A DNA stretch of 53,788 bases from Holdemanella biformis DSM 3989 (lineage in GTDB: Bacteria; Bacillota_I; Bacilli_A; Erysipelotrichales; Erysipelotrichaceae). The notes beneath the pieces are model-generated. The model was not told the origin of the DNA. It saw only the letters and a program-made list of their open reading frames with translations, and searched no databases. Made by a program: the position numbers and the translations under genes. Shown here piece by piece: positions 1 through 53,788 of this stretch (position 1 is its first letter; every line of letters begins with the position of its first letter). The stretch is from the NCBI RefSeq assembly GCF_000156655.1, contig NZ_DS996843.1:115895-169682 (forward strand), in the 5' to 3' direction.

Positions 1-356
1 TCTTCTAATTCTTTAGAAACTTCTGTAGCCTTTTCAACCATATCAATCTTATCTTGGAACAATTCCACATTCACATTATCCAAAATTTGAATATCCATTT
101 CCTGCACATCAAAACGACAAATCTTACAAGATACACCAATCGGCACAATACGATATTCAATATTACGTTTCTTTGTTTCCAAAGCTACGATTTCAAAAAT
201 AAAGCCCGCATTATGATCGATATAACCATACATTAATGCACCATATAGATTATCTAACTTTAATCCCATCTTCTCTAAAAGCTTAACCATTTTCACGCCA
301 TGAATCTCTACCATTTTTTGATCCATATCACGAAAACTCATTTCATATACTTTCAT
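1..356 (-). CDS. Hypothetical protein with a CxxC pair, 3' end cut by window edge
   Basis: The frame is open from an ATG at 356 to the window edge, giving about 118 residues without the C-terminus. The start lies immediately after the stop codon of the upstream gene (TAG at 357-359), so the two are almost certainly co-transcribed. A single CKIC motif near residue 79 could bind metal or form a disulfide. No transmembrane segment or signal peptide is visible. I do not recognise the family, and no function is proposed. The neighbouring upstream protein also carries a CxxC pair. Confidence 0.7.
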   Translation of the reverse strand, partial: MKVYEMSFRDMDQKMVEIHGVKMVKLLEKMGLKLDNLYGALMYGYIDHNAGFIFEIVALETKKRNIEYRIVPIGVSCKICRFDVQEMDIQILDNVNVELFQDKIDMVEKATEVSKELE

Positions 357-902
357 CTACTCACCCTCATACACATCTTTTAATTCTTCAAAATTATCTT
401 CCAATACCTTGTTTAATTCAATAATATCAAGATCTTCATCCACAGGAAAATCCGATAAATTCATATCATTCGCTTTCACATATTCTTTAAATAATTCCAT
501 GGATTGATAATAATAATCCTGAAATTCTTTAAAGCCATCCCAAATCGCAAAACCACGACCATTAATCACACTAGACTCTTCTTCTATATCATCTACTTTT
601 TCAACTTGAATTTCAATCTCAAAAGGCTCTTCTAAATCATAAACCATCTTAAAAGTATCTCCCTCTTTGAAATCTGGTTGAATCAATGAAGCACAAGGTA
701 ACTTATTAAATTGTTCATCCTCACAATTTGGACACGCAAAAGGAATACCATTCGACTCAATCACAAAGTCCGCATATTCTTCAGATAAGTAAGATGCCAA
801 TGTATAATAAGCTAAATCCGCCAAAGATAATGAGTTAGGTAAACTCATGTAGCGATACATTAAATTATTAAATCCCAAGACTTCTGTATATACTTTTATC
901 AT
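357..902 (-). CDS. pRiA4b ORF-3-like domain protein (uncertain), 181 aa
   Basis: This is an acidic soluble protein. The segment around residues 23-45 (SLADL, then a long helix) and the later stretch EGDTFKMVYDLEEPFEIEIQ resemble the plasmid pRiA4b ORF-3/IS1096 passenger-like domain, in which a SLADLH-type helix precedes an F-x-Y-x-YDFGD strand. A CPNC pair lies at residues 57-60, outside that core. The C-terminal 60 residues are very acidic. The ATG overlaps the stop of the mscS gene by four bases (ATGA), and the next gene starts right after its stop, so translation is coupled. The role of the domain is unknown. The family call is by eye and moderate at best. Confidence 0.6.
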   Translation of the reverse strand: MIKVYTEVLGFNNLMYRYMSLPNSLSLADLAYYTLASYLSEEYADFVIESNGIPFACPNCEDEQFNKLPCASLIQPDFKEGDTFKMVYDLEEPFEIEIQVEKVDDIEEESSVINGRGFAIWDGFKEFQDYYYQSMELFKEYVKANDMNLSDFPVDEDLDIIELNKVLEDNFEELKDVYEGE

Positions 903-1669
903 GATTGACTTACCTCTACTGAATAATTTCCAAAATGAATATTCGCTTTTTCATACTCTTTTATAAGTTCATAACGAATTTTTGCGAGCATATCAAAACC
1001 CTCTAAACTCGTTTTACTTGGAACAACAACACGCAAATCAATGCCTGTTGTAGAAAAATTGATTACTTTTACTTCAATTGGATCCTCACTTTGAATTTCA
1101 TATTCATTCATTGTTTTTTCAACTAAACTCTTTAAAATATCTATCGCCAAATCAATATCTGTTCCATAAGAAACTTCAATTTCTAAATAGTTATTTTTTC
1201 GTGTATCTTGAAAAAATGCATTTTCAATCGTAGCCGAATTCAATGTTGCATTTGGCACAATAATACGATTACTTTCATATGTACGAATAATCGTATGACG
1301 AAAACGAATACTTTCAACATAACCAATTAATTCACCTTGATTGACTTTAATTAAATCACCCTCGACAAAGGGTTTAAATGTTAAAATCATTAAACCACTA
1401 CATAGATTTCCAAAGGCATCTTTAGCCGCAACACCTAAAACTAGGGCAACCACTCCACTCGATGCAGCAAGATAGGACATTATAGGTTTTGTCTGTTCAA
1501 ATTGTCCAAGAAAAATCATTCCATTAATAAAAACCAAAATATATTTTATTAATCTGGCAAAACTAGCCTTATTTGTGACATCCTTTTTATATAATACTTT
1601 ACGAATTCCTTTATAGATTCCAATAGAAACTATAATAGATACAACAGTTACAATAATGATTGATTTCAT
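899..1669 (-). CDS. MscS-family mechanosensitive channel
   Basis: Small-conductance mechanosensitive channel, 256 residues from the ATG at 1669, which has GGAG nine bases upstream (an upstream in-frame TTG at 1684 lacks a site). There are three membrane segments: residues ~2-20, ~40-57 and the pore helix ~68-95. The pore helix is rich in Gly/Ala (GVVALVLGVAAKDAFGN), as in MscS TM3. It leads into the beta domain (VEGDLIKVN..GYVESIRFRHTIIRTYESNRIIVPNA, ~100-140), a strong family match. The C-terminal alpha/beta domain ends near residue 250. It probably releases osmolytes on hypo-osmotic shock. It follows the FUSC-type gene by five bases and overlaps the next gene by four. Confidence 0.9.
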   Translation of the reverse strand: MKSIIIVTVVSIIVSIGIYKGIRKVLYKKDVTNKASFARLIKYILVFINGMIFLGQFEQTKPIMSYLAASSGVVALVLGVAAKDAFGNLCSGLMILTFKPFVEGDLIKVNQGELIGYVESIRFRHTIIRTYESNRIIVPNATLNSATIENAFFQDTRKNNYLEIEVSYGTDIDLAIDILKSLVEKTMNEYEIQSEDPIEVKVINFSTTGIDLRVVVPSKTSLEGFDMLAKIRYELIKEYEKANIHFGNYSVEVSQS

Positions 1670-1674
1670 GTATA

Positions 1675-2676
1675 TCATCTCCAATACAACTTTTTCTGTT
1701 CCTCTGTCGTTTGATCAATAAACTTCTTTTTTGTGTATAAAAACTCTTCTAAATCCATATAAATATGCAGAAACATTGCCTTTGATTCAAATTCAATTCG
1801 ACTTTTAGGAAGAGCCTCCCCCTGCTTGTTTTTGAACATCTGATGAAGTGAAGTAATTTGAGGCTGCGGATCATTTTTTTCATGAATAAACGGAATTAAA
1901 TATTCAATATAATTCGCTAATTCATTCGCCTCTTTTGGCATCTTACGAATCTTTCGAATCTTATAGTGCAACATATGCAGAATGTCACATTGTAAAGCTC
2001 GCATTTCAAAATAACGAATATAATAATCCGGCAAACTCGTAAACGTGTTATCCTGATATTCCATCGCAATATGAATATACTTTTCTGCCTGTACCTTAAT
2101 ATCTTCTAATTCCTTCCAAATTGTTGTATTTCTTTCTTCACTTTGAATATAGTGAACAATTTGATACATCAAGCTCTGAATCTTGTCCTCCATATAAATC
2201 ATACAAGAATTCAAATACTCTTCTTCCCCACTATAATCATGAACCAAGTTCAATAAGAAGGCAATAATGGCCCCAATTAAAATCAAATAAAACTCATTCA
2301 TCATAAAGTGAAGACTAAAATCCAAATAACTCAAGTAATGCACGGCAATCATCGCATTTACACTTAATGTATTCTGGCACTTCATTTTTTCACTGTACCC
2401 AACTAAGCACGCAATCACAAGTCCAAAAGCTATCCAATGGCTTGGAATTAATTCAAAGAAAATAAAACAGAATAAAATTGTCACAAAGAAGGTGGAAATT
2501 CTTCTAAGAACAAGCCTCATTGTTCCCCACTTTGTCGTCAACAAAGATAACAACGCAATCGTTCCTGCACTTGTTGGATTATCCAATTTGAAAAAATAAG
2601 CTAAGATGATCGCAATTGCACTTCCTACACCTATTTTAAGTGATAGTATTAATACTCTTTTTGTGTCTCTTTTCAT
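1675..2676 (-). CDS. Aromatic acid exporter family (ArAE_1/FUSC-like) membrane protein
   Basis: 333 residues. The N-terminal ~150 residues form about five to six hydrophobic segments, beginning LKIGVGSAIAIILAYFFKLDNP-type, which is characteristic of the ArAE_1 (DUF939) N-terminal domain. The remaining ~180 residues are a soluble, mostly helical cytosolic domain like ArAE_1_C. Family members are putative exporters of aromatic acids or related anions, but substrates are rarely known. The gene is upstream of mscS, five bases away, so it may belong to a membrane-stress operon. Its ribosome binding site is weak. Confidence 0.8.
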   Translation of the reverse strand: MKRDTKRVLILSLKIGVGSAIAIILAYFFKLDNPTSAGTIALLSLLTTKWGTMRLVLRRISTFFVTILFCFIFFELIPSHWIAFGLVIACLVGYSEKMKCQNTLSVNAMIAVHYLSYLDFSLHFMMNEFYLILIGAIIAFLLNLVHDYSGEEEYLNSCMIYMEDKIQSLMYQIVHYIQSEERNTTIWKELEDIKVQAEKYIHIAMEYQDNTFTSLPDYYIRYFEMRALQCDILHMLHYKIRKIRKMPKEANELANYIEYLIPFIHEKNDPQPQITSLHQMFKNKQGEALPKSRIEFESKAMFLHIYMDLEEFLYTKKKFIDQTTEEQKKLYWR

Positions 2677-2728
2677 ATGCCTACATTTTATGCGAAATCA
2701 AAAAAAAGGACAATAATAAATATCATTG

Positions 2729-3229
2729 TCACTTCTTATCCAATACATCTTTCACTTTTTGTTTACCACTCTTTAATAAGCGAGCCACTCCCTCTTCACT
2801 CATTTTTAAACGATTCGCGATATCCTTCTCTTTCAGTTTCCCTAAACAATGCATGATTGTCACTGTCTTTTGATTTTCTGGCATCTCATTTAAACAATCA
2901 TCCACATCCGATTGTCTATATTGAGGAAGTCCACGCAAAGCTGTAGTTACATCTGCATGTTCTTTAGCCTGCATATACTCACGCAATTGTTTATTCAACA
3001 AGACCGTAATCCATTTTAAAAAATTTTTATCATCACTCAATTTATCCATATGCATAAATGCATATGTATACGTTGCCTGTAAGATATCATTGATTTCTTT
3101 TTCTTCTAAGCCAATATATCGCTTGTAAATCGTTTGTATCAAATGATTTCGCGTCAATGAAATAAGCTCTTTTTTCGCATTCGCATCCTTATTTCTTACA
3201 CCTACTATTATCTTTTTATCAATCATCAT
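2729..3229 (-). CDS. Sigma-70-family-like regulator, short
   Basis: 166 residues from the ATG at 3229, preceded by AAAGGAT seven bases upstream. A longer frame runs back to 3328 but passes through the terminator of the upstream gene, so it was not used. Residues ~20-75 look like a sigma region 2 (NHLIQTIYKRYIGLEE..DILQATYTYAFMHMDKL). The C-terminus is a clear region 4 helix-turn-helix with a QKTVTIMHCLGKLKEKDIANRL core, followed by a recognition helix ending in KSGKQKVKDVL. The size matches ECF-like sigma factors. No anti-sigma gene is adjacent. The target regulon is unknown. Confidence 0.7.
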   Translation of the reverse strand: MMIDKKIIVGVRNKDANAKKELISLTRNHLIQTIYKRYIGLEEKEINDILQATYTYAFMHMDKLSDDKNFLKWITVLLNKQLREYMQAKEHADVTTALRGLPQYRQSDVDDCLNEMPENQKTVTIMHCLGKLKEKDIANRLKMSEEGVARLLKSGKQKVKDVLDKK

Positions 3230-3283
3230 GTATTTATCCTTTATATACGTCATTTTTAGTATACAATATACCATTTGATAAAT

Positions 3284-3310
3284 CAAAAAAAGGCAATCCA
3301 ACGATTGCCT
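3284..3310 (-). terminator. Rho-independent terminator after the D,D-carboxypeptidase gene
   Basis: A perfect 8-bp stem AGGCAATC/GATTGCCT with a CAAC loop overlaps the stop codon of the vanY-like gene. It is followed on the minus strand by a run of seven T. It ends the unit that follows the large Mo/Se operon and separates it from the sigma-like gene. Confidence 0.93.
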
Positions 3311-4109
3311 AAGCTCCATAATATTCATCTAACGCTAAATTATTTTTATACAAATACGTTGCCAAATCTTGACCCACATAACGCAAGTGCCAGCTTTCAG
3401 GAGCAATTTTAGTTTTATCTTCCTTATCATCAGGATAACGCAAAATGAAGCCATACATATGCATATTTTCTAACAACCAATCATAGTGCGAATTATATCG
3501 AACGGCATCTAAATCACTACAATCATTATCCATACGAATATCGACAGCTAATCCAGATTGGTGCTCACTATATCCTGGACGAGTCCAATAACGATCCGCA
3601 TACTCTTCGCCATAACTTGCAGCTCCACCATTAAATAAATCTGTTTGGTATGCATAAGAACGATAAGCTGAACAAGCATTCAAAATGAACCCCTCATTTG
3701 ATGCTGCCTCAATCAACTTTTCAAATGCCTCTGCCGCTTCTTTTCGCATACGCACATTCTCATTTTCACCACTCGAAGGTACCTGAACTAAATCACTTGG
3801 TTCATAATCTGCTGGTAATCCTGAATACTTATTCACAAGAATATAGATTGAATCTAAATCCGAAACCGTTACTGTATTCTCATATGGGTCACCACTTTGA
3901 TTTATTTTTTTCACCTTTGGTAAATTTGTTTGTTGCTTCTTATTCTCTTTTTTTGTTTCTGTTGTCTTTTCTTGTTTAGGTTCACTTACCTCTTTATCAC
4001 TAACTTTTTTTGCGATCATCGAAATCAACAACGCAATAATCAAAAGTAATACAACAATCACAAAAATCACTGACTTTCTTACTCGTCTTCTTCTTTTCTT
4101 CAAATCCAA
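3309..4109 (-). CDS. D-alanyl-D-alanine carboxypeptidase, VanY/M15 family
   Basis: 266 residues. A short, very basic N-terminus (KKRRRRVRK) is followed by one transmembrane helix (~13-33), then a charged linker (~35-72), so the enzyme is membrane anchored with an extracellular domain. The M15B peptidase core carries SAYRS (~147-151), the zinc ligands His183 (EHQSG) and Asp190 (AVDI), and the catalytic Glu238 with zinc ligand His241 (ESWHLRYVG). It trims D-Ala from peptidoglycan stem peptides. No ATG is available. TTG at 4109 or 4103 follows GAGGAGGG, and 4103 has the better spacing. It starts nine bases after the YqeC-XdhC gene but is functionally unrelated. Confidence 0.9.
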   Translation of the reverse strand: MDLKKRRRRVRKSVIFVIVVLLLIIALLISMIAKKVSDKEVSEPKQEKTTETKKENKKQQTNLPKVKKINQSGDPYENTVTVSDLDSIYILVNKYSGLPADYEPSDLVQVPSSGENENVRMRKEAAEAFEKLIEAASNEGFILNACSAYRSYAYQTDLFNGGAASYGEEYADRYWTRPGYSEHQSGLAVDIRMDNDCSDLDAVRYNSHYDWLLENMHMYGFILRYPDDKEDKTKIAPESWHLRYVGQDLATYLYKNNLALDEYYGA

Positions 4110-4117
4110 TCCCTCCT

Positions 4118-5485
4118 CTATACCGGTATAAACAAGACTTTATTATATCCACCACAAATCATGCCTAGTGTTGCACTTTCTGCATTGGATAAATCATACT
4201 CTTTAATCATGACTTTCTTACATTCTTTGGCATCTAAAATAGCCTGATATTCAACTTTTCCTCCACCAATCGTATCAATGACTCCATCTTTATGCACTAA
4301 CATCATGCTGCCAATTCCTCTAGGTGCTGAACCCTTTTTATCGATGATGATACATAAAGTTCCATGCATATTGGATTCTAATAATTCTTTCGAAACACTT
4401 GAACTAAACTTTGTATTTTTTATTTCAATAAGTTCAGCCAAAATACTAATCGATATCTCAGCCGGCGTCTGTGCCTTAATATCTAAACCAATTGGAGCGT
4501 GCACATTCGATAATTCTTCCTTCAAATATCCTTCTTCAATCAAAGCATCAAATGTCTTTTTTACTTTTCCTTTACTTCCAATCATACCCAAATATAAATG
4601 AGGCTTATGAATCGTCTTTTCTAGACAAAGACGATCATCCTTATGTCCTCTTGTTACGATCACATAACAAGCATTCTCTTCATCTGGTAATACAGAATCC
4701 ATTTGAGCATAATCGATACAATGAATTTCATCGGCCGTAGGAAAATGTTGAGAATTCGCAAATTCTTTACGATTATCAATCACAATCGTATATAGTTCTA
4801 ATATACTAGCCATTTTAGCCAAATACTGACTGACATGACCACAACCTAAAATCACTAGCTTAGGCTGCATATTAAACCATTCCTTTCGAATGAGATTCAC
4901 ATCGACATTTTCTTCTAATAAAGCCTTTACACAACGCGTATACAAATCACTAGCTCCATTCACATGAATTGTAACAGGTTTATTTAGTTTCTTTAAATAA
5001 GCACGTATTAAATCTTGCATAATTCTAGGTGTTACAAGTTCACTTGGATCTAAATTTGTAAGCTTGTAACGATGTACCACATCTTTTACTGGTTGATTTA
5101 ATCCATTTAGATTTGAAATCAACACAATCTCATCCGTATCTGAATCAATGACTGGTTCATTAGCGCTAGGAAACTTCAAAGGTAAATATTTAGAACCATC
5201 CGCCTCTATCAGTATCACATCCACCACTTGTTTTAATTGATTTAACAATTCTTCATCTAACGCCTCAATTTTCAAGTCACCACAACGATTTCCCGCATGA
5301 CAATATCCATATGCTTCAATTCTTTGCATGATTTCATCATAACCAGGATCGACTAATGTATCTTCTTCAATCAACATATGCGTCGTTGTACACATTAAAA
5401 CGGTCTTATTTAAAGAAACATATTTATCTTTTAACTCGTGGATATACGTTGTTTTTCCACCCGAACCAATTACACTAATAATCAT
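4118..5485 (-). CDS. YqeC-XdhC fusion, selenium-dependent molybdenum hydroxylase maturation
   Basis: 455 residues from the ATG at 5485, which overlaps the previous stop by 11 bases. Residues 1-~205 match YqeC, the selenium-dependent hydroxylase accessory protein, with a P-loop GSGGKTT at 7-13 and IEADGS near 93-98. Residues ~208-360 are an XdhC_C Rossmann domain (VILGCGHVSQYL, then TRGHKDD and MIGSKGK). Residues ~373-455 are the XdhC_CoxI domain (GTLCIIIDKKGSAPRG, IGGG, GMICGG). Classical XdhC has the CoxI domain first, so the order here is reversed. XdhC proteins bind and sulfurate Mo cofactor for xanthine dehydrogenase-type enzymes. Here the fused pair likely handles selenium insertion. It is the last gene of the Mo/Se operon. 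Confidence 0.88.
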   Translation of the reverse strand: MIISVIGSGGKTTYIHELKDKYVSLNKTVLMCTTTHMLIEEDTLVDPGYDEIMQRIEAYGYCHAGNRCGDLKIEALDEELLNQLKQVVDVILIEADGSKYLPLKFPSANEPVIDSDTDEIVLISNLNGLNQPVKDVVHRYKLTNLDPSELVTPRIMQDLIRAYLKKLNKPVTIHVNGASDLYTRCVKALLEENVDVNLIRKEWFNMQPKLVILGCGHVSQYLAKMASILELYTIVIDNRKEFANSQHFPTADEIHCIDYAQMDSVLPDEENACYVIVTRGHKDDRLCLEKTIHKPHLYLGMIGSKGKVKKTFDALIEEGYLKEELSNVHAPIGLDIKAQTPAEISISILAELIEIKNTKFSSSVSKELLESNMHGTLCIIIDKKGSAPRGIGSMMLVHKDGVIDTIGGGKVEYQAILDAKECKKVMIKEYDLSNAESATLGMICGGYNKVLFIPV

Positions 5486-6566
5486 TTGAAATCTCTTGGA
5501 TTGCACGTACCACAAAATCAATATCTTCTATTGTATTTTGAAACGATATAGACAAACGTACAATTCCCCTTTCTTCTGTCTTTAAATGTTTATGCATCAA
5601 GGGCGCACAATGCGCACCACAACGCGTCACAATACCATACTTATAATTTAATAAATCGCTCACATAAGCACTATCTTTACCTGGAATATTTATTGCCACA
5701 ATAGGTGTCGAATTTTCTAAAGATGAATAAAACTCTACATAACCAGATAAACCTTCATATAATTTTTGAAGTAAAAAACATTCCTTTTCCACAATCTCTT
5801 TTTGATGAGATTGAACATATTGAATCCCTGCATTTAAAGCCGCAATCCCTACAATATTTTGCGTACCCGCCTCTAAATGTTCTGGATATGCCTTGGGCAT
5901 TTGTGGATTAAAAGAATCTATACCTGTTCCACCAGAAATCAATGGTTTTACTTCCATGTCTTTTACACAAAAGCCACCAATACCAGCAATCCCTAATAAA
6001 CCTTTATGGCCGCTAAAACATAAAACATCTATATTTTCCATAGACACAGGAATGTGACCTGCACTTTGAGCTGCATCCACCATAAATAGGACACCACATT
6101 CTTTACAATATTGTCCAATTAAATCCACATCAAAGATTTCACCTGTCACATTGGAACTGTGTGTCATGATAACCATTCGAGTATTCTTTTGAATATGCTT
6201 TTTAATATCTTCTAAATAAGGAGCACATATCGTTAATGTGATTATTCCTTTTTCTTCTAACTCATATAAAGGACGAAGCACACTATTGTGCTCTGCATAG
6301 GTAGTAATCACATGATCTTTTTCTTTTAAGATTCCTTTAATGCAAGTATTTAAACTCTCGGTATTTCCACCATTTAAAATAACACGATGAAAATCAGACA
6401 AGCCAAAAAACTGTGCAATATTTCTTCTTGTTTCAAAAATCAAACGTGAAGAATCCATATTTGAACTACGATTCGCATTGCCTGCCACATCGAATGCCCT
6501 CATTACAGCTTGTTTGACTTCCTCTAATTTAGGAAAGCTAGTCGCAGCTTGATCAAGATAAACCAT
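5475..6566 (-). CDS. Cysteine desulfurase-like class V aminotransferase (EF2568 type)
   Basis: 363 residues starting MVYLDQAATSFPK, from an ATG at 6566 with GGAGG ten bases upstream, inside the end of yqeB. A longer frame to 6656 has no support. Fold-type I PLP enzyme: the Schiff-base lysine is Lys188 in CFSGHKG, with VDAAQSAGH before it. Cysteines 316 and 320 lie in TRCGAHCAP, where group II desulfurases and selenocysteine lyases carry the catalytic Cys. Family members found beside SelD and YqeB are thought to supply S or Se for the hydroxylase cofactor. Co-translated with yqeB (14-base overlap) and the YqeC-XdhC gene. Confidence 0.9.
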   Translation of the reverse strand: MVYLDQAATSFPKLEEVKQAVMRAFDVAGNANRSSNMDSSRLIFETRRNIAQFFGLSDFHRVILNGGNTESLNTCIKGILKEKDHVITTYAEHNSVLRPLYELEEKGIITLTICAPYLEDIKKHIQKNTRMVIMTHSSNVTGEIFDVDLIGQYCKECGVLFMVDAAQSAGHIPVSMENIDVLCFSGHKGLLGIAGIGGFCVKDMEVKPLISGGTGIDSFNPQMPKAYPEHLEAGTQNIVGIAALNAGIQYVQSHQKEIVEKECFLLQKLYEGLSGYVEFYSSLENSTPIVAINIPGKDSAYVSDLLNYKYGIVTRCGAHCAPLMHKHLKTEERGIVRLSISFQNTIEDIDFVVRAIQEISNDY

Positions 6567-7344
6567 GCAGTATCGCCTCCAAAACGCCTCCACCAATACA
6601 ACGTGCCTTGTCAGAAATTGTAAAACAATTCTGATATTCATCCACTCTAGGATCAATATCTGCCATTTTAAATCCAGATGTTACATTGTACCCATCCTGA
6701 ATTAATCCTCTAAGTAAACCTGACATGCTCGCATACACGGGTATCTCTCCGATATACGCAATAATTTCTCCTTTTTCAACGATATCTGTAATCTTTTTGA
6801 CATTGTGACAAACACCTGCACAAGGAGAATGAATCACTCTTTCTTTTGAATATCCCTTAATATTTCCAGGAACACCCGTATTTGGCAAAGCATATCCCTG
6901 GTAGATCAATCGTCCTAGATTATGCCCACGCATCGTTTCTACAACCACATGTACATCTTTTCCTGCACAAAAGCCAGGACCTAAGCCAATTGTGATGGGT
7001 GCCATATCTATTGTCGTACCTAAATTCTTCTTGGCAAGAATCGCATCCACCAAGGCAATATGTTCTATTTTAGAAATTATTTCGCCACTAGGATCAATCA
7101 TCATGGCGACTTGATTTTTAGCCATTATTTTTTTAGCTTCTTCTATCGTTGAAACTAAAACACAAGTCATATCTTCAACCGTAAATTTTTGTTCATACAC
7201 AGCCTGACAAAAGGCAACATTCCTTCGTATTGCGCTTGGCTTTTCAACTTCTAACACCAATACTTGAAATCCACTTTTCACAAGTTTATATATTGTCCCT
7301 GTCGCTATGTCTCCTCCACCACGCACAATAACACATTTATTCAT
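6553..7344 (-). CDS. yqeB: YqeB family (EF2563) selenium-dependent molybdenum hydroxylase protein
   Basis: 263 residues. The N-terminal Rossmann-like start VIVRGGGDIATGTIYKLVKSG and the segment TIDMAPITIGLGPGF are hallmarks of the EF2563/YqeB family, which occurs only with orphan SelD and molybdenum hydroxylase genes. The C-terminal half (SPCAGVCHNVKKI, GEIIAYIGEIPVYASMSGLLRG) resembles a lipoyl-like barrel. Its exact chemistry is unknown, but genetic context places it in selenium cofactor maturation. The gene overlaps the desulfurase by 14 bases and lies five bases after yedF. Confidence 0.93.
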   Translation of the reverse strand: MNKCVIVRGGGDIATGTIYKLVKSGFQVLVLEVEKPSAIRRNVAFCQAVYEQKFTVEDMTCVLVSTIEEAKKIMAKNQVAMMIDPSGEIISKIEHIALVDAILAKKNLGTTIDMAPITIGLGPGFCAGKDVHVVVETMRGHNLGRLIYQGYALPNTGVPGNIKGYSKERVIHSPCAGVCHNVKKITDIVEKGEIIAYIGEIPVYASMSGLLRGLIQDGYNVTSGFKMADIDPRVDEYQNCFTISDKARCIGGGVLEAILHGLS

Positions 7345-7349
7345 AATCC

Positions 7350-7943
7350 TTATGGCTTGATAATTTTATCAGCCTTCTCCATTCTTTCTACAATATCATA
7401 CATATTTGTGACTGACCCCACCTGAAGTTCTTCTTTTAAATGGAAGAAATCTAAACAAGTTCCACAACTTACAATTTCTACTCCATTATCCGCTAAATAT
7501 TTTAAATCTTCTAAAGTTTCACTCTTTGTCGTTGTGATTTTTACACCCTCATTATAGAAAATCATTTCATCTGGCAAAACATCTTGTTTTGTCAAAGAGA
7601 AAATAAATGATTTCATTAAAATCGCACCTAAATCCGGATTGGAACCCATCACATTACTGGCGAACACTACAACCGTTTTAGGCTTAGCCAAGCTACAATC
7701 TGCATAAGTATATTCTACTTCAAAATCAGCTTCTTCATCACCCTTTGAAATTTCAACAATATAATCCTTACCCTCTTTTTTAGAATTTACCGTATAATTT
7801 TTTACTTTCGCAAACTTCGTTAAGTTTTCAACCGCAATCTCATTATCCACAATTGTTGAAACTACATTTTCTTCTTTTAAAGCTTCCTTTGTCTTTACAA
7901 CTGGAAGTGGACACTCCAATCCTCTACAATCTAAAGTTTTCAT
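7350..7943 (-). CDS. yedF: Sulfurtransferase-like selenium metabolism protein YedF
   Basis: 197 residues. Residues 1-~70 are a TusA/SirA domain with the CPxP motif at Cys11-Pro12 (LECPLPVVKTKE). The rest is a DsrE-like domain with FASNVMGSNPDLGAILMKSF and a C-terminal Cys pair, VSCGTCLDFF. This two-domain form is the version found in selenium-utilising genomes. It may carry persulfide or perselenide between the desulfurase and SelD or the hydroxylase. Six bases separate it from selD, and five from yqeB. Confidence 0.93.
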   Translation of the reverse strand: MKTLDCRGLECPLPVVKTKEALKEENVVSTIVDNEIAVENLTKFAKVKNYTVNSKKEGKDYIVEISKGDEEADFEVEYTYADCSLAKPKTVVVFASNVMGSNPDLGAILMKSFIFSLTKQDVLPDEMIFYNEGVKITTTKSETLEDLKYLADNGVEIVSCGTCLDFFHLKEELQVGSVTNMYDIVERMEKADKIIKP

Positions 7944-7949
7944 ATCTTA

Positions 7950-8966
7950 CTACCTCACATATACATTATATTCATTTTTATCAATGACTTCACCCACAAC
8001 ATACAATTCAAGATTATTTTCCTTAAAATCTATCTCTAGCTTTTCTAAATCCTCTTTAGATACACTAGCTAATAAGCCACCACTTGTTTGTGGATCAAAT
8101 AAAATTTCCTCTGTAAAAAAATCACAATCAAAATAAATCTTACCCTCTACACTTTTGCGATTGGTTTGTGCTGCCCCACTTAAATAAAACTCTTCGACAT
8201 ACTTTTGGCAATCATCAAAATATGGAATCGAATCTTTATAAATCAATGCACTATTTTTTCCGTCTAACATCTCATTTAAATGCACCAACAAGCCAAAGCC
8301 TGTTACATCCGTTAGAGCATGCACATCATATTTTTTTAAAATATCACACGCATACTTGTTTAATGTAGTCATACTTTTAAAAACTCTTTCCTGCATTGAT
8401 TTTGAACAATCATCCATACGCAACGCATTTAAAGTTAAACCAACACCTAAAGGCTTTGTCAAAACCAAAACATCTCCACTTTTTGTACCATTATTTTTCT
8501 TTACATCTATTGGATTCACTAAACCTGTTACACTCAATCCATATTTAATGGAATCATCACGAATAGAGTGTCCACCTACCAAAGCACACTTAGCTTCAAC
8601 TAACTTACTATTTCCGCCTTCAATGATTTTACCTAAAATATTCAAATCTTCATTTTCTGGAAAACACACAATATTTAAAGCTGTTTTAGGCGTACCATTC
8701 ATCGCATAAATATCACTGAGTGCATTTGTTGCTGCAATTTGACCATACAAATATGGATCTTCAACCATAGGTGGAAAGAAATCCAAAGTAGATACAAACG
8801 CATGATTTTCATCGATTTGATAAACAGCTGCATCATCTCTTGAATCAAAGCCAACCAAGACATGACTATCTTTATAAGAATCAATTTTTTCTAGAATATG
8901 ACTCAATTTTTTAGCGCCCAATTTGGCACTACATCCCCCACTCTTACAATATATTTTTTCATTCAT
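7950..8966 (-). CDS. selD: Selenide, water dikinase SelD
   Basis: 338 residues, an ATP-dependent enzyme making selenophosphate from selenide. The N-terminal glycine-rich motif GGCSAKLGAKKL carries the catalytic Cys12 and Lys15. It is the cysteine form, not selenocysteine. DSRDDAAVY, ATNALSDIYAMNGTP, VGGHS and the late FDPQTSGGLL are classic SelD motifs. No selA or selB lies in the window. Together with yqeB, yqeC and DUF3343 neighbours this marks the orphan SelD context described for selenium-dependent molybdenum hydroxylases. It overlaps the DUF3343 stop by one base (TAATG). Confidence 0.95.
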   Translation of the reverse strand: MNEKIYCKSGGCSAKLGAKKLSHILEKIDSYKDSHVLVGFDSRDDAAVYQIDENHAFVSTLDFFPPMVEDPYLYGQIAATNALSDIYAMNGTPKTALNIVCFPENEDLNILGKIIEGGNSKLVEAKCALVGGHSIRDDSIKYGLSVTGLVNPIDVKKNNGTKSGDVLVLTKPLGVGLTLNALRMDDCSKSMQERVFKSMTTLNKYACDILKKYDVHALTDVTGFGLLVHLNEMLDGKNSALIYKDSIPYFDDCQKYVEEFYLSGAAQTNRKSVEGKIYFDCDFFTEEILFDPQTSGGLLASVSKEDLEKLEIDFKENNLELYVVGEVIDKNEYNVYVR

Positions 8967-9187
8967 TAAAAATTCACCCTTACTATATCCTCATACAAAA
9001 CGTTTTGTTCTTTTAAAAATATTTTCCACTTTTCCTCATCTAGATCTTTCGACATAAAACACATGCCACATCCTGCCTTAACGCAACTTGGAACAGGTAT
9101 CATACGCCCGTTTTTTGTCTTTGACTCCAAATCTAGAACATCTTGAATACTTTTAAAAGTAATAATCAATACTTCCTCTTTATTCAT
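8966..9187 (-). CDS. DUF3343 protein, putative Se/S carrier
   Basis: 73 residues from the ATG at 9187 (an in-frame TTG at 9193 is less likely). DUF3343 proteins are small and recur in selenium-utilisation loci. This one has the conserved VPSCVKAGCGMCF segment with three cysteines (34, 39, 42 from the ATG), suited to carrying a persulfide or perselenide. It overlaps the end of the ModE-type gene and the start of selD. Function is inferred from location and cysteines only. Confidence 0.88.
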   Translation of the reverse strand: MNKEEVLIITFKSIQDVLDLESKTKNGRMIPVPSCVKAGCGMCFMSKDLDEEKWKIFLKEQNVLYEDIVRVNF

Positions 9188-9512
9188 CTTCAAATACTTC
9201 CTGAAACACTTGTTTTGAATATATTTCTATTTTTTCTTGAAACAATTTATATTTACGTACCAATTCTTTTCCCTCTAAAGTTAAGCAAGAGCCTCCACCA
9301 TGACTTCCACCACTCGTTGTAGAAACCAACTCATACCCTAAATCTTCTTGAGCTCTTTTGATGATTTTCCAAGCCTTTGAATTTGACATTCCCATTTCTT
9401 TATAAGCCTTTGATAGAGAACCGTACTTATCACATAACTCCAATAGTTCTACAACGCCTTTGCCAAAATTTGGTTCATTATTACCAATTTGAATTTTTAG
9501 TTTATATCTCAT
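9180..9512 (-). CDS. ModE-type winged helix-turn-helix molybdate regulator
   Basis: 110 residues from the ATG at 9512, which overlaps the moeA-like stop (ATGA). The sequence GKGVVELLELCDKYGSLSKAYKEMGMSNSKAWKIIKRAQEDLGYELVST is the N-terminal LysR-like wHTH of ModE. The C-terminal molybdate-binding MOP domains of E. coli ModE are absent, leaving a single-domain regulator with a helical tail. It probably controls this operon in response to molybdate. A candidate operator lies at 14963-14986, upstream of moaA. Confidence 0.88.
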   Translation of the reverse strand: MRYKLKIQIGNNEPNFGKGVVELLELCDKYGSLSKAYKEMGMSNSKAWKIIKRAQEDLGYELVSTTSGGSHGGGSCLTLEGKELVRKYKLFQEKIEIYSKQVFQEVFEDE

Positions 9513-10522
9513 TTTCCAAATCCACAATTCGGATATGTGCAAATATCACATCCTAAGCACAATCCACCTTCACCTAAATCACATAGCTCTTCATATGTCA
9601 CTGCATCTTTGGCAAGTAAACGACAAAGTATTAAATCAAATACCGTTCTTTTGGCATACATGACACATCCGGGAAGTCCAACAATTGGAACTTCTCCTTT
9701 ATAGGCAAGTAAAAACATAGCTCCAGGAAGAACTGGAGAACCATAGCTAATAATATTCGCCCCTGTATTCTTAATCGCAAGGGGTGTTCGATCATCTGGA
9801 TCCACACTCATTCCACCCGTACATAAAACAATATCCACGCCTTGTTTTAAAGCTTCATTGATTTTTTCTGTCACCATTTTATCGTCATCGTCACAAATCG
9901 CGTGATATACCATTTCGCACCCAAATTCAGCCAATTTATCTTGAATCACTGGTGTAAATGTATCTTGAATTCTTCCTTTATATACTTCACTTCCTGTTGT
10001 GATCACAGCTGCTTTTTTTAATACAAACGGCTTAATTTCAAGAATCGGAGAAGAAATCAAAGAACTTACTTTTTTCATTTTTTCCTTTTCAATCACCAAA
10101 GGAATAATGCGCATACCCGCAAGTTTATCACCTGGATTTACTACTGTGTTTGAGTGTCTAGTCGCAATCATCATCTGCCCAAATGAATTTACTGTAAACA
10201 AAGCCTTACGATCTACTTTAAACAGTCCGTGAATCTCACTTTTTAATTCAATTTTCCCTTCTTTGATTTCACCATACGACATGTACTCATTTTTACACAT
10301 GTCTAATAAAACCATGGCTGCATCATTTTCATGCATCATACTCTCATCATTTTCCCAAACGTATAAATGTTCTTTTCCAACTGATAATAATAAAGGAATA
10401 TCTTCTTCTGTCACAATATGACCCTTACGAAAAAGGGCATCTTTTGTGACACCCTTAATGATCTGTGTTATATCATGACAAAGTATATGCCCTACGGCAT
10501 CCTGTGTCTTGATTAATTTCAT
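9509..10522 (-). CDS. MoeA-like molybdopterin-binding protein with cysteine-rich tail
   Basis: 337 residues. A MoeA-like N-terminal region leads to a MoCF_biosynth domain (~165-300) with KKAAVITTGSEVY, CTGGMSVDPDDRTP and PVLPGAMFLLAY, then VGLPGC. Family members insert molybdate into adenylated molybdopterin. At 337 residues it is shorter than standard MoeA (~400). The last 16 residues hold Cys322, 325, 328 and 333 (CxxCxxCx4C), a possible Fe-S or zinc site not present in classical MoeA. An AAGGAGAG site precedes the ATG. It lies between modA and the modE-type gene. Confidence 0.9.
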   Translation of the reverse strand: MKLIKTQDAVGHILCHDITQIIKGVTKDALFRKGHIVTEEDIPLLLSVGKEHLYVWENDESMMHENDAAMVLLDMCKNEYMSYGEIKEGKIELKSEIHGLFKVDRKALFTVNSFGQMMIATRHSNTVVNPGDKLAGMRIIPLVIEKEKMKKVSSLISSPILEIKPFVLKKAAVITTGSEVYKGRIQDTFTPVIQDKLAEFGCEMVYHAICDDDDKMVTEKINEALKQGVDIVLCTGGMSVDPDDRTPLAIKNTGANIISYGSPVLPGAMFLLAYKGEVPIVGLPGCVMYAKRTVFDLILCRLLAKDAVTYEELCDLGEGGLCLGCDICTYPNCGFGK

Positions 10523-10523
10523 C

Positions 10524-11300
10524 TTACTCTCCTTTTTTAAATCCGTATTTCTTAAATACTTTTAAAGCTTTATCGCTCTTTAAGAATTTAATTAATGAAT
10601 TGGCTTCATCTTTATGCTTTGTACTCGATACACGACCTATTGGATATAATACTGGTGTAGCTAATAATGAATTATTACACTCTGCCACTACTTCTACTTT
10701 ATCACTACTTGCAGCATCTGTCGCGTAAACTAAACCAATTTCTGCATTTTGTGTTTCAACTTGAGACAATACTTCCGTTACATTTCCTGCTAAGCTTAAA
10801 CGATCTTGAATAAAATCCCATACACCTAAATTTGTCAAAGCCTCTTTTGCGTAGCTTCCTGCAGGAACTATTTCTGGATCTCCAATCGCAATAATGGAAG
10901 CATCCCCAATATTGTCAAATCCAGTGACTGTTGTAGTGCTATCTTTTCCTTTGATCAACACCAATTTATTCTCTAATACATTTGAAATTGAATCGGCATC
11001 CACTAAATCTTCATCTTTTAAAGCGTTCATCTGTGTTGTAGCTGCACTAAAAAATACATCGGCATCTAATCCTTTTTCAATTTGAAGCTGTAATTTTCCA
11101 CTACTATCATAAACACCTTCAATCGTTACATTTGAATATTCTTTTTCAAACATTGGAATCAATTTATCTTCAAATGCGTTTTCCAAACTTGCGGCTGCCG
11201 CAATTGTAAGTTTTACTTGTTCTTTTGGTTCATTAAAACTACATCCAAATAAACTTGTGACCATAACTCCAACCAATAAAATACTTAAACCTTTTTTCAT
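10524..11300 (-). CDS. modA: Molybdate ABC transporter substrate-binding lipoprotein ModA
   Basis: 258 residues with a lipoprotein signal: KKGLSILLVGVMVTSLFGC, lipobox Cys20. The mature part shows the ModA pattern LTIAAAASLENAF, then FSAATTQMNAL, and later LVYATDAASS. It captures molybdate (possibly tungstate) outside the membrane for ModBC. The ATG overlaps the modC stop by four bases, with GGAGAG seven bases upstream. Confidence 0.93.
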   Translation of the reverse strand: MKKGLSILLVGVMVTSLFGCSFNEPKEQVKLTIAAAASLENAFEDKLIPMFEKEYSNVTIEGVYDSSGKLQLQIEKGLDADVFFSAATTQMNALKDEDLVDADSISNVLENKLVLIKGKDSTTTVTGFDNIGDASIIAIGDPEIVPAGSYAKEALTNLGVWDFIQDRLSLAGNVTEVLSQVETQNAEIGLVYATDAASSDKVEVVAECNNSLLATPVLYPIGRVSSTKHKDEANSLIKFLKSDKALKVFKKYGFKKGE

Positions 11301-11929
11301 ATGATCTCTCCTTGTTTAATTTTATATTTTAGATCACACAAATAATTTACTTCCTCTTTATCGTGCGATACAAAAATAACCGGTTTTGAAATTTGAAGCT
11401 CACTTTTAAGTTCCTGTAATAAATCTTCCTTCAAATCTTCATCTAAAGCACTAAATGGTTCATCCAATAAAAGAACATCGGGTTCATAAGCCATTAAACG
11501 AGCCAATGCCACCCTTTGTCTTTGTCCACCCGATAATTGTTTGGGATATCTTGAAGCAAGTTCAAAAATCCGAAATTGCTGCATCACTTTTTGAACCACG
11601 ATATCCACGTCTTTTACTTTTCTAGCCCTTAATCCCACACTAATATTTTCATATACATTCATATTTGGAAATAGAGCATAGCTTTGAAACATATAGCCTA
11701 CATTTCGTTTTTGAATCGGTACATTTATTTTCTTTTCTGAATCAAATAAAACACGGCCATTCAAGACAATCCGTCCTTGATCTGGCGTTTCAATTCCAGC
11801 TATACATTTTAATGTCATACTTTTACCAGATCCTGAAGCGCCCATAAGCCCTAAAATATAGTCGTCCACTTGAAAGGAAACGTCTAAATCAAACTCTGCA
11901 AGTTTCTTATATATTTGTACTTCCAACAT
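11297..11929 (-). CDS. modC: Molybdate ABC transporter ATP-binding protein ModC
   Basis: 210 residues. Walker A GASGSGKS (30-37), Q-loop GYMFQSYALFPNMNV, signature LSGGQRQRVALARL, Walker B VLLLDEPFSALD and H-loop VSHDKEEV are all intact. It lacks the C-terminal MOP domain of E. coli ModC (~350 aa), so it is an ATPase-only form. It powers molybdate uptake with ModB. The start follows AAGGAG, which overlaps the modB stop. Confidence 0.93.
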   Translation of the reverse strand: MLEVQIYKKLAEFDLDVSFQVDDYILGLMGASGSGKSMTLKCIAGIETPDQGRIVLNGRVLFDSEKKINVPIQKRNVGYMFQSYALFPNMNVYENISVGLRARKVKDVDIVVQKVMQQFRIFELASRYPKQLSGGQRQRVALARLMAYEPDVLLLDEPFSALDEDLKEDLLQELKSELQISKPVIFVSHDKEEVNYLCDLKYKIKQGEII

Positions 11930-12634
11930 TTAGAAACTCCTTTTCTTTCGAACATACAACTGATATAGATTCAACAAGATCACAGCTATAAAACAAATAC
12001 CAATGATCACCCATACATAAAAGGCGGCCGATTCCATATCGCCACTCATCACTTCACTATATACAGCTACAGGAAGTGTTCGAGTTTTTCCTATGATGTT
12101 TCCTGCAAGCATGGCGGTTGCCCCAAACTCACCTAAACCACGCGCAAACGCAAGTACACCACCACTAATAATTCCTGGCAAGGCATTGGGTATCAATACT
12201 TTCAAGAAAATGTTCCATTCGCTCATTCCTAAAGTTCTTGCGGCATATACTAAATCTGTATCCACTTGTTCAAAAGCACCTCTAGAATTTCGATACATGA
12301 GTGGAAATGAAATGACCACAGCTGCAATCACAGTCGCACTAAAACTAAATGCGATGCGAACACCAAATACATTCATAAAGAATTTGCCTATGGGTTGATT
12401 TACACCAAAAATCATCAACAAGAAAAAGCCAGCTACTGTAGGTGGCAAAACCATAGGCAAAGTAAAGATTCCATCAAAGATCATTTTCAAAGCTTCACTC
12501 TTTCTTGAATAAATCCACCATGCAGTAAGTAAACCAAGAATAAAGGTAATCACAATTGTGATACTTGCGGTTTTTAAAGATATCCAAATTGGCGTTAAAT
12601 CCAAATTACTTCCTTGCACACTCACTCGCTTCAC
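11930..12634 (-). CDS. modB: Molybdate ABC transporter permease ModB
   Basis: 234 residues with five to six membrane helices. The EAA loop sequence AARTLGMSEWNIFLKVLIPNALPGIISGGVLAFARGLGEFGATAML-type is diagnostic of ModB/CysT permeases. The start is a GTG inside the end of the MOSC-MogA gene. GTG codons at 12634 and 12625 are both possible, and AAAGG is better spaced for 12625. It is directly followed by modC. Confidence 0.93.
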   Translation of the reverse strand: MKRVSVQGSNLDLTPIWISLKTASITIVITFILGLLTAWWIYSRKSEALKMIFDGIFTLPMVLPPTVAGFFLLMIFGVNQPIGKFFMNVFGVRIAFSFSATVIAAVVISFPLMYRNSRGAFEQVDTDLVYAARTLGMSEWNIFLKVLIPNALPGIISGGVLAFARGLGEFGATAMLAGNIIGKTRTLPVAVYSEVMSGDMESAAFYVWVIIGICFIAVILLNLYQLYVRKKRSF

Positions 12635-13541
12635 CTTTCATGATTTCTAAGCCATGTTTTAATGGGCCTAAAATTATATCTAGACTTTCCTTAACCGCCT
12701 TAGGACTTCCTGGCAAGTTAATAATCAACGTTTTATTTCTTAATACACTCACACCACGTGACAACATCGCCTTATTTGTGTATTTCATTGATTCATAGCG
12801 CAATGCTTCACTAATACCTGGAACATTTCTAGTCATGACTTTCATTGTGGCTTCTGGTGTCACATCACGTAAACTCAATCCAGTACCTCCGGTAGTAAGA
12901 ATCAAATCATTTTGGCAACGATCACTTAAATTAATCAATTGCGAAACAATTTCATTTTCGTCATCCGCAATCACTGTCACACTTGTCACATTGTATCCAT
13001 GTTCTGTCATAATCTTTTCAATCAACGGACCACTCTCATCTTTTCTTTGCCCTATACTTGCCTTATCACTTAATGTCAATACAGCTACACGCATTCTAGA
13101 ATCTTTATTTTCAATGACTTCAACGGTATCCCCAACACAAATGTGACCGCCATGTATTACACGTGTAAATACACCTTGATGAGGCATGATACACTGTCCT
13201 ACTTGATGATAGATAGCACAATGAGAATGGCAACTTTTACCGATTTGCGTCAGTTCGAGTAATACATCCCCAATTTTAAATTGTGTTCCTACAGGATAAC
13301 TTGTGAATTCAATACCTGAAACAAGTAAATTTTCTCCAAAGGCACCATCTTCTACATTGGCACCTTTGACCTTAAATTCTTCACGCTTTTCATAGGACAA
13401 TAAAGAAACTTGGCGATGCCATTTACCTGCATGCGCATCCTTTTCTAGTCCATGATCTTCAATGATTTCAATATCTTGAACCGGATGTTTTTCTGTTCCC
13501 TTTTGTTCGCTAATACAAATTGCCTTAATTATTCCTTCCAT
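12606..13541 (-). CDS. MOSC domain-MogA/MoaB fusion
   Basis: 311 residues in two parts. Residues 1-~145 are a MOSC domain ([40 protein letters not shown], with conserved Cys), a fold that binds sulfurated Mo cofactor. Residues ~150-311 are MogA/MoaB ([48 protein letters not shown]), the molybdopterin adenylyltransferase that precedes MoeA-type metal insertion. The fusion would join adenylylation to a Moco-carrier domain. It overlaps moaC by 13 bases and modB by 29. Confidence 0.9.
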
Positions 13542-14005
13542 ACAAAATCCCCGCTTTTTCCTCCTGATTTAGAAACCAAATGCACATTTTTTATTTCCAT
13601 ATCTTTACTTACAGCTTTACACATATCATAAATTGTCAAAAGACAAATATTTACACCTGTCAAAGCTTCCATTTCTACACCTGTTTTCCCATTACACTTC
13701 ACTGCGCAATAGGCATAGATCAAACAATTCACTTTATCAATCTCAAAATCAATATTGACCTTATTGATCATTAAAGGATGACACAAAGGAATCAAATCAC
13801 TCGTCTTTTTTACGCCCATGATTCCGGCAATACGAGCTACACCAAGTACATCTCCTTTTTTCATATCACTATGTTCTATTTTTTCAACAATCTCTTTATT
13901 TACTAATATACTTCCAACGGCACAAGCACTTCTTGAAGTGATATCCTTCTTGCTTACATCCACCATACGTGCATTTCCATGTTCATCAAAATGTGTTAAT
14001 TCCAT
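13529..14005 (-). CDS. moaC: Cyclic pyranopterin monophosphate synthase MoaC
   Basis: 158 residues from the ATG at 14005, which has GGAGG five bases upstream. An upstream in-frame start at 14023 lies inside moa[23 protein letters not shown] and VEMEALTGV with KSGGKSG at the end are standard MoaC motifs. It converts the MoaA product to cPMP, the first stable molybdopterin precursor. MoaD, MoaE and MoeB, needed for the next step, are not in the window. Confidence 0.95.
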
Positions 14006-14006
14006 T

Positions 14007-14951
14007 TTATCCTCCAATTTCATTCATCACCGTCGATGAATGTTCTTCTTCAAAATGATGTTCCTTGGGCTTTTTGAATATCCATTCTCTCATCACTTTT
14101 TCTAGTTCTTCCAAATTATTTAGATAAGGTTTTAAATCCACACCATCCATATGGAATAAACATAATTTCAAACGTCCTACACTGCTTAAGCGTACACGAT
14201 TGCATTCACTACAAAACTTATTATGCAACGCTTCAATAAAACCAATATATCCCTGAAACTCTGGTATTGTATAATAGTGGGCTGGTCCATTACCAAGCTT
14301 ATGATCATATACATTTAATATGTAATTCTTTTGCACATATTCAATTAATTCATTCATTTTTGTGTTTCGATCACTATTTTTTAATGGCATCAATTCAATA
14401 AAGCGTAACGCAATCTTTTTATCTTTGATAAGTTCTAACATAGATTCAAATCGAGAAATTGAAAATAGATTGTCCACAACACAATTTACTTTCACCCTAA
14501 TACCAATCTGATAGGCATATTCTAAATTCAACAAAACCTTCTTCAAATTGTTCTTTTTACATATTTTCAAATATTCCGCTTCATCAAGTGTATCGATTGA
14601 AAAGTTAATACAGTCAAGCCCTATTTTTTTTAGTTCATCTAAATCTGTAAAAGAAAATAAACTTCCATTTGTCGTTAAAGTCACTTGTTCTACACCATCT
14701 ATTTCTTTCAATCTACGAATAAAATCAATATAACTTTTACGAAGTGAGGGTTCTCCACCCGTGATTTTAAATCGAGTAATACCCAAAGAAATAGCACATC
14801 TACAAATATTTAAGATTTGTTCATACGTCAATATATCCGAATGACAAAGATGTTTTGAGATGTCTGGCTTACAATAGTAACAAGCATAATTACATCTGTC
14901 AGTTAATGAGATTCGCATATAATTTATATTTCGACCAAATGAATCTTGCAT
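14007..14951 (-). CDS. moaA: GTP 3',8-cyclase MoaA (radical SAM)
   Basis: 314 residues. The radical SAM cluster motif CNYACYYC (Cys20, 24, 27) follows RISLTDR. GEPSLRK binds SAM. The second cluster is [20 protein letters not shown] near residues 245-264. The protein ends in Gly-Gly, the conserved tail needed for catalysis in MoaA. It is the first gene of the Mo/Se operon, with AAAGGA four bases before the ATG and a ModE-like palindrome immediately upstream. Confidence 0.95.
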
Positions 14952-14962
14952 AAAATCCTTTC

Positions 14963-14986
14963 CGTTATTCTCGAGTGAGAATAACC
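14963..14986. promoter_or_regulatory. Candidate ModE operator before moaA
   Basis: A perfect 9-bp inverted repeat, GTTATTCTC/GAGAATAAC, is separated by four bases. Read as CGTTAT-N12-ATAACC, it matches the half-site sequence and spacing that I recall for E. coli ModE boxes (CGTTAT-N12-ATAACG). It ends 12 bases before the moaA ATG and just upstream of its ribosome binding site, in the moaA-tag divergent region, where binding could block the moaA promoter. The operon itself encodes a ModE-type protein. The promoter boxes are not clear to me. Confidence 0.6.
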
Positions 14987-15040
14987 AACTGTTTCAATTT
15001 TATCATTGAATTCACATTTTATCTACTTTAAAATGGAATC

Positions 15041-15580
15041 ATGAAACGATGTACATGGTGTAATCTAAACAATCCAAAATATATTGAATATCATGATTAT
15101 GAATGGGGAAAACTGAATACTGATGAAGAATATCTATTTGAAATGTTGATCCTTGAATCTTTTCAGGCAGGTCTTAGTTGGCAGTGTGTTCTAAATAAAA
15201 GAGAAGCTTTTAAAGAGGCGTATGATGATTTTGACATTGATAAAGTCATTGAGTATGACGAAAAGAAAATCGAACAATTAAGTAACAACCCAAATATTAT
15301 TCGAAACAAATTAAAGATCAAAGCGAGTATTTCAAATGCTAAGATTTTTAAATCCATTCAAGAAGAGTATCAAACTTTTTATAATTATTTATGTACTTTT
15401 ACACATGGAAAGATTATTTATGAAATAGGAAAAACTACATCGACTCTTTCGGATTCCATCTCAAACGATCTAAAAAAAAGAGGCATGAAGTTTGTAGGAA
15501 GTACCATTATATATTCCTATCTTCAAGCCATCGGTGTGATTTATTCTCATGAAAAAGATTGTTTCTTATACAAAGACTAA
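15041..15580 (+). CDS. tag: DNA-3-methyladenine glycosylase I
   Basis: 179 residues beginning MKRCTWC. The zinc site of the Tag family is visible: Cys4 at the N-terminus and the late His-x3-Cys in SHEKDCFLY. EYHDYEWG and LESFQAGLSWQ (catalytic pocket) match, as does GMKFVGSTIIYSYLQAIGVI. It excises 3-methyladenine from alkylated DNA. The gene is divergent from moaA and its stop overlaps the convergent ArsC-like gene. The ribosome binding site is weak. Confidence 0.95.
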   Translation: MKRCTWCNLNNPKYIEYHDYEWGKLNTDEEYLFEMLILESFQAGLSWQCVLNKREAFKEAYDDFDIDKVIEYDEKKIEQLSNNPNIIRNKLKIKASISNAKIFKSIQEEYQTFYNYLCTFTHGKIIYEIGKTTSTLSDSISNDLKKRGMKFVGSTIIYSYLQAIGVIYSHEKDCFLYKD

Positions 15581-15909
15581 TCCCATGTTTTCCATACATT
15601 TGGTTCATAGCCTACTGTCGCCAATTTGCCATTTCGCACGATTGGCGTTTTTAATATGTGTTGATTGAGATACACTTTATCTTCTTTATCCGACAAGTAA
15701 TTCAACATTGTCAATAATTCTTTATCCTTCGCCTTTGAATCAATCATGGAATCGATGCCAACTTGTCTAAGCACGCTCTCAAATTCTTTCTTACTCATTT
15801 CTTTTTCGTCTAAATTAATAAACTGAAACTTAATATTTCTTTCTTTAAAATAGCGTTGTGCTTTCTTTGTATCAAAACACTTATTCTTACCAAAAATCTG
15901 TATATTCAT
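15577..15909 (-). CDS. ArsC/Spx-like thioredoxin-fold protein
   Basis: 110 residues with the ArsC-family layout: N-terminal beta-alpha unit with CFDTKKAQRYF (Cys11) and C-terminal LKTPIVRNGKLATVGY, matching the cis-Pro region. Only one cysteine is visible near the active site, so it may be an ArsC-like reductase or an Spx/YffB-type protein. Nothing shows a role in arsenate resistance. The start overlaps the amidohydrolase stop by one base (TAATG), indicating co-translation. Confidence 0.8.
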   Translation of the reverse strand: MNIQIFGKNKCFDTKKAQRYFKERNIKFQFINLDEKEMSKKEFESVLRQVGIDSMIDSKAKDKELLTMLNYLSDKEDKVYLNQHILKTPIVRNGKLATVGYEPNVWKTWD

Positions 15910-17171
15910 TACTTTAACCTTTCTACTCTTTTTTGTATTTCATCATATAGTGCCTCAATCTCAAATCCTACATAAAAATGTCCATCTTCATATAGAATTT
16001 CTCCATTGACCATCGTACATTTTACATTAGATTTAGATCCACTGTATACAATATTTTTTGCGATATTATTCATTGGCTGCATATTCGGTTGATATAGATC
16101 TAAAATAATTAAATCTGCCAACTTTCCAGCTTCAAGCACACCACAATTTAAATTTAAAGCTTTAGCTCCATTTACAGTTGCCATTTTCAACACTTCATAA
16201 GCATCGACTGCAGAAGCATCACAGTTTTTATATTTAGCTAGTCCTGTCACCAAAAACATTTCTCTAAACATATCTAGACAGTTATTACTTGCCGCACCAT
16301 CTGTTCCTAGACATACATTTATATTTCGTTGAAGCATTGCTTGAATAGGAGCTATACCACTAGCTAGTTTTAGATTGGATGCTGGATTCGTGACGATATT
16401 TAAATGTTTTTCTTTAAACAAATCCAAATCATGTTCACTCATATGCACACAATGAAAAGCCCCTCCACCATAGTCATATACACCTAGATCACATAAGTAC
16501 TCAACAGGAGAGCGTCCCGTCTTTTCTTTGCATGTATTTACTTCATATTCTGTTTCACTTAAATGTGTATAAACGGTTGCTTTATATTTATGAGATAATG
16601 CAGCTACTTGTTGAATCTTTTCTTTGGAGTTGGTGTATTCATGACTAAAGCCAAGGACATAAGAAATCAAACTATTTTCTTGATTATATTCATTAAAACA
16701 GCGTTCTACATCTTCTACAGATAGACAAAAATCATTAACAGCTCCACATAAGACTGTACGATATTTCATGTCTAAGCTTGCCTTAACAATAGCTTCAGGA
16801 TTTAAATACATATCAAAATTTGTGGTAATTCCACTCGTTAGATATTCTAATATAGCTAACTTAGAAAAATAATAAATATCTTCTTCCGAAAGTTTTGTCT
16901 CAATAGGAAATACCTTTTCGTTAAGCCATTGTTGAAGTGGCATATCGTCGGCTATTGATCTTAAAAATGTCATTCCAGAGTGTGTATGTGCATTAATAAA
17001 TCCTGGCATAATTAGATTCTTTTGTACATCTATTTCCCGGTCAAACAAACAATCATGTTCTTTGTATTTACCTACATATGAAATCTTATTGTCTTCCACC
17101 CAAACTTCACCTAAAAAGATATCAAAATCTTTCATTGTGAGTACTCGTGCATTATAGAATCTTGTGCGCAT
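15909..17171 (-). CDS. Amidohydrolase, MTA/SAH deaminase family
   Basis: 420 residues from the ATG at 17171, which has AGAAGG upstream; the ATG at 17177 abuts that site and is unlikely. Metal-dependent hydrolase motifs are present: PGFINAHTHSGM (HxH), then THLSETEYEV, FHCVHMSEHDL and LGTDGAASNNCLDM. This is the MtaD/SsnA branch, whose best-known members deaminate methylthioadenosine and S-adenosylhomocysteine. It lies divergent from a C-S lyase gene, consistent with sulfur or purine salvage. The true substrate cannot be told from sequence alone. Confidence 0.88.
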   Translation of the reverse strand: MRTRFYNARVLTMKDFDIFLGEVWVEDNKISYVGKYKEHDCLFDREIDVQKNLIMPGFINAHTHSGMTFLRSIADDMPLQQWLNEKVFPIETKLSEEDIYYFSKLAILEYLTSGITTNFDMYLNPEAIVKASLDMKYRTVLCGAVNDFCLSVEDVERCFNEYNQENSLISYVLGFSHEYTNSKEKIQQVAALSHKYKATVYTHLSETEYEVNTCKEKTGRSPVEYLCDLGVYDYGGGAFHCVHMSEHDLDLFKEKHLNIVTNPASNLKLASGIAPIQAMLQRNINVCLGTDGAASNNCLDMFREMFLVTGLAKYKNCDASAVDAYEVLKMATVNGAKALNLNCGVLEAGKLADLIILDLYQPNMQPMNNIAKNIVYSGSKSNVKCTMVNGEILYEDGHFYVGFEIEALYDEIQKRVERLK

Positions 17172-17288
17172 ATGCATCCCTTCTTTCTAATCTAATCATC
17201 CCACAAAACCAACAAGAAAAAAAGCAAATATCAAATTGCATATTCACTTTTCAAATTATATTATTAAATTAATAAGGAGTTTTTTATC

Positions 17289-18473
17289 ATGAAATACGAT
17301 TTTACTACACTATTAAACCGTCAAGGCCATGATGCACTCGCCCTTGATGTATTACCTATCAAAGATGTAGAGGTAGATCCAAATTTTTCTAGGATTCCTA
17401 TGTGGGTTGCAGATATGAACTATCCTGTTTTCGAAAACATTCAAAGACACATGATCAACCGCATCAATGAACCTCATTTTGGTTATTTTGAAATGCCAGA
17501 AGATTACTATAAAGCCATTCAGTTCTGGCAAAAAGAAACACATGGCATAGATGTAGAAAAAGAAGCTATCGGATATGAAAATGGTGTTCTTGGTATATTA
17601 TCGAGTGCTTTAGAAGCTTTTACATCTAGCGGTGAAGCCATTCTAGTACAATCCCCTTGTTATATTGGATTTATTCATACATTAAATAATCTAGGAAGAA
17701 AAATTATTGATAGTCCATTAATAAAAGAGAATAACTGGTCACTTGATTATGAGGATATTGAAAAGAAGATCATCAAACACAATATTCATTTTGCACTATT
17801 TTGTTCTCCACACAATCCAACGGGAAGAGTCTGGAAAAAGGAAGAAATCCAAAAATTCATGGATATCTGTAAAAAACATGATGTTTTAGTTTTTAGTGAT
17901 GAAATCTGGTCGGATCTAGTACGTAAAGAAAATACGCATATTCCTACACAATTCGTAAGTGAAGATGCCAAGAAAAGAACGATTGCCGCTTATGCTCCAA
18001 GTAAGACATTCAATCTTGCAGGTTTAGTCGGTTCCTACCATATTGTTTATGACAAATATCTGCGTGATCGATTAAATAAACAGGCTTCTTTATCCCACTA
18101 TAATTCACCTAACATATTAAGTATTCATGCCCTTATGGGTGCATATTGTAAAGATGGATTGGATTGGGTTAGCGAGCTTAATGAGGTAATTGCGAATAAT
18201 GTAGATTTTGCGATAGATTTTATCCACACTCATTTCAAAGGTATTGAAGTCATAAAACCAGAAGGAACATATATGTTGTATCTAGATTGCACAAAGTATT
18301 TAGATACACACGATATCACCATGGATGAACTTTTAAAGAAAGGCGTTCGCTATGGTGTATGTTGGCAAGATGGGCGTCCCTTTATGAACCCCAATACGAT
18401 TCGAATGAATTTAGCTTTACCAACAAGCTTAGTAGAAGAAGCATTTTCTCGTTTAAAAGAATTTGTTTTTTAA
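17289..18473 (+). CDS. MalY/PatB-type PLP-dependent C-S lyase
   Basis: 394 residues with a good ribosome binding site (AAGGAG). MWVADMNYPVFENI, FCSPHNPTGRVWKKEE and the PLP-lysine motif APSKTFNLAGL belong to the MalY/PatB cystathionine beta-lyase-like subgroup of class I aminotransferases. Such enzymes release a thiol, pyruvate and ammonia from cysteine conjugates. It is followed by an ECF transporter S-component gene, with which it may share an mRNA. Confidence 0.92.
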   Translation: MKYDFTTLLNRQGHDALALDVLPIKDVEVDPNFSRIPMWVADMNYPVFENIQRHMINRINEPHFGYFEMPEDYYKAIQFWQKETHGIDVEKEAIGYENGVLGILSSALEAFTSSGEAILVQSPCYIGFIHTLNNLGRKIIDSPLIKENNWSLDYEDIEKKIIKHNIHFALFCSPHNPTGRVWKKEEIQKFMDICKKHDVLVFSDEIWSDLVRKENTHIPTQFVSEDAKKRTIAAYAPSKTFNLAGLVGSYHIVYDKYLRDRLNKQASLSHYNSPNILSIHALMGAYCKDGLDWVSELNEVIANNVDFAIDFIHTHFKGIEVIKPEGTYMLYLDCTKYLDTHDITMDELLKKGVRYGVCWQDGRPFMNPNTIRMNLALPTSLVEEAFSRLKEFVF

Positions 18474-18492
18474 AGAATGAGGAATTTAGATT

Positions 18493-19008
18493 ATGAAAAG
18501 TACAACAAAAAAATTAGTATCTTGTGCTCTATGCATTGCGATAGGCGTATTGCTTCCCATGGCCTTTCATGTGATACCAAATGCCGGAAGCATATTTTTA
18601 CCCATGCACATTCCTGTATTGATTTGTGGATTATTTTGTGGAGCCCCATACGGTTTGGCATGTGGAATCATCACGCCCTTTCTTTCCAGTATGACAACAG
18701 GAATGCCTCCAGCTATGATTTTGCCCCAAATGATGATTGAACTAGCTGTATATGGTTTAGTTACTGGTTTATGTGAAAAACACATCAATATCAAAAACGA
18801 AATGTCAAAATTATACATGAGTTTAATTATTGCGATGCTTGTAGGAAGAATCGTGAATGGCTTAATCAACACATTTGTACTAAGTACGCAAGGCTATACA
18901 CTATCTGTATTTATGACGGCAAGCTTTATTACTTGTCTTCCTGGAATCATCCTTCAATTGATCGTTGTTCCAATTTTAGTTCGCATTTTAAATAAAACCG
19001 CAGCCTAG
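18493..19008 (+). CDS. ECF transporter S component, substrate unknown
   Basis: 171 residues with five to six membrane helices. The pattern FLPMHIPVLICGLFCGAPYG followed by TPFLSSMTTGMPP is typical of ECF S components, the vitamin- or nutrient-binding membrane subunits that share an EcfAA'T energising module. GAGGAA lies upstream of the ATG. No EcfA/T genes are nearby, as in group II ECF systems. The neighbour MalY-type lyase hints at a sulfur-containing or B6-related substrate, but this is inference. Confidence 0.85.
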   Translation: MKSTTKKLVSCALCIAIGVLLPMAFHVIPNAGSIFLPMHIPVLICGLFCGAPYGLACGIITPFLSSMTTGMPPAMILPQMMIELAVYGLVTGLCEKHINIKNEMSKLYMSLIIAMLVGRIVNGLINTFVLSTQGYTLSVFMTASFITCLPGIILQLIVVPILVRILNKTAA

Positions 19009-19017
19009 CTACGGTTT
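18995..19017. terminator. Bidirectional terminator between convergent genes
   Basis: Stem AAACCGCAGC/GCTACGGTTT with a CTA loop and one mismatch, flanked by AATA and TATTTC runs. It overlaps the stop codons of both the ECF S-component gene and the DUF362 gene, serving both strands. Confidence 0.75.
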
Positions 19018-20149
19018 ATTTCATTTCAACTAATTCATATTCTCGATTTCCCAAGCCAATCTTTTGTGCATGTTCTAAACAAGATTTCCATTCCGATTCC
19101 GGTGTCGAATTTGTGAAATGGTCATGATGATCACAGAAGTTTGGATCATGTAGATGTTTATCTAATTGTGATCCTGGCATTGGTTTTGCCTTCATACATA
19201 AATCTACACAGGCTTGATCTAGGGCAAGTGGATCAAAAGATGCCAACATTCCAATATTTGGTAGAATCGGTAAATCATTTTCGGCATGACAGTCACAGTT
19301 TGGTGAAACATCCACAATCAAAGAAATATGGAAGTTAGGACGTCCATCCACAACAGCTTTTGTGTATTCCGCCATACGCTTATTCAATAATTCATTCGCA
19401 TTATAGTTATTGAAGGAGATCGCATCAAAGTTACATGCGCCTAAACAGCGCCCACAGCCAACACAATTTGTTTCATTAATATGCATCTTATGTGTTGTTT
19501 CATCATATTCCAATCCATCATTCGCACATTCTTTAAGACATTGTTTACAACCACGACATAATTTTTCATCAACATGCGGAATACCTGAACAGTGTTGTTC
19601 TTTTTTACCAGCACGTGAACCACATCCCATACCTATATTTTTAATGGTTCCACCAAATCCAGTTGATTCATGACCTTTAAAGTGTGTCAAAGAAATAAAG
19701 ACATCGGCATCCATTATAGCTCGACCAATCTTAGCTGTTTGACAATATTCTCCACCAACGACAGGCACTTCAATATCGTCCGTTCCTTTTAGTCCATCTC
19801 CTATCAAAATGGGACATCCTACAGTAAGTGGTGTAAAGCCATTTTGCCAAGCACACTCTAAGTGTTCCAAAGCATTCTTTCTTGATCCTGGATACATTGT
19901 ATTACAATCGGTCAAGAATGGTTTTCCCCCTAATTCTTTTACCACATCCACAATGGCACGTGCATAATTTGGGCGTAAATATGCAATGTTTCCTAATTCT
20001 CCAAAGTGCATTTTGATTGCGACAAACTTTCCGTCTAAATCCAATTCGGTAATTCCTGCTTTTTTTGCCAACAATTGCAATTTTGTAGGTAGACCCTCAC
20101 CTAATTTACGGGTATGAAAATCCGTATAGTATACTTTAGATTTTTCCAT
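19016..20149 (-). CDS. DUF362 protein with two 4Fe-4S motifs
   Basis: 377 residues. The DUF362 part (HFGELGNIAYLRPNYARAIVDVVKELGGKPFLTDCNT, GHESTGFGGTIKNIGMGC) surrounds a ferredoxin domain around residues 190-245 with two clusters, CRGCKQCLKEC and CVGCGRCLGAC. The family is annotated as ferredoxin-like and its function is unknown. Start at ATG 20149 after GAGGTGA. A stand-alone gene with a shared terminator at its end. Confidence 0.9.
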   Translation of the reverse strand: MEKSKVYYTDFHTRKLGEGLPTKLQLLAKKAGITELDLDGKFVAIKMHFGELGNIAYLRPNYARAIVDVVKELGGKPFLTDCNTMYPGSRKNALEHLECAWQNGFTPLTVGCPILIGDGLKGTDDIEVPVVGGEYCQTAKIGRAIMDADVFISLTHFKGHESTGFGGTIKNIGMGCGSRAGKKEQHCSGIPHVDEKLCRGCKQCLKECANDGLEYDETTHKMHINETNCVGCGRCLGACNFDAISFNNYNANELLNKRMAEYTKAVVDGRPNFHISLIVDVSPNCDCHAENDLPILPNIGMLASFDPLALDQACVDLCMKAKPMPGSQLDKHLHDPNFCDHHDHFTNSTPESEWKSCLEHAQKIGLGNREYELVEMK

Positions 20150-20226
20150 CGAATATCACCTCAATTTTATTTTACATTTCCCCCAAAAATGATACAATGC
20201 AAAAAATGAAAAAAGGAAGTGCGATT

Positions 20227-21405
20227 ATGAAAGAATTATCAAAAAGAACTAAGACATTTACAGATTCTGCGATTCGTCGAATGACAAGAATCGCAAATCA
20301 ATATGATGCGATCAATCTATCGCAGGGATTCCCTGATTTTGATCCACCAAAAGAAATATTGAATCGACTCGAACAAGTTGCTCATGAAGATTATAACCAG
20401 TATGCGATTACTTGGGGTGCCCAAAACTTTAGAGATGCCTTAGCCAAGAAACAATCAAAATATATGAATCTAGATTTAGATTCCAACAAAAATATCGTTA
20501 TCACTTGTGGAAGTACCGAAGCCATGATGGCGGCCATGATGAGTGTTTGTGATCCAAACGATAAAGTGATTGTCTTCTCCCCATTTTATGAAAACTATGG
20601 TGCAGACACTATCCTTTGTGGTGCCAATCCAATCTATGTTCCTTTACATCCACCTGTATTCAACTTTGATAAAGAAGAATTAGAAAATGCGTTTAAACAA
20701 AATCCGAAAGCGTTGATTTTATGCAATCCAAGCAATCCTTGCGGAAAAGTCTTCTCAAAAGAAGAGTTGGAATATATTGCTAGTCTTGCCATAAAATATG
20801 ATACATATGTGATTACGGATGAAGTATATGAACATATTGTATATGCCCCATACAAACATACATATTTTGCCTCTTTACCGGGTATGTTTGAAAGAACTAT
20901 TTCTTGTAGTTCCCTATCTAAAACGTATTCCATTACAGGGTGGCGTTTAGGTTATTGTATTGCCCCTGAAAATATCATCGAACAACTCAAAAAAGTGCAT
21001 GACTTTTTAACGGTTGGTGCTGCTGCTCCACTTCAAGAAGCAGCTGTAGTAGGGCTTGAATTTAGTGATGCTTATTATGATGAACTACAAAAGCTATATA
21101 CACATAAGAAAGATCTATTCATCAATGGCTTAAAAGAATTGAATATTCCACATACCGAACCGCAAGGAGCTTACTATGTTATGGTCGATATCAGTGAGTT
21201 TGGCTATGATTCTGATTTAGACTTTTGTGTAGATCTGATTAAAAACGTAGGTGTGGCAGCAGTTCCTGGATCTAGTTTCTTTAAAGAAGAAGAAAATCGC
21301 TATATTCGTTTCCACTTTGCGAAAAAAGATGAAACCTTACTTGCCGCACTAGATCGATTAAAGGATATGCGCACAAAAATGTCATATAAGAAAACCGTTG
21401 GGTAG
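20227..21405 (+). CDS. Class I/II PLP aminotransferase, kynurenine/aspartate-type
   Basis: 392 residues from the ATG at 20227 (AGGAAG eight bases upstream); the in-frame ATG at 20197 is poorer. LSQGFPDFDPPKEI, NPSNPCGKVFSKEEL, TDEVYEHIVY and the Schiff-base segment SSLSKTYSITGWRLGY fit the KAT/MtnE-like branch of aminotransferases. The exact amino-acid substrate is uncertain; methionine or aromatic substrates are plausible for this branch. Confidence 0.9.
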   Translation: MKELSKRTKTFTDSAIRRMTRIANQYDAINLSQGFPDFDPPKEILNRLEQVAHEDYNQYAITWGAQNFRDALAKKQSKYMNLDLDSNKNIVITCGSTEAMMAAMMSVCDPNDKVIVFSPFYENYGADTILCGANPIYVPLHPPVFNFDKEELENAFKQNPKALILCNPSNPCGKVFSKEELEYIASLAIKYDTYVITDEVYEHIVYAPYKHTYFASLPGMFERTISCSSLSKTYSITGWRLGYCIAPENIIEQLKKVHDFLTVGAAAPLQEAAVVGLEFSDAYYDELQKLYTHKKDLFINGLKELNIPHTEPQGAYYVMVDISEFGYDSDLDFCVDLIKNVGVAAVPGSSFFKEEENRYIRFHFAKKDETLLAALDRLKDMRTKMSYKKTVG

Positions 21406-21428
21406 TAATCCAACGGTTTTATCTTTTA
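21391..21428 (+). terminator. Strong terminator after the aminotransferase
   Basis: A perfect 11-bp stem AAAACCGTTGG/CCAACGGTTTT with an 8-base loop containing the stop codon, followed by TTTTATCTTTT. Confidence 0.95.
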
Positions 21429-21636
21429 TCACAATTACTTACGAATTTTAAAAATGTTCAATACACATATTTAACGAAATTCACAAATGTTTATCTGTAT
21501 ATTTTAACGAAAATGAGAAATGTTTCATTAAAACATTTCGGTGATTCCGTTGTGACTTTCAAAAAGCCAATTTTTTCCATTAAAAGTTCACTATTTTTCC
21601 ACTATATTTCCTTTATTTATCATCACAAGAAAAAAA
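21429..21636. other. Intergenic gap with one inverted repeat, no gene seen
   Basis: About 208 AT-rich bases lie between two convergent terminators. A 9-bp inverted repeat GAAATGTTT/AAACATTTC with a five-base loop is at 21517-21539, and TTTAACGAAA-like words occur twice nearby. No ribosome binding site or codon pattern supports the short frames here. Confidence 0.6.
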
Positions 21637-21654
21637 GACTCACCAAAGTGAGCC
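21630..21654 (-). terminator. Terminator after the S10-like peptidase
   Basis: On the minus strand, stem GGCTCAC/GTGAGTC (one G-T wobble), loop TTTG, then a seven-T run. It lies immediately downstream of the peptidase stop. Confidence 0.88.
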
Positions 21655-21659
21655 ATTTA

Positions 21660-23114
21660 TTAAAATTGAGATTTAGGATTCTTTCCTTGAATAAAATCAC
21701 GAATATCTGAACATAATTCATGAACATTATCTTCACCAAGATAAATCATATGTCCACTTTGGTACCCTTTCCAGAATACACGATCACTAGGAAGTCCAGC
21801 ATGATCCATTGTGTGCCATGCATATCCAAATTCAGTACATAGATCAAACCATCCATTCGCAAAGAATGCTCGCATTCCTGGTCTTCGCGTCAAGGCATAA
21901 CGTAATTCTTCTGCGGTTGTACCTTTCTTTTCTTCTTTATTCCAATGCATATAATAATCAGTTCCTGGAATAAAGTTACGGTCTAATTTTACATTTAATT
22001 TTGGAAGTAGATCTCCTGTAAAGGCTGCATAGAAGAATGTATCATAACGATCGGCTGTCGCATCATCCCACAATGCCTTTTTGATTTCATCTTGTTCAGG
22101 CTCTAATAAAGGACGAGTTACACGACCATCATAGCGAGATACAGCTTTTCCTTTTGTCTTTAATACTTCTTGACGATAGTCATCATCATCAATTTTCAAG
22201 CCATGACGAATCAAGTATTCTCTAGAAACACCTGTATAATAACTTACCTTTTCTAAGATATGTTCTTTTTCTTCTTCCGAAATGGCTTCTCCTTTATAAA
22301 GTGCAAGTACATAATCATGGTCTGCGAAAGCCTTTGCTTCTTTTACAAAATCTTCTACACTTTGATTGGTTGGATGATTGTGATACCAGTTTACCCCTGC
22401 ATATGTTGGGAATCCCAATACACTTGTTTCAACAGGTAAGCCTTCACCAAAGTATTTACCTACAGTAACTGTATTTCCAATAAATACAATACCATCAAAG
22501 GCAATACCATAGCCTCTTTCTCTTCCCATTGTGGCAGCAATTCCAGCAGCGACTGCACTACGAGTACATCCATAACTTTCGCCACATAAATATTTTGGTG
22601 ACAAGCCACGATTATAACGACGAACCCAAGCTTCAAGCACTGTCAATAAGGCTTCTGCATCTTGTTCAATGCCAAAGAAATCTTTCTTTTTACTTTCATC
22701 AATCAATACACCATATCCGGTTCCAACAGGATCAATCAATACAATATCCGCAATATCAATCAAACAATCTGGATTATCGATGACTTTATAAGGTCCAAAA
22801 GCACTTTCACGATCCACTTCATCATACTGCATACGACGTGTTCCTAAAAAACCTGCATGTACATACATACAACTTGATCCAGGACCTCCATTATACGCAA
22901 AGACAACAGGACGATTGGATGTATCTTCTACATCACTTCTAAAATAGGCATACGTAAAAATCGATGCGACAGGATTTCCATCTGGTCCATAAATGACATT
23001 GTCTTCACAAATTGTATGATATGGAATTTCTTTTCCTGACAATGTAATTTTTCCATCTGACTCAAAACGAGCTGGTTTAAAAGTATCTGGTTTAAAGCTT
23101 TCTGTTTTATACAT
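21660..23114 (-). CDS. S10-like serine carboxypeptidase family protein
   Basis: 484 residues from the ATG at 23114 with GGAGG eight bases upstream; the frame extends to 23234 but overlaps the terminator of the upstream gene. FAYNGGPGSSCMYVH is the oxyanion-hole motif of S10 peptidases. GESYGCTR holds the nucleophile Ser. NGWFDLCTEFGY carries the acid Asp and GHMIYLGE the His. No signal peptide is seen, so a cytosolic enzyme is likely. Bacterial members are poorly characterised. Confidence 0.88.
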   Translation of the reverse strand: MYKTESFKPDTFKPARFESDGKITLSGKEIPYHTICEDNVIYGPDGNPVASIFTYAYFRSDVEDTSNRPVVFAYNGGPGSSCMYVHAGFLGTRRMQYDEVDRESAFGPYKVIDNPDCLIDIADIVLIDPVGTGYGVLIDESKKKDFFGIEQDAEALLTVLEAWVRRYNRGLSPKYLCGESYGCTRSAVAAGIAATMGRERGYGIAFDGIVFIGNTVTVGKYFGEGLPVETSVLGFPTYAGVNWYHNHPTNQSVEDFVKEAKAFADHDYVLALYKGEAISEEEKEHILEKVSYYTGVSREYLIRHGLKIDDDDYRQEVLKTKGKAVSRYDGRVTRPLLEPEQDEIKKALWDDATADRYDTFFYAAFTGDLLPKLNVKLDRNFIPGTDYYMHWNKEEKKGTTAEELRYALTRRPGMRAFFANGWFDLCTEFGYAWHTMDHAGLPSDRVFWKGYQSGHMIYLGEDNVHELCSDIRDFIQGKNPKSQF

Positions 23115-23195
23115 AATTCGTTTCCTCCACAATAATTCCATTATAGAACGTAGTGAAAAATAGTCAATGTAAATTATTACATTTTTGTAAATATA

Positions 23196-23226
23196 ATGAA
23201 AAAGAGAGAAACTATTCATTTCCCTC
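23196..23226 (-). terminator. Terminator after the rhodanese-TtcA gene
   Basis: On the minus strand, stem GAGGGAAA/TTTCTCTC (one G-T wobble) with a seven-base loop that includes part of the stop codon, followed by TTTTTCATT. Confidence 0.75.
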
Positions 23227-24348
23227 TTCATCATACGTATCTAAAAAGTGATGTCTTGCGTGATCATCCTTATAGGCTATCACGGTTTTAAGGCTCACGT
23301 TTTCGACGCTCTTAAAAATATTCTGTTCGACAAACGGATTGACTTTCTTCAATTCCTTGATTAAGTTTTTCATTTCTAAACGCTTTGACTTAGATTGTGT
23401 TAAACATGTTTCATTAGCGCAAGCCTGAGTGAATTTGCATGCACATTGAATAAAATACAAATCATTGTGTTTAGCCCAAGCCTTAATATCATCTTCATGA
23501 ATCAAGTATAAAGGTCGAATGACTTCCATCCCCTTAAAGTTATTTGAATGTAACTTGGGCATCATCGTTTGAATTTGTCCCCCATAAAGCATAGACATTA
23601 AAATGGTTTCAATCACATCATCATAATGGTGTCCCAACGCTATTTTATTACACCCTAAATTCTTAGCATAGTTATATAAATGACCTCTTCGCATTCTTGC
23701 ACAAATATAACATGGATTCTTTTCAATATTAAAAACGTTGTCAAAAATATCACTCTCAAAGATTTCAATTGGAATATTTAGCCTTTGGGCATTTCTTTCA
23801 ATCACATCATGATTTTCTTTTGAATAACCTGGATCCATCACAATGTATTTCACATCAAAAGGAACCGGTGAATGTTTATGCAGTTCTTGAAAACACTTTG
23901 CCATCAACATCGAATCTTTTCCACCCGAAATACATACCGCAATACAATCTCCTTCTTTGACAAGCTCATAATCACGGATGGCTTTGGTAAATTTTGACCA
24001 AATCTTTCTTCGATACGTTTTAATAATGCTTCTTTCGACTTGAGCGCAAAAATCATCCGACACATTTGTGTTCATCTTATCCATAACAATTGAAACATAT
24101 CCACCATCCACACTATATGCTTCATATTTTTCCTGCAATCTTTGTGCCACTATATCACTGACATAGCCTTGTGCGCAAACGACAATAATCTTCTTAGTTG
24201 AATCAAATTCTTTGGATAAAACACTTTCTCCACTTAATACAATACTGTTCTCGATTGGATTTTTAAAGGCTTCTTCGGCATCACGTATATCAATTAAGAT
24301 ATATTCTTCTTTATTTAATTGTTTTAATTGTTCTACTGAAATTTTCAT
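23212..24348 (-). CDS. Rhodanese-TtcA fusion, tRNA thiolation-type PP-loop ATPase
   Basis: 378 residues. Residues 1-~95 are a rhodanese domain with the catalytic-loop Cys in VVCAQGYVSD. Residues ~100-330 are a TtcA/TilS-type PP-loop domain with SGGKDS, CYICARMRRG and LGHHYDDVIET, plus later cysteines (CACKFTQAC). TtcA makes 2-thiocytidine in tRNA using an Fe-S cluster and a sulfur donor. A fused rhodanese could deliver the persulfide sulfur directly. The tRNA target is inferred. The ATG at 24348 begins the gene, which has its own terminator. Confidence 0.88.
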   Translation of the reverse strand: MKISVEQLKQLNKEEYILIDIRDAEEAFKNPIENSIVLSGESVLSKEFDSTKKIIVVCAQGYVSDIVAQRLQEKYEAYSVDGGYVSIVMDKMNTNVSDDFCAQVERSIIKTYRRKIWSKFTKAIRDYELVKEGDCIAVCISGGKDSMLMAKCFQELHKHSPVPFDVKYIVMDPGYSKENHDVIERNAQRLNIPIEIFESDIFDNVFNIEKNPCYICARMRRGHLYNYAKNLGCNKIALGHHYDDVIETILMSMLYGGQIQTMMPKLHSNNFKGMEVIRPLYLIHEDDIKAWAKHNDLYFIQCACKFTQACANETCLTQSKSKRLEMKNLIKELKKVNPFVEQNIFKSVENVSLKTVIAYKDDHARHHFLDTYDEEGNE

Positions 24349-24422
24349 GAGACTATTCTAACATAATATTGAATTTTTGGATGAAAAAGCGCAAAATATG
24401 AACAAAAAAAGGAAATTTGATT

Positions 24423-25736
24423 ATGACACAAGGCAAAATCATGCCTATGTTAGTTCACTTTACCATTCCCTTAGTATTGGGAAATCTATTCCAATTAACA
24501 TATAATGCCGTTGACAGTATTATTGTAGGCCACTTTGTGGGGAAAGAAGCTTTAGCTGCTGTCGGAATTTGTAATCCAATCACGACATTATTCATCCTCT
24601 TTCTAAATGGACTTTGTATGGGCGCAAGCATATTGATTGGCATGTATTATGGGGCTAAAGATGAAGAAAAACTTGCTCGTCAAATAAGCACAACCATGCT
24701 TGCAGGACTTGTATTTTCACTTGTATTAACACTTGTCTGCATAGTTTTTTCACCACAAATTCTTAAATTTATGCAGGTAGATCTATCCATTTTAAATAGG
24801 ACTACTATCTATCTTCAAATCATCTTTGCCGGTTTAGTCTTTACCTTTTTATACAACTTTTTTGCGAGTACACTACGCGCTTTAGGCGACAGTAAATCAC
24901 CCCTATATTTCTTAATTATCAGTTCCATTCTAAATATCTTTGGAGACTTATTCTTTGTGGTTGTTTTACATGCAGGAAGTAAAGGATGTGCCATTTCTAC
25001 TGTGATTAGTGAAGCTTTATGTTGCCTATTCTGCATTCTATATATTCAAAAGAAAGTGCCACTTCTACAACTGGGTAAAAAATGGCTGGTATTTGATATT
25101 TCATTATTAAAAAGAACCATTGCGTATGGTTGGGCCAGTGCAATGTAGCAGGCGTCTGTACAACTTGGAAAGCTTGGTATTCAAATGATTGTCAATACGA
25201 TGGGTGTATCGGTTGTAGCTGCTTTTACGGCCGTTAATCGAATTGATGATTTTGCGTACACCCCGGAGCAAAACATTGCCCACTCTATGACAGCTTTAAT
25301 GGCACAAAATAAGGGTGCCGGAAATAACAATCGTATGCAAGAGGGATTTCGTTGCGGAATGGTCTTAGAATTTATCTATGGTATATTTATCTTTCTAGTA
25401 TGTTTTATCTTCGCAAAACCATTGATGTGTCTATTTGTACAAGATGAAGAAGTTATTATGCATGGAGTGACTTATCTACATTTAATTTCCATCATGTATA
25501 TTCTTCCTGCCTTCACCAATGGAATCCAAGGTTTCTTTAGAGGGATTGGCGATTTAAAAATTACGCTCATTTCAAGTCTAGTGAATATGGCAGTTCAAGT
25601 TATTGTGGCTGCTCCACTTGTATTTAGCTTACATCTAGGTATCGAAGCTTTACCATACTCATATCTAGCTGGATGGATTGGTATGTTGGTGGTTGAACTT
25701 CCATTACTTATTCGTACATACGAAGCTTATGAATAA
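24423..25736 (+). pseudogene. MATE efflux transporter interrupted by one in-frame TAG
   Basis: The reading frame from ATG 24423 (AAAGGA upstream) continues unbroken to 25736 except for TAG at 25146-25148, after WASAM. The full frame is 437 codons, the usual length of a MATE pump, and both halves carry MATE features (TQGKIMPMLVHFTIPLVLGNLFQLTYN; later VSVVAAFTAVNRIDDFAYTP). The stop stands where family members have Gln (MQQ-type), so one C-to-T change in CAG explains it. No Shine-Dalgarno supports a separate second protein. It could be a recent pseudogene, a read-through gene or a sequencing error. Confidence 0.85.
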
Positions 25737-25806
25737 GGCTTGTGTATAATTGACACAAATTTTTTGTTTTCCTTTTATATAAAGCATTTATTACAATTTA
25801 CACTAT

Positions 25807-25880
25807 TTTTCCAACCCATATTTTTGTATTTTATCCACTTTTCCAACCTTTTTTATGCCATTTTTAACAACTTTTCCAAC
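25807..25880. repeat. Three TTTTCCAAC boxes spaced 32-33 bp
   Basis: Identical nonamers TTTTCCAAC occur at 25807-25815, 25839-25847 and 25872-25880, all in one orientation. The 32- and 33-bp spacing puts them on the same face of the helix, about three turns apart. They lie 88-161 bases before the VTT gene that begins the VanR/VanS-like operon, in a gap with no other gene. A regulator-binding array is the simplest reading. Confidence 0.6.
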
Positions 25881-25967
25881 TTTTTGATTCAATTATTTAG
25901 AAAACTTTAAGATTTATCACCAAAGTTAATTAATATTTATTCGTTATATTAATCATGGTGATAATTT

Positions 25968-26549
25968 ATGACAAATAAAAACATACAAAACATAACACAC
26001 TTTGGATTTATCCTTATGATTCTTATTTGCGTTTATTTCTTTTCACAAGGATACTTCACAAATCCACAGCTTCTACAATCTGCACTATCTAAGGCAGGCA
26101 TTTTGGCACCCTTACTTTTTATTTTTCTACAAATCATTCAAGTGATTATTCCTATTATTCCCGGTGGTGCATCAAGTGCCTTGGGTATTACAGCTTTTGG
26201 AGCCGTCAATGGATTTATATATAACTATATAGGTATTTGTATCGGATCCATATGCATCTTTTTACTTGTTCGTAAATATGGTCATAGAATCATTCTAAAA
26301 TTATGTAAAAAGAAAGATTACGACAAATATTTGAAGTATACATATGATCAAAATAAATTTGATACCTTCTTTATGTTAGCTATTTTCTTACCTTGTGCAC
26401 CCGATGATCTCTTGTGTATGCTGGCAGGATTGACACATATGTCGCTCAAAAAATTTGTCTGGATCATTCTTTTGGGTAAACCCTTATCTTTAATGGCTTA
26501 TTCTTATGGTCTTACTCAGTTGTTTCAAATTATCGAAAGGTGGTTATAA
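25968..26549 (+). CDS. TVP38/TMEM64 (VTT/DedA-like) membrane protein
   Basis: 193 residues with about five membrane segments. The motif IPIIPGGASSALGITAFGAVNGFIYNYIG followed by LPCAPDDLLCMLAGLTHMSLKKF is characteristic of the VTT (SNARE-associated) family. Members act in lipid or undecaprenyl-phosphate translocation and membrane homeostasis. It is the first gene of a probable operon with a two-component system, which fits cell-envelope sensing. Confidence 0.88.
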   Translation: MTNKNIQNITHFGFILMILICVYFFSQGYFTNPQLLQSALSKAGILAPLLFIFLQIIQVIIPIIPGGASSALGITAFGAVNGFIYNYIGICIGSICIFLLVRKYGHRIILKLCKKKDYDKYLKYTYDQNKFDTFFMLAIFLPCAPDDLLCMLAGLTHMSLKKFVWIILLGKPLSLMAYSYGLTQLFQIIERWL

Positions 26550-26551
26550 TT

Positions 26552-26605
26552 ATGTTATACATTGGAATATTATGTGCATGCATTGGATTTTATTTACATT
26601 ATTAA
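26552..26605 (+). CDS. Possible 17-residue hydrophobic peptide
   Basis: ATG at 26552 starts MLYIGILCACIGFYLHY, stop TAA at 26603-26605. It begins two bases after the VTT stop, has AAAGGTGG about eight bases upstream, and ends 12 bases before the response-regulator ATG. The peptide would be one short membrane segment. The size is small enough to arise by chance, so this is tentative. Confidence 0.35.
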   Translation: MLYIGILCACIGFYLHY

Positions 26606-26617
26606 AAGGAGAACTTT

Positions 26618-27319
26618 ATGGAACATACAATATTAGTGGTAGAAGACGAACAAGGGATTCGTGAAGCCATCGGAATTTATATGAAGAATCAAGGATACAA
26701 TGTGATTCTTGCCGCAAATGGAAAAGAAGGCTTGGAAAAGATTGAAACAAATGATATTCATTTAGCCATTGTAGATATTATGATGCCTGTTATGGATGGC
26801 ATTTCTATGGTCATGGAAGCAAGAAAACATCATGACTTTCCGATTCTATTTTTAAGTGCAAAAAGTGAAGATATCGATAAAATCACAGGTTTAAATATTG
26901 GTGCCGATGACTATATCACCAAGCCATTTCAAAGTATGGAGCTAGTCGCAAGAGTACGTTCGCATTTAAGAAGATATGAACAAATTTTAAATCTAAAAAA
27001 TGAGACAAAGAACGAAGATGAGTATATGATTGGTGATCTTGTGTTAAATAATACGACAAAAAGAGTGACGTTAAATTCAAGGGATATTAAATTAACGCCA
27101 AAAGAGTTTGATATTTTAAAACTATTGATTTCGCACCCTGGACAAGTCTTTTCTAGCCAACAAATCTATGAATTGGTATGGAAAGAAGAAGCTATTAACA
27201 CAGAAACGATTATGGTTCATATTCGTAAATTACGTGAAAAGATTGAGGCCAACCCTAAAAAGCCAATCTACATCAAGGTTGTATGGGGGCAGGGCTATAA
27301 AATGGAGAATATACAATGA
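26618..27319 (+). CDS. OmpR/PhoB-family response regulator
   Basis: 233 residues. Receiver domain with acidic pocket Glu9/Asp10, phospho-acceptor Asp53 (LAIVDIMMP) and Lys in ITKPF. A C-terminal winged helix follows (~133-230: KLTPKEFDILKLLISHPGQVFS..VHIRKLREKIE). It resembles VanR-type regulators. AAAGGAGAA precedes the ATG. It overlaps the histidine-kinase gene by four bases. Confidence 0.95.
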   Translation: MEHTILVVEDEQGIREAIGIYMKNQGYNVILAANGKEGLEKIETNDIHLAIVDIMMPVMDGISMVMEARKHHDFPILFLSAKSEDIDKITGLNIGADDYITKPFQSMELVARVRSHLRRYEQILNLKNETKNEDEYMIGDLVLNNTTKRVTLNSRDIKLTPKEFDILKLLISHPGQVFSSQQIYELVWKEEAINTETIMVHIRKLREKIEANPKKPIYIKVVWGQGYKMENIQ

Positions 27320-29355
27320 AAAAGAAGAATATTTTTTTAACAATACTATGTGCTTTATGCATCATTAGTTCTTGTATAGTGACAAGTTTTTATCCAAATG
27401 TTTCTACAGCTACTCCAACAAAGCTTCCTGAAACTTTAGAACAAAATCTTACAGCTTTTATTCTAGCAAAAAAATTGGAACAAGATCCAAAGTATGAATA
27501 CATTACTTTTGAGAAAGATACACCGGAAGATATTCAAAAGGATATAAAAAAAGGTTTAAACTCAGCTTTATCTAGCGCAAAAAATATTTTTGAGAATGAT
27601 CCAAACTTCTTTTATACGTGTGATGTGAACTATAAAATCACTTCAAAACAATTTAATGTGAATGTAAAGAAAAAAGATACAAGATATTATGACACTTTGG
27701 ATTCGAATACTTTAAATGTAACGGATAATATTGTGAATCTTATTAACTATAACAGTGAAAAGTATTATGAATACTGTGATGGCACATATTATTGTGATGG
27801 AGAGCCATTTCCAGGCTATACACTTCATATGCCAAGTGATGTCGTATTAACTTTCTATATTCCGGCTGTTTTAAATTATGATAATACAAGTCTAATTGAC
27901 CTCTTAGATTTAGATGCCGATCAATATACCTATTTCTTTATGACTTCCTTCTTGATTTGTAGTGCCATTATCGCTCTATATGTCTTCCTTAATAAATATG
28001 CGTATGAAAAAGAAGCCTACATCTTTAGACATGTGAATAACTGGTTATTTGAACCTGCATTCCTATTATTTCTAACAATTGATGCCCTACTAGCTAGTGG
28101 TACATGTATATTAACTACCTATTCGATTGAAGGTACATTCTTACACATTCTAAATCGTTATCATATTGAATTGAGTCAGCCTATCGTATATGGAGTGAAC
28201 ATTCTTGCGTGGTCCATCACTCTATTCTTTATTGGTTTATCCGTATATTGGTTAAAATGTCAATTTACAACATCGATTAAAGATTGGTTCTTTCATAAAA
28301 CATGGATTGGGAAATTCATTCTTTATTTCTCAAATAAAGTAGAACGAATCATTTCAACTGATTTATCGGATGAAATCCTTAAAAAGTATATTATTTTCTC
28401 AATATGTCTGATTTTGATTCTTGCGTTTATATCATTGCTTAACATTCCATTCTTCTCTTTCTTTGTTGTCGTTACAGCATTAATTGGCATTAGTGTTGTG
28501 GGCTATAAGAAGATCAAAAATGTGCAAAGTCAATATCAAGACATATTACATATGACAGAAGATCTACCGAGTGGTAATTTTGAAAATATCAAGCCTGCAG
28601 ATTCTGGCTTATTCCAATCTTTAAATAATAATATCTATCAAATTAAGGATGGTTTTGAACAAGCTGTAAAAGAACAAGTACAGTTACAAAATCTAAAGAC
28701 GGAATTGATTTCAAATGTATCGCATGATTTAAAAACACCATTAACAGGTATTAAAAATTATGTAGAGTTATTAAATGATCCTAATATTAGTGAGGAAGAT
28801 AAAAAGAGTTATTTAGAACGATTGAATCAATACACCGATCGTCTAAGCATTCTAATCACAGACTTGTTTGAAGTATCCAAAGCCAATAGTGGTAATATTG
28901 ATTTAGAATATTCTGATATTAACATCATTGATTTTATAGAGCAGGTATGTGCAGAAAATGAAGAGCTTCTACAAGCTAAAAATCTTCAGCTTGTGACAAA
29001 TCTTCCAGAAAAAGAAATTCATGTATGTTTGGATGGAAATAAGACGTATCGTATTTTTGAAAACTTATTTACGAATATTTCTAAGTATGCTCTTGAAAAC
29101 ACACGTGTATTTTTGGATGTGAAAGATATTGGTAATTCGGTTGTGATCATAATGAAAAACACTTCGAAAGCACCGCTTGATTTTGATAGTGATATTACCG
29201 AACGTTTTGTACGTGGCGATAAATCAAGGCATGAATCTGGAAATGGTTTAGGACTAGCCATCGTAAAGAGTTTTACAGAAGTACAGAATGGCACATTTAT
29301 GATTGAAACAGATGGTGATCTCTTCAAATCCATTCTAAGTTTTCATAAATCCTGA
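27316..29355 (+). CDS. Membrane sensor histidine kinase
   Basis: 679 residues. An N-terminal membrane helix (~6-25) is followed by a ~175-residue extracellular sensor. About five further helices lie between ~205 and ~400, then the kinase core: H-box SNVSHDLKTPLTG near residue 470, N-box FENLFTNISKYAL and GNGLGLAIVKSF. The catalytic motifs are intact. It partners the preceding OmpR-family regulator. The signal is unknown, but the VTT neighbour suggests envelope stress. Confidence 0.93.
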   Translation: MKKKNIFLTILCALCIISSCIVTSFYPNVSTATPTKLPETLEQNLTAFILAKKLEQDPKYEYITFEKDTPEDIQKDIKKGLNSALSSAKNIFENDPNFFYTCDVNYKITSKQFNVNVKKKDTRYYDTLDSNTLNVTDNIVNLINYNSEKYYEYCDGTYYCDGEPFPGYTLHMPSDVVLTFYIPAVLNYDNTSLIDLLDLDADQYTYFFMTSFLICSAIIALYVFLNKYAYEKEAYIFRHVNNWLFEPAFLLFLTIDALLASGTCILTTYSIEGTFLHILNRYHIELSQPIVYGVNILAWSITLFFIGLSVYWLKCQFTTSIKDWFFHKTWIGKFILYFSNKVERIISTDLSDEILKKYIIFSICLILILAFISLLNIPFFSFFVVVTALIGISVVGYKKIKNVQSQYQDILHMTEDLPSGNFENIKPADSGLFQSLNNNIYQIKDGFEQAVKEQVQLQNLKTELISNVSHDLKTPLTGIKNYVELLNDPNISEEDKKSYLERLNQYTDRLSILITDLFEVSKANSGNIDLEYSDINIIDFIEQVCAENEELLQAKNLQLVTNLPEKEIHVCLDGNKTYRIFENLFTNISKYALENTRVFLDVKDIGNSVVIIMKNTSKAPLDFDSDITERFVRGDKSRHESGNGLGLAIVKSFTEVQNGTFMIETDGDLFKSILSFHKS

Positions 29356-29359
29356 AAAA

Positions 29360-29373
29360 TGTAGAATTCTACA
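29360..29373. repeat. Palindrome TGTAGAATTCTACA, copy 1
   Basis: A perfect 14-bp palindrome just after the histidine-kinase stop. An identical second copy lies at 29453-29466, 93 bases away. Both are flanked by A-runs on each side, so the repeated unit is larger than the palindrome. Confidence 0.7.
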
Positions 29374-29374
29374 G

Positions 29375-29418
29375 AAAAAGTGGTCAAAAATCCAAGAACA
29401 AAGGATAGGCCACTTTTT
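29375..29418 (+). terminator. Terminator after the two-component operon
   Basis: Stem AAAAAGTGGTC/GGCCACTTTTT (11 bp, one wobble) with a 22-base loop, ending in five T. The loop is long for a terminator, so efficiency is uncertain. Confidence 0.6.
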
Positions 29419-29452
29419 ATATATGTATTTATTGGTTTGTAATCGGAAAAAG

Positions 29453-29466
29453 TGTAGAATTCTACA
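29453..29466. promoter_or_regulatory. Palindrome TGTAGAATTCTACA, copy 2, upstream of the PLP lyase gene
   Basis: Identical to the copy at 29360-29373. It sits about 70 bases upstream of a TATAAT box (29537-29542) that probably starts the methionine gamma-lyase-family transcript, whose -35 is weak. An operator for that gene is likely. The protein that binds it is not identifiable here. Confidence 0.55.
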
Positions 29467-29570
29467 TAAAAAATGATTAGAAAATCCATTATGTCTTAAA
29501 CTGTTAATTAATTAGAATACGACACATGAATTCGTGTATAATAGAAGAAGTGGACTTTTGGAGGTTATTT

Positions 29571-30824
29571 ATGATTTTAGAACAAATTGATAAAGACTTA
29601 TTGAAAATGGCAGAAGAATCGGATGTCGTTTTAAAAGATATTTATAAAAAAATTGATGATGTATGTTTATACAATTCAGATCGTATCTTAGCTGCATTTA
29701 TTGAGAACCACGTTTCTTATTCTGACTTTGCGGATATCAACGGATATGGTAACTACGATGAAGGTCGTGATAAAATCGAACGTATTTTTGCGACAGTACT
29801 CGGATGTGAAGATGCTTTGGTACGCCCTCAAATCATGAGTGGCACAAATGCTTTATATTTAACTTTATCTGCCCTATTAAAATATGGAGATACAATGATT
29901 TCTATTTCGGGTGCTCCATATGATTCTTTGCAGGAAATGATTGGTTTATGTGGGGATTCTACACAATCCTTAAAAGCCAATGGTGTAAAGTATGAACAAA
30001 TTGATTTAGTGAATGATGATTTTGATGATGATAAGATTGTTGAGCGTTTAAAAGAAAACAATGTAAAATTAGTGGAAATCCAAAGATCTAGAGGATATGC
30101 CCACCGTTTATCATTAACCATTTCAAAGCTTGAGCGTATCATCAAAAAGATTCGTGAAGTAAACAAAGACGTTATTATCATGGTCGATAACTGTTATGGT
30201 GAACTTGTTGAAAAATTAGAACCAGGACACATTGGTGCGGATGTTGTGGTTGGATCCTTGATGAAAAACTTAGGCGGAGGAATTGCCTCTACTGGAGGAT
30301 ATGTAGCTGGTAATAAAGAGTTGATCAATATGGTTGCTGAACGCTTAACAGCTCCTGGAATTGGTAAGGATTTGGGTGCAAACTTTAACTTAAATAACTC
30401 TTTCTTTAAAGGTATCTTCATGGCACCAAATGCCGTTAAGAGTGCTTTAAAAACAGCCGTTTTTACAGCTTATATGCTAGAAAAATTAGGATACAAGAAT
30501 GTATCACCTGCTTATAATGATGAAAGAACGGATATCATTCAAACTTTAGAACTGGGCTCGAAAGAAAATCTTGTTAGCTTTACACAAGGCATTCAATCCA
30601 CAAGTCCTATTGATTCATTTGTTCGTGTTATGGCTGCTCCAATGCCTGGCTATCCATTTGATGAAGTTATGGCAGCTGGAAGCTTTACACAAGGAAGTAC
30701 AATCGAACTAAGTGCAGATGCTCCAGTCATTGAACCATATACTTTATATATGCAAGGTGGATTAACATTAGAATATGGAAAACTCTCTATTCTTCTTGCC
30801 CTAACAAATATGAAAAACAACTAA
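29571..30824 (+). CDS. Methionine gamma-lyase family (YnbB/aluminium-resistance) protein
   Basis: 417 residues from the ATG at 29571, which has GGAGG seven bases upstream; an upstream TTG-initiated frame is rejected. RPQIMSGTNALYLTLSALLKYGD, IMVDNCYGEL and the PLP-lysine segment GSLMKNLGGGIASTGGYVAG identify the family long called aluminium resistance protein. These are PLP enzymes related to Cys/Met metabolism. Their physiological reaction is not settled. It is a single-gene unit with its own promoter and terminator. Confidence 0.92.
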   Translation: MILEQIDKDLLKMAEESDVVLKDIYKKIDDVCLYNSDRILAAFIENHVSYSDFADINGYGNYDEGRDKIERIFATVLGCEDALVRPQIMSGTNALYLTLSALLKYGDTMISISGAPYDSLQEMIGLCGDSTQSLKANGVKYEQIDLVNDDFDDDKIVERLKENNVKLVEIQRSRGYAHRLSLTISKLERIIKKIREVNKDVIIMVDNCYGELVEKLEPGHIGADVVVGSLMKNLGGGIASTGGYVAGNKELINMVAERLTAPGIGKDLGANFNLNNSFFKGIFMAPNAVKSALKTAVFTAYMLEKLGYKNVSPAYNDERTDIIQTLELGSKENLVSFTQGIQSTSPIDSFVRVMAAPMPGYPFDEVMAAGSFTQGSTIELSADAPVIEPYTLYMQGGLTLEYGKLSILLALTNMKNN

Positions 30825-30846
30825 GATGCCAAGTGCATCTTTTTTG
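30823..30846 (+). terminator. Terminator after the PLP lyase gene
   Basis: Perfect 7-bp stem AAGATGC/GCATCTT, loop CAAGT, then a T run. The stem begins in the stop codon. Confidence 0.92.
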
Positions 30847-30850
30847 TTTC

Positions 30851-30920
30851 AAACGATTGTCGAATCGTTGCATTATTTTGTGCAACGATAAGCGAATCGT
30901 TGCAAATCGATTCAAACGAT
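30851..30920. repeat. Phased AACGAT/ATCGTT repeat array
   Basis: AACGAT occurs on the plus strand at 30852, 30884 and 30915, and ATCGTT at 30864 and 30896, giving two and a half copies of a ~32-bp unit. The middle TGCAACGAT (30881-30889) can pair with ATCGTTGCA on either side (30864-30872 or 30896-30904), so two mutually exclusive hairpins are possible. It lies between convergent terminators and in no gene. Confidence 0.65.
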
Positions 30921-30935
30921 ACTTCAATCAATAAA

Positions 30936-30959
30936 GAATAAAAGTGGTCAATCCACTTT
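30936..30959 (-). terminator. Terminator after the SDR gene
   Basis: On the minus strand, stem AAAGTGG/CCACTTT, loop ATTGA, followed by TTATTCTTTATT. A further GTGGTTAAATCC copy closer to the gene could pair alternatively with the CCACTTT arm. Confidence 0.7.
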
Positions 30960-30983
30960 AAATATAGGGATTTAACCACTTTT

Positions 30984-31730
30984 TTAACAGCTACCCATCT
31001 GTCCACCATCGATACGAATAATGGAATTGTTGATGAAGTTAGCTTCATCACTAATTAAGAAACGAACAAGATAGGCCACTTCTTCTGGTTTTCCATAACG
31101 TTTCACCATGATTTTTTCTGTTTCTTCCTTTAAGAACTCTTCATCATAGCCATCTAGTTCATTATCGGTTCCAATAAAGCCTGGAGCAACACAATTCACA
31201 TTGATATAGGGTCCAAATTCAGCCGCAAGATTGTGTGTCATTGAAATCAAGGCTGCTTTTGAAGCATCATAATCGATACACATTGGATAATACGTATTAA
31301 TTCCATTGGTACTTGATATATTGATGATTCTTCCATATTCTTGATCCAACATGTGTTTATAGACTCTTTTACTACAATTAAAAGCACCTACAACATTTAC
31401 ATCTAATGTTCTTTTAAATTCTTCGGCATTTTTCAAGTGAAATAGATTAGAAAGATCCACAGCCGCATTATTAATTAGTATATCTACGCCACCCATCTTC
31501 TCTTCAACTTCACTAACCATGATATTGACTTGATCTACATCGGATACATCTGCACAAATTGTAAGACAATGAACATGATATTCTGATTCAATTTTTTCTT
31601 TTAATTCTTTGGCAGGCTGTTTAGAAGTTAAATAGTTAATGACAATATCATAACCATGCTTTGCGAGTTCCAATGCGATTGCACTTCCAATACCACGAGC
31701 ACCACCTGTAATTAATACAACTTTATTCAT
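30984..31730 (-). CDS. Short-chain dehydrogenase/reductase (FabG-like)
   Basis: 248 residues. Rossmann start VLITGGARGIGSAIALEL (NAD(P) site), NNAAVD, catalytic Ser (ISSTNG) and YDASKAA (Tyr/Lys), with C-terminal NNSIIRIDGGQ. This is a classical SDR close to 3-oxoacyl-ACP reductases. Outside a fatty-acid cluster the substrate cannot be assigned. It follows efp by 20 bases but is separated by a terminator. Confidence 0.9.
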   Translation of the reverse strand: MNKVVLITGGARGIGSAIALELAKHGYDIVINYLTSKQPAKELKEKIESEYHVHCLTICADVSDVDQVNIMVSEVEEKMGGVDILINNAAVDLSNLFHLKNAEEFKRTLDVNVVGAFNCSKRVYKHMLDQEYGRIINISSTNGINTYYPMCIDYDASKAALISMTHNLAAEFGPYINVNCVAPGFIGTDNELDGYDEEFLKEETEKIMVKRYGKPEEVAYLVRFLISDEANFINNSIIRIDGGQMGSC

Positions 31731-31734
31731 AGTT

Positions 31735-31761
31735 AAAAAAAGAAGAGCGATTAAGCTCTTC
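31735..31761 (-). terminator. Terminator after efp
   Basis: Perfect 7-bp stem GAAGAGC/GCTCTTC, loop containing the efp stop, followed by seven T on the minus strand. Confidence 0.93.
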
Positions 31762-32308
31762 CTGCATATTTTCCATCTGTTGAGAATACAACGATTTTTT
31801 CACCTGGTTCGATGAACTGTGGAACTCTTAATGTTAATCCAGTATCTGTAGTTGCATCTTTAGTTTGGTTAGATGGTGCACCTTTGATGGCTGGATCTGT
31901 TTCAGCTACTGTTAATTCAACTTTTTCTGGAACAGAAACAGATAATAATTCTCCTTCGAAGAACATCAAAGATACTTCAGCACCTTCAACAATAAAGTAT
32001 TTGTTGAAATCAACTTGGTCAGCTGTTAATTCATAAGTATCGTATGTTTCTAAATCCATAAAGTAATATGTAGAATCTGCTTCATATGAGAATTGAGCTG
32101 CTTTTTTAGAAATATTAGCTTGTTCAAATTTAGTTGAAGCATTGAAGTTTCTTTCTTGTGTATTCCCTGTTTTTAAGTTTTTCATCTTAGTTTTTAAGAT
32201 AGCTGCACCTTTACCAGGTTTAACATGTTGGAAATCTAATACTACCCAAGGATCACCATCAACGATTAAAGTTAATCCTGTTTTAAAATCACCTGCAGAA
32301 ATTGCCAT
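31751..32308 (-). CDS. efp: Elongation factor P
   Basis: 185 residues, the normal EF-P length. The KOW-like N-terminal domain holds the KPGKG loop with the tip Lys33, the residue modified in many bacteria. The C-terminal OB domain ends GEKIVVFSTDGKYAGRA. It relieves ribosome stalling at polyproline. Start after AGGAGTGA. No modification enzyme (EpmA, EarP, YmfI) is seen nearby. Confidence 0.97.
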   Translation of the reverse strand: MAISAGDFKTGLTLIVDGDPWVVLDFQHVKPGKGAAILKTKMKNLKTGNTQERNFNASTKFEQANISKKAAQFSYEADSTYYFMDLETYDTYELTADQVDFNKYFIVEGAEVSLMFFEGELLSVSVPEKVELTVAETDPAIKGAPSNQTKDATTDTGLTLRVPQFIEPGEKIVVFSTDGKYAGRA

Positions 32309-32351
32309 AATTTTTCACTCCTATTTTCTATAAATATTTTTTACACGCTTT

Positions 32352-32360
32352 ATTGTACCA
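32352..32360 (-). promoter_or_regulatory. Extended -10 promoter of efp
   Basis: The minus strand reads TGGTACAAT, an extended -10 (TGnTACAAT) about 45 bases upstream of the efp ATG. The -35 is not convincing, as is common with extended -10 promoters. Confidence 0.55.
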
Positions 32361-32397
32361 TATCCTCATCATTTTTAGAAGAATGAGTGTGATACTT

Positions 32398-33243
32398 TCA
32401 CTCTACTTTATTTTCCTTAAATAATTTCATCATTTCATTCGTTAAACTAAATTCACCTGGTTGAAGAATAATTTCATCTCTTTGAACCCAATCCGCATAT
32501 TTCAATTCATTAGTATCCATAGATATTTCATCATTGCCCTTTACATCACAAAAGAACCCTAACAAAATATCATTAGCACTTCCCCAAGGCTGAGATTTAT
32601 AGTAACGAATGTTGTTGACTTTGATTCCTGCCTCTTCCATAACTTCACGTTTTACCGTTTCTTCAACCGTTTCTCCAATTTCAGTAAAGCCAGCAATCAA
32701 CGCATTATACTTAAATCCCGTACGATATTTTGTCAGCAACAACTTATCCCCATTGATTACACCTACAATCACAGCCGGCATAATTCTTGGGTACACCGTG
32801 TTATAACACTCTGGACAAACCATCGCTCTTTCCTTTGTTGAATGCACCATCTTATGTCCACATCTTCCGCAGAATTTAGTATCTCGATACCAATCTGCCA
32901 AATGTTTTCCAGTAATGGCCGCAAACAAATTGTCTTTTGGACCAATCCCTTCAATACGCAAACTTCTCTCTTCAACATACCCATATCCAGATGGAATCTG
33001 GTCCTCTCCTAATTGCATATCACATAAGAAATATTTTGTATTATCAATTGAAAATAAATAACGATATTCTGAATGTATTTGTATTTCTTTTACTTTAGGA
33101 AAAACAACTTCCTTATTTTCAAAACAATTTAAATGAATTAAAATCTTTCCATTCACAATACACAGCAATACATCCTCTTGAGTTGCCTGTACATTAGGAT
33201 CAAATTCATTGTGTAATTTATGTGGATAAATATCTTGTACCAT
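32398..33243 (-). CDS. nudC: NAD(+) diphosphatase NudC (Nudix)
   Basis: 281 residues. A zinc ribbon CGRCGHKM...CPECYNTVYPR (~125-150) precedes the Nudix domain, whose box runs from GFTEIGE to REVMEEAGI. Downstream is SQPWGSAND, where the family signature is SQPWPFPxS; the SQPW core is kept but the PFP part is changed. Members hydrolyse NADH to NMNH and AMP, or remove NAD caps from RNA. It lies 20 bases after the second MATE gene, so they may be co-transcribed. Confidence 0.9.
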   Translation of the reverse strand: MVQDIYPHKLHNEFDPNVQATQEDVLLCIVNGKILIHLNCFENKEVVFPKVKEIQIHSEYRYLFSIDNTKYFLCDMQLGEDQIPSGYGYVEERSLRIEGIGPKDNLFAAITGKHLADWYRDTKFCGRCGHKMVHSTKERAMVCPECYNTVYPRIMPAVIVGVINGDKLLLTKYRTGFKYNALIAGFTEIGETVEETVKREVMEEAGIKVNNIRYYKSQPWGSANDILLGFFCDVKGNDEISMDTNELKYADWVQRDEIILQPGEFSLTNEMMKLFKENKVE

Positions 33244-33262
33244 TTTTTCTACCTCGCGGATA

Positions 33263-34639
33263 TCATTCTATCACATTTTTATTTTCCATTCTCTTTAATT
33301 CTGGCATGATTGTTACTAACATTGTTACGAAACAAAGAGTTCCGCCAACCACATTCGATACAGGTTCTGCCAAGAAAACACCATCTGTACCCATATGAAG
33401 ATATAATGGCATGATATATGTAAGAGGAACGACAATAATGACTTTTCTTAATATCGAAAAGAAGATGGCTTGTTTCTTCTTATTCAATGACTTAAATACA
33501 TTTTGACCAATATACTGCAAATCCATGAATATGAAAGCTGAAAAATATTGGTTCAAAGCTGGTACGGTATTCCTTATTAATACAGGATCTGAACTAAAGA
33601 CTTGAATCAATATATGTGGAATCAAAATAATGAAACTCCAAACTATGGCAGTATAGCCAAAGACTAGTATAGAAATTACCTTAATGGCCTTTCGAATACG
33701 TTCTGCTCTTCTAGCTCCATAGTTGTAGCTTAAAACTGGGCTAGAACCATCATTGATTGCGTGAATCGGTGTTTCTACTAATTGTCTCACACTTGAAATG
33801 ATAGTCATAACTGAAATATAAATGTCTCCACCCGTAATGGATAGTACGTTGTTGCAACAAATCGAAACCAAACTGTTTGTGAGCTGCATAATAAAACTAC
33901 TGCTTCCTAAGCTAACAATATTTTGCGCATACCTTTTACAAACAATCCATTCCTCTTTTTTAAGTAATCTTACTTTTAATTCCGAACGATTCTTTAAAAA
34001 CCAATACACAAATATAGCCGAAACACATTGAGAAATGAGGGTTGCGATGGCAGCGCCTTGAATGCCAAGTCCAAACAGGAAAATAAACATTGGGTCTAGC
34101 ACTAAATTCATAATGGCACCAATCAAAACTGAACACATACCTGCTGTTGAATAGCCTTGTGCATTGATAAATGGATTCATCCCCAAAGTAAGCATAGAAG
34201 GTAGTGTTCCTATTAGATAAATCATCATATATGGATAGGCATATTTCATAGCTGATGAGGATGTTCCAAACAAGGTTAATATAGGCTTCAACAAAGGATA
34301 AAGAACAATCATTAAAACAATCGAGCACAATACTAACATTGTGAAGGATGTATTCATGACTAAGTTTGCCTTTGTACTATTCTTTTCTCCACGACTAATG
34401 GAGAATAGTGGAGCTCCTCCACTGCCAAATAGATTTGCGAATGCATTTATTATCACAATTAAAGGAAAACATAAGCCAATTGCACCCAATGCGTATGTTC
34501 CAATACTAGGAATTCGAGCAATATAGATACGGTCCACAACGTTGTATAGAAGGCTCATTATTTGTGCTACCAATAACGGGAAAGCAGCATTTACTATATT
34601 TCTTGTCACTGTATCATTTTCAAAATCAATCCGTTTCAT
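33263..34639 (-). CDS. MATE family efflux transporter
   Basis: 458 residues from the ATG at 34639 (GAGG five bases upstream). Twelve membrane segments, with the MATE N-terminal region FPLLVAQIMSLLYNVVDRIYIARI, mid-region GMNPFINAQGYSTAGM and second-half NDGSSPVLSYNYGARRAERI. An antiporter of drugs or metabolites, substrate unknown. Unlike the MATE gene at 24.4 kb this copy is intact. Confidence 0.93.
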   Translation of the reverse strand: MKRIDFENDTVTRNIVNAAFPLLVAQIMSLLYNVVDRIYIARIPSIGTYALGAIGLCFPLIVIINAFANLFGSGGAPLFSISRGEKNSTKANLVMNTSFTMLVLCSIVLMIVLYPLLKPILTLFGTSSSAMKYAYPYMMIYLIGTLPSMLTLGMNPFINAQGYSTAGMCSVLIGAIMNLVLDPMFIFLFGLGIQGAAIATLISQCVSAIFVYWFLKNRSELKVRLLKKEEWIVCKRYAQNIVSLGSSSFIMQLTNSLVSICCNNVLSITGGDIYISVMTIISSVRQLVETPIHAINDGSSPVLSYNYGARRAERIRKAIKVISILVFGYTAIVWSFIILIPHILIQVFSSDPVLIRNTVPALNQYFSAFIFMDLQYIGQNVFKSLNKKKQAIFFSILRKVIIVVPLTYIMPLYLHMGTDGVFLAEPVSNVVGGTLCFVTMLVTIMPELKRMENKNVIE

Positions 34640-34700
34640 AAAAACCTCACTAACGACTAAGTATATCACTGTATTTAAGATAAGTTTAAGAAATTTATCA

Positions 34701-34729
34701 TTGTTTACTTATGTTTTGAATGATATAAT
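34701..34729 (+). promoter_or_regulatory. Promoter of the YwaF-like gene
   Basis: TTGTTT (34701-34706), a 17-bp spacer and TATAAT (34724-34729) with TG one base upstream, so an extended -10. The predicted start site near 34736 gives a short leader to the ATG at 34754. Confidence 0.75.
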
Positions 34730-34753
34730 CTGTTGACTACAGGGAGAGGGCAT

Positions 34754-35485
34754 ATGTTTACTACAAAACACTTTATATGGATAGGAATTTGTATTCTATT
34801 TATCCTAATTATGAATCACTATGCGAAAAAAGAAGATTTCACGCTACAAAACGCTTGTTACTTCTTTATGTTTATATGTTTACTTAGCGAAACCACAAAA
34901 ATGATGTCAGATATGATTCCAAGTACACATGGAGGAATGCACTTAAATCCGCAATCCCTTCCATTCCATATCTGCAGTATCTTATTGTTTATTGCGGCCT
35001 ACATCACTTTTGGAAAGGATGGTCCACTAAAACAAAAAATGATCAACTTCTTTGCGGTTGTCGGTACTTGTGGAGGAATCGCCGCTATCTTGATTCCAAC
35101 GTATGGCGTTGAATTTAATATAGCCAATGTATATCAATGTTTCATGTATCATGCAACATTAACATGGTTTTCTCTATATTTGATTCGTTTCAAACATGCG
35201 AACTTAGGTATGCAGGCATTTAAAAACAATTTAGTCGTATTATTTGCGTTATTAATTTTTAATTTATATATGAATTCTATTTTGGCAGTTTATGATACAA
35301 ACTTTATGTTTATTGTAAGACCACCATTAGAAGGACTTCCATTCCTTAACCTAAATCATGGATACTATATCTATTTATTTAGAGTCATCATGCTTGGAGT
35401 GATTGGACTTAGTCTATTCCATTTACCATTCATAATAAAAGAAAGAAAAAGCTGTGAGACAGAAAGTGATTTTAACATCGCTTAG
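34754..35485 (+). CDS. TIGR02206/YwaF family membrane protein
   Basis: 243 residues from the ATG at 34754 (GAGAGGG upstream); an upstream TTG at 34733 would fall at the transcription start. About six to seven membrane helices. The conserved LPFHICSILLFIAAY stretch and NLNHGYYIYLF near the end match the YwaF integral membrane family. Function unknown. Confidence 0.88.
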   Translation: MFTTKHFIWIGICILFILIMNHYAKKEDFTLQNACYFFMFICLLSETTKMMSDMIPSTHGGMHLNPQSLPFHICSILLFIAAYITFGKDGPLKQKMINFFAVVGTCGGIAAILIPTYGVEFNIANVYQCFMYHATLTWFSLYLIRFKHANLGMQAFKNNLVVLFALLIFNLYMNSILAVYDTNFMFIVRPPLEGLPFLNLNHGYYIYLFRVIMLGVIGLSLFHLPFIIKERKSCETESDFNIA

Positions 35486-35500
35486 TCCACAGCTTTTCTT
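35445..35500 (+). terminator. Terminator after the YwaF-like gene
   Basis: Outer stem GAAAAAGCTGTG with CACAGCTTTTCTT, containing the stop codon in its loop, and a T-rich 3' side. A smaller AGTGAT/ATCGCT pairing can form inside the loop. Confidence 0.75.
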
Positions 35501-35540
35501 ATACCAAAAAAAACTCCATTTTATTTAGGAGAACTTTATT

Positions 35541-35924
35541 ATGAATCAATGACTGAATCTATATTAAATCTAGGAACACGCTTAATTGATGATGGATTTG
35601 ATTAATTCATTATGATTACGGCAGATCCTCATGTATTAAGTAGAAACAAAAGGAAAAACATGCAAAACACACGTTGTAGCTGATGATGTGACAAGCGATA
35701 CATTACGTGATCTACTATATAATGAACTACGTTTTGGTGTTCGTACTCTAATCTTTGTAGCCAACTTCTTCTTATTACCACGAGTTTGTTTGGCATTAAA
35801 AGATTATCGTAACCTAATGCCAGATACAATTGGATTAATTGTCTTTGACAATACAGAATGGACAAACTTTTCAAGTCCCACCGTACATGTTGTACTTATG
35901 GGTATTTTTATTTTTATACCTTAA
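35541..35924 (+). pseudogene. Decayed LacI-family regulator fragment
   Basis: Translating in pieces gives a short MTESILNLGTRLIDDGFD-type start, then after stops the frame from 35641. It reads THVVADDVTSDTLRDLL and later MPDTIGLIVFDNTEWTNFSSPT. The last stretch is the characteristic LacI/PurR effector-domain signature (IPEDIGLIGFDNTEW-like). The DNA-binding domain is missing and frames change at least twice, so the gene is dead. It fills the gap between the YwaF-like gene and the DUF4143 gene. Confidence 0.7.
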
Positions 35925-36034
35925 ACATTACGTGCATTTTCATTTTTCATCAGTTATAACTTATGATTTTATATTTTTAACACTGTTCATCACTTATAAA
36001 TGTGTTAAACTATAATTAAAGGAGGCTTTAAATT

Positions 36035-37249
36035 ATGATCAAACGTGAACTATATATGAGTCGCATCCGTCCATTCATAGGAACTGACTTAATCAAAGTC
36101 ATGACTGGGATTCGCCGCTGTGGCAAATCCGTCATGTTAAAGCTAATTCAACAAGAGCTTACAGAGTCTGGTATCAATCCAAAACAGTTTATCTCTATCA
36201 ATTTTGAAGATATGAACTACTCCCACTTACAAACTGCACAAGCACTGCATGATGAAATCAGTGCAAGAGCCTCAGAAATAGGAGGAAAAGTTTATCTATT
36301 CTTTGATGAAATACAAGAAGTCAAGGATTGGGAAAAGTGTATCAACTCCTTTCGCGTATCGTTGGATTGTGACATTTACATTACAGGCTCAAACGCAAAT
36401 CTACTATCTAGTGAACTTGCAACGTATTTAGGCGGCCGATATGTAGAATTTGTGATATATCCATTTTCTTTTAAAGAATTCATGGAACTGTATCATTCGA
36501 TTACTCCTGATGCATCCATTCAGCAATGTTTTCAAAAATACCTTATTGTCGGAGGTATGCCTTATCTTTCAAACATTCGTTATGCAGATGCTCCGTCTAA
36601 ACAATATCTTCAAGATCTATTTAACTCTGTTCAACTCAAAGACATCATGAAACGAAATAAAATTCGCGATATTGATTTATTAGAACGAATCATTGCTTAT
36701 GTGATTGCGAATGTGGGAACAACTTTTTCTGCATCCTCACTCGCAAAGTTTTTAAAAAACGAAAAGCGAACTGTATCTCCGGAAACAATTTTGAACTATA
36801 TCAAATACTGTTGTGAAGCTTACTTGTTTTATCAAGTGAAACGAGAAGATTTACAAGGTAAACAAATTCTTTCTTCCAATGAAAAATATTATATTGCCGA
36901 TCACGGCATCCGTGAGGCTATTTTCGGTGGTAATATGCGAGACATCAATCTTATTTTAGAAAATATCGTATATCTAGAATTATTGCGCCGAGGATTTGAT
37001 GTAACTGTAGGAAGAAATGGCAATAAAGAAATAGATTTTGTATGCAATAAACAAGGCGAAAAAATATATGTTCAAGTCACTTATCTATTGGCATCCCAAG
37101 AAACAATTGATCGTGAATTCGGTGCTTATGATCGTATTAAAGATAATTTTCCAAAGTACGTTGTTTCTCTTGATGAATTTGACATGAGCCAAAATGGCAT
37201 CAAGCATCGAAACATCCGTGATTTCCTACTAGCAAAGGAATGGAACTAA
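36035..37249 (+). CDS. AAA ATPase with DUF4143 domain
   Basis: 404 residues, AAAGGAGG before the ATG and TATAAT at 36011-36016. Walker A GIRRCGKSVML near residue 26, Walker B VYLFFDEIQE near 89, sensor ITGSNANLLS. The C-terminal DUF4143 part (KYYIADHGIREAIFGG, ENIVYLELLRRGFDVTVGRNGNKEIDFV) ends in a nuclease-like E-x-DFV strand. These P-loop proteins are common accessory genes of unknown role. A defence or toxin role has been suggested for relatives but is not shown here. Confidence 0.9.
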   Translation: MIKRELYMSRIRPFIGTDLIKVMTGIRRCGKSVMLKLIQQELTESGINPKQFISINFEDMNYSHLQTAQALHDEISARASEIGGKVYLFFDEIQEVKDWEKCINSFRVSLDCDIYITGSNANLLSSELATYLGGRYVEFVIYPFSFKEFMELYHSITPDASIQQCFQKYLIVGGMPYLSNIRYADAPSKQYLQDLFNSVQLKDIMKRNKIRDIDLLERIIAYVIANVGTTFSASSLAKFLKNEKRTVSPETILNYIKYCCEAYLFYQVKREDLQGKQILSSNEKYYIADHGIREAIFGGNMRDINLILENIVYLELLRRGFDVTVGRNGNKEIDFVCNKQGEKIYVQVTYLLASQETIDREFGAYDRIKDNFPKYVVSLDEFDMSQNGIKHRNIRDFLLAKEWN

Positions 37250-37278
37250 ACAAAACGGCAAAATATTTCATTAAATAC

Positions 37279-37309
37279 TTGACCTAAAGTTAACTTTAGG
37301 TGCTATCAT
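37279..37309 (+). promoter_or_regulatory. MerR-type promoter/operator of the DXS-like gene
   Basis: TTGACC (-35, 37279-37284) and TATCAT (-10, 37304-37309) are separated by 19 bp, the long spacer typical of MerR-regulated promoters. Between them lies the perfect 20-bp palindrome ACCTAAAGTTAACTTTAGGT (37282-37301), much like SoxR and AdhR/NmlR sites. No MerR gene is found in the window, so the activator acts in trans. Confidence 0.85.
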
Positions 37310-37334
37310 ACCTTCAATTACAGGAGGTAATGAC

Positions 37335-39083
37335 ATGTATTTAGAAAATATTAATGGTCCAAGTGACATTCAAAAATTAAATCTAGATGAATTACGTATT
37401 TTGGCAGATGAAACACGTGATGCACTTATCCACAAAATTTCCCTTGCCGGAGGACATAATGGTCCTAACTTAGGTATGGTCGAAGTAACTACTGCATTAC
37501 ACTATGTTTTTCATTCGCCAATTGATAAATTCGTCTTTGACGTTTCTCATCAGTCTTATCCACATAAAATCCTAACTGGACGAAAACAAGCTTTTTTGGA
37601 TGAAGAACACTTTCATGATGTAACTGGATATACAAACCCAGAAGAAAGTGAACACGATTTCTTTACGATTGGACACACATCTACATCGATTTCTTTAGCT
37701 TTGGGTTTGGCAAAAGGAAGAGATTTAAATCATGGAAAAGAAAACATCATTGCGATTATCGGAGATGGTTCTCTTTCTGGTGGCGAAGCCTTAGAAGCCT
37801 TGGACTATGCAGGAGAATATAGAAACAATTTAATTATTATTGTGAATGATAATGATCAAAGTATTGCTGAAAACCATGGTGGTTTATATAAAAATTTAAA
37901 GGAACTTCGTGAATCCAATGGAAATTGCACAAACAATATCTTTAAAAGTTTTGGTTTGGAATACCATTATTTAGAGGATGGACATGACCTATTTAAATTG
38001 GTGGATTTATTCAATTCTGTAAAAGATATTGATCATCCTGTTGTACTACATATTCATACTATTAAAGGAAAAGGTTTGGCTTATGCCGAAAAAAATAGAG
38101 AAGCATGGCATGCAGGTGGTCCTTTCCATGTGGAAGATGGTAGTCCTCGTTTTACTAGTGGAAGTAATGACACGACTGTATTTGACAGCATTAAAACACT
38201 TCTAGACAACAACGAAAAAGCCATTGTATTAAATGCAGGAACACCAATGGGACTTGGTTTTACACAAGATGTTCGTCAAGAATATGTAGATCGTGGACAA
38301 TTTATCGATGTAGGTATCGCCGAAGAAAACATGGTCGCAATGAGTAGCGGTATTGCCAAAAATGGAGGAACCGCCGTATTTGGAACCTATGCCCCATTCC
38401 TTCAAAGAACCTATGACCAGCTTTCACACGATTTATGTTTAAATGATAATCCAGCAGTAATGCTTGTGTTGAGTCCTGGTGTCTATGGCATGAATTCCAA
38501 TACGCATATCGCCCTATGCGACATCCAAATGTTTGCGCACATCCCAAATCTTATTTATTTAGCACCAACCACAAAAGAAGAATATGAACAAATGTTTAAG
38601 TACGCGACTACACAAAAGGATCATCCGGTTGGTATTCGTATTCCCGCAAGTTTTGTTTCTAGTGGAATCAAAGATGAAACAGATTATTCTGTACTTAAAA
38701 ATAAAGTTGAAATCCAAGGAGAAAAATTCGCAATCTTTGCGGTTGGATGTATGTTAGCTTTAGCAAAAAAAGTTGCAGAAAAAATAAAAGAAGAAATTGG
38801 CATTCAAATTACAGTCATCAATCCTAGATTTTTAACTGGATTAGATATAGAGTTATTAGAAAAGTTAAAGAAAAATCATACGCACATTCTAACTTTAGAA
38901 GATGGAGAACTCGTATCTGGATATGGTCAAAATATCGCATCTTATTATGGAGATAGTGATATAAAAGTAAAGAATTATGGTATCTCAAAAGCTTTCCACA
39001 CAGACTATGATCCAAATGAATTATTAGTTCAAAATGGCATGTCTGTTGAAAATCTGTTTCAATATATACAAGAGAATATTTAA
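37335..39083 (+). CDS. DXS-like thiamine diphosphate enzyme
   Basis: 582 residues, AGGAGG upstream. It has the 1-deoxy-D-xylulose-5-phosphate synthase layout: GGHNGPNLGMVE (family GGHLAPNLG), HQSYPHKILTGR, TPP motif GDGSLSGGEALEALDYAGE..NDN, and the KGKG..WHAGGPF His. It is ~40 residues shorter than usual. The pyrimidine-domain Glu motif is VGIAEENM rather than AEQHA. The YGADGxTHQ region reads YGMNSNTHI (Asp lost, His kept) and the substrate-phosphate RYPR Arg region reads IRIPA. It may be a DXS paralogue with a changed acceptor. No other isoprenoid gene is near, and a MerR-type promoter controls it. Confidence 0.82.
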   Translation: MYLENINGPSDIQKLNLDELRILADETRDALIHKISLAGGHNGPNLGMVEVTTALHYVFHSPIDKFVFDVSHQSYPHKILTGRKQAFLDEEHFHDVTGYTNPEESEHDFFTIGHTSTSISLALGLAKGRDLNHGKENIIAIIGDGSLSGGEALEALDYAGEYRNNLIIIVNDNDQSIAENHGGLYKNLKELRESNGNCTNNIFKSFGLEYHYLEDGHDLFKLVDLFNSVKDIDHPVVLHIHTIKGKGLAYAEKNREAWHAGGPFHVEDGSPRFTSGSNDTTVFDSIKTLLDNNEKAIVLNAGTPMGLGFTQDVRQEYVDRGQFIDVGIAEENMVAMSSGIAKNGGTAVFGTYAPFLQRTYDQLSHDLCLNDNPAVMLVLSPGVYGMNSNTHIALCDIQMFAHIPNLIYLAPTTKEEYEQMFKYATTQKDHPVGIRIPASFVSSGIKDETDYSVLKNKVEIQGEKFAIFAVGCMLALAKKVAEKIKEEIGIQITVINPRFLTGLDIELLEKLKKNHTHILTLEDGELVSGYGQNIASYYGDSDIKVKNYGISKAFHTDYDPNELLVQNGMSVENLFQYIQENI

Positions 39084-39263
39084 GACCGAACATCTTTTTT
39101 TAATCCATTCTCAAAACGATAAATTTATTCAAGAATCATTTTATTATTTTCCAAATGTCCTTTAATAACACTTTATATGAATTCACAAATATTAATAAGG
39201 ATGAAAAGTGTGCTTTTTGCACGAAAATAGTCTTTTTAAGGCAACATCACTGAAATCATAAAC

Positions 39264-39299
39264 AAGAAAAAAACTCGTCTATATGTAAAAACGAGTTTT
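39264..39299 (-). terminator. Terminator after the phosphoribosyltransferase gene
   Basis: Stem AAAACTCGT/ACGAGTTTT, 12-base loop, followed by TTTTTCTTG on the minus strand. The preceding ~180 bases after the DXS-like gene hold no gene; a weak GTGC/GCAC hairpin near 39210-39222 may be that gene's terminator. Confidence 0.88.
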
Positions 39300-39312
39300 A
39301 TTAGAATAATTA

Positions 39313-39879
39313 TTATTTCATTTCTCCATAACCATCATCAGTTTTTGTGAATAATGGAAGTTTCTTTAAAAAGACAATATCCTCTCGATTTGCAGCATTG
39401 CCCTCAGCTAGTAGTGCTGCTTTTTTTACAACCTCAGCTCCCGCATTCTGAGCTAAAACTTCTAATGCATGCAAAGATTCTCCTGTAGAAATGACATCAT
39501 CAATGATGCAAATTCTCTTATTTTTAATTTTACTTGCATCCACACCATCCAAATATAAGTGTTGTTCCCCAGTTGTAGTAATGGAATGAACTGATGCACT
39601 CACAACATCTTTCATATATGACTTTTCACTTTTTCTTGCCACAATAAATTCATTTAATCCAAGACACTTACTAACTTCATAAGCTAAGGCAATTCCTTTT
39701 GCCTCAGCTGTTAAAATCGCATCCACTGGCCCAATCATTTCTGCAAGTTTTGGTGCGCATGCAGCTACAAGTTCTGTATCACCCAAAACCACAAAGCTTG
39801 CGAATGCCATTGTTTCATTGATAGGGATAAAAGAAAGTGTTCTTGTTATTCCACATAATTCCATCGTATATTCTTTCAT
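39313..39879 (-). CDS. Purine phosphoribosyltransferase-family protein (apt/xpt-like)
   Basis: 188 residues from the ATG at 39879 with GGAGGAGAAT upstream. PRPP-binding motif ICIIDDVISTGESL, with VDAILTAEAKGIALAYEVSK before it. Type I PRT of the adenine/xanthine branch. The adjacent upstream permease of the NCS2 type supports purine salvage. The exact base is not decided by sequence. Confidence 0.87.
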   Translation of the reverse strand: MKEYTMELCGITRTLSFIPINETMAFASFVVLGDTELVAACAPKLAEMIGPVDAILTAEAKGIALAYEVSKCLGLNEFIVARKSEKSYMKDVVSASVHSITTTGEQHLYLDGVDASKIKNKRICIIDDVISTGESLHALEVLAQNAGAEVVKKAALLAEGNAANREDIVFLKKLPLFTKTDDGYGEMK

Positions 39880-39891
39880 ATTCTCCTCCAA

Positions 39892-40950
39892 TTAGATTCC
39901 TAACATTCTAACTACAATTCCTGCAACCATACCTAAGAATGGATTTGTGACTGCAGTAACAACTAATGTTGAACCTCCTACTGCAGCATTTGCGGCTAGT
40001 GCTGCTGGTGCATCTAGTGCTACTGTTTTAAAGATTCCTAAGACAAACAAAAAGCCGGCAATAGAAGATGCGGGTACATACTTACTGATTTTAGGAAGAA
40101 CACCCATGATTAGAATCACACCAATCACAACCATCATGGCAACCCCAGCCCATACTGGATGTGGTGCACTTGCGGTTGCGGAAATGATCGATTCAACAGG
40201 GGCTCCACCAAAGAAAGAAGATCCCATATCAGCTAATGATGAAATCAATGTTAAGTGATCCACATTATAGTTTCCGCTGCTCGCCATACTTGCAGTAATC
40301 GAACCAAAAGAAATATTTGAACCAATATTAAGACAAACCATTCCTAAAGCACCCATAATGACATTTGCGTTAATTGTGAATTTTTGTCGCATGAATTTAT
40401 CATCTACAACGACAATATTTTCTTTTTCCTTCTTGAAAATCGCATTAGCGATACATGAAGCCACAACTGAAATAACGATGGTATAAACTAAAGTATTACT
40501 ATCGTTTCTTGTGATGAAATATGTGATCAATGCTGCCGCAAGCGATACTCCACCAGCTAATTTATCCTTTTTGATCATATCCATAGCGGCTTTAGTCAAG
40601 ATAATACCAACACCGGCCATCATACCGAATGCGATATCTTCTCCAATGAAATCTACAATTTTAGTTAGTAATCCAAAAGCTCCAATCAACGCCATGATTA
40701 CAGCACCAAAGAAAATCATCGTACAACGCTCTGAACGATTCTTTCCTGCACTACCAGCATATGTGATTGTTTCTGCCTGAAATGAAATAGGAGCTACGCT
40801 TTGTGTAAGTGTATTCCCAATTGCTCCAATAAAGAATGCCATTGCGGTTGGAATCGATGCGAATCCAAATGTAAGTGCCAATAATCCTTGTGGCAATCCA
40901 TTTAAAACAACGCCAATAATTGCCAAAATGTCCGTTAAAATGTTTGTCAT
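39892..40950 (-). CDS. NCS2-like nucleobase permease, short form
   Basis: 352 residues from the ATG at 40950 (GGAGGAGAAAGG upstream). About 10-12 hydrophobic segments with NCS2-like features (TQSVAPISFQAETITYAGSAGKNRSERCTMIFFGAVIMALIGAFG-type, GMMAGVGIILTKAAMDMI, and a late GGAPVESIISATASAPH). It is shorter than AzgA or uracil permeases (~430). It shares an operon with the purine PRT and is divergent from a LysR regulator, which likely controls it. Confidence 0.83.
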   Translation of the reverse strand: MTNILTDILAIIGVVLNGLPQGLLALTFGFASIPTAMAFFIGAIGNTLTQSVAPISFQAETITYAGSAGKNRSERCTMIFFGAVIMALIGAFGLLTKIVDFIGEDIAFGMMAGVGIILTKAAMDMIKKDKLAGGVSLAAALITYFITRNDSNTLVYTIVISVVASCIANAIFKKEKENIVVVDDKFMRQKFTINANVIMGALGMVCLNIGSNISFGSITASMASSGNYNVDHLTLISSLADMGSSFFGGAPVESIISATASAPHPVWAGVAMMVVIGVILIMGVLPKISKYVPASSIAGFLFVLGIFKTVALDAPAALAANAAVGGSTLVVTAVTNPFLGMVAGIVVRMLGI

Positions 40951-40998
40951 AATACCTTTCTCCTCCAAAAAAATAAAAAACAATTGTATTATAAGCAA

Positions 40999-41018
40999 AA
41001 TATAAATATATTAATATT
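40999..41018. promoter_or_regulatory. Near-palindrome in the permease-LysR divergent region
   Basis: A 20-bp AT-rich sequence AATATAAATATATTAATATT is palindromic at 18 of 20 positions. It sits near a TATAAT box on each strand (minus for the permease, plus at 41038-41043 for the lysR gene). This is where a LysR-type regulator would bind. AT-richness makes it a weak call. Confidence 0.35.
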
Positions 41019-41066
41019 ACTATTTTTACTTATGTTATATAATATTTATATTATAGGAGAAATATT

Positions 41067-41942
41067 ATGACACTTGATTCTTATCGTAACTTTGTAGCCA
41101 TTGTAAATTGTGGAAGTATTTCGGCAGCATCCAAACAATTGTTGATTGCCCAACCTTCTTTGAGTAATCAATTAAAAAACATTGAAAAAACATATGGAGC
41201 TAAACTCATTCATCGTGGAAGTCGAAACATTGAATTAACAGAAGCGGGTCGTATATTTTATACAAAAGCCCGTGAAATTTGTCGTATTGAAAATAGTATT
41301 AGTACTTCGCTTTCTAGTCAGAATACAGGCTATAGAGAACAATTGAAAATTTCTATTCCAGCAGGAAACTCTGTTCATTACATTCATAAGTTATTCGAAG
41401 ATTTTGTGAGCAATCATCCGAATATCAATTATGATGTTTATGAAATTGCCAGTGATTTTGTAGTTCCCAATGTTTTAAACAACATTACAGAAATTGGCTT
41501 GGTTCGTGCAAGCATTCCTCAATATGGGGCATTAGAAACTTTTCCGTATGAAAAAGATGACATTGTAGCTGTGATTCCTAAGGGGCATCCTTTATCCAAG
41601 AAAACTACGCCTATTGAAATCGAAGAATTTCAAGGCATCCCTTTAGCGATTCCTTTTGATATTTCAAATACAGTTTATACTGTGTTTGGTCAACATGCCG
41701 TTGCGTATAATGTTGCGATTATTACCTCCATCAACGAAACTGCAATCGAATGGGCACGTACATTTAACTCAATCGCAATCATCCCTTTTTCTGATGCGGA
41801 TACAAGACATACTATGGATATGATTATTCGTCCTATCAATGATCCAGGTATGTATATTTCCAGTGTATTCTTGATTCGAAAAGATCGAGAATTATCTTTT
41901 GCAGGCAAATTATTTTTAGAAGAAATTGGCGTTTTGAAGTAA
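41067..41942 (+). CDS. LysR-family transcriptional regulator
   Basis: 291 residues. The N-terminal wHTH reads YRNFVAIVNCGSISAASKQLLIAQPSLSNQLKNIEKTYG; the rest is a LysR substrate domain. Divergent from the permease-PRT pair, so a purine-related effector is plausible but inferred. AGGAGAAA precedes the ATG. Confidence 0.93.
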   Translation: MTLDSYRNFVAIVNCGSISAASKQLLIAQPSLSNQLKNIEKTYGAKLIHRGSRNIELTEAGRIFYTKAREICRIENSISTSLSSQNTGYREQLKISIPAGNSVHYIHKLFEDFVSNHPNINYDVYEIASDFVVPNVLNNITEIGLVRASIPQYGALETFPYEKDDIVAVIPKGHPLSKKTTPIEIEEFQGIPLAIPFDISNTVYTVFGQHAVAYNVAIITSINETAIEWARTFNSIAIIPFSDADTRHTMDMIIRPINDPGMYISSVFLIRKDRELSFAGKLFLEEIGVLK

Positions 41943-41949
41943 ATCATAT

Positions 41950-41977
41950 TGACTTATTATTTATGTAATATATAATT
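41950..41977 (+). promoter_or_regulatory. Promoter of the DUF2975-HTH pair
   Basis: TTGACT (41950-41955), 16-bp spacer, TATAAT (41972-41977). The leader is about 40 bases, to the ATG at 42023. Confidence 0.8.
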
Positions 41978-42022
41978 AAATTAACGCTAAACATTAATTA
42001 TTTAATGCTAGGAGGTAATATC

Positions 42023-42619
42023 ATGAATGATAAGTCTAAAGATTTATTAAAGAAAATGTGCTTTATTTTAAAAATCGTTCGATGGGTTTGTTTAATCTCT
42101 GTTGCGTTGTTAATTGGACTAAGCTTATTTTATGCCTTCAACAAGGATGTATATAATACTCTATTTGGAAGTATAAGAATTGACTATCTTCAATTAACTT
42201 TTAATGATGATTCGGCATTAAGCAAAGATAAAATGTCAATATGGTTACCATTGATTTTCTTAATCACCGCTATATTTGTATTTATTATATATAAAGCTGT
42301 ACAAACAATTGAATCCATTTGTACGATTACGATGAATCATACTCCATTTGATGTTAGTGTTTCTAATCATCTGAAAAACCTTGCCAAGTATATTCTTGTA
42401 GGTGGTATTGTCTTTAATATTCTTGAAGTATGTCGTATTATGCAATTTAAACAAACCATCAACTTCGATTTACTTTTCAACACTAAATATGTTACACAAA
42501 TCAATTTTGATATTCGTCTTCACTTAAGCTTCCTCGTTTTTGCCGCCCTTATCTATTTATTGTCTTATATATTTAGATATGGACAAGAACTACAACAATT
42601 GAGTGATGAGACGTTATAA
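42023..42619 (+). CDS. DUF2975 membrane protein
   Basis: 198 residues from the ATG at 42023 with AGGAGGTAATATC upstream. Four membrane helices, at ~12-38, ~75-95, ~120-140 and ~155-180. DUF2975 proteins (B. subtilis YoaS-like) are typically encoded directly before a small YozG-like HTH protein, as here. The pair has no settled function. Confidence 0.85.
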   Translation: MNDKSKDLLKKMCFILKIVRWVCLISVALLIGLSLFYAFNKDVYNTLFGSIRIDYLQLTFNDDSALSKDKMSIWLPLIFLITAIFVFIIYKAVQTIESICTITMNHTPFDVSVSNHLKNLAKYILVGGIVFNILEVCRIMQFKQTINFDLLFNTKYVTQINFDIRLHLSFLVFAALIYLLSYIFRYGQELQQLSDETL

Positions 42620-42621
42620 TT

Positions 42622-42843
42622 ATGGGTAAGATCATATTGCGATTAGATCGTGTCATGGCCGATCGAAAAATGAGTTTAAAAGAGTTATCTGAGAAAGTTG
42701 GCGTCAGCAATGTCAACTTATCAAAAATGAAAACGGGTAAGATTTCTGCGATTCGCTTCTCTACTTTAGAAGCCATTTGTGAAGTATTAAATTGTCAACC
42801 TGGTGATATATTAGAATATGTAAAAGACGATGAAAATAGCTAG
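42622..42843 (+). CDS. YozG-like small XRE/Cro HTH regulator
   Basis: 73 residues, nearly all one HTH domain: RVMADRKMSLKELSEKVGVSNVNLSKMKTGKISAIRFSTLEAICEVLNCQPGD. Begins two bases after the DUF2975 stop. Likely controls its own operon. Terminated by a long hairpin. Confidence 0.92.
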   Translation: MGKIILRLDRVMADRKMSLKELSEKVGVSNVNLSKMKTGKISAIRFSTLEAICEVLNCQPGDILEYVKDDENS

Positions 42844-42866
42844 AAGCACAAACTTCTAGCTATTTT
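42832..42866 (+). terminator. Strong terminator after the YozG-like gene
   Basis: Perfect 14-bp stem AAAATAGCTAGAAG/CTTCTAGCTATTTT with CACAAA loop and a T-rich end, overlapping the stop codon. Confidence 0.95.
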
Positions 42867-42882
42867 ATTATGATTTTAAATT

Positions 42883-43077
42883 TCAATAACCTAAGATTTC
42901 TCTTTCATCACGATTTCTATATATTGTTTTATCCTCAACCAAACGCTCTAATTCTACAGGCTTTTGTCGCAAATATAGCTCTTGTCTTCCCTTGAATTCA
43001 TGAATTTTAGCAACATAAAACAATATTTCATTATCCCAAGTACGATTTTTAAGATTACTATAATCAAAACTTCGCAT
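42883..43077 (-). pseudogene. N-terminal fragment of a Fic-family protein
   Basis: 64 residues beginning MRSFDYSNLKNRTWDNEIL and continuing KIHEFKGRQELYLRQKPVELERLVE, which is the typical N-terminus of Fic (AMP-transferase) proteins. The catalytic HxFx(D/E)GNG motif and wHTH are absent. The frame ends after ~64 codons instead of ~350. It retains a strong GGAGAAGG ribosome site and an operator-like promoter, so a short protein may still be made. Confidence 0.65.
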
Positions 43078-43104
43078 TTCCTTCTCCTCCCAAAGAGAAT
43101 ACTA

Positions 43105-43137
43105 TTTCTCCCAATTATACACTAATTTTGGGAGAAA
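43105..43137 (-). promoter_or_regulatory. Operator-like inverted repeat around the -10 of the Fic fragment
   Basis: Perfect 10-bp inverted repeat TTTCTCCCAA/TTGGGAGAAA with a 13-bp spacer. The minus strand reads TATAAT between the arms (plus 43114-43119). A further TTGGGAG lies at 43148-43154 and a CTCCCAA at 43086-43092, making four half-sites. The remaining ~145 bases to the ABC permease gene show no gene. Confidence 0.6.
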
Positions 43138-43282
43138 AAGAATGAGTTGGGAGTAAAAAACATGAATCAAAATATATAAATCAACCTTTAAGCCTTTTAA
43201 TGTAAACCTCTCTATCTTTTTTGATATTAACTTAATTATTTGAACTCGATTTTATGTATATTCTGCATTCATTTTGAATCCA

Positions 43283-45256
43283 TTACTTGTATATACGATA
43301 GAAAATCATTTTGGTAAATAAAATACAGAGTATTAGACTTCCAATTAAATATAAACCTACCACTTCCATTTGAATTGTTCTAATAATCAACAATACAATC
43401 ACATCCAGTATTATTATGAAAGCCAACAATTTCACTATATACATCCTACGAATTTTTTTATAAGACATGCCAATGGTATGCAGCAGATCATACTCATTCT
43501 TATGTGAGTAGAAATGTTGATACAACTGCATATATACGATCACGATCGAAGTGATTATCAATACAAATTGATAGAACTGTACGATTTTTTGACACATATT
43601 CATGATTTCAACAAGATTCTTTGCGTCCGTTTTATTATCGACTACATAGAAATCATCTCTTCTAGACAATTGGATATGATCAAGCTTCTTTTTTAGTAAT
43701 GATGATTGTTTAGTATTTACCCACAAATCACCCGTAATAAATGTATCTGGATATGTATTTAGCCATTCCATTACTTTTGATTCAGGAATATACAAAACTT
43801 TATTATCCCCACTATTTATATGTTCTTCTACCGGTATATCGAGTACATCAATCAATTCTCCACTTTGTTTATACAAATGCAATCTTACATTATCTTCATA
43901 TGAATTACTTAAGACAAAATCATTATATTCATCTGTAATCTTGGTTTCTATTTGTTCATTATTTATATTCGCATCGCATTGAATGTTATAATTAAATTCA
44001 TGCTCATATGACTTAAGAATTTCTTTTGATTCCTCAATAAATTCAGGAATCAATGTATGATCAAATATATTAAATGTGGCACTCACATCATATTCATACT
44101 GTACTTCTTGTTGATTAGTTTGAATCCAAGATGTTAATGACTGCATGGATACACATATAAACATCGAACTCATCGCAACAATCAGTGCAATAAACAGACC
44201 ATTGCCATTTCTCATTGTTTCAATTAAAGATAGATTGGAAATATGCAATTTTCTAAAGAAATAATGTTTAGGTCGTACTAAACTCAATCCAAATGCAAAT
44301 ATATATTGTACAAATAAAATCAATAATAAAATACATAGATGATATTTTGATATATGTAAACTAAATGGAAGATTCATTTGAATCCATTTTAAAAACAAGC
44401 CCCACAATAATAATGTAAATCCGATTCCCATACACTCAATCAGTGCAAAAAGCAAGGTATATTCCTTAATCATATACAAACGAATTTTCTTTTTATTCAT
44501 TCCCAATATGTAGAGTTGATCATAAAAAGCCTGCTTTTTCTTTAAGTGTACAGATAGAACGCTATAAACAAACAAGAAACAACATACACTCATAAACAAG
44601 ATTAGAAATTTAAAAATATTTTCATATTCAACATTCAAATGATATTTGGCAACCACCATATCTGAATTCAATTCATAATCCTGTACGGGTAGTGTTGCGA
44701 TTGCCGATTTATCTTTTAAATTTGCATAGACATACATCGCATCCTTTTTTGAATTCGTGGCTGTATAAAAACTATAATTGACGAGCTGATTATTTAGATT
44801 TTCATATACACCACTAATCGTATATTCTTTAGACTTCTGATCCGAATATAATTTTATTGTATCCTGCACCTTATATTTATTCCGATACTTTTTATGAATC
44901 AACACCTCATTAGATTTAGGATACTCTCCTTCTATCAAACGTATTGGATAGACACTAAAATCTGTAGTTGAAACCAAAGAATCAAAAGTACCTTTATACA
45001 CATAGGGCATTGGTGTTTCATAACTTAAACTATCTAGGTATGTATCTGTATATTCTTTATTTTGTGTATACGCAAAAGTTGTATATTTCACATCATAATC
45101 CCCATAAAAACTTTTGGCTGCATTGATTCGATATAAATCATAAGAGTCTTTTACTACAAAGAGAGAAGTTAAAAGAAATATGCACAAAAACAAAATACTG
45201 AATAATAAAACATAGCTTTTCTTATTACGACTTCTATATTTTTTGACTATATTCAT
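43283..45256 (-). CDS. FtsX-like ABC transporter permease
   Basis: 657 residues. An N-terminal helix (~15-35), a ~165-residue extracellular domain, then helices near 215-235, 265-290, 305-325 and 350-370, a second extracellular domain and three C-terminal helices. This is the MacB/FtsX-type permease plan with two repeats. It overlaps its ATPase gene by four bases. Relatives export or sense antimicrobial peptides and lipoproteins. The TCS upstream supports a peptide-related role. Confidence 0.88.
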   Translation of the reverse strand: MNIVKKYRSRNKKSYVLLFSILFLCIFLLTSLFVVKDSYDLYRINAAKSFYGDYDVKYTTFAYTQNKEYTDTYLDSLSYETPMPYVYKGTFDSLVSTTDFSVYPIRLIEGEYPKSNEVLIHKKYRNKYKVQDTIKLYSDQKSKEYTISGVYENLNNQLVNYSFYTATNSKKDAMYVYANLKDKSAIATLPVQDYELNSDMVVAKYHLNVEYENIFKFLILFMSVCCFLFVYSVLSVHLKKKQAFYDQLYILGMNKKKIRLYMIKEYTLLFALIECMGIGFTLLLWGLFLKWIQMNLPFSLHISKYHLCILLLILFVQYIFAFGLSLVRPKHYFFRKLHISNLSLIETMRNGNGLFIALIVAMSSMFICVSMQSLTSWIQTNQQEVQYEYDVSATFNIFDHTLIPEFIEESKEILKSYEHEFNYNIQCDANINNEQIETKITDEYNDFVLSNSYEDNVRLHLYKQSGELIDVLDIPVEEHINSGDNKVLYIPESKVMEWLNTYPDTFITGDLWVNTKQSSLLKKKLDHIQLSRRDDFYVVDNKTDAKNLVEIMNMCQKIVQFYQFVLIITSIVIVYMQLYQHFYSHKNEYDLLHTIGMSYKKIRRMYIVKLLAFIIILDVIVLLIIRTIQMEVVGLYLIGSLILCILFTKMIFYRIYK

Positions 45257-45894
45257 ACAATTTTCCCTTGTTCTAAACGAATAATTCGGTCTGCATAATT
45301 TGCGATTTTTAAATCGTGCGTAACCAACACAATTGTTTTCCCCTCTTTATTCAACGCTTTTAAAATGTCCATCACATTTTCAGCATTCTCACCATCTAAA
45401 TTTCCCGTTGGCTCATCGGCCAGTATGATATCTGTATGTGCAAGAATCGCTCTAGCAATCGCAACGCGCTGTTGTTGACCTCCAGACAATTCATTCGCAA
45501 AACGATCTTTTTTATGCTCTAACCCTAGCAATTTCAATACTTGATTCAATTCTTTTGCATCCACTTTTTTCCCTTTAATTTGACTTGCCAAACACACATT
45601 TTCTTTCACTGTCAAAAAAGAAATCAGATTAAAAAATTGATATACATAACTAATGTATCGACTTCTTAATGTACAACACTCTACATCCGATAAAGAAGAC
45701 ATCTCTTTATTTCGAACTACACAACTTCCCATATAATCCGTATCTAAACCACCAATAATATTGAGCATAGTAATTTTCCCACTTCCGCTTGCTCCAATAA
45801 TCGCAACAAATCCCCCTTTTCTTATGTGCATAGAAACCGTATCGAGTGCCACACAATCTTTATACACTTTCTTTAGATTCTGTATTTTAATCAC
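45253..45894 (-). CDS. ABC transporter ATP-binding protein with altered Walker A
   Basis: 213 residues, GTG start after AGGAG. The signature LSGGQQQR, Walker B IILADEPTGNLD and H-loop VTHD are intact, typical of the LolD/MacB group. Walker A reads GASGSGKIT: the Ser that follows the Lys and binds Mg2+ is Ile41 (ATT at 45772-45774, one change from AGT). ATP hydrolysis is likely impaired. It pairs with the FtsX-like permease. Confidence 0.92.
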   Translation of the reverse strand: MIKIQNLKKVYKDCVALDTVSMHIRKGGFVAIIGASGSGKITMLNIIGGLDTDYMGSCVVRNKEMSSLSDVECCTLRSRYISYVYQFFNLISFLTVKENVCLASQIKGKKVDAKELNQVLKLLGLEHKKDRFANELSGGQQQRVAIARAILAHTDIILADEPTGNLDGENAENVMDILKALNKEGKTIVLVTHDLKIANYADRIIRLEQGKIV

Positions 45895-45944
45895 ATTTCA
45901 TCCACTCCTTTTCTTTATTAATACACATAAGGAAAAGAAGCATT

Positions 45945-45985
45945 AAAAAAATCGAATAACCGTCAATTGATTTCGATTATTCGAT
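45945..45985 (-). terminator. Terminator after the GHKL kinase gene
   Basis: On the minus strand, stem ATCGAATAA/TTATTCGAT with a 17-base loop, followed by seven T. It lies between the kinase and the ABC genes, which therefore may be separate units. Confidence 0.82.
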
Positions 45986-47131
45986 AAATAAGATGATTTT
46001 CATATCCTTTGAATCCATGATTTTTGTTCCATGATACTTATTCAAAATGATATTCAGTATGGATTTATTTGAAGGTGTCATATTCTTTATGTCCAAAGAA
46101 TATTGAACATGTAAAATTAGCTCTTTCTCCTTTAGATTCATATGAAACATGAAAGTCTCATTTTCTTTAACTAAGCTACTATCCAATACGCATGTAAGCA
46201 GTGTTGTTAAGTCTTGTGTATCCATAGAATCAATTCTTTTAGGAACATATATCTGTATATCATAATCCAAATTGTGTTCTTGAATAAAGTTTTGTAGGAT
46301 CACATCCACATATGGATTTATGCATATAGAATTGGGATATAACTTTCCATATTTTACTAACTCTTGATTGATTTGTTCTTCAATTGCCTCATATTCTTTC
46401 TTTTGCGACAGAACCTTTATATCATCCAAAGAATTTCGCATATCGTGAATCAACTCCTTGATTCCCGTCTGTTCATGAATCATTTGTTCTGTATAATGAC
46501 TGGATAGTTCAATGAAATTTCGATACATCTCAATCTCTAATTTTGAGCGTATTCTAGAAAAAACAATGATAGCTACACTTAATAACACAAGAACAGATAT
46601 GGTAAACATAAACACATAGATTTGGCTGTTCTTTATAAAATACATATATGTAAATTCTGCTTTAGAAAACAAGTCTGTCATCAACAACATATAAAGATAG
46701 CTAAATATAAATAGGATTATAGAAATTATATATTTCGTATTTTTACCAAATTCTAAACTTTCATATTTAAAGATTTGATAAAAGATTGCACATCCACCGA
46801 TTGTGAGTATTGTTGAAGATGCATAATATTCTATAGTCAAAGAACGGAATAGAAGGATATTCATTGTTTGAAATAAGACAACAATCAAATTTGAAATAAC
46901 AGATTCCAATATATGGTGTTCTTTTGTAGAAATATTCAAACATAGAATGGGAATCAACAATTGCAGAAATACAGATAGCCAGTTTATATGTATATATTCA
47001 GCGATTAAAAACACACATAAACCATTTAATAAGAATGAAAGAATGCATTTTGGATATAGTGAATTCTTCGTTATTTTTAAATAGAAACATTGTTCGCAAA
47101 CATAATACATACTGTTCATTAGAATATTCAT
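45977..47131 (-). CDS. AgrC-like GHKL sensor kinase with degenerate ATPase domain
   Basis: 384 residues from the ATG at 47131, overlapping the regulator stop (ATGA). Six to seven N-terminal membrane helices, then a dimerisation helix with the phospho-acceptor His229 in LIHDMRN. The expected N-box (LLxNLLDNAIEA) reads LLTCVLDSSLVKE: both Asn are lost (Cys314, Ser318). The glycine-rich G-box is also not visible near the C-terminus. It may not bind ATP. Paired with the LytTR regulator, as in peptide quorum systems. Confidence 0.85.
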   Translation of the reverse strand: MNILMNSMYYVCEQCFYLKITKNSLYPKCILSFLLNGLCVFLIAEYIHINWLSVFLQLLIPILCLNISTKEHHILESVISNLIVVLFQTMNILLFRSLTIEYYASSTILTIGGCAIFYQIFKYESLEFGKNTKYIISIILFIFSYLYMLLMTDLFSKAEFTYMYFIKNSQIYVFMFTISVLVLLSVAIIVFSRIRSKLEIEMYRNFIELSSHYTEQMIHEQTGIKELIHDMRNSLDDIKVLSQKKEYEAIEEQINQELVKYGKLYPNSICINPYVDVILQNFIQEHNLDYDIQIYVPKRIDSMDTQDLTTLLTCVLDSSLVKENETFMFHMNLKEKELILHVQYSLDIKNMTPSNKSILNIILNKYHGTKIMDSKDMKIILFIE

Positions 47132-47802
47132 ATGCTTGTCCTCATCTGAATATAGTGCTCTTTTACCTTTTTCCATCTTCGAACACTCACTGAAATAATC
47201 GTACCATTTAACATAATGATTTTATGATTCTTTACATCCAAATAATCGACTTTAGAAAAATTAATAAGCACATTATTATTTACGCGGATAAAAGAATCCG
47301 ATAACTGAGCCTCTATCTCTTTTAATGTTTCATTCACTAAAGATAATTTCGTTCCATCCTTCAATAAGACGAAAACGCCATTGTCAATTTGAAAATACAA
47401 AATATCATCCCTATACACATACCTTGTTTCATACGGTAAATTCAGTGCAATCTTCTCTAATTGATGAATACGTATCTCTACTTGATTTACCTTTTTGACT
47501 AAGGCTTCTTCTATTCGATCTTTCGTAACAAATCCTAAGACATTTGTATCAAATGTATCGGCCATAGATTCACTATGACTACTCACATAGACGATAAAGC
47601 GTTGTTTATCTGGATGTTTTTTAATGAATTCAATGCCATTTTGATTTCCTAATTCAATATCTAGCAACAATAAATCAAAATAGGAATTGGATTCCATATA
47701 TTCTTCAACTGCACTAAAGAAACAAAGTCTATGACTTAAATCTAATAGATTTCGTATTCTTTTTTGTTGAATCAAACTATCTTCTAATACTGCAATTCTC
47801 AT
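47128..47802 (-). CDS. LytTR-family response regulator
   Basis: 224 residues. Receiver domain with Glu7/Asp8, phospho-Asp48 (LLLLDIELG) and Lys in VTKD. A C-terminal LytTR DNA-binding domain follows from ~130 (FIRVNNNVLINFSKVDYLDVKNHKIIMLNG). Regulators of this type control bacteriocin or peptide genes, often with an AgrC-like kinase as here. No Shine-Dalgarno precedes the ATG, and the promoter places the transcript start at the ATG. Confidence 0.92.
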   Translation of the reverse strand: MRIAVLEDSLIQQKRIRNLLDLSHRLCFFSAVEEYMESNSYFDLLLLDIELGNQNGIEFIKKHPDKQRFIVYVSSHSESMADTFDTNVLGFVTKDRIEEALVKKVNQVEIRIHQLEKIALNLPYETRYVYRDDILYFQIDNGVFVLLKDGTKLSLVNETLKEIEAQLSDSFIRVNNNVLINFSKVDYLDVKNHKIIMLNGTIISVSVRRWKKVKEHYIQMRTSI

Positions 47803-47808
47803 AGGTCA

Positions 47809-47837
47809 ATTATAATGGGTAATGCATTAAATGACAA
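47809..47837 (-). promoter_or_regulatory. Promoter giving a probably leaderless regulator mRNA
   Basis: On the minus strand, TTGTCA (plus 47832-47837), a 17-bp spacer and TATAAT (plus 47809-47814). The A of the start codon is seven bases after the -10, where transcription normally begins. Just upstream, TAATCTTT is repeated at 47842-47849 and 47858-47865 (16-bp period), a possible binding site. Confidence 0.75.
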
Positions 47838-47865
47838 AATTTAATCTTTAAGATGAATAATCTTT

Positions 47866-48313
47866 TTATTCTAAAAGAATGAATATAACGGTGTATTATC
47901 ATAAATATCCACCAAATTTCTAACAAGAATGATTTAATTATTGTCGAAAATGAAAAAATGCTTGAACTAAGGAAAACACTACTTTCGATAGAACAGCAAG
48001 ATAAAATCATCCTCACCGCATGCAATGAAGGTTCTTAACTGACAACATTATGCAAAAATCATACATTATTTGGATTCCTGTCTTTCTGTTGGAACAGTGA
48101 ACTCTACAATCAAGCACTACATTTAGCACATTAGCGATTGTTTTCTGTATCTCTACATGGAAGCATAGTCAATCCTTCAATTTTACATTTAATTTACTCT
48201 TATTCCACTGTTCATGACTTTGATCTGATTCATTTGGATATATTCAATCGTTTCATTTTGATTTTTATACTGTTTCTCAAATTCATGAACACACTTATTC
48301 TTATCGATTTTGT
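47866..48313. other. Degraded region, no intact gene
   Basis: About 450 AT-rich bases between the LytTR promoter and the TOPRIM remnant. A plus-strand frame around 47938-48038 would encode VENEKMLELRKTLLSIEQQD and then stops; it has coding-like character but no start site. The rest has stops in all frames. It is probably the eroded 5' part of the mobile-element gene that follows. Confidence 0.5.
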
Positions 48314-48709
48314 TTGTATTTAGATCATGCAGGAAGTAATAAAGCTTTCAGCTTTTCTTACACAAACACCAATAGGGATGAACTTCATGTATTTGAGGCA
48401 GCTATTGATCTTTTATCTTATATGACCATCTTAAAAGAAAATAATGAGAACTTTGTTACAAAGAACTATTTATCTTTAGCCGGTGCAAATAATCAAGCAA
48501 ATGGTGATATTCCTATATTTTTAAAATCATTTTTAAGCAGACATCCAAACATTAAAACAATTGTATTTCATCTAGACAATGATGAAGTTGGCACGAGTGC
48601 TGCTACTTATATGATGAATCGTTTAAAGAATAAATACCATTGCACAGATCAACATCCAACAAAATACAAAGATGTAAATGAAGAATTACAAGAAATGAAA
48701 AAAGTTTGA
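48314..48709 (+). pseudogene. C-terminal fragment of a DUF3991/TOPRIM-like mobile-element protein
   Basis: 131 residues without an ATG or ribosome site. HVFEAAIDLLSYMTIL, LSLAGANNQ and VFHLDNDEVGTSAA match the TOPRIM part of DUF3991/TOPRIM proteins carried by conjugative elements of Bacillota, including its acidic (E..DxD) positions. The N-terminal DUF3991 part and zinc ribbon are missing. It marks the remains of an integrated element next to the DUF3800 unit. Confidence 0.75.
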
Positions 48710-48734
48710 TTTTAAAGTCTTGTTTGGCTATAAT
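48706..48734 (+). promoter_or_regulatory. Promoter of the structured RNA / DUF3800 unit
   Basis: TTGATT (48706-48711), a 17-bp spacer and TATAAT (48729-48734). The -35 overlaps the stop of the TOPRIM remnant. Transcription would begin near 48741, just before the GC-rich RNA. Confidence 0.75.
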
Positions 48735-48740
48735 AAAGGT

Positions 48741-48821
48741 GTAAAAAGGCTTTTAAAAGCTAGGGCTGGTCGAAAGACCCGGGTCCACACAAAGGCGGGT
48801 AAGACACCCGCCATTTCTTTT
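48741..48821 (+). ncRNA. GC-rich structured RNA upstream of the DUF3800 gene
   Basis: An ~81-base island of high GC in AT-rich DNA. GCTTTTAAAAGC comes first, then hairpin GGTC-GAAA-GACC (48768-48779) with a GNRA loop and the self-complementary GACCCGGGTC (48776-48785). A perfect 7-bp hairpin GGCGGGT/ACCCGCC with AAGAC loop (48794-48812) is followed by ATTTCTTTT. The last hairpin looks like a terminator. Comparative genomics has described several DUF3800 RNA motifs located upstream of DUF3800 genes; this one probably belongs to that group, though which motif I cannot say. Confidence 0.72.
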
Positions 48822-48840
48822 GGATAGTTGAGGGTGCGTA

Positions 48841-49512
48841 ATGGAATTAAGTGTTTTCGTCGATGAATCTGGAGATTTTGGGGAATATGATTATCACGCT
48901 CCTTACTATATTATTTCCTTAGTTTTTCACAACCAAAGTAATGATATTCAATTTGATTTATCACATTTTAATGATGAATTAGCTTATTTAAACTTATCTA
49001 ATCACTGTGTCCATGCAGGTCCAATTATTCGTTCAGAAGAAGAATATAAAGGAATGTCACTAGACGAAAGAAGAAAGATATTAAAAAAATTAATGGCATT
49101 TATCAGACATATTGATATTTCATACAAAACAATATATATCGAAAAGAAGCATATTAAGGATTCTATCGAAGCCACGGGTAAATTAAGCAAACAATTATCC
49201 TCGCTAATTCGAGAAAATATGGATTTATTTTGTAGTTTCGATGTTGTGAAAATATATTATGATAATGGGCAAGTGGAAGTAACCCGTGTTCTCTCTTCTG
49301 TTTTTAATGCTTTATTAGAAAACGTAGAATTTAGAAAAGTAATTCCATCACAATATCGATTGTTTCAAGTAGCTGATTTAATTTGTACATTAAAGCTAAC
49401 TGAATTAAAATTAGAAAATCATACTCTTTCAAAATCAGAAAAAGCTTTTTTTGAAGATGAAAGAACTTTAAAGAAGAATTATTTAAAACCCATAAAAAAG
49501 AAAGAATTGTAA
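48841..49512 (+). CDS. DUF3800 domain protein
   Basis: 223 residues, GAGGGTG before the ATG. The N-terminus LSVFVDESGDFG is the DUF3800 hallmark (Asp-Glu pair on the first strand), with YYDNG mid-protein and FQVADLICTL near the C-terminus holding a further conserved Asp. The acidic layout resembles an RNase H-like fold, but no activity has been established. The family is frequent on mobile elements. Directly preceded by the structured RNA. Confidence 0.9.
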   Translation: MELSVFVDESGDFGEYDYHAPYYIISLVFHNQSNDIQFDLSHFNDELAYLNLSNHCVHAGPIIRSEEEYKGMSLDERRKILKKLMAFIRHIDISYKTIYIEKKHIKDSIEATGKLSKQLSSLIRENMDLFCSFDVVKIYYDNGQVEVTRVLSSVFNALLENVEFRKVIPSQYRLFQVADLICTLKLTELKLENHTLSKSEKAFFEDERTLKKNYLKPIKKKEL

Positions 49513-49526
49513 TTATGTATTCTCTT

Positions 49527-51146
49527 TTAAAAGCTACTATTTAAATATTCTTCCACATCCATAGATACAATCTTTTTGTTTTCAAACAATAAGACTTTAT
49601 CGTATAAAGAAACTGTTTCTTTTGTTACTTTATGTTCTATTGACAATACTGTAAGATCTGGATTGGATAAAATGAATTGATGTATTCGATCTGAATTTGT
49701 TTTATCAATTGCAGAAAACGCCTCATCCAAGAAAAGCCATTTTTTATTTCTGTACATTGCTCTTGCCAAACAAATACGTTGCTTCTCTCCACCGCTTAGA
49801 TTTAAATGTTCAAAATCAAGATTGTCTCTTTCTTTATCAAATATTGATTCTAAATTAAATATAGTTACTAAATCTTTCAAGGAATATTTACTCATTTTCC
49901 TTCCTAAAGTAATATTTTGTTCAAAGGAAAATGGTAATAAGTCATTGTCTTGATTCACATAAGAAAACTTATCGGCATAGGTGCTAAATTGAACATCCTT
50001 CAAATCCTTATCGTTCACATAAATGCCATCTGCTTTCTTCTGCTTTGTTAAAATGTCTAAAAAAGTACTCTTACCATCTCCACTTTTTCCAATGACTAAA
50101 TACTTTTTTCCTTGATCTATTACCAAATTACTTAAATCCAATATTTGACGAACACCATAACAATAACATAAATGCTTAATCTTAATGTCATGAATTTGTT
50201 CATCAAAAATAATGGGTTCATTCTCTTCAGAGCATATTGAATTATCCAACAGTTTTTGTAGAACTGGCTTAGAAGACTGAATCATATTTCGAAGATTTGC
50301 ATAATTAACGATTGGCATAATTACCATATTACTGGCTTGTGCAATCCCTAATAATTGTCCAACTGTTAATCGATTATAATGTATTAACACAATTCCAAAG
50401 AGCAATGTCAAAAAAAACATAGCTTGAGAAATAAAAGAATTTATAGAAGTAAGTATTTTTATAAATCCATTATTTTTTAGAGTACTTTGTTCTATATTCT
50501 TATTCTCAATGTCCAGACCGTCACAAAATACTTTTTCCAAATTTAAAATCTTTATATCACTAAAACAGCGACACAGATTTTTAATAGAACAAAGCCATTG
50601 CTTCATTGAATCCAAATAATTCATTTGATTCTTCTTTAAACGATTCTTAAAAATACTATTTATAAAAATCGTTATAAAAGCACAAAAGAGCAGAAACATT
50701 AATATTTCTACACTTAGATTTGCGATATATAGGCTTCCAAGTATCAATGAAATGGTTAATGAGAACACATTTAATTTTGAAGAAACATAATTATCAATCA
50801 CCACATTCACTTCATTATTAAATTCATTCAATATCTCACTGCTATCCTTTTTTTGAAACGATTCTATATTCCTGGAAGCATACGATTGATACAAATTTTG
50901 ATTAAGACTATAACGTATTTTATTCTTCAACACCTCTACTACATATTGTTGTAAAGTGGAAACAATTAAATAGACACCTAAAAATACCAATACGATCACT
51001 ATAAGGCTTGAAATTGAATCTAGAAGATGATCATCAAATATATAGCTCATCAAGATGGATTTCAATAGATCCACTACTGAATATGAAACAATGAGAATAA
51101 GCGAAATAAAATATAATACTTTATGATTCTGAACAAGTTTAAACAT
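49527..51146 (-). CDS. ABC exporter, fused membrane and ATPase domains
   Basis: 539 residues from the ATG at 51146 (AAGGGG upstream). Six membrane helices in ~1-290, then the ATPase: Walker A GKSGDGKST, Q-loop VNQDNDLLPF, signature LSGGEKQR, Walker B WLFLDEAFSAID, H-loop IEHK, all intact. It resembles one half of a heterodimeric peptide or drug exporter. Convergent with the DUF3800 gene and downstream of the XRE-TPR regulator. Confidence 0.9.
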   Translation of the reverse strand: MFKLVQNHKVLYFISLILIVSYSVVDLLKSILMSYIFDDHLLDSISSLIVIVLVFLGVYLIVSTLQQYVVEVLKNKIRYSLNQNLYQSYASRNIESFQKKDSSEILNEFNNEVNVVIDNYVSSKLNVFSLTISLILGSLYIANLSVEILMFLLFCAFITIFINSIFKNRLKKNQMNYLDSMKQWLCSIKNLCRCFSDIKILNLEKVFCDGLDIENKNIEQSTLKNNGFIKILTSINSFISQAMFFLTLLFGIVLIHYNRLTVGQLLGIAQASNMVIMPIVNYANLRNMIQSSKPVLQKLLDNSICSEENEPIIFDEQIHDIKIKHLCYCYGVRQILDLSNLVIDQGKKYLVIGKSGDGKSTFLDILTKQKKADGIYVNDKDLKDVQFSTYADKFSYVNQDNDLLPFSFEQNITLGRKMSKYSLKDLVTIFNLESIFDKERDNLDFEHLNLSGGEKQRICLARAMYRNKKWLFLDEAFSAIDKTNSDRIHQFILSNPDLTVLSIEHKVTKETVSLYDKVLLFENKKIVSMDVEEYLNSSF

Positions 51147-51189
51147 AAATAACCCCTTTTCCTTAGGCTTATTATTTTTCAAGACAAAA

Positions 51190-51236
51190 GAAAAGACAAG
51201 AAACTGTCATTGAGAAATAAATGTGTTTCTTGTCTA
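51190..51236 (-). terminator. Inverted repeat between regulator and ABC gene, terminator-like
   Basis: Perfect 11-bp arms AGACAAGAAAC (51195-51205) and GTTTCTTGTCT (51226-51236) with a 20-base loop. On the minus strand it is followed by TTTCTTTTGTC. It could terminate the regulator transcript, or form an attenuator before the ABC gene. Confidence 0.55.
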
Positions 51237-51278
51237 TATTAAGTTCAATTTATTAGGTAATCTTGCACAAACTAAAAA

Positions 51279-52376
51279 TTATATAAAATCATTTGCGACA
51301 CAAATCTCTTTATATTTATGCAAGTATTCACAATTTTTTATAAATAAAAATTTAAATAAAGAAGAATCATTTTTTAATTCTTTTAATCGATTCTGATAGT
51401 CTACATTCAATTGATAATCCTCATTTAGCATCATAGAGAAAACGTCTATATAGCTAGAATCATCTAATTCTTTGATTATTTTTTTCGCATCACTAATATT
51501 ATCTTTTAGTATCGCATATACGAATAAAACTTCTTTATATTTGACTGCAAAAAAGTCATCCGTACATGATTTTAATCCTTTCTTTAAATATTGATTCCCC
51601 TTTTCCATACAATCCTTATGCTGTATCATAGTTGCTCCTAGATTAAAAAAAGCCAACATCCTATATTGTGAGTCATACTGAGCTGCACTTGTATAATATT
51701 TTTCAGCTTGATTTAAATCTATATCCAGACAAAGCCATCCTAATGAACAAAGGATTTCTGCAATCAATTTTTTATTTCCTAATTCAATCGCATAATTTAA
51801 ACATGTTTTGTACAGATCGTATGCCGCAAAAGTGTTTTTTTGATACATATATAGATTGGCTTTTGCCTTCAATCTACGTATAAATATCCATTCCTCATTA
51901 TCAGATAGTTCGATATTTCCAGAAGATAATCTAAACAAATTTAAATATTCTCTTTGCGAATCATCCATGTATGAATAATACGCTTCCACTTCAGCAAGTG
52001 ATATATTGATTTGAGAATTCATTTCGGAAGCATACAGTAAAAACAATTGATATTGAACAAACAAATAGGATGACACAACCTCATCTTTATATTCCAAAAG
52101 CTCATTAATTATCTTAAATACTTTTGAATCCGATGACATATAGTATTTAAAGAAAAGATCCAACATCTGTTTAATTTTTTCCTCTTTAATTGTATCCATC
52201 GTAGAAATCCCTAATTTTTTAAACAACAAATTGTATATATCATCATTTGCGACCAAGATATTATTTTCAATTTTAGAAAGATATGAAGGAGAACAAACCC
52301 CATGTGATAAAGCTTCTAATGATATGTCTAACTCTTTTCGTTGTTTCTTAATCAATAATCCTCTGTAATCATTCAT
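51279..52376 (-). CDS. XRE-TPR transcriptional regulator (RRNPP-like)
   Basis: 365 residues. HTH at ~7-60 (LIKKQRKELDISLEALSHGVCSPSYLSKIENN), followed by ~300 residues of helical TPR-like repeats (AAYDLYKTCLNYAIELGNKKLIAEILCSLGWL; AEKYYTSAAQYDSQYRMLAFFNLG). The plan matches the Rgg/PlcR/ComR-type regulators that bind small peptides. AGGTGG before the ATG. It lies between two ABC exporter genes, so peptide export and sensing may be linked. Confidence 0.88.
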   Translation of the reverse strand: MNDYRGLLIKKQRKELDISLEALSHGVCSPSYLSKIENNILVANDDIYNLLFKKLGISTMDTIKEEKIKQMLDLFFKYYMSSDSKVFKIINELLEYKDEVVSSYLFVQYQLFLLYASEMNSQINISLAEVEAYYSYMDDSQREYLNLFRLSSGNIELSDNEEWIFIRRLKAKANLYMYQKNTFAAYDLYKTCLNYAIELGNKKLIAEILCSLGWLCLDIDLNQAEKYYTSAAQYDSQYRMLAFFNLGATMIQHKDCMEKGNQYLKKGLKSCTDDFFAVKYKEVLFVYAILKDNISDAKKIIKELDDSSYIDVFSMMLNEDYQLNVDYQNRLKELKNDSSLFKFLFIKNCEYLHKYKEICVANDFI

Positions 52377-52423
52377 GCACTGTCCACCTACTAATCCTCA
52401 AAGTAATTCATTATTTGTTCCTA

Positions 52424-52432
52424 ATTATATCA
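52424..52432 (-). promoter_or_regulatory. Extended -10 promoter of the XRE-TPR gene
   Basis: The minus strand reads TGATATAAT (extended -10), about 48 bases upstream of the ATG at 52376. The -35 is weak. A GAACCTC/GAGGTTC inverted repeat (52440-52470) abuts the stop of the preceding ABC gene; it may be a weak terminator or a binding site. Confidence 0.55.
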
Positions 52433-52468
52433 CGAATTGAACCTCATCACTGAATGTTGAAAGAGGTT

Positions 52469-53788
52469 CTAAATATGTCCCTTGTTTTTTAAGCTAAAGA
52501 AGTCCCCTTTATTTTTCATAAGTTCTTCAAATGATCCCTGTTCAACAATCCGTCCTTGTTTAAATACAAGAATACAATCAAACTTCTTTAGTGTTTCGTC
52601 AAAATATTTATGTGTTACATATAATACAGTTTCTTCTTTTAAATCCAATATTCGATTTTCAATTTCGATGGCCGTCTGTGCATCTAGGCTTGCTGTTATT
52701 TCATCACACAAAAGTACCTCTTTTAAATGTGCGATTGTACGCGCAATCCCTATTCGTTGAACTTGCCCACCAGAAAGATTACTTCCGTCCTCACAAATAT
52801 TCTGGTCTAATTTAAATTCTGGTAAATCTACAAATTCCATACATTTTAACAGTGTTTCATCTGTTTGTACAAGCTCCATATTCAAGTTATTTCGGATCGT
52901 GTCATCAAATATATGACTTTCCTGATGAATCATAGAAACATTCTTAGAACCCAAAACACTCACATTTCCTTTCTGAACTGGATAATATCCTAAAATCAAT
53001 TTTAAAATTGTAGATTTTCCGGAACCACTCGGACCAACAATCGCATACTTTTTCCCCTTTTCAAATTTGAAAGATAAATCATCAATAATCATCTTACTTT
53101 CAGTATAGCCAAAAGATACATGTTCCAAATAAATATTTCCATCATAGTTCGATACAAACTTATTTGCCTGTCCATGAGAATCGATAATATTCAATAATTT
53201 CGAATTCACGTCCGACACCGACTTAAATCCAGCAAGATTGTTTGAAATATCATTTAAATTCGAAATAAAATTATTAGAAACATTTACAATTGGCATCATA
53301 TATATCATATCTAAATGTCCATATAATATCATCAATCCAATCACCAACATGAAAATCAATTGAAAAGTGGCCGCAATACAATTAGCCCAGTTTCCCGTCA
53401 AAGATATTGCCATATTTACATTTCTTTGTTTATATTCCATGTTTTCAATCCATTCTTTTCCTTTATCCACGAACTGTTTTAGAACGCCCAAATCCAATAT
53501 GATATCGAAATTTTGAAATATCTCCTTTAATTTTGAATTATATATACCTGAATAAGAAGACAATTGGTTCGAATACTTTTTCAATCTTTTTTCCATCATC
53601 TTCGGCACCAAAAGTGTTGCTACTGCAATCACAACCATCATGAATCCTACAAATACATGGATGCGAAGAATGTATATTAAAATAATAACAGACACAATGA
53701 TATCGACAATCATACTTAATATTGGATAAAAGTAATATTCATCTACCATTTTTATATCATTGGTAAATAGAGACAACTGATTTCCTAT
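52469..53788 (-). CDS. ABC exporter, N-terminus beyond the window
   Basis: The frame is open at the window edge (reading ...GNQLSLFTNDIKMVDEYYF), so the first membrane helices are outside. What is seen: about four membrane helices, then an intact ATPase with VGPSGSGKST, IHQESHIFDD, LSGGQVQR, LLCDEITASLD and VTHK. It resembles the ABC gene at 49.5 kb and is a likely partner of it in a heterodimer, though they are separated by the regulator. Confidence 0.9.
   Translation of the reverse strand: MGNQLSLFTNDIKMVDEYYFYPILSMIVDIIVSVIILIYILRIHVFVGFMMVVIAVATLLVPKMMEKRLKKYSNQLSSYSGIYNSKLKEIFQNFDIILDLGVLKQFVDKGKEWIENMEYKQRNVNMAISLTGNWANCIAATFQLIFMLVIGLMILYGHLDMIYMMPIVNVSNNFISNLNDISNNLAGFKSVSDVNSKLLNIIDSHGQANKFVSNYDGNIYLEHVSFGYTESKMIIDDLSFKFEKGKKYAIVGPSGSGKSTILKLILGYYPVQKGNVSVLGSKNVSMIHQESHIFDDTIRNNLNMELVQTDETLLKCMEFVDLPEFKLDQNICEDGSNLSGGQVQRIGIARTIAHLKEVLLCDEITASLDAQTAIEIENRILDLKEETVLYVTHKYFDETLKKFDCILVFKQGRIVEQGSFEELMKNKGDFFSLKNKGHI

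Follow-up and report, generated by a model that had tools for sequence, protein, structure and literature searches.

We propose that a short structured RNA and the DUF3800 gene directly downstream of it in Holdemanella biformis DSM 3989 constitute an RNA-inhibited nuclease, i.e., a type III-like toxin-antitoxin or abortive-infection pair, and that phages use mimics of the RNA as counter-defence, a reading in which our confidence is evenly balanced. More tentatively, the pair may represent an anti-phage system with a new class of protein, and mimics of its RNA may be broadly carried by large gut and rumen phages in their tRNA arrays, either on their own, as fusions with drum RNA or in the form of cow-rumen-3. 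The pairing of RNA and DUF3800 gene is already known and catalogued as Rfam family RF02975, and DUF3800-associated RNAs have so far been listed without a function. New here are the functional inference, the solo copies of the RNA in phages and mobile elements, the link to cow-rumen-3 and a further hairpin (H3) supported by covariation. The phage-encoded solo copies are the most informative of the data on function and point to a trans-acting role in phage-host conflict; the initial annotation of this DNA lacked these copies, the RNase HII-like fold of the protein and the identical pairing across relatives. If the proposal is true, an RNase HII-fold effector would join the RNA-inhibited defence systems, the orphan family cow-rumen-3 would be explained, and phage tRNA arrays would be a store of anti-defence RNAs in which more mimics of defence RNAs are worth seeking.

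A promoter, a structured RNA and a DUF3800 gene in tandem

The window (the whole 53,788-nt stretch of contig NZ_DS996843.1 that was analysed) contains the following features:

48706..48734, + strand: sigma-70-type promoter TTGATT-N17-TATAAT, for the RNA (sequence; comparative enrichment)
48741..48822, + strand: predicted discrete RNA of ~80 nt (folding; predicted ends)
48748..48761, + strand: H1, optional 5' hairpin, variable in sequence, its structure often kept in relatives
48762..48809, + strand: Rfam DUF3800-XI match, spanning core hairpin H2 and the 5' part of H3
48763-48786, + strand: H2, core hairpin with a GAAA loop, a 2-nt bulge on the 3' side and invariant GGGCU..GGUCC
48794..48822, + strand: H3, GGCGGGU-AAGAC-ACCCGCC (hairpin itself 48794-48812) with a T-rich tail, intrinsic-terminator-like
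48841..49512, + strand: DUF3800 gene, 223 aa, predicted RNase HII-like fold (Pfam; AlphaFold2; Foldseek)

The promoter described in the initial annotation is present, with TTGATT (48706) and TATAAT (ending at 48734) separated by 17 nt and matching the consensus at 10 of 12 positions, and best matches of at least 10/12 are enriched 5' of the RNA in homologous units (52% of 79 units, vs 4.5% of shuffled sequences). The RNA had been described there as DUF3800-type, with a covariance-model search as the suggested check, and cmscan assigned it to class XI (RF02975, 48762-48809) with 61.6 bits against a cut-off of 37.8. This was the sole Rfam match in the window (E 2.7e-11 over the whole window), and it sits 5' of the DUF3800 ORF at 48841-49512. 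Folding of 48741-48822 gave -29.8 kcal/mol (z -2.98) and three hairpins, H1, H2 and H3, the last followed by ATTTCTTTT, a T-rich tail; the GNRA-tetraloop hairpin and the terminator-like final hairpin noted earlier can be recognized in H2, with its GAAA loop, and in H3. The 5' end of the predicted RNA was placed ~7 nt past the -10 box and its 3' end at the T-rich tail. The ORF, which had likewise been called as DUF3800 with its own ribosome site, matches Pfam PF12686 (DUF3800) with E 7.5e-9 and 36.9 bits against a cut-off of 21, and GAGGG at 48830-48834, as read from the sequence, resembles a ribosome site. There is a single copy in the genome.

The RNA fold is maintained by compensatory changes

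The test for compensatory changes suggested for homologous loci was carried out on 68 relatives (67 distinct), in which 98.1% of cells were paired and 61 cells were compensated, vs 11.6 in shuffles. Two-sided changes occurred at 10 of 17 pairs (68 units), with six of those pairs lying in H3, and the invariant GGGCU/GGUCC stem of H2 contains two G-U pairs. Compared with the Rfam entry, which describes 48 nt with one paired hairpin, the RNA of the window adds the 7-bp H3, by covariation, and the optional H1. On its own, H1 of the window is weak (5 bp); a stem of at least 6 bp directly 5' of H2 was found in 65% of relatives vs 18% of shuffles; its sequence took 33 different forms, and several of the loops were GNRA or UUCG. 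Because this stem is frequent in relatives yet variable in sequence, H1 is an optional structural element. Units of Fibrobacter and Treponema lack it, and their -10 box lies 6-10 nt from H2.

In one clade (L074, L077, L080, L082, L091, L092, L094 and L103), another hairpin, with an unconserved loop, lies 3' of an H3-like GGGGAGGUUCCCC hairpin and serves as terminator. Since these loci have H3 plus a separate terminator, H3 is kept for more than termination. L074 additionally holds a second, divergent XI-like RNA (4690-4748, strand -, 34.9 bits) that converges on the DUF3800 gene from downstream.

RNA and gene are invariably paired and move as a cassette

Relatives of the DUF3800 gene (56-74% protein identity) were collected by protein similarity, without reference to the RNA, and the RNA was located 5' on the same strand in 80/80 loci (~200 nt upstream in L045; L063 is cut by the contig end), with no intact DUF3800 gene lacking the RNA among the 80. 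Hosts belong to Bacillota (61), Spirochaetota (9), Fibrobacterota (6), Bacteroidota (1) and Chloroflexota (1), with two unassigned, and the protein tree is discordant with host phylum. RNA type tracks the protein tree, and RNA position 27 changes only twice. A test of RNA-protein co-evolution was set aside, as RNA types switch too rarely on the protein tree to yield independent pairs; the H3-loop labels assigned for it were unreliable and are left out of account.

DNA homology in most locus pairs extends from the promoter (-100 to -180) to within a few bases of the stop codon, with differing surroundings; longer shared flanks occur in a few closely related pairs only. Since homology mostly ends at the promoter and stop codon while the flanks differ, promoter, RNA and gene move as one ~850-bp cassette. 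A survey of neighbours returned integrases, recombinases, HTH genes and a few Abi/SoFic matches among mostly ordinary genes, and no fixed partner gene of the cassette. The abrupt end of homology on the right, at the stop codon, was considered as a mark of a transposon end and rejected, with no terminal repeats seen. L104 and L106, which are 99.97% identical over 3.2 kb, split exactly inside the DUF3800 stop codon, for which insertion, recombination or an assembly effect are candidates. In an empty-site comparison within the genus, one genome (G213) matched only short pieces of the left flank and no insertion boundary was readable, and the plasmid collection gave no match. The earlier view of the pair as mobile-element-borne is right for the cassette in general, which occurs in five phyla with differing flanks, and less so for this window, where the traces are a broken Toprim gene and a repeat on the left. 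The former, a Toprim_2 ORF (48314-48709) that lacks a proper start, is probably what is left of a mobile-element primase, and contig C39 carries a stretch 70% identical to this region. The repeat (48010-48246, left of the cassette) has a second copy with 88% identity at C37:175499-175748, with shorter ones on C40 and at the C37 terminus, and is probably part of a mobile element.

The DUF3800 protein is predicted to resemble RNase HII

An RNase H-type fold for DUF3800 has already been stated (PMC10910872, PMC12669027). The AlphaFold2 model of the window protein (pLDDT 92.5, pTM 0.90) gave RNase HII as the best Foldseek matches (E 1.7e-5). VIA likewise placed RNase HII (Z 8.4) ahead of Piwi/Argonaute and integrase RNase H domains. 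Four acidic residues are conserved among the DUF3800 proteins (D8 in 74/75, E9 in 73/75, D141 in 75/75 and D179 in 75/75). On the basis of the model, we are confident that the predicted fold is RNase HII-like; RNase HII itself shares only ~10-15% identity with the protein, which has extra helices and a paired RNA gene. The DESG motif of DUF3800 presumably resembles the DEAG motif of RNase HII, and this correspondence, together with the RNase HII likeness, is our own reading of the fold. Searches with the window protein returned no PADLOC family at E<=1 and nothing useful from NCBIfam, PHROGs or PDB sequences.

The RNA occurs without the gene in bacteria

Across 316 genomes of the order, the RNA was found in 33, the XI-type protein in 17 and both in 14. 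Nine of the 39 RNA places precede an intact full-length gene and several precede broken remnants; some bacterial RNAs without DUF3800 stand before unrelated genes. Five genomes of a second family without XI-type protein contain solo RNAs (60-76 bits) with promoter and terminator, mostly in mobile or restriction-rich surroundings. Overall, bacterial solo copies have a promoter and a terminator and lie mostly away from tRNA arrays. The excess of gene decay over RNA decay is compatible with a toxin being lost ahead of its antitoxin; this is supportive only, and the same bias may come from target size alone (672 nt vs ~60 nt).

Two further arrangements were observed beside bacterial copies. Directly upstream of a solo DUF3800-XI RNA, L144 contains a type III toxin-antitoxin-like locus (7494-8220, strand -) composed of repeats ending GGTAAAATAAAAAATG and then a 159-aa ORF, which is also found in L145 and L146 and has no Pfam or PADLOC match. 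In L002, L023 and L026, a solo or decaying XI RNA lies just 5' of a Phd/ParE-like toxin-antitoxin pair (judged by eye).

The RNA occurs without the gene on viral contigs

IMG/VR was scanned with a hairpin pattern in which the apical stem and H3 were left free. The hairpin was found on 33 viral contigs of up to 193 kb, representing ~26 distinct RNAs as several contigs share one sequence; L185, L215 and L225 were taken as chance pattern matches. DUF3800 was absent from 33/33 both when the fetched stretches were searched by tblastn and when the complete records, many of which are fragments, were searched with PF12686; the PF12686 search detected 3/3 positive-control records. These solo phage copies are additional to what Rfam records for RF02975. 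On 22/33 contigs the stretch that was fetched contains tRNA genes, which in most cases form an array surrounding the RNA, and in L156 and L192 H3 or the tail touches a tRNA. L160, L162, L165 and L188 have confirmed terminase or portal genes, terminase by direct scan of single ORFs; PF03237 was a poor phage marker here (2/22) and phrog_2 matches control genomes too.

Phage copies comprise the whole of H2 and usually H3. The invariance of GGGCTG/GGTCCA among them is in part a product of the search patterns, in which the apical pairs 8-15 and 9-14 were free to vary. Both of these pairs are standard in 16/16 non-chance viral copies in UA, CG, AU and other combinations, and an H3-like hairpin lies at the same offset in most of them. 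Since the free apical pairs and the H3 offset are preserved, the phage copies are under selection for the same structure. Cultured phages gave no convincing match to the RNA, only ~22-nt matches to the terminator-like half, and one fragmentary match to the DUF3800 protein.

A model of an RNA-inhibited nuclease and its alternatives

Type III toxin-antitoxin systems share with the present locus an RNA gene 5' of the protein gene and an intrinsic terminator between the two, but usually have tandem repeats where the window and nearly all units have a single H2-H3 motif. In ToxIN, the RNA lies 5' of the toxin with a terminator between, and phage PhiTE encodes an RNA mimic, pseudo-ToxI (PMC3475682). 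ToxI differs, however, in being a tandem-repeat pseudoknot and ToxN in belonging to another protein family; the best fold matches of DUF3800 are RNase HII, and that the ToxN/AbiQ endoribonuclease fold was not listed excludes nothing. AbiF and RCd22 RNA (RF03085) of Clostridioides difficile are arranged as promoter, structured ncRNA, terminator and toxin gene, and direct binding by the RNA neutralises AbiF both in cis and in trans (PMC12373285). Here too there are differences, since AbiF is Abi_2-family and Cas13-related and RCd22 RNA has two copies of another motif. The layout of promoter, RNA, terminator and ORF, as in AbiF/RCd22 and ToxIN, was counted for an antitoxin role of the RNA. Weighing against the toxin-antitoxin reading are the single motif, the absence of a PADLOC match for the window protein and the mostly ordinary genes around the cassettes.

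In the proposed mechanism, the 5' promoter would produce an abundant RNA of ~50-80 nt ending at H3, and slight read-through beyond H3 would supply the DUF3800 mRNA. The protein, modeled as an RNase HII-fold nuclease, would be bound in trans by H2 and H3 and thereby held inactive; phage infection would halt the supply of RNA, and the freed nuclease would damage nucleic acids. Large phages and some mobile elements would encode the RNA alone, in phages often inside a tRNA array, and with this mimic would hold the nuclease in its inhibited state. For a phage that has the RNA but not the protein, the simplest trans use would be binding of the host DUF3800. The initial annotation had suggested a defence or toxin-antitoxin-like pair, and at the sequence level the conserved RNA-gene pairing and the RNA-only copies on phages are in keeping with that logic.

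Inhibition is likelier than activation because phage copies usually hold the whole of H2 and H3, and because a phage would gain nothing from an activating cofactor. The RNA could instead be the activating cofactor or scaffold of an OMEGA/Cas-like RNA-guided or RNA-dependent nuclease, in which case the phage copies would act as decoys by forming useless complexes. Racr RNA anti-CRISPRs, which are solitary repeat units and phage decoys of an active RNP (PMC10651486), offer a precedent, and an RNase H-fold protein with an obligate neighbouring RNA would suit this role, as would the DUF3800 proteins that accompany some Cas12a2 and VI-F loci (PMC10910872, PMC12669027). We nevertheless consider it unlikely, as the aligned units show no variable segment of constant length to serve as a guide, the variable H1 forms a hairpin of its own that units of Fibrobacter and Treponema lack, and phage copies with whole H2 and H3 would be expected to activate. 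In the upstream and downstream alignments inspected, no guide-like segment or conserved ends of the OMEGA/TnpB kind were seen.

A mainly cis-acting leader, bound by DUF3800 or another factor and regulating its own gene via attenuation at H3, would account for the position of the RNA directly 5' of the ORF with a terminator hairpin between, and an attenuator was among the options of the initial annotation. As a main function it is not favoured and seems to us quite improbable, given that copies of the RNA lacking the gene exist in bacteria, ahead of unrelated genes and within the tRNA arrays of phages, and that H3 is distinct from the terminator in one clade.

cow-rumen-3, drum and other structured RNAs of phages

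The candidate mimics of the proposed inhibitor RNA include parts of larger phage RNAs. cow-rumen-3 (RF03083), which scores 96-99 bits on L166 and L167, has a DUF3800-XI-type hairpin at its 3' end, and the cow-rumen-3-type hairpin is present on five viral contigs. The Rfam structure line of this 3' hairpin is almost that of DUF3800-XI, and the two share GGGCUG...CCGGGUCCACC, whereas cow-rumen-3 as a whole is longer (141 positions), has one extra loop base and has no DUF3800 gene on its record. The RNA of the window is not itself a member of RF03083 (14.3 bits vs a cut-off of 86.7). ROOL RNAs lie near the hairpin on three contigs. Such composites, with the hairpin at the 3' end of cow-rumen-3 or right after drum RNA (four contigs) and ROOL RNAs nearby, could also suggest a general RNA module of phages and mobile elements (for tRNA-array stability, processing or as a ribosome element) that has a host-factor partner and was captured or is sensed by DUF3800 cassettes, but this is the least probable of the explanations, as the hairpin is found under a promoter of its own in 80/80 DUF3800 loci, and solo copies in bacteria, which come with promoter and terminator, mostly lie off tRNA arrays.

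Drum RNA (RF02958) is joined directly to a DUF3800-XI hairpin at L157:11384-11548, L161:485-649, L165:3610-3774 and L187:2980-3134, and may be another decoy or carrier RNA. More orphan structured RNAs were found in the same phage tRNA arrays, namely cow-rumen-4 and ROOL (L167:5788-5855, and L187, L190 and L191). The arrays also contain tRNA-Pyl(CTA) (L167:5318-5410 and L224:3515-3607), which, together with terminase matches containing in-frame TAG (G660 and G669), suggests TAG-recoded phages.
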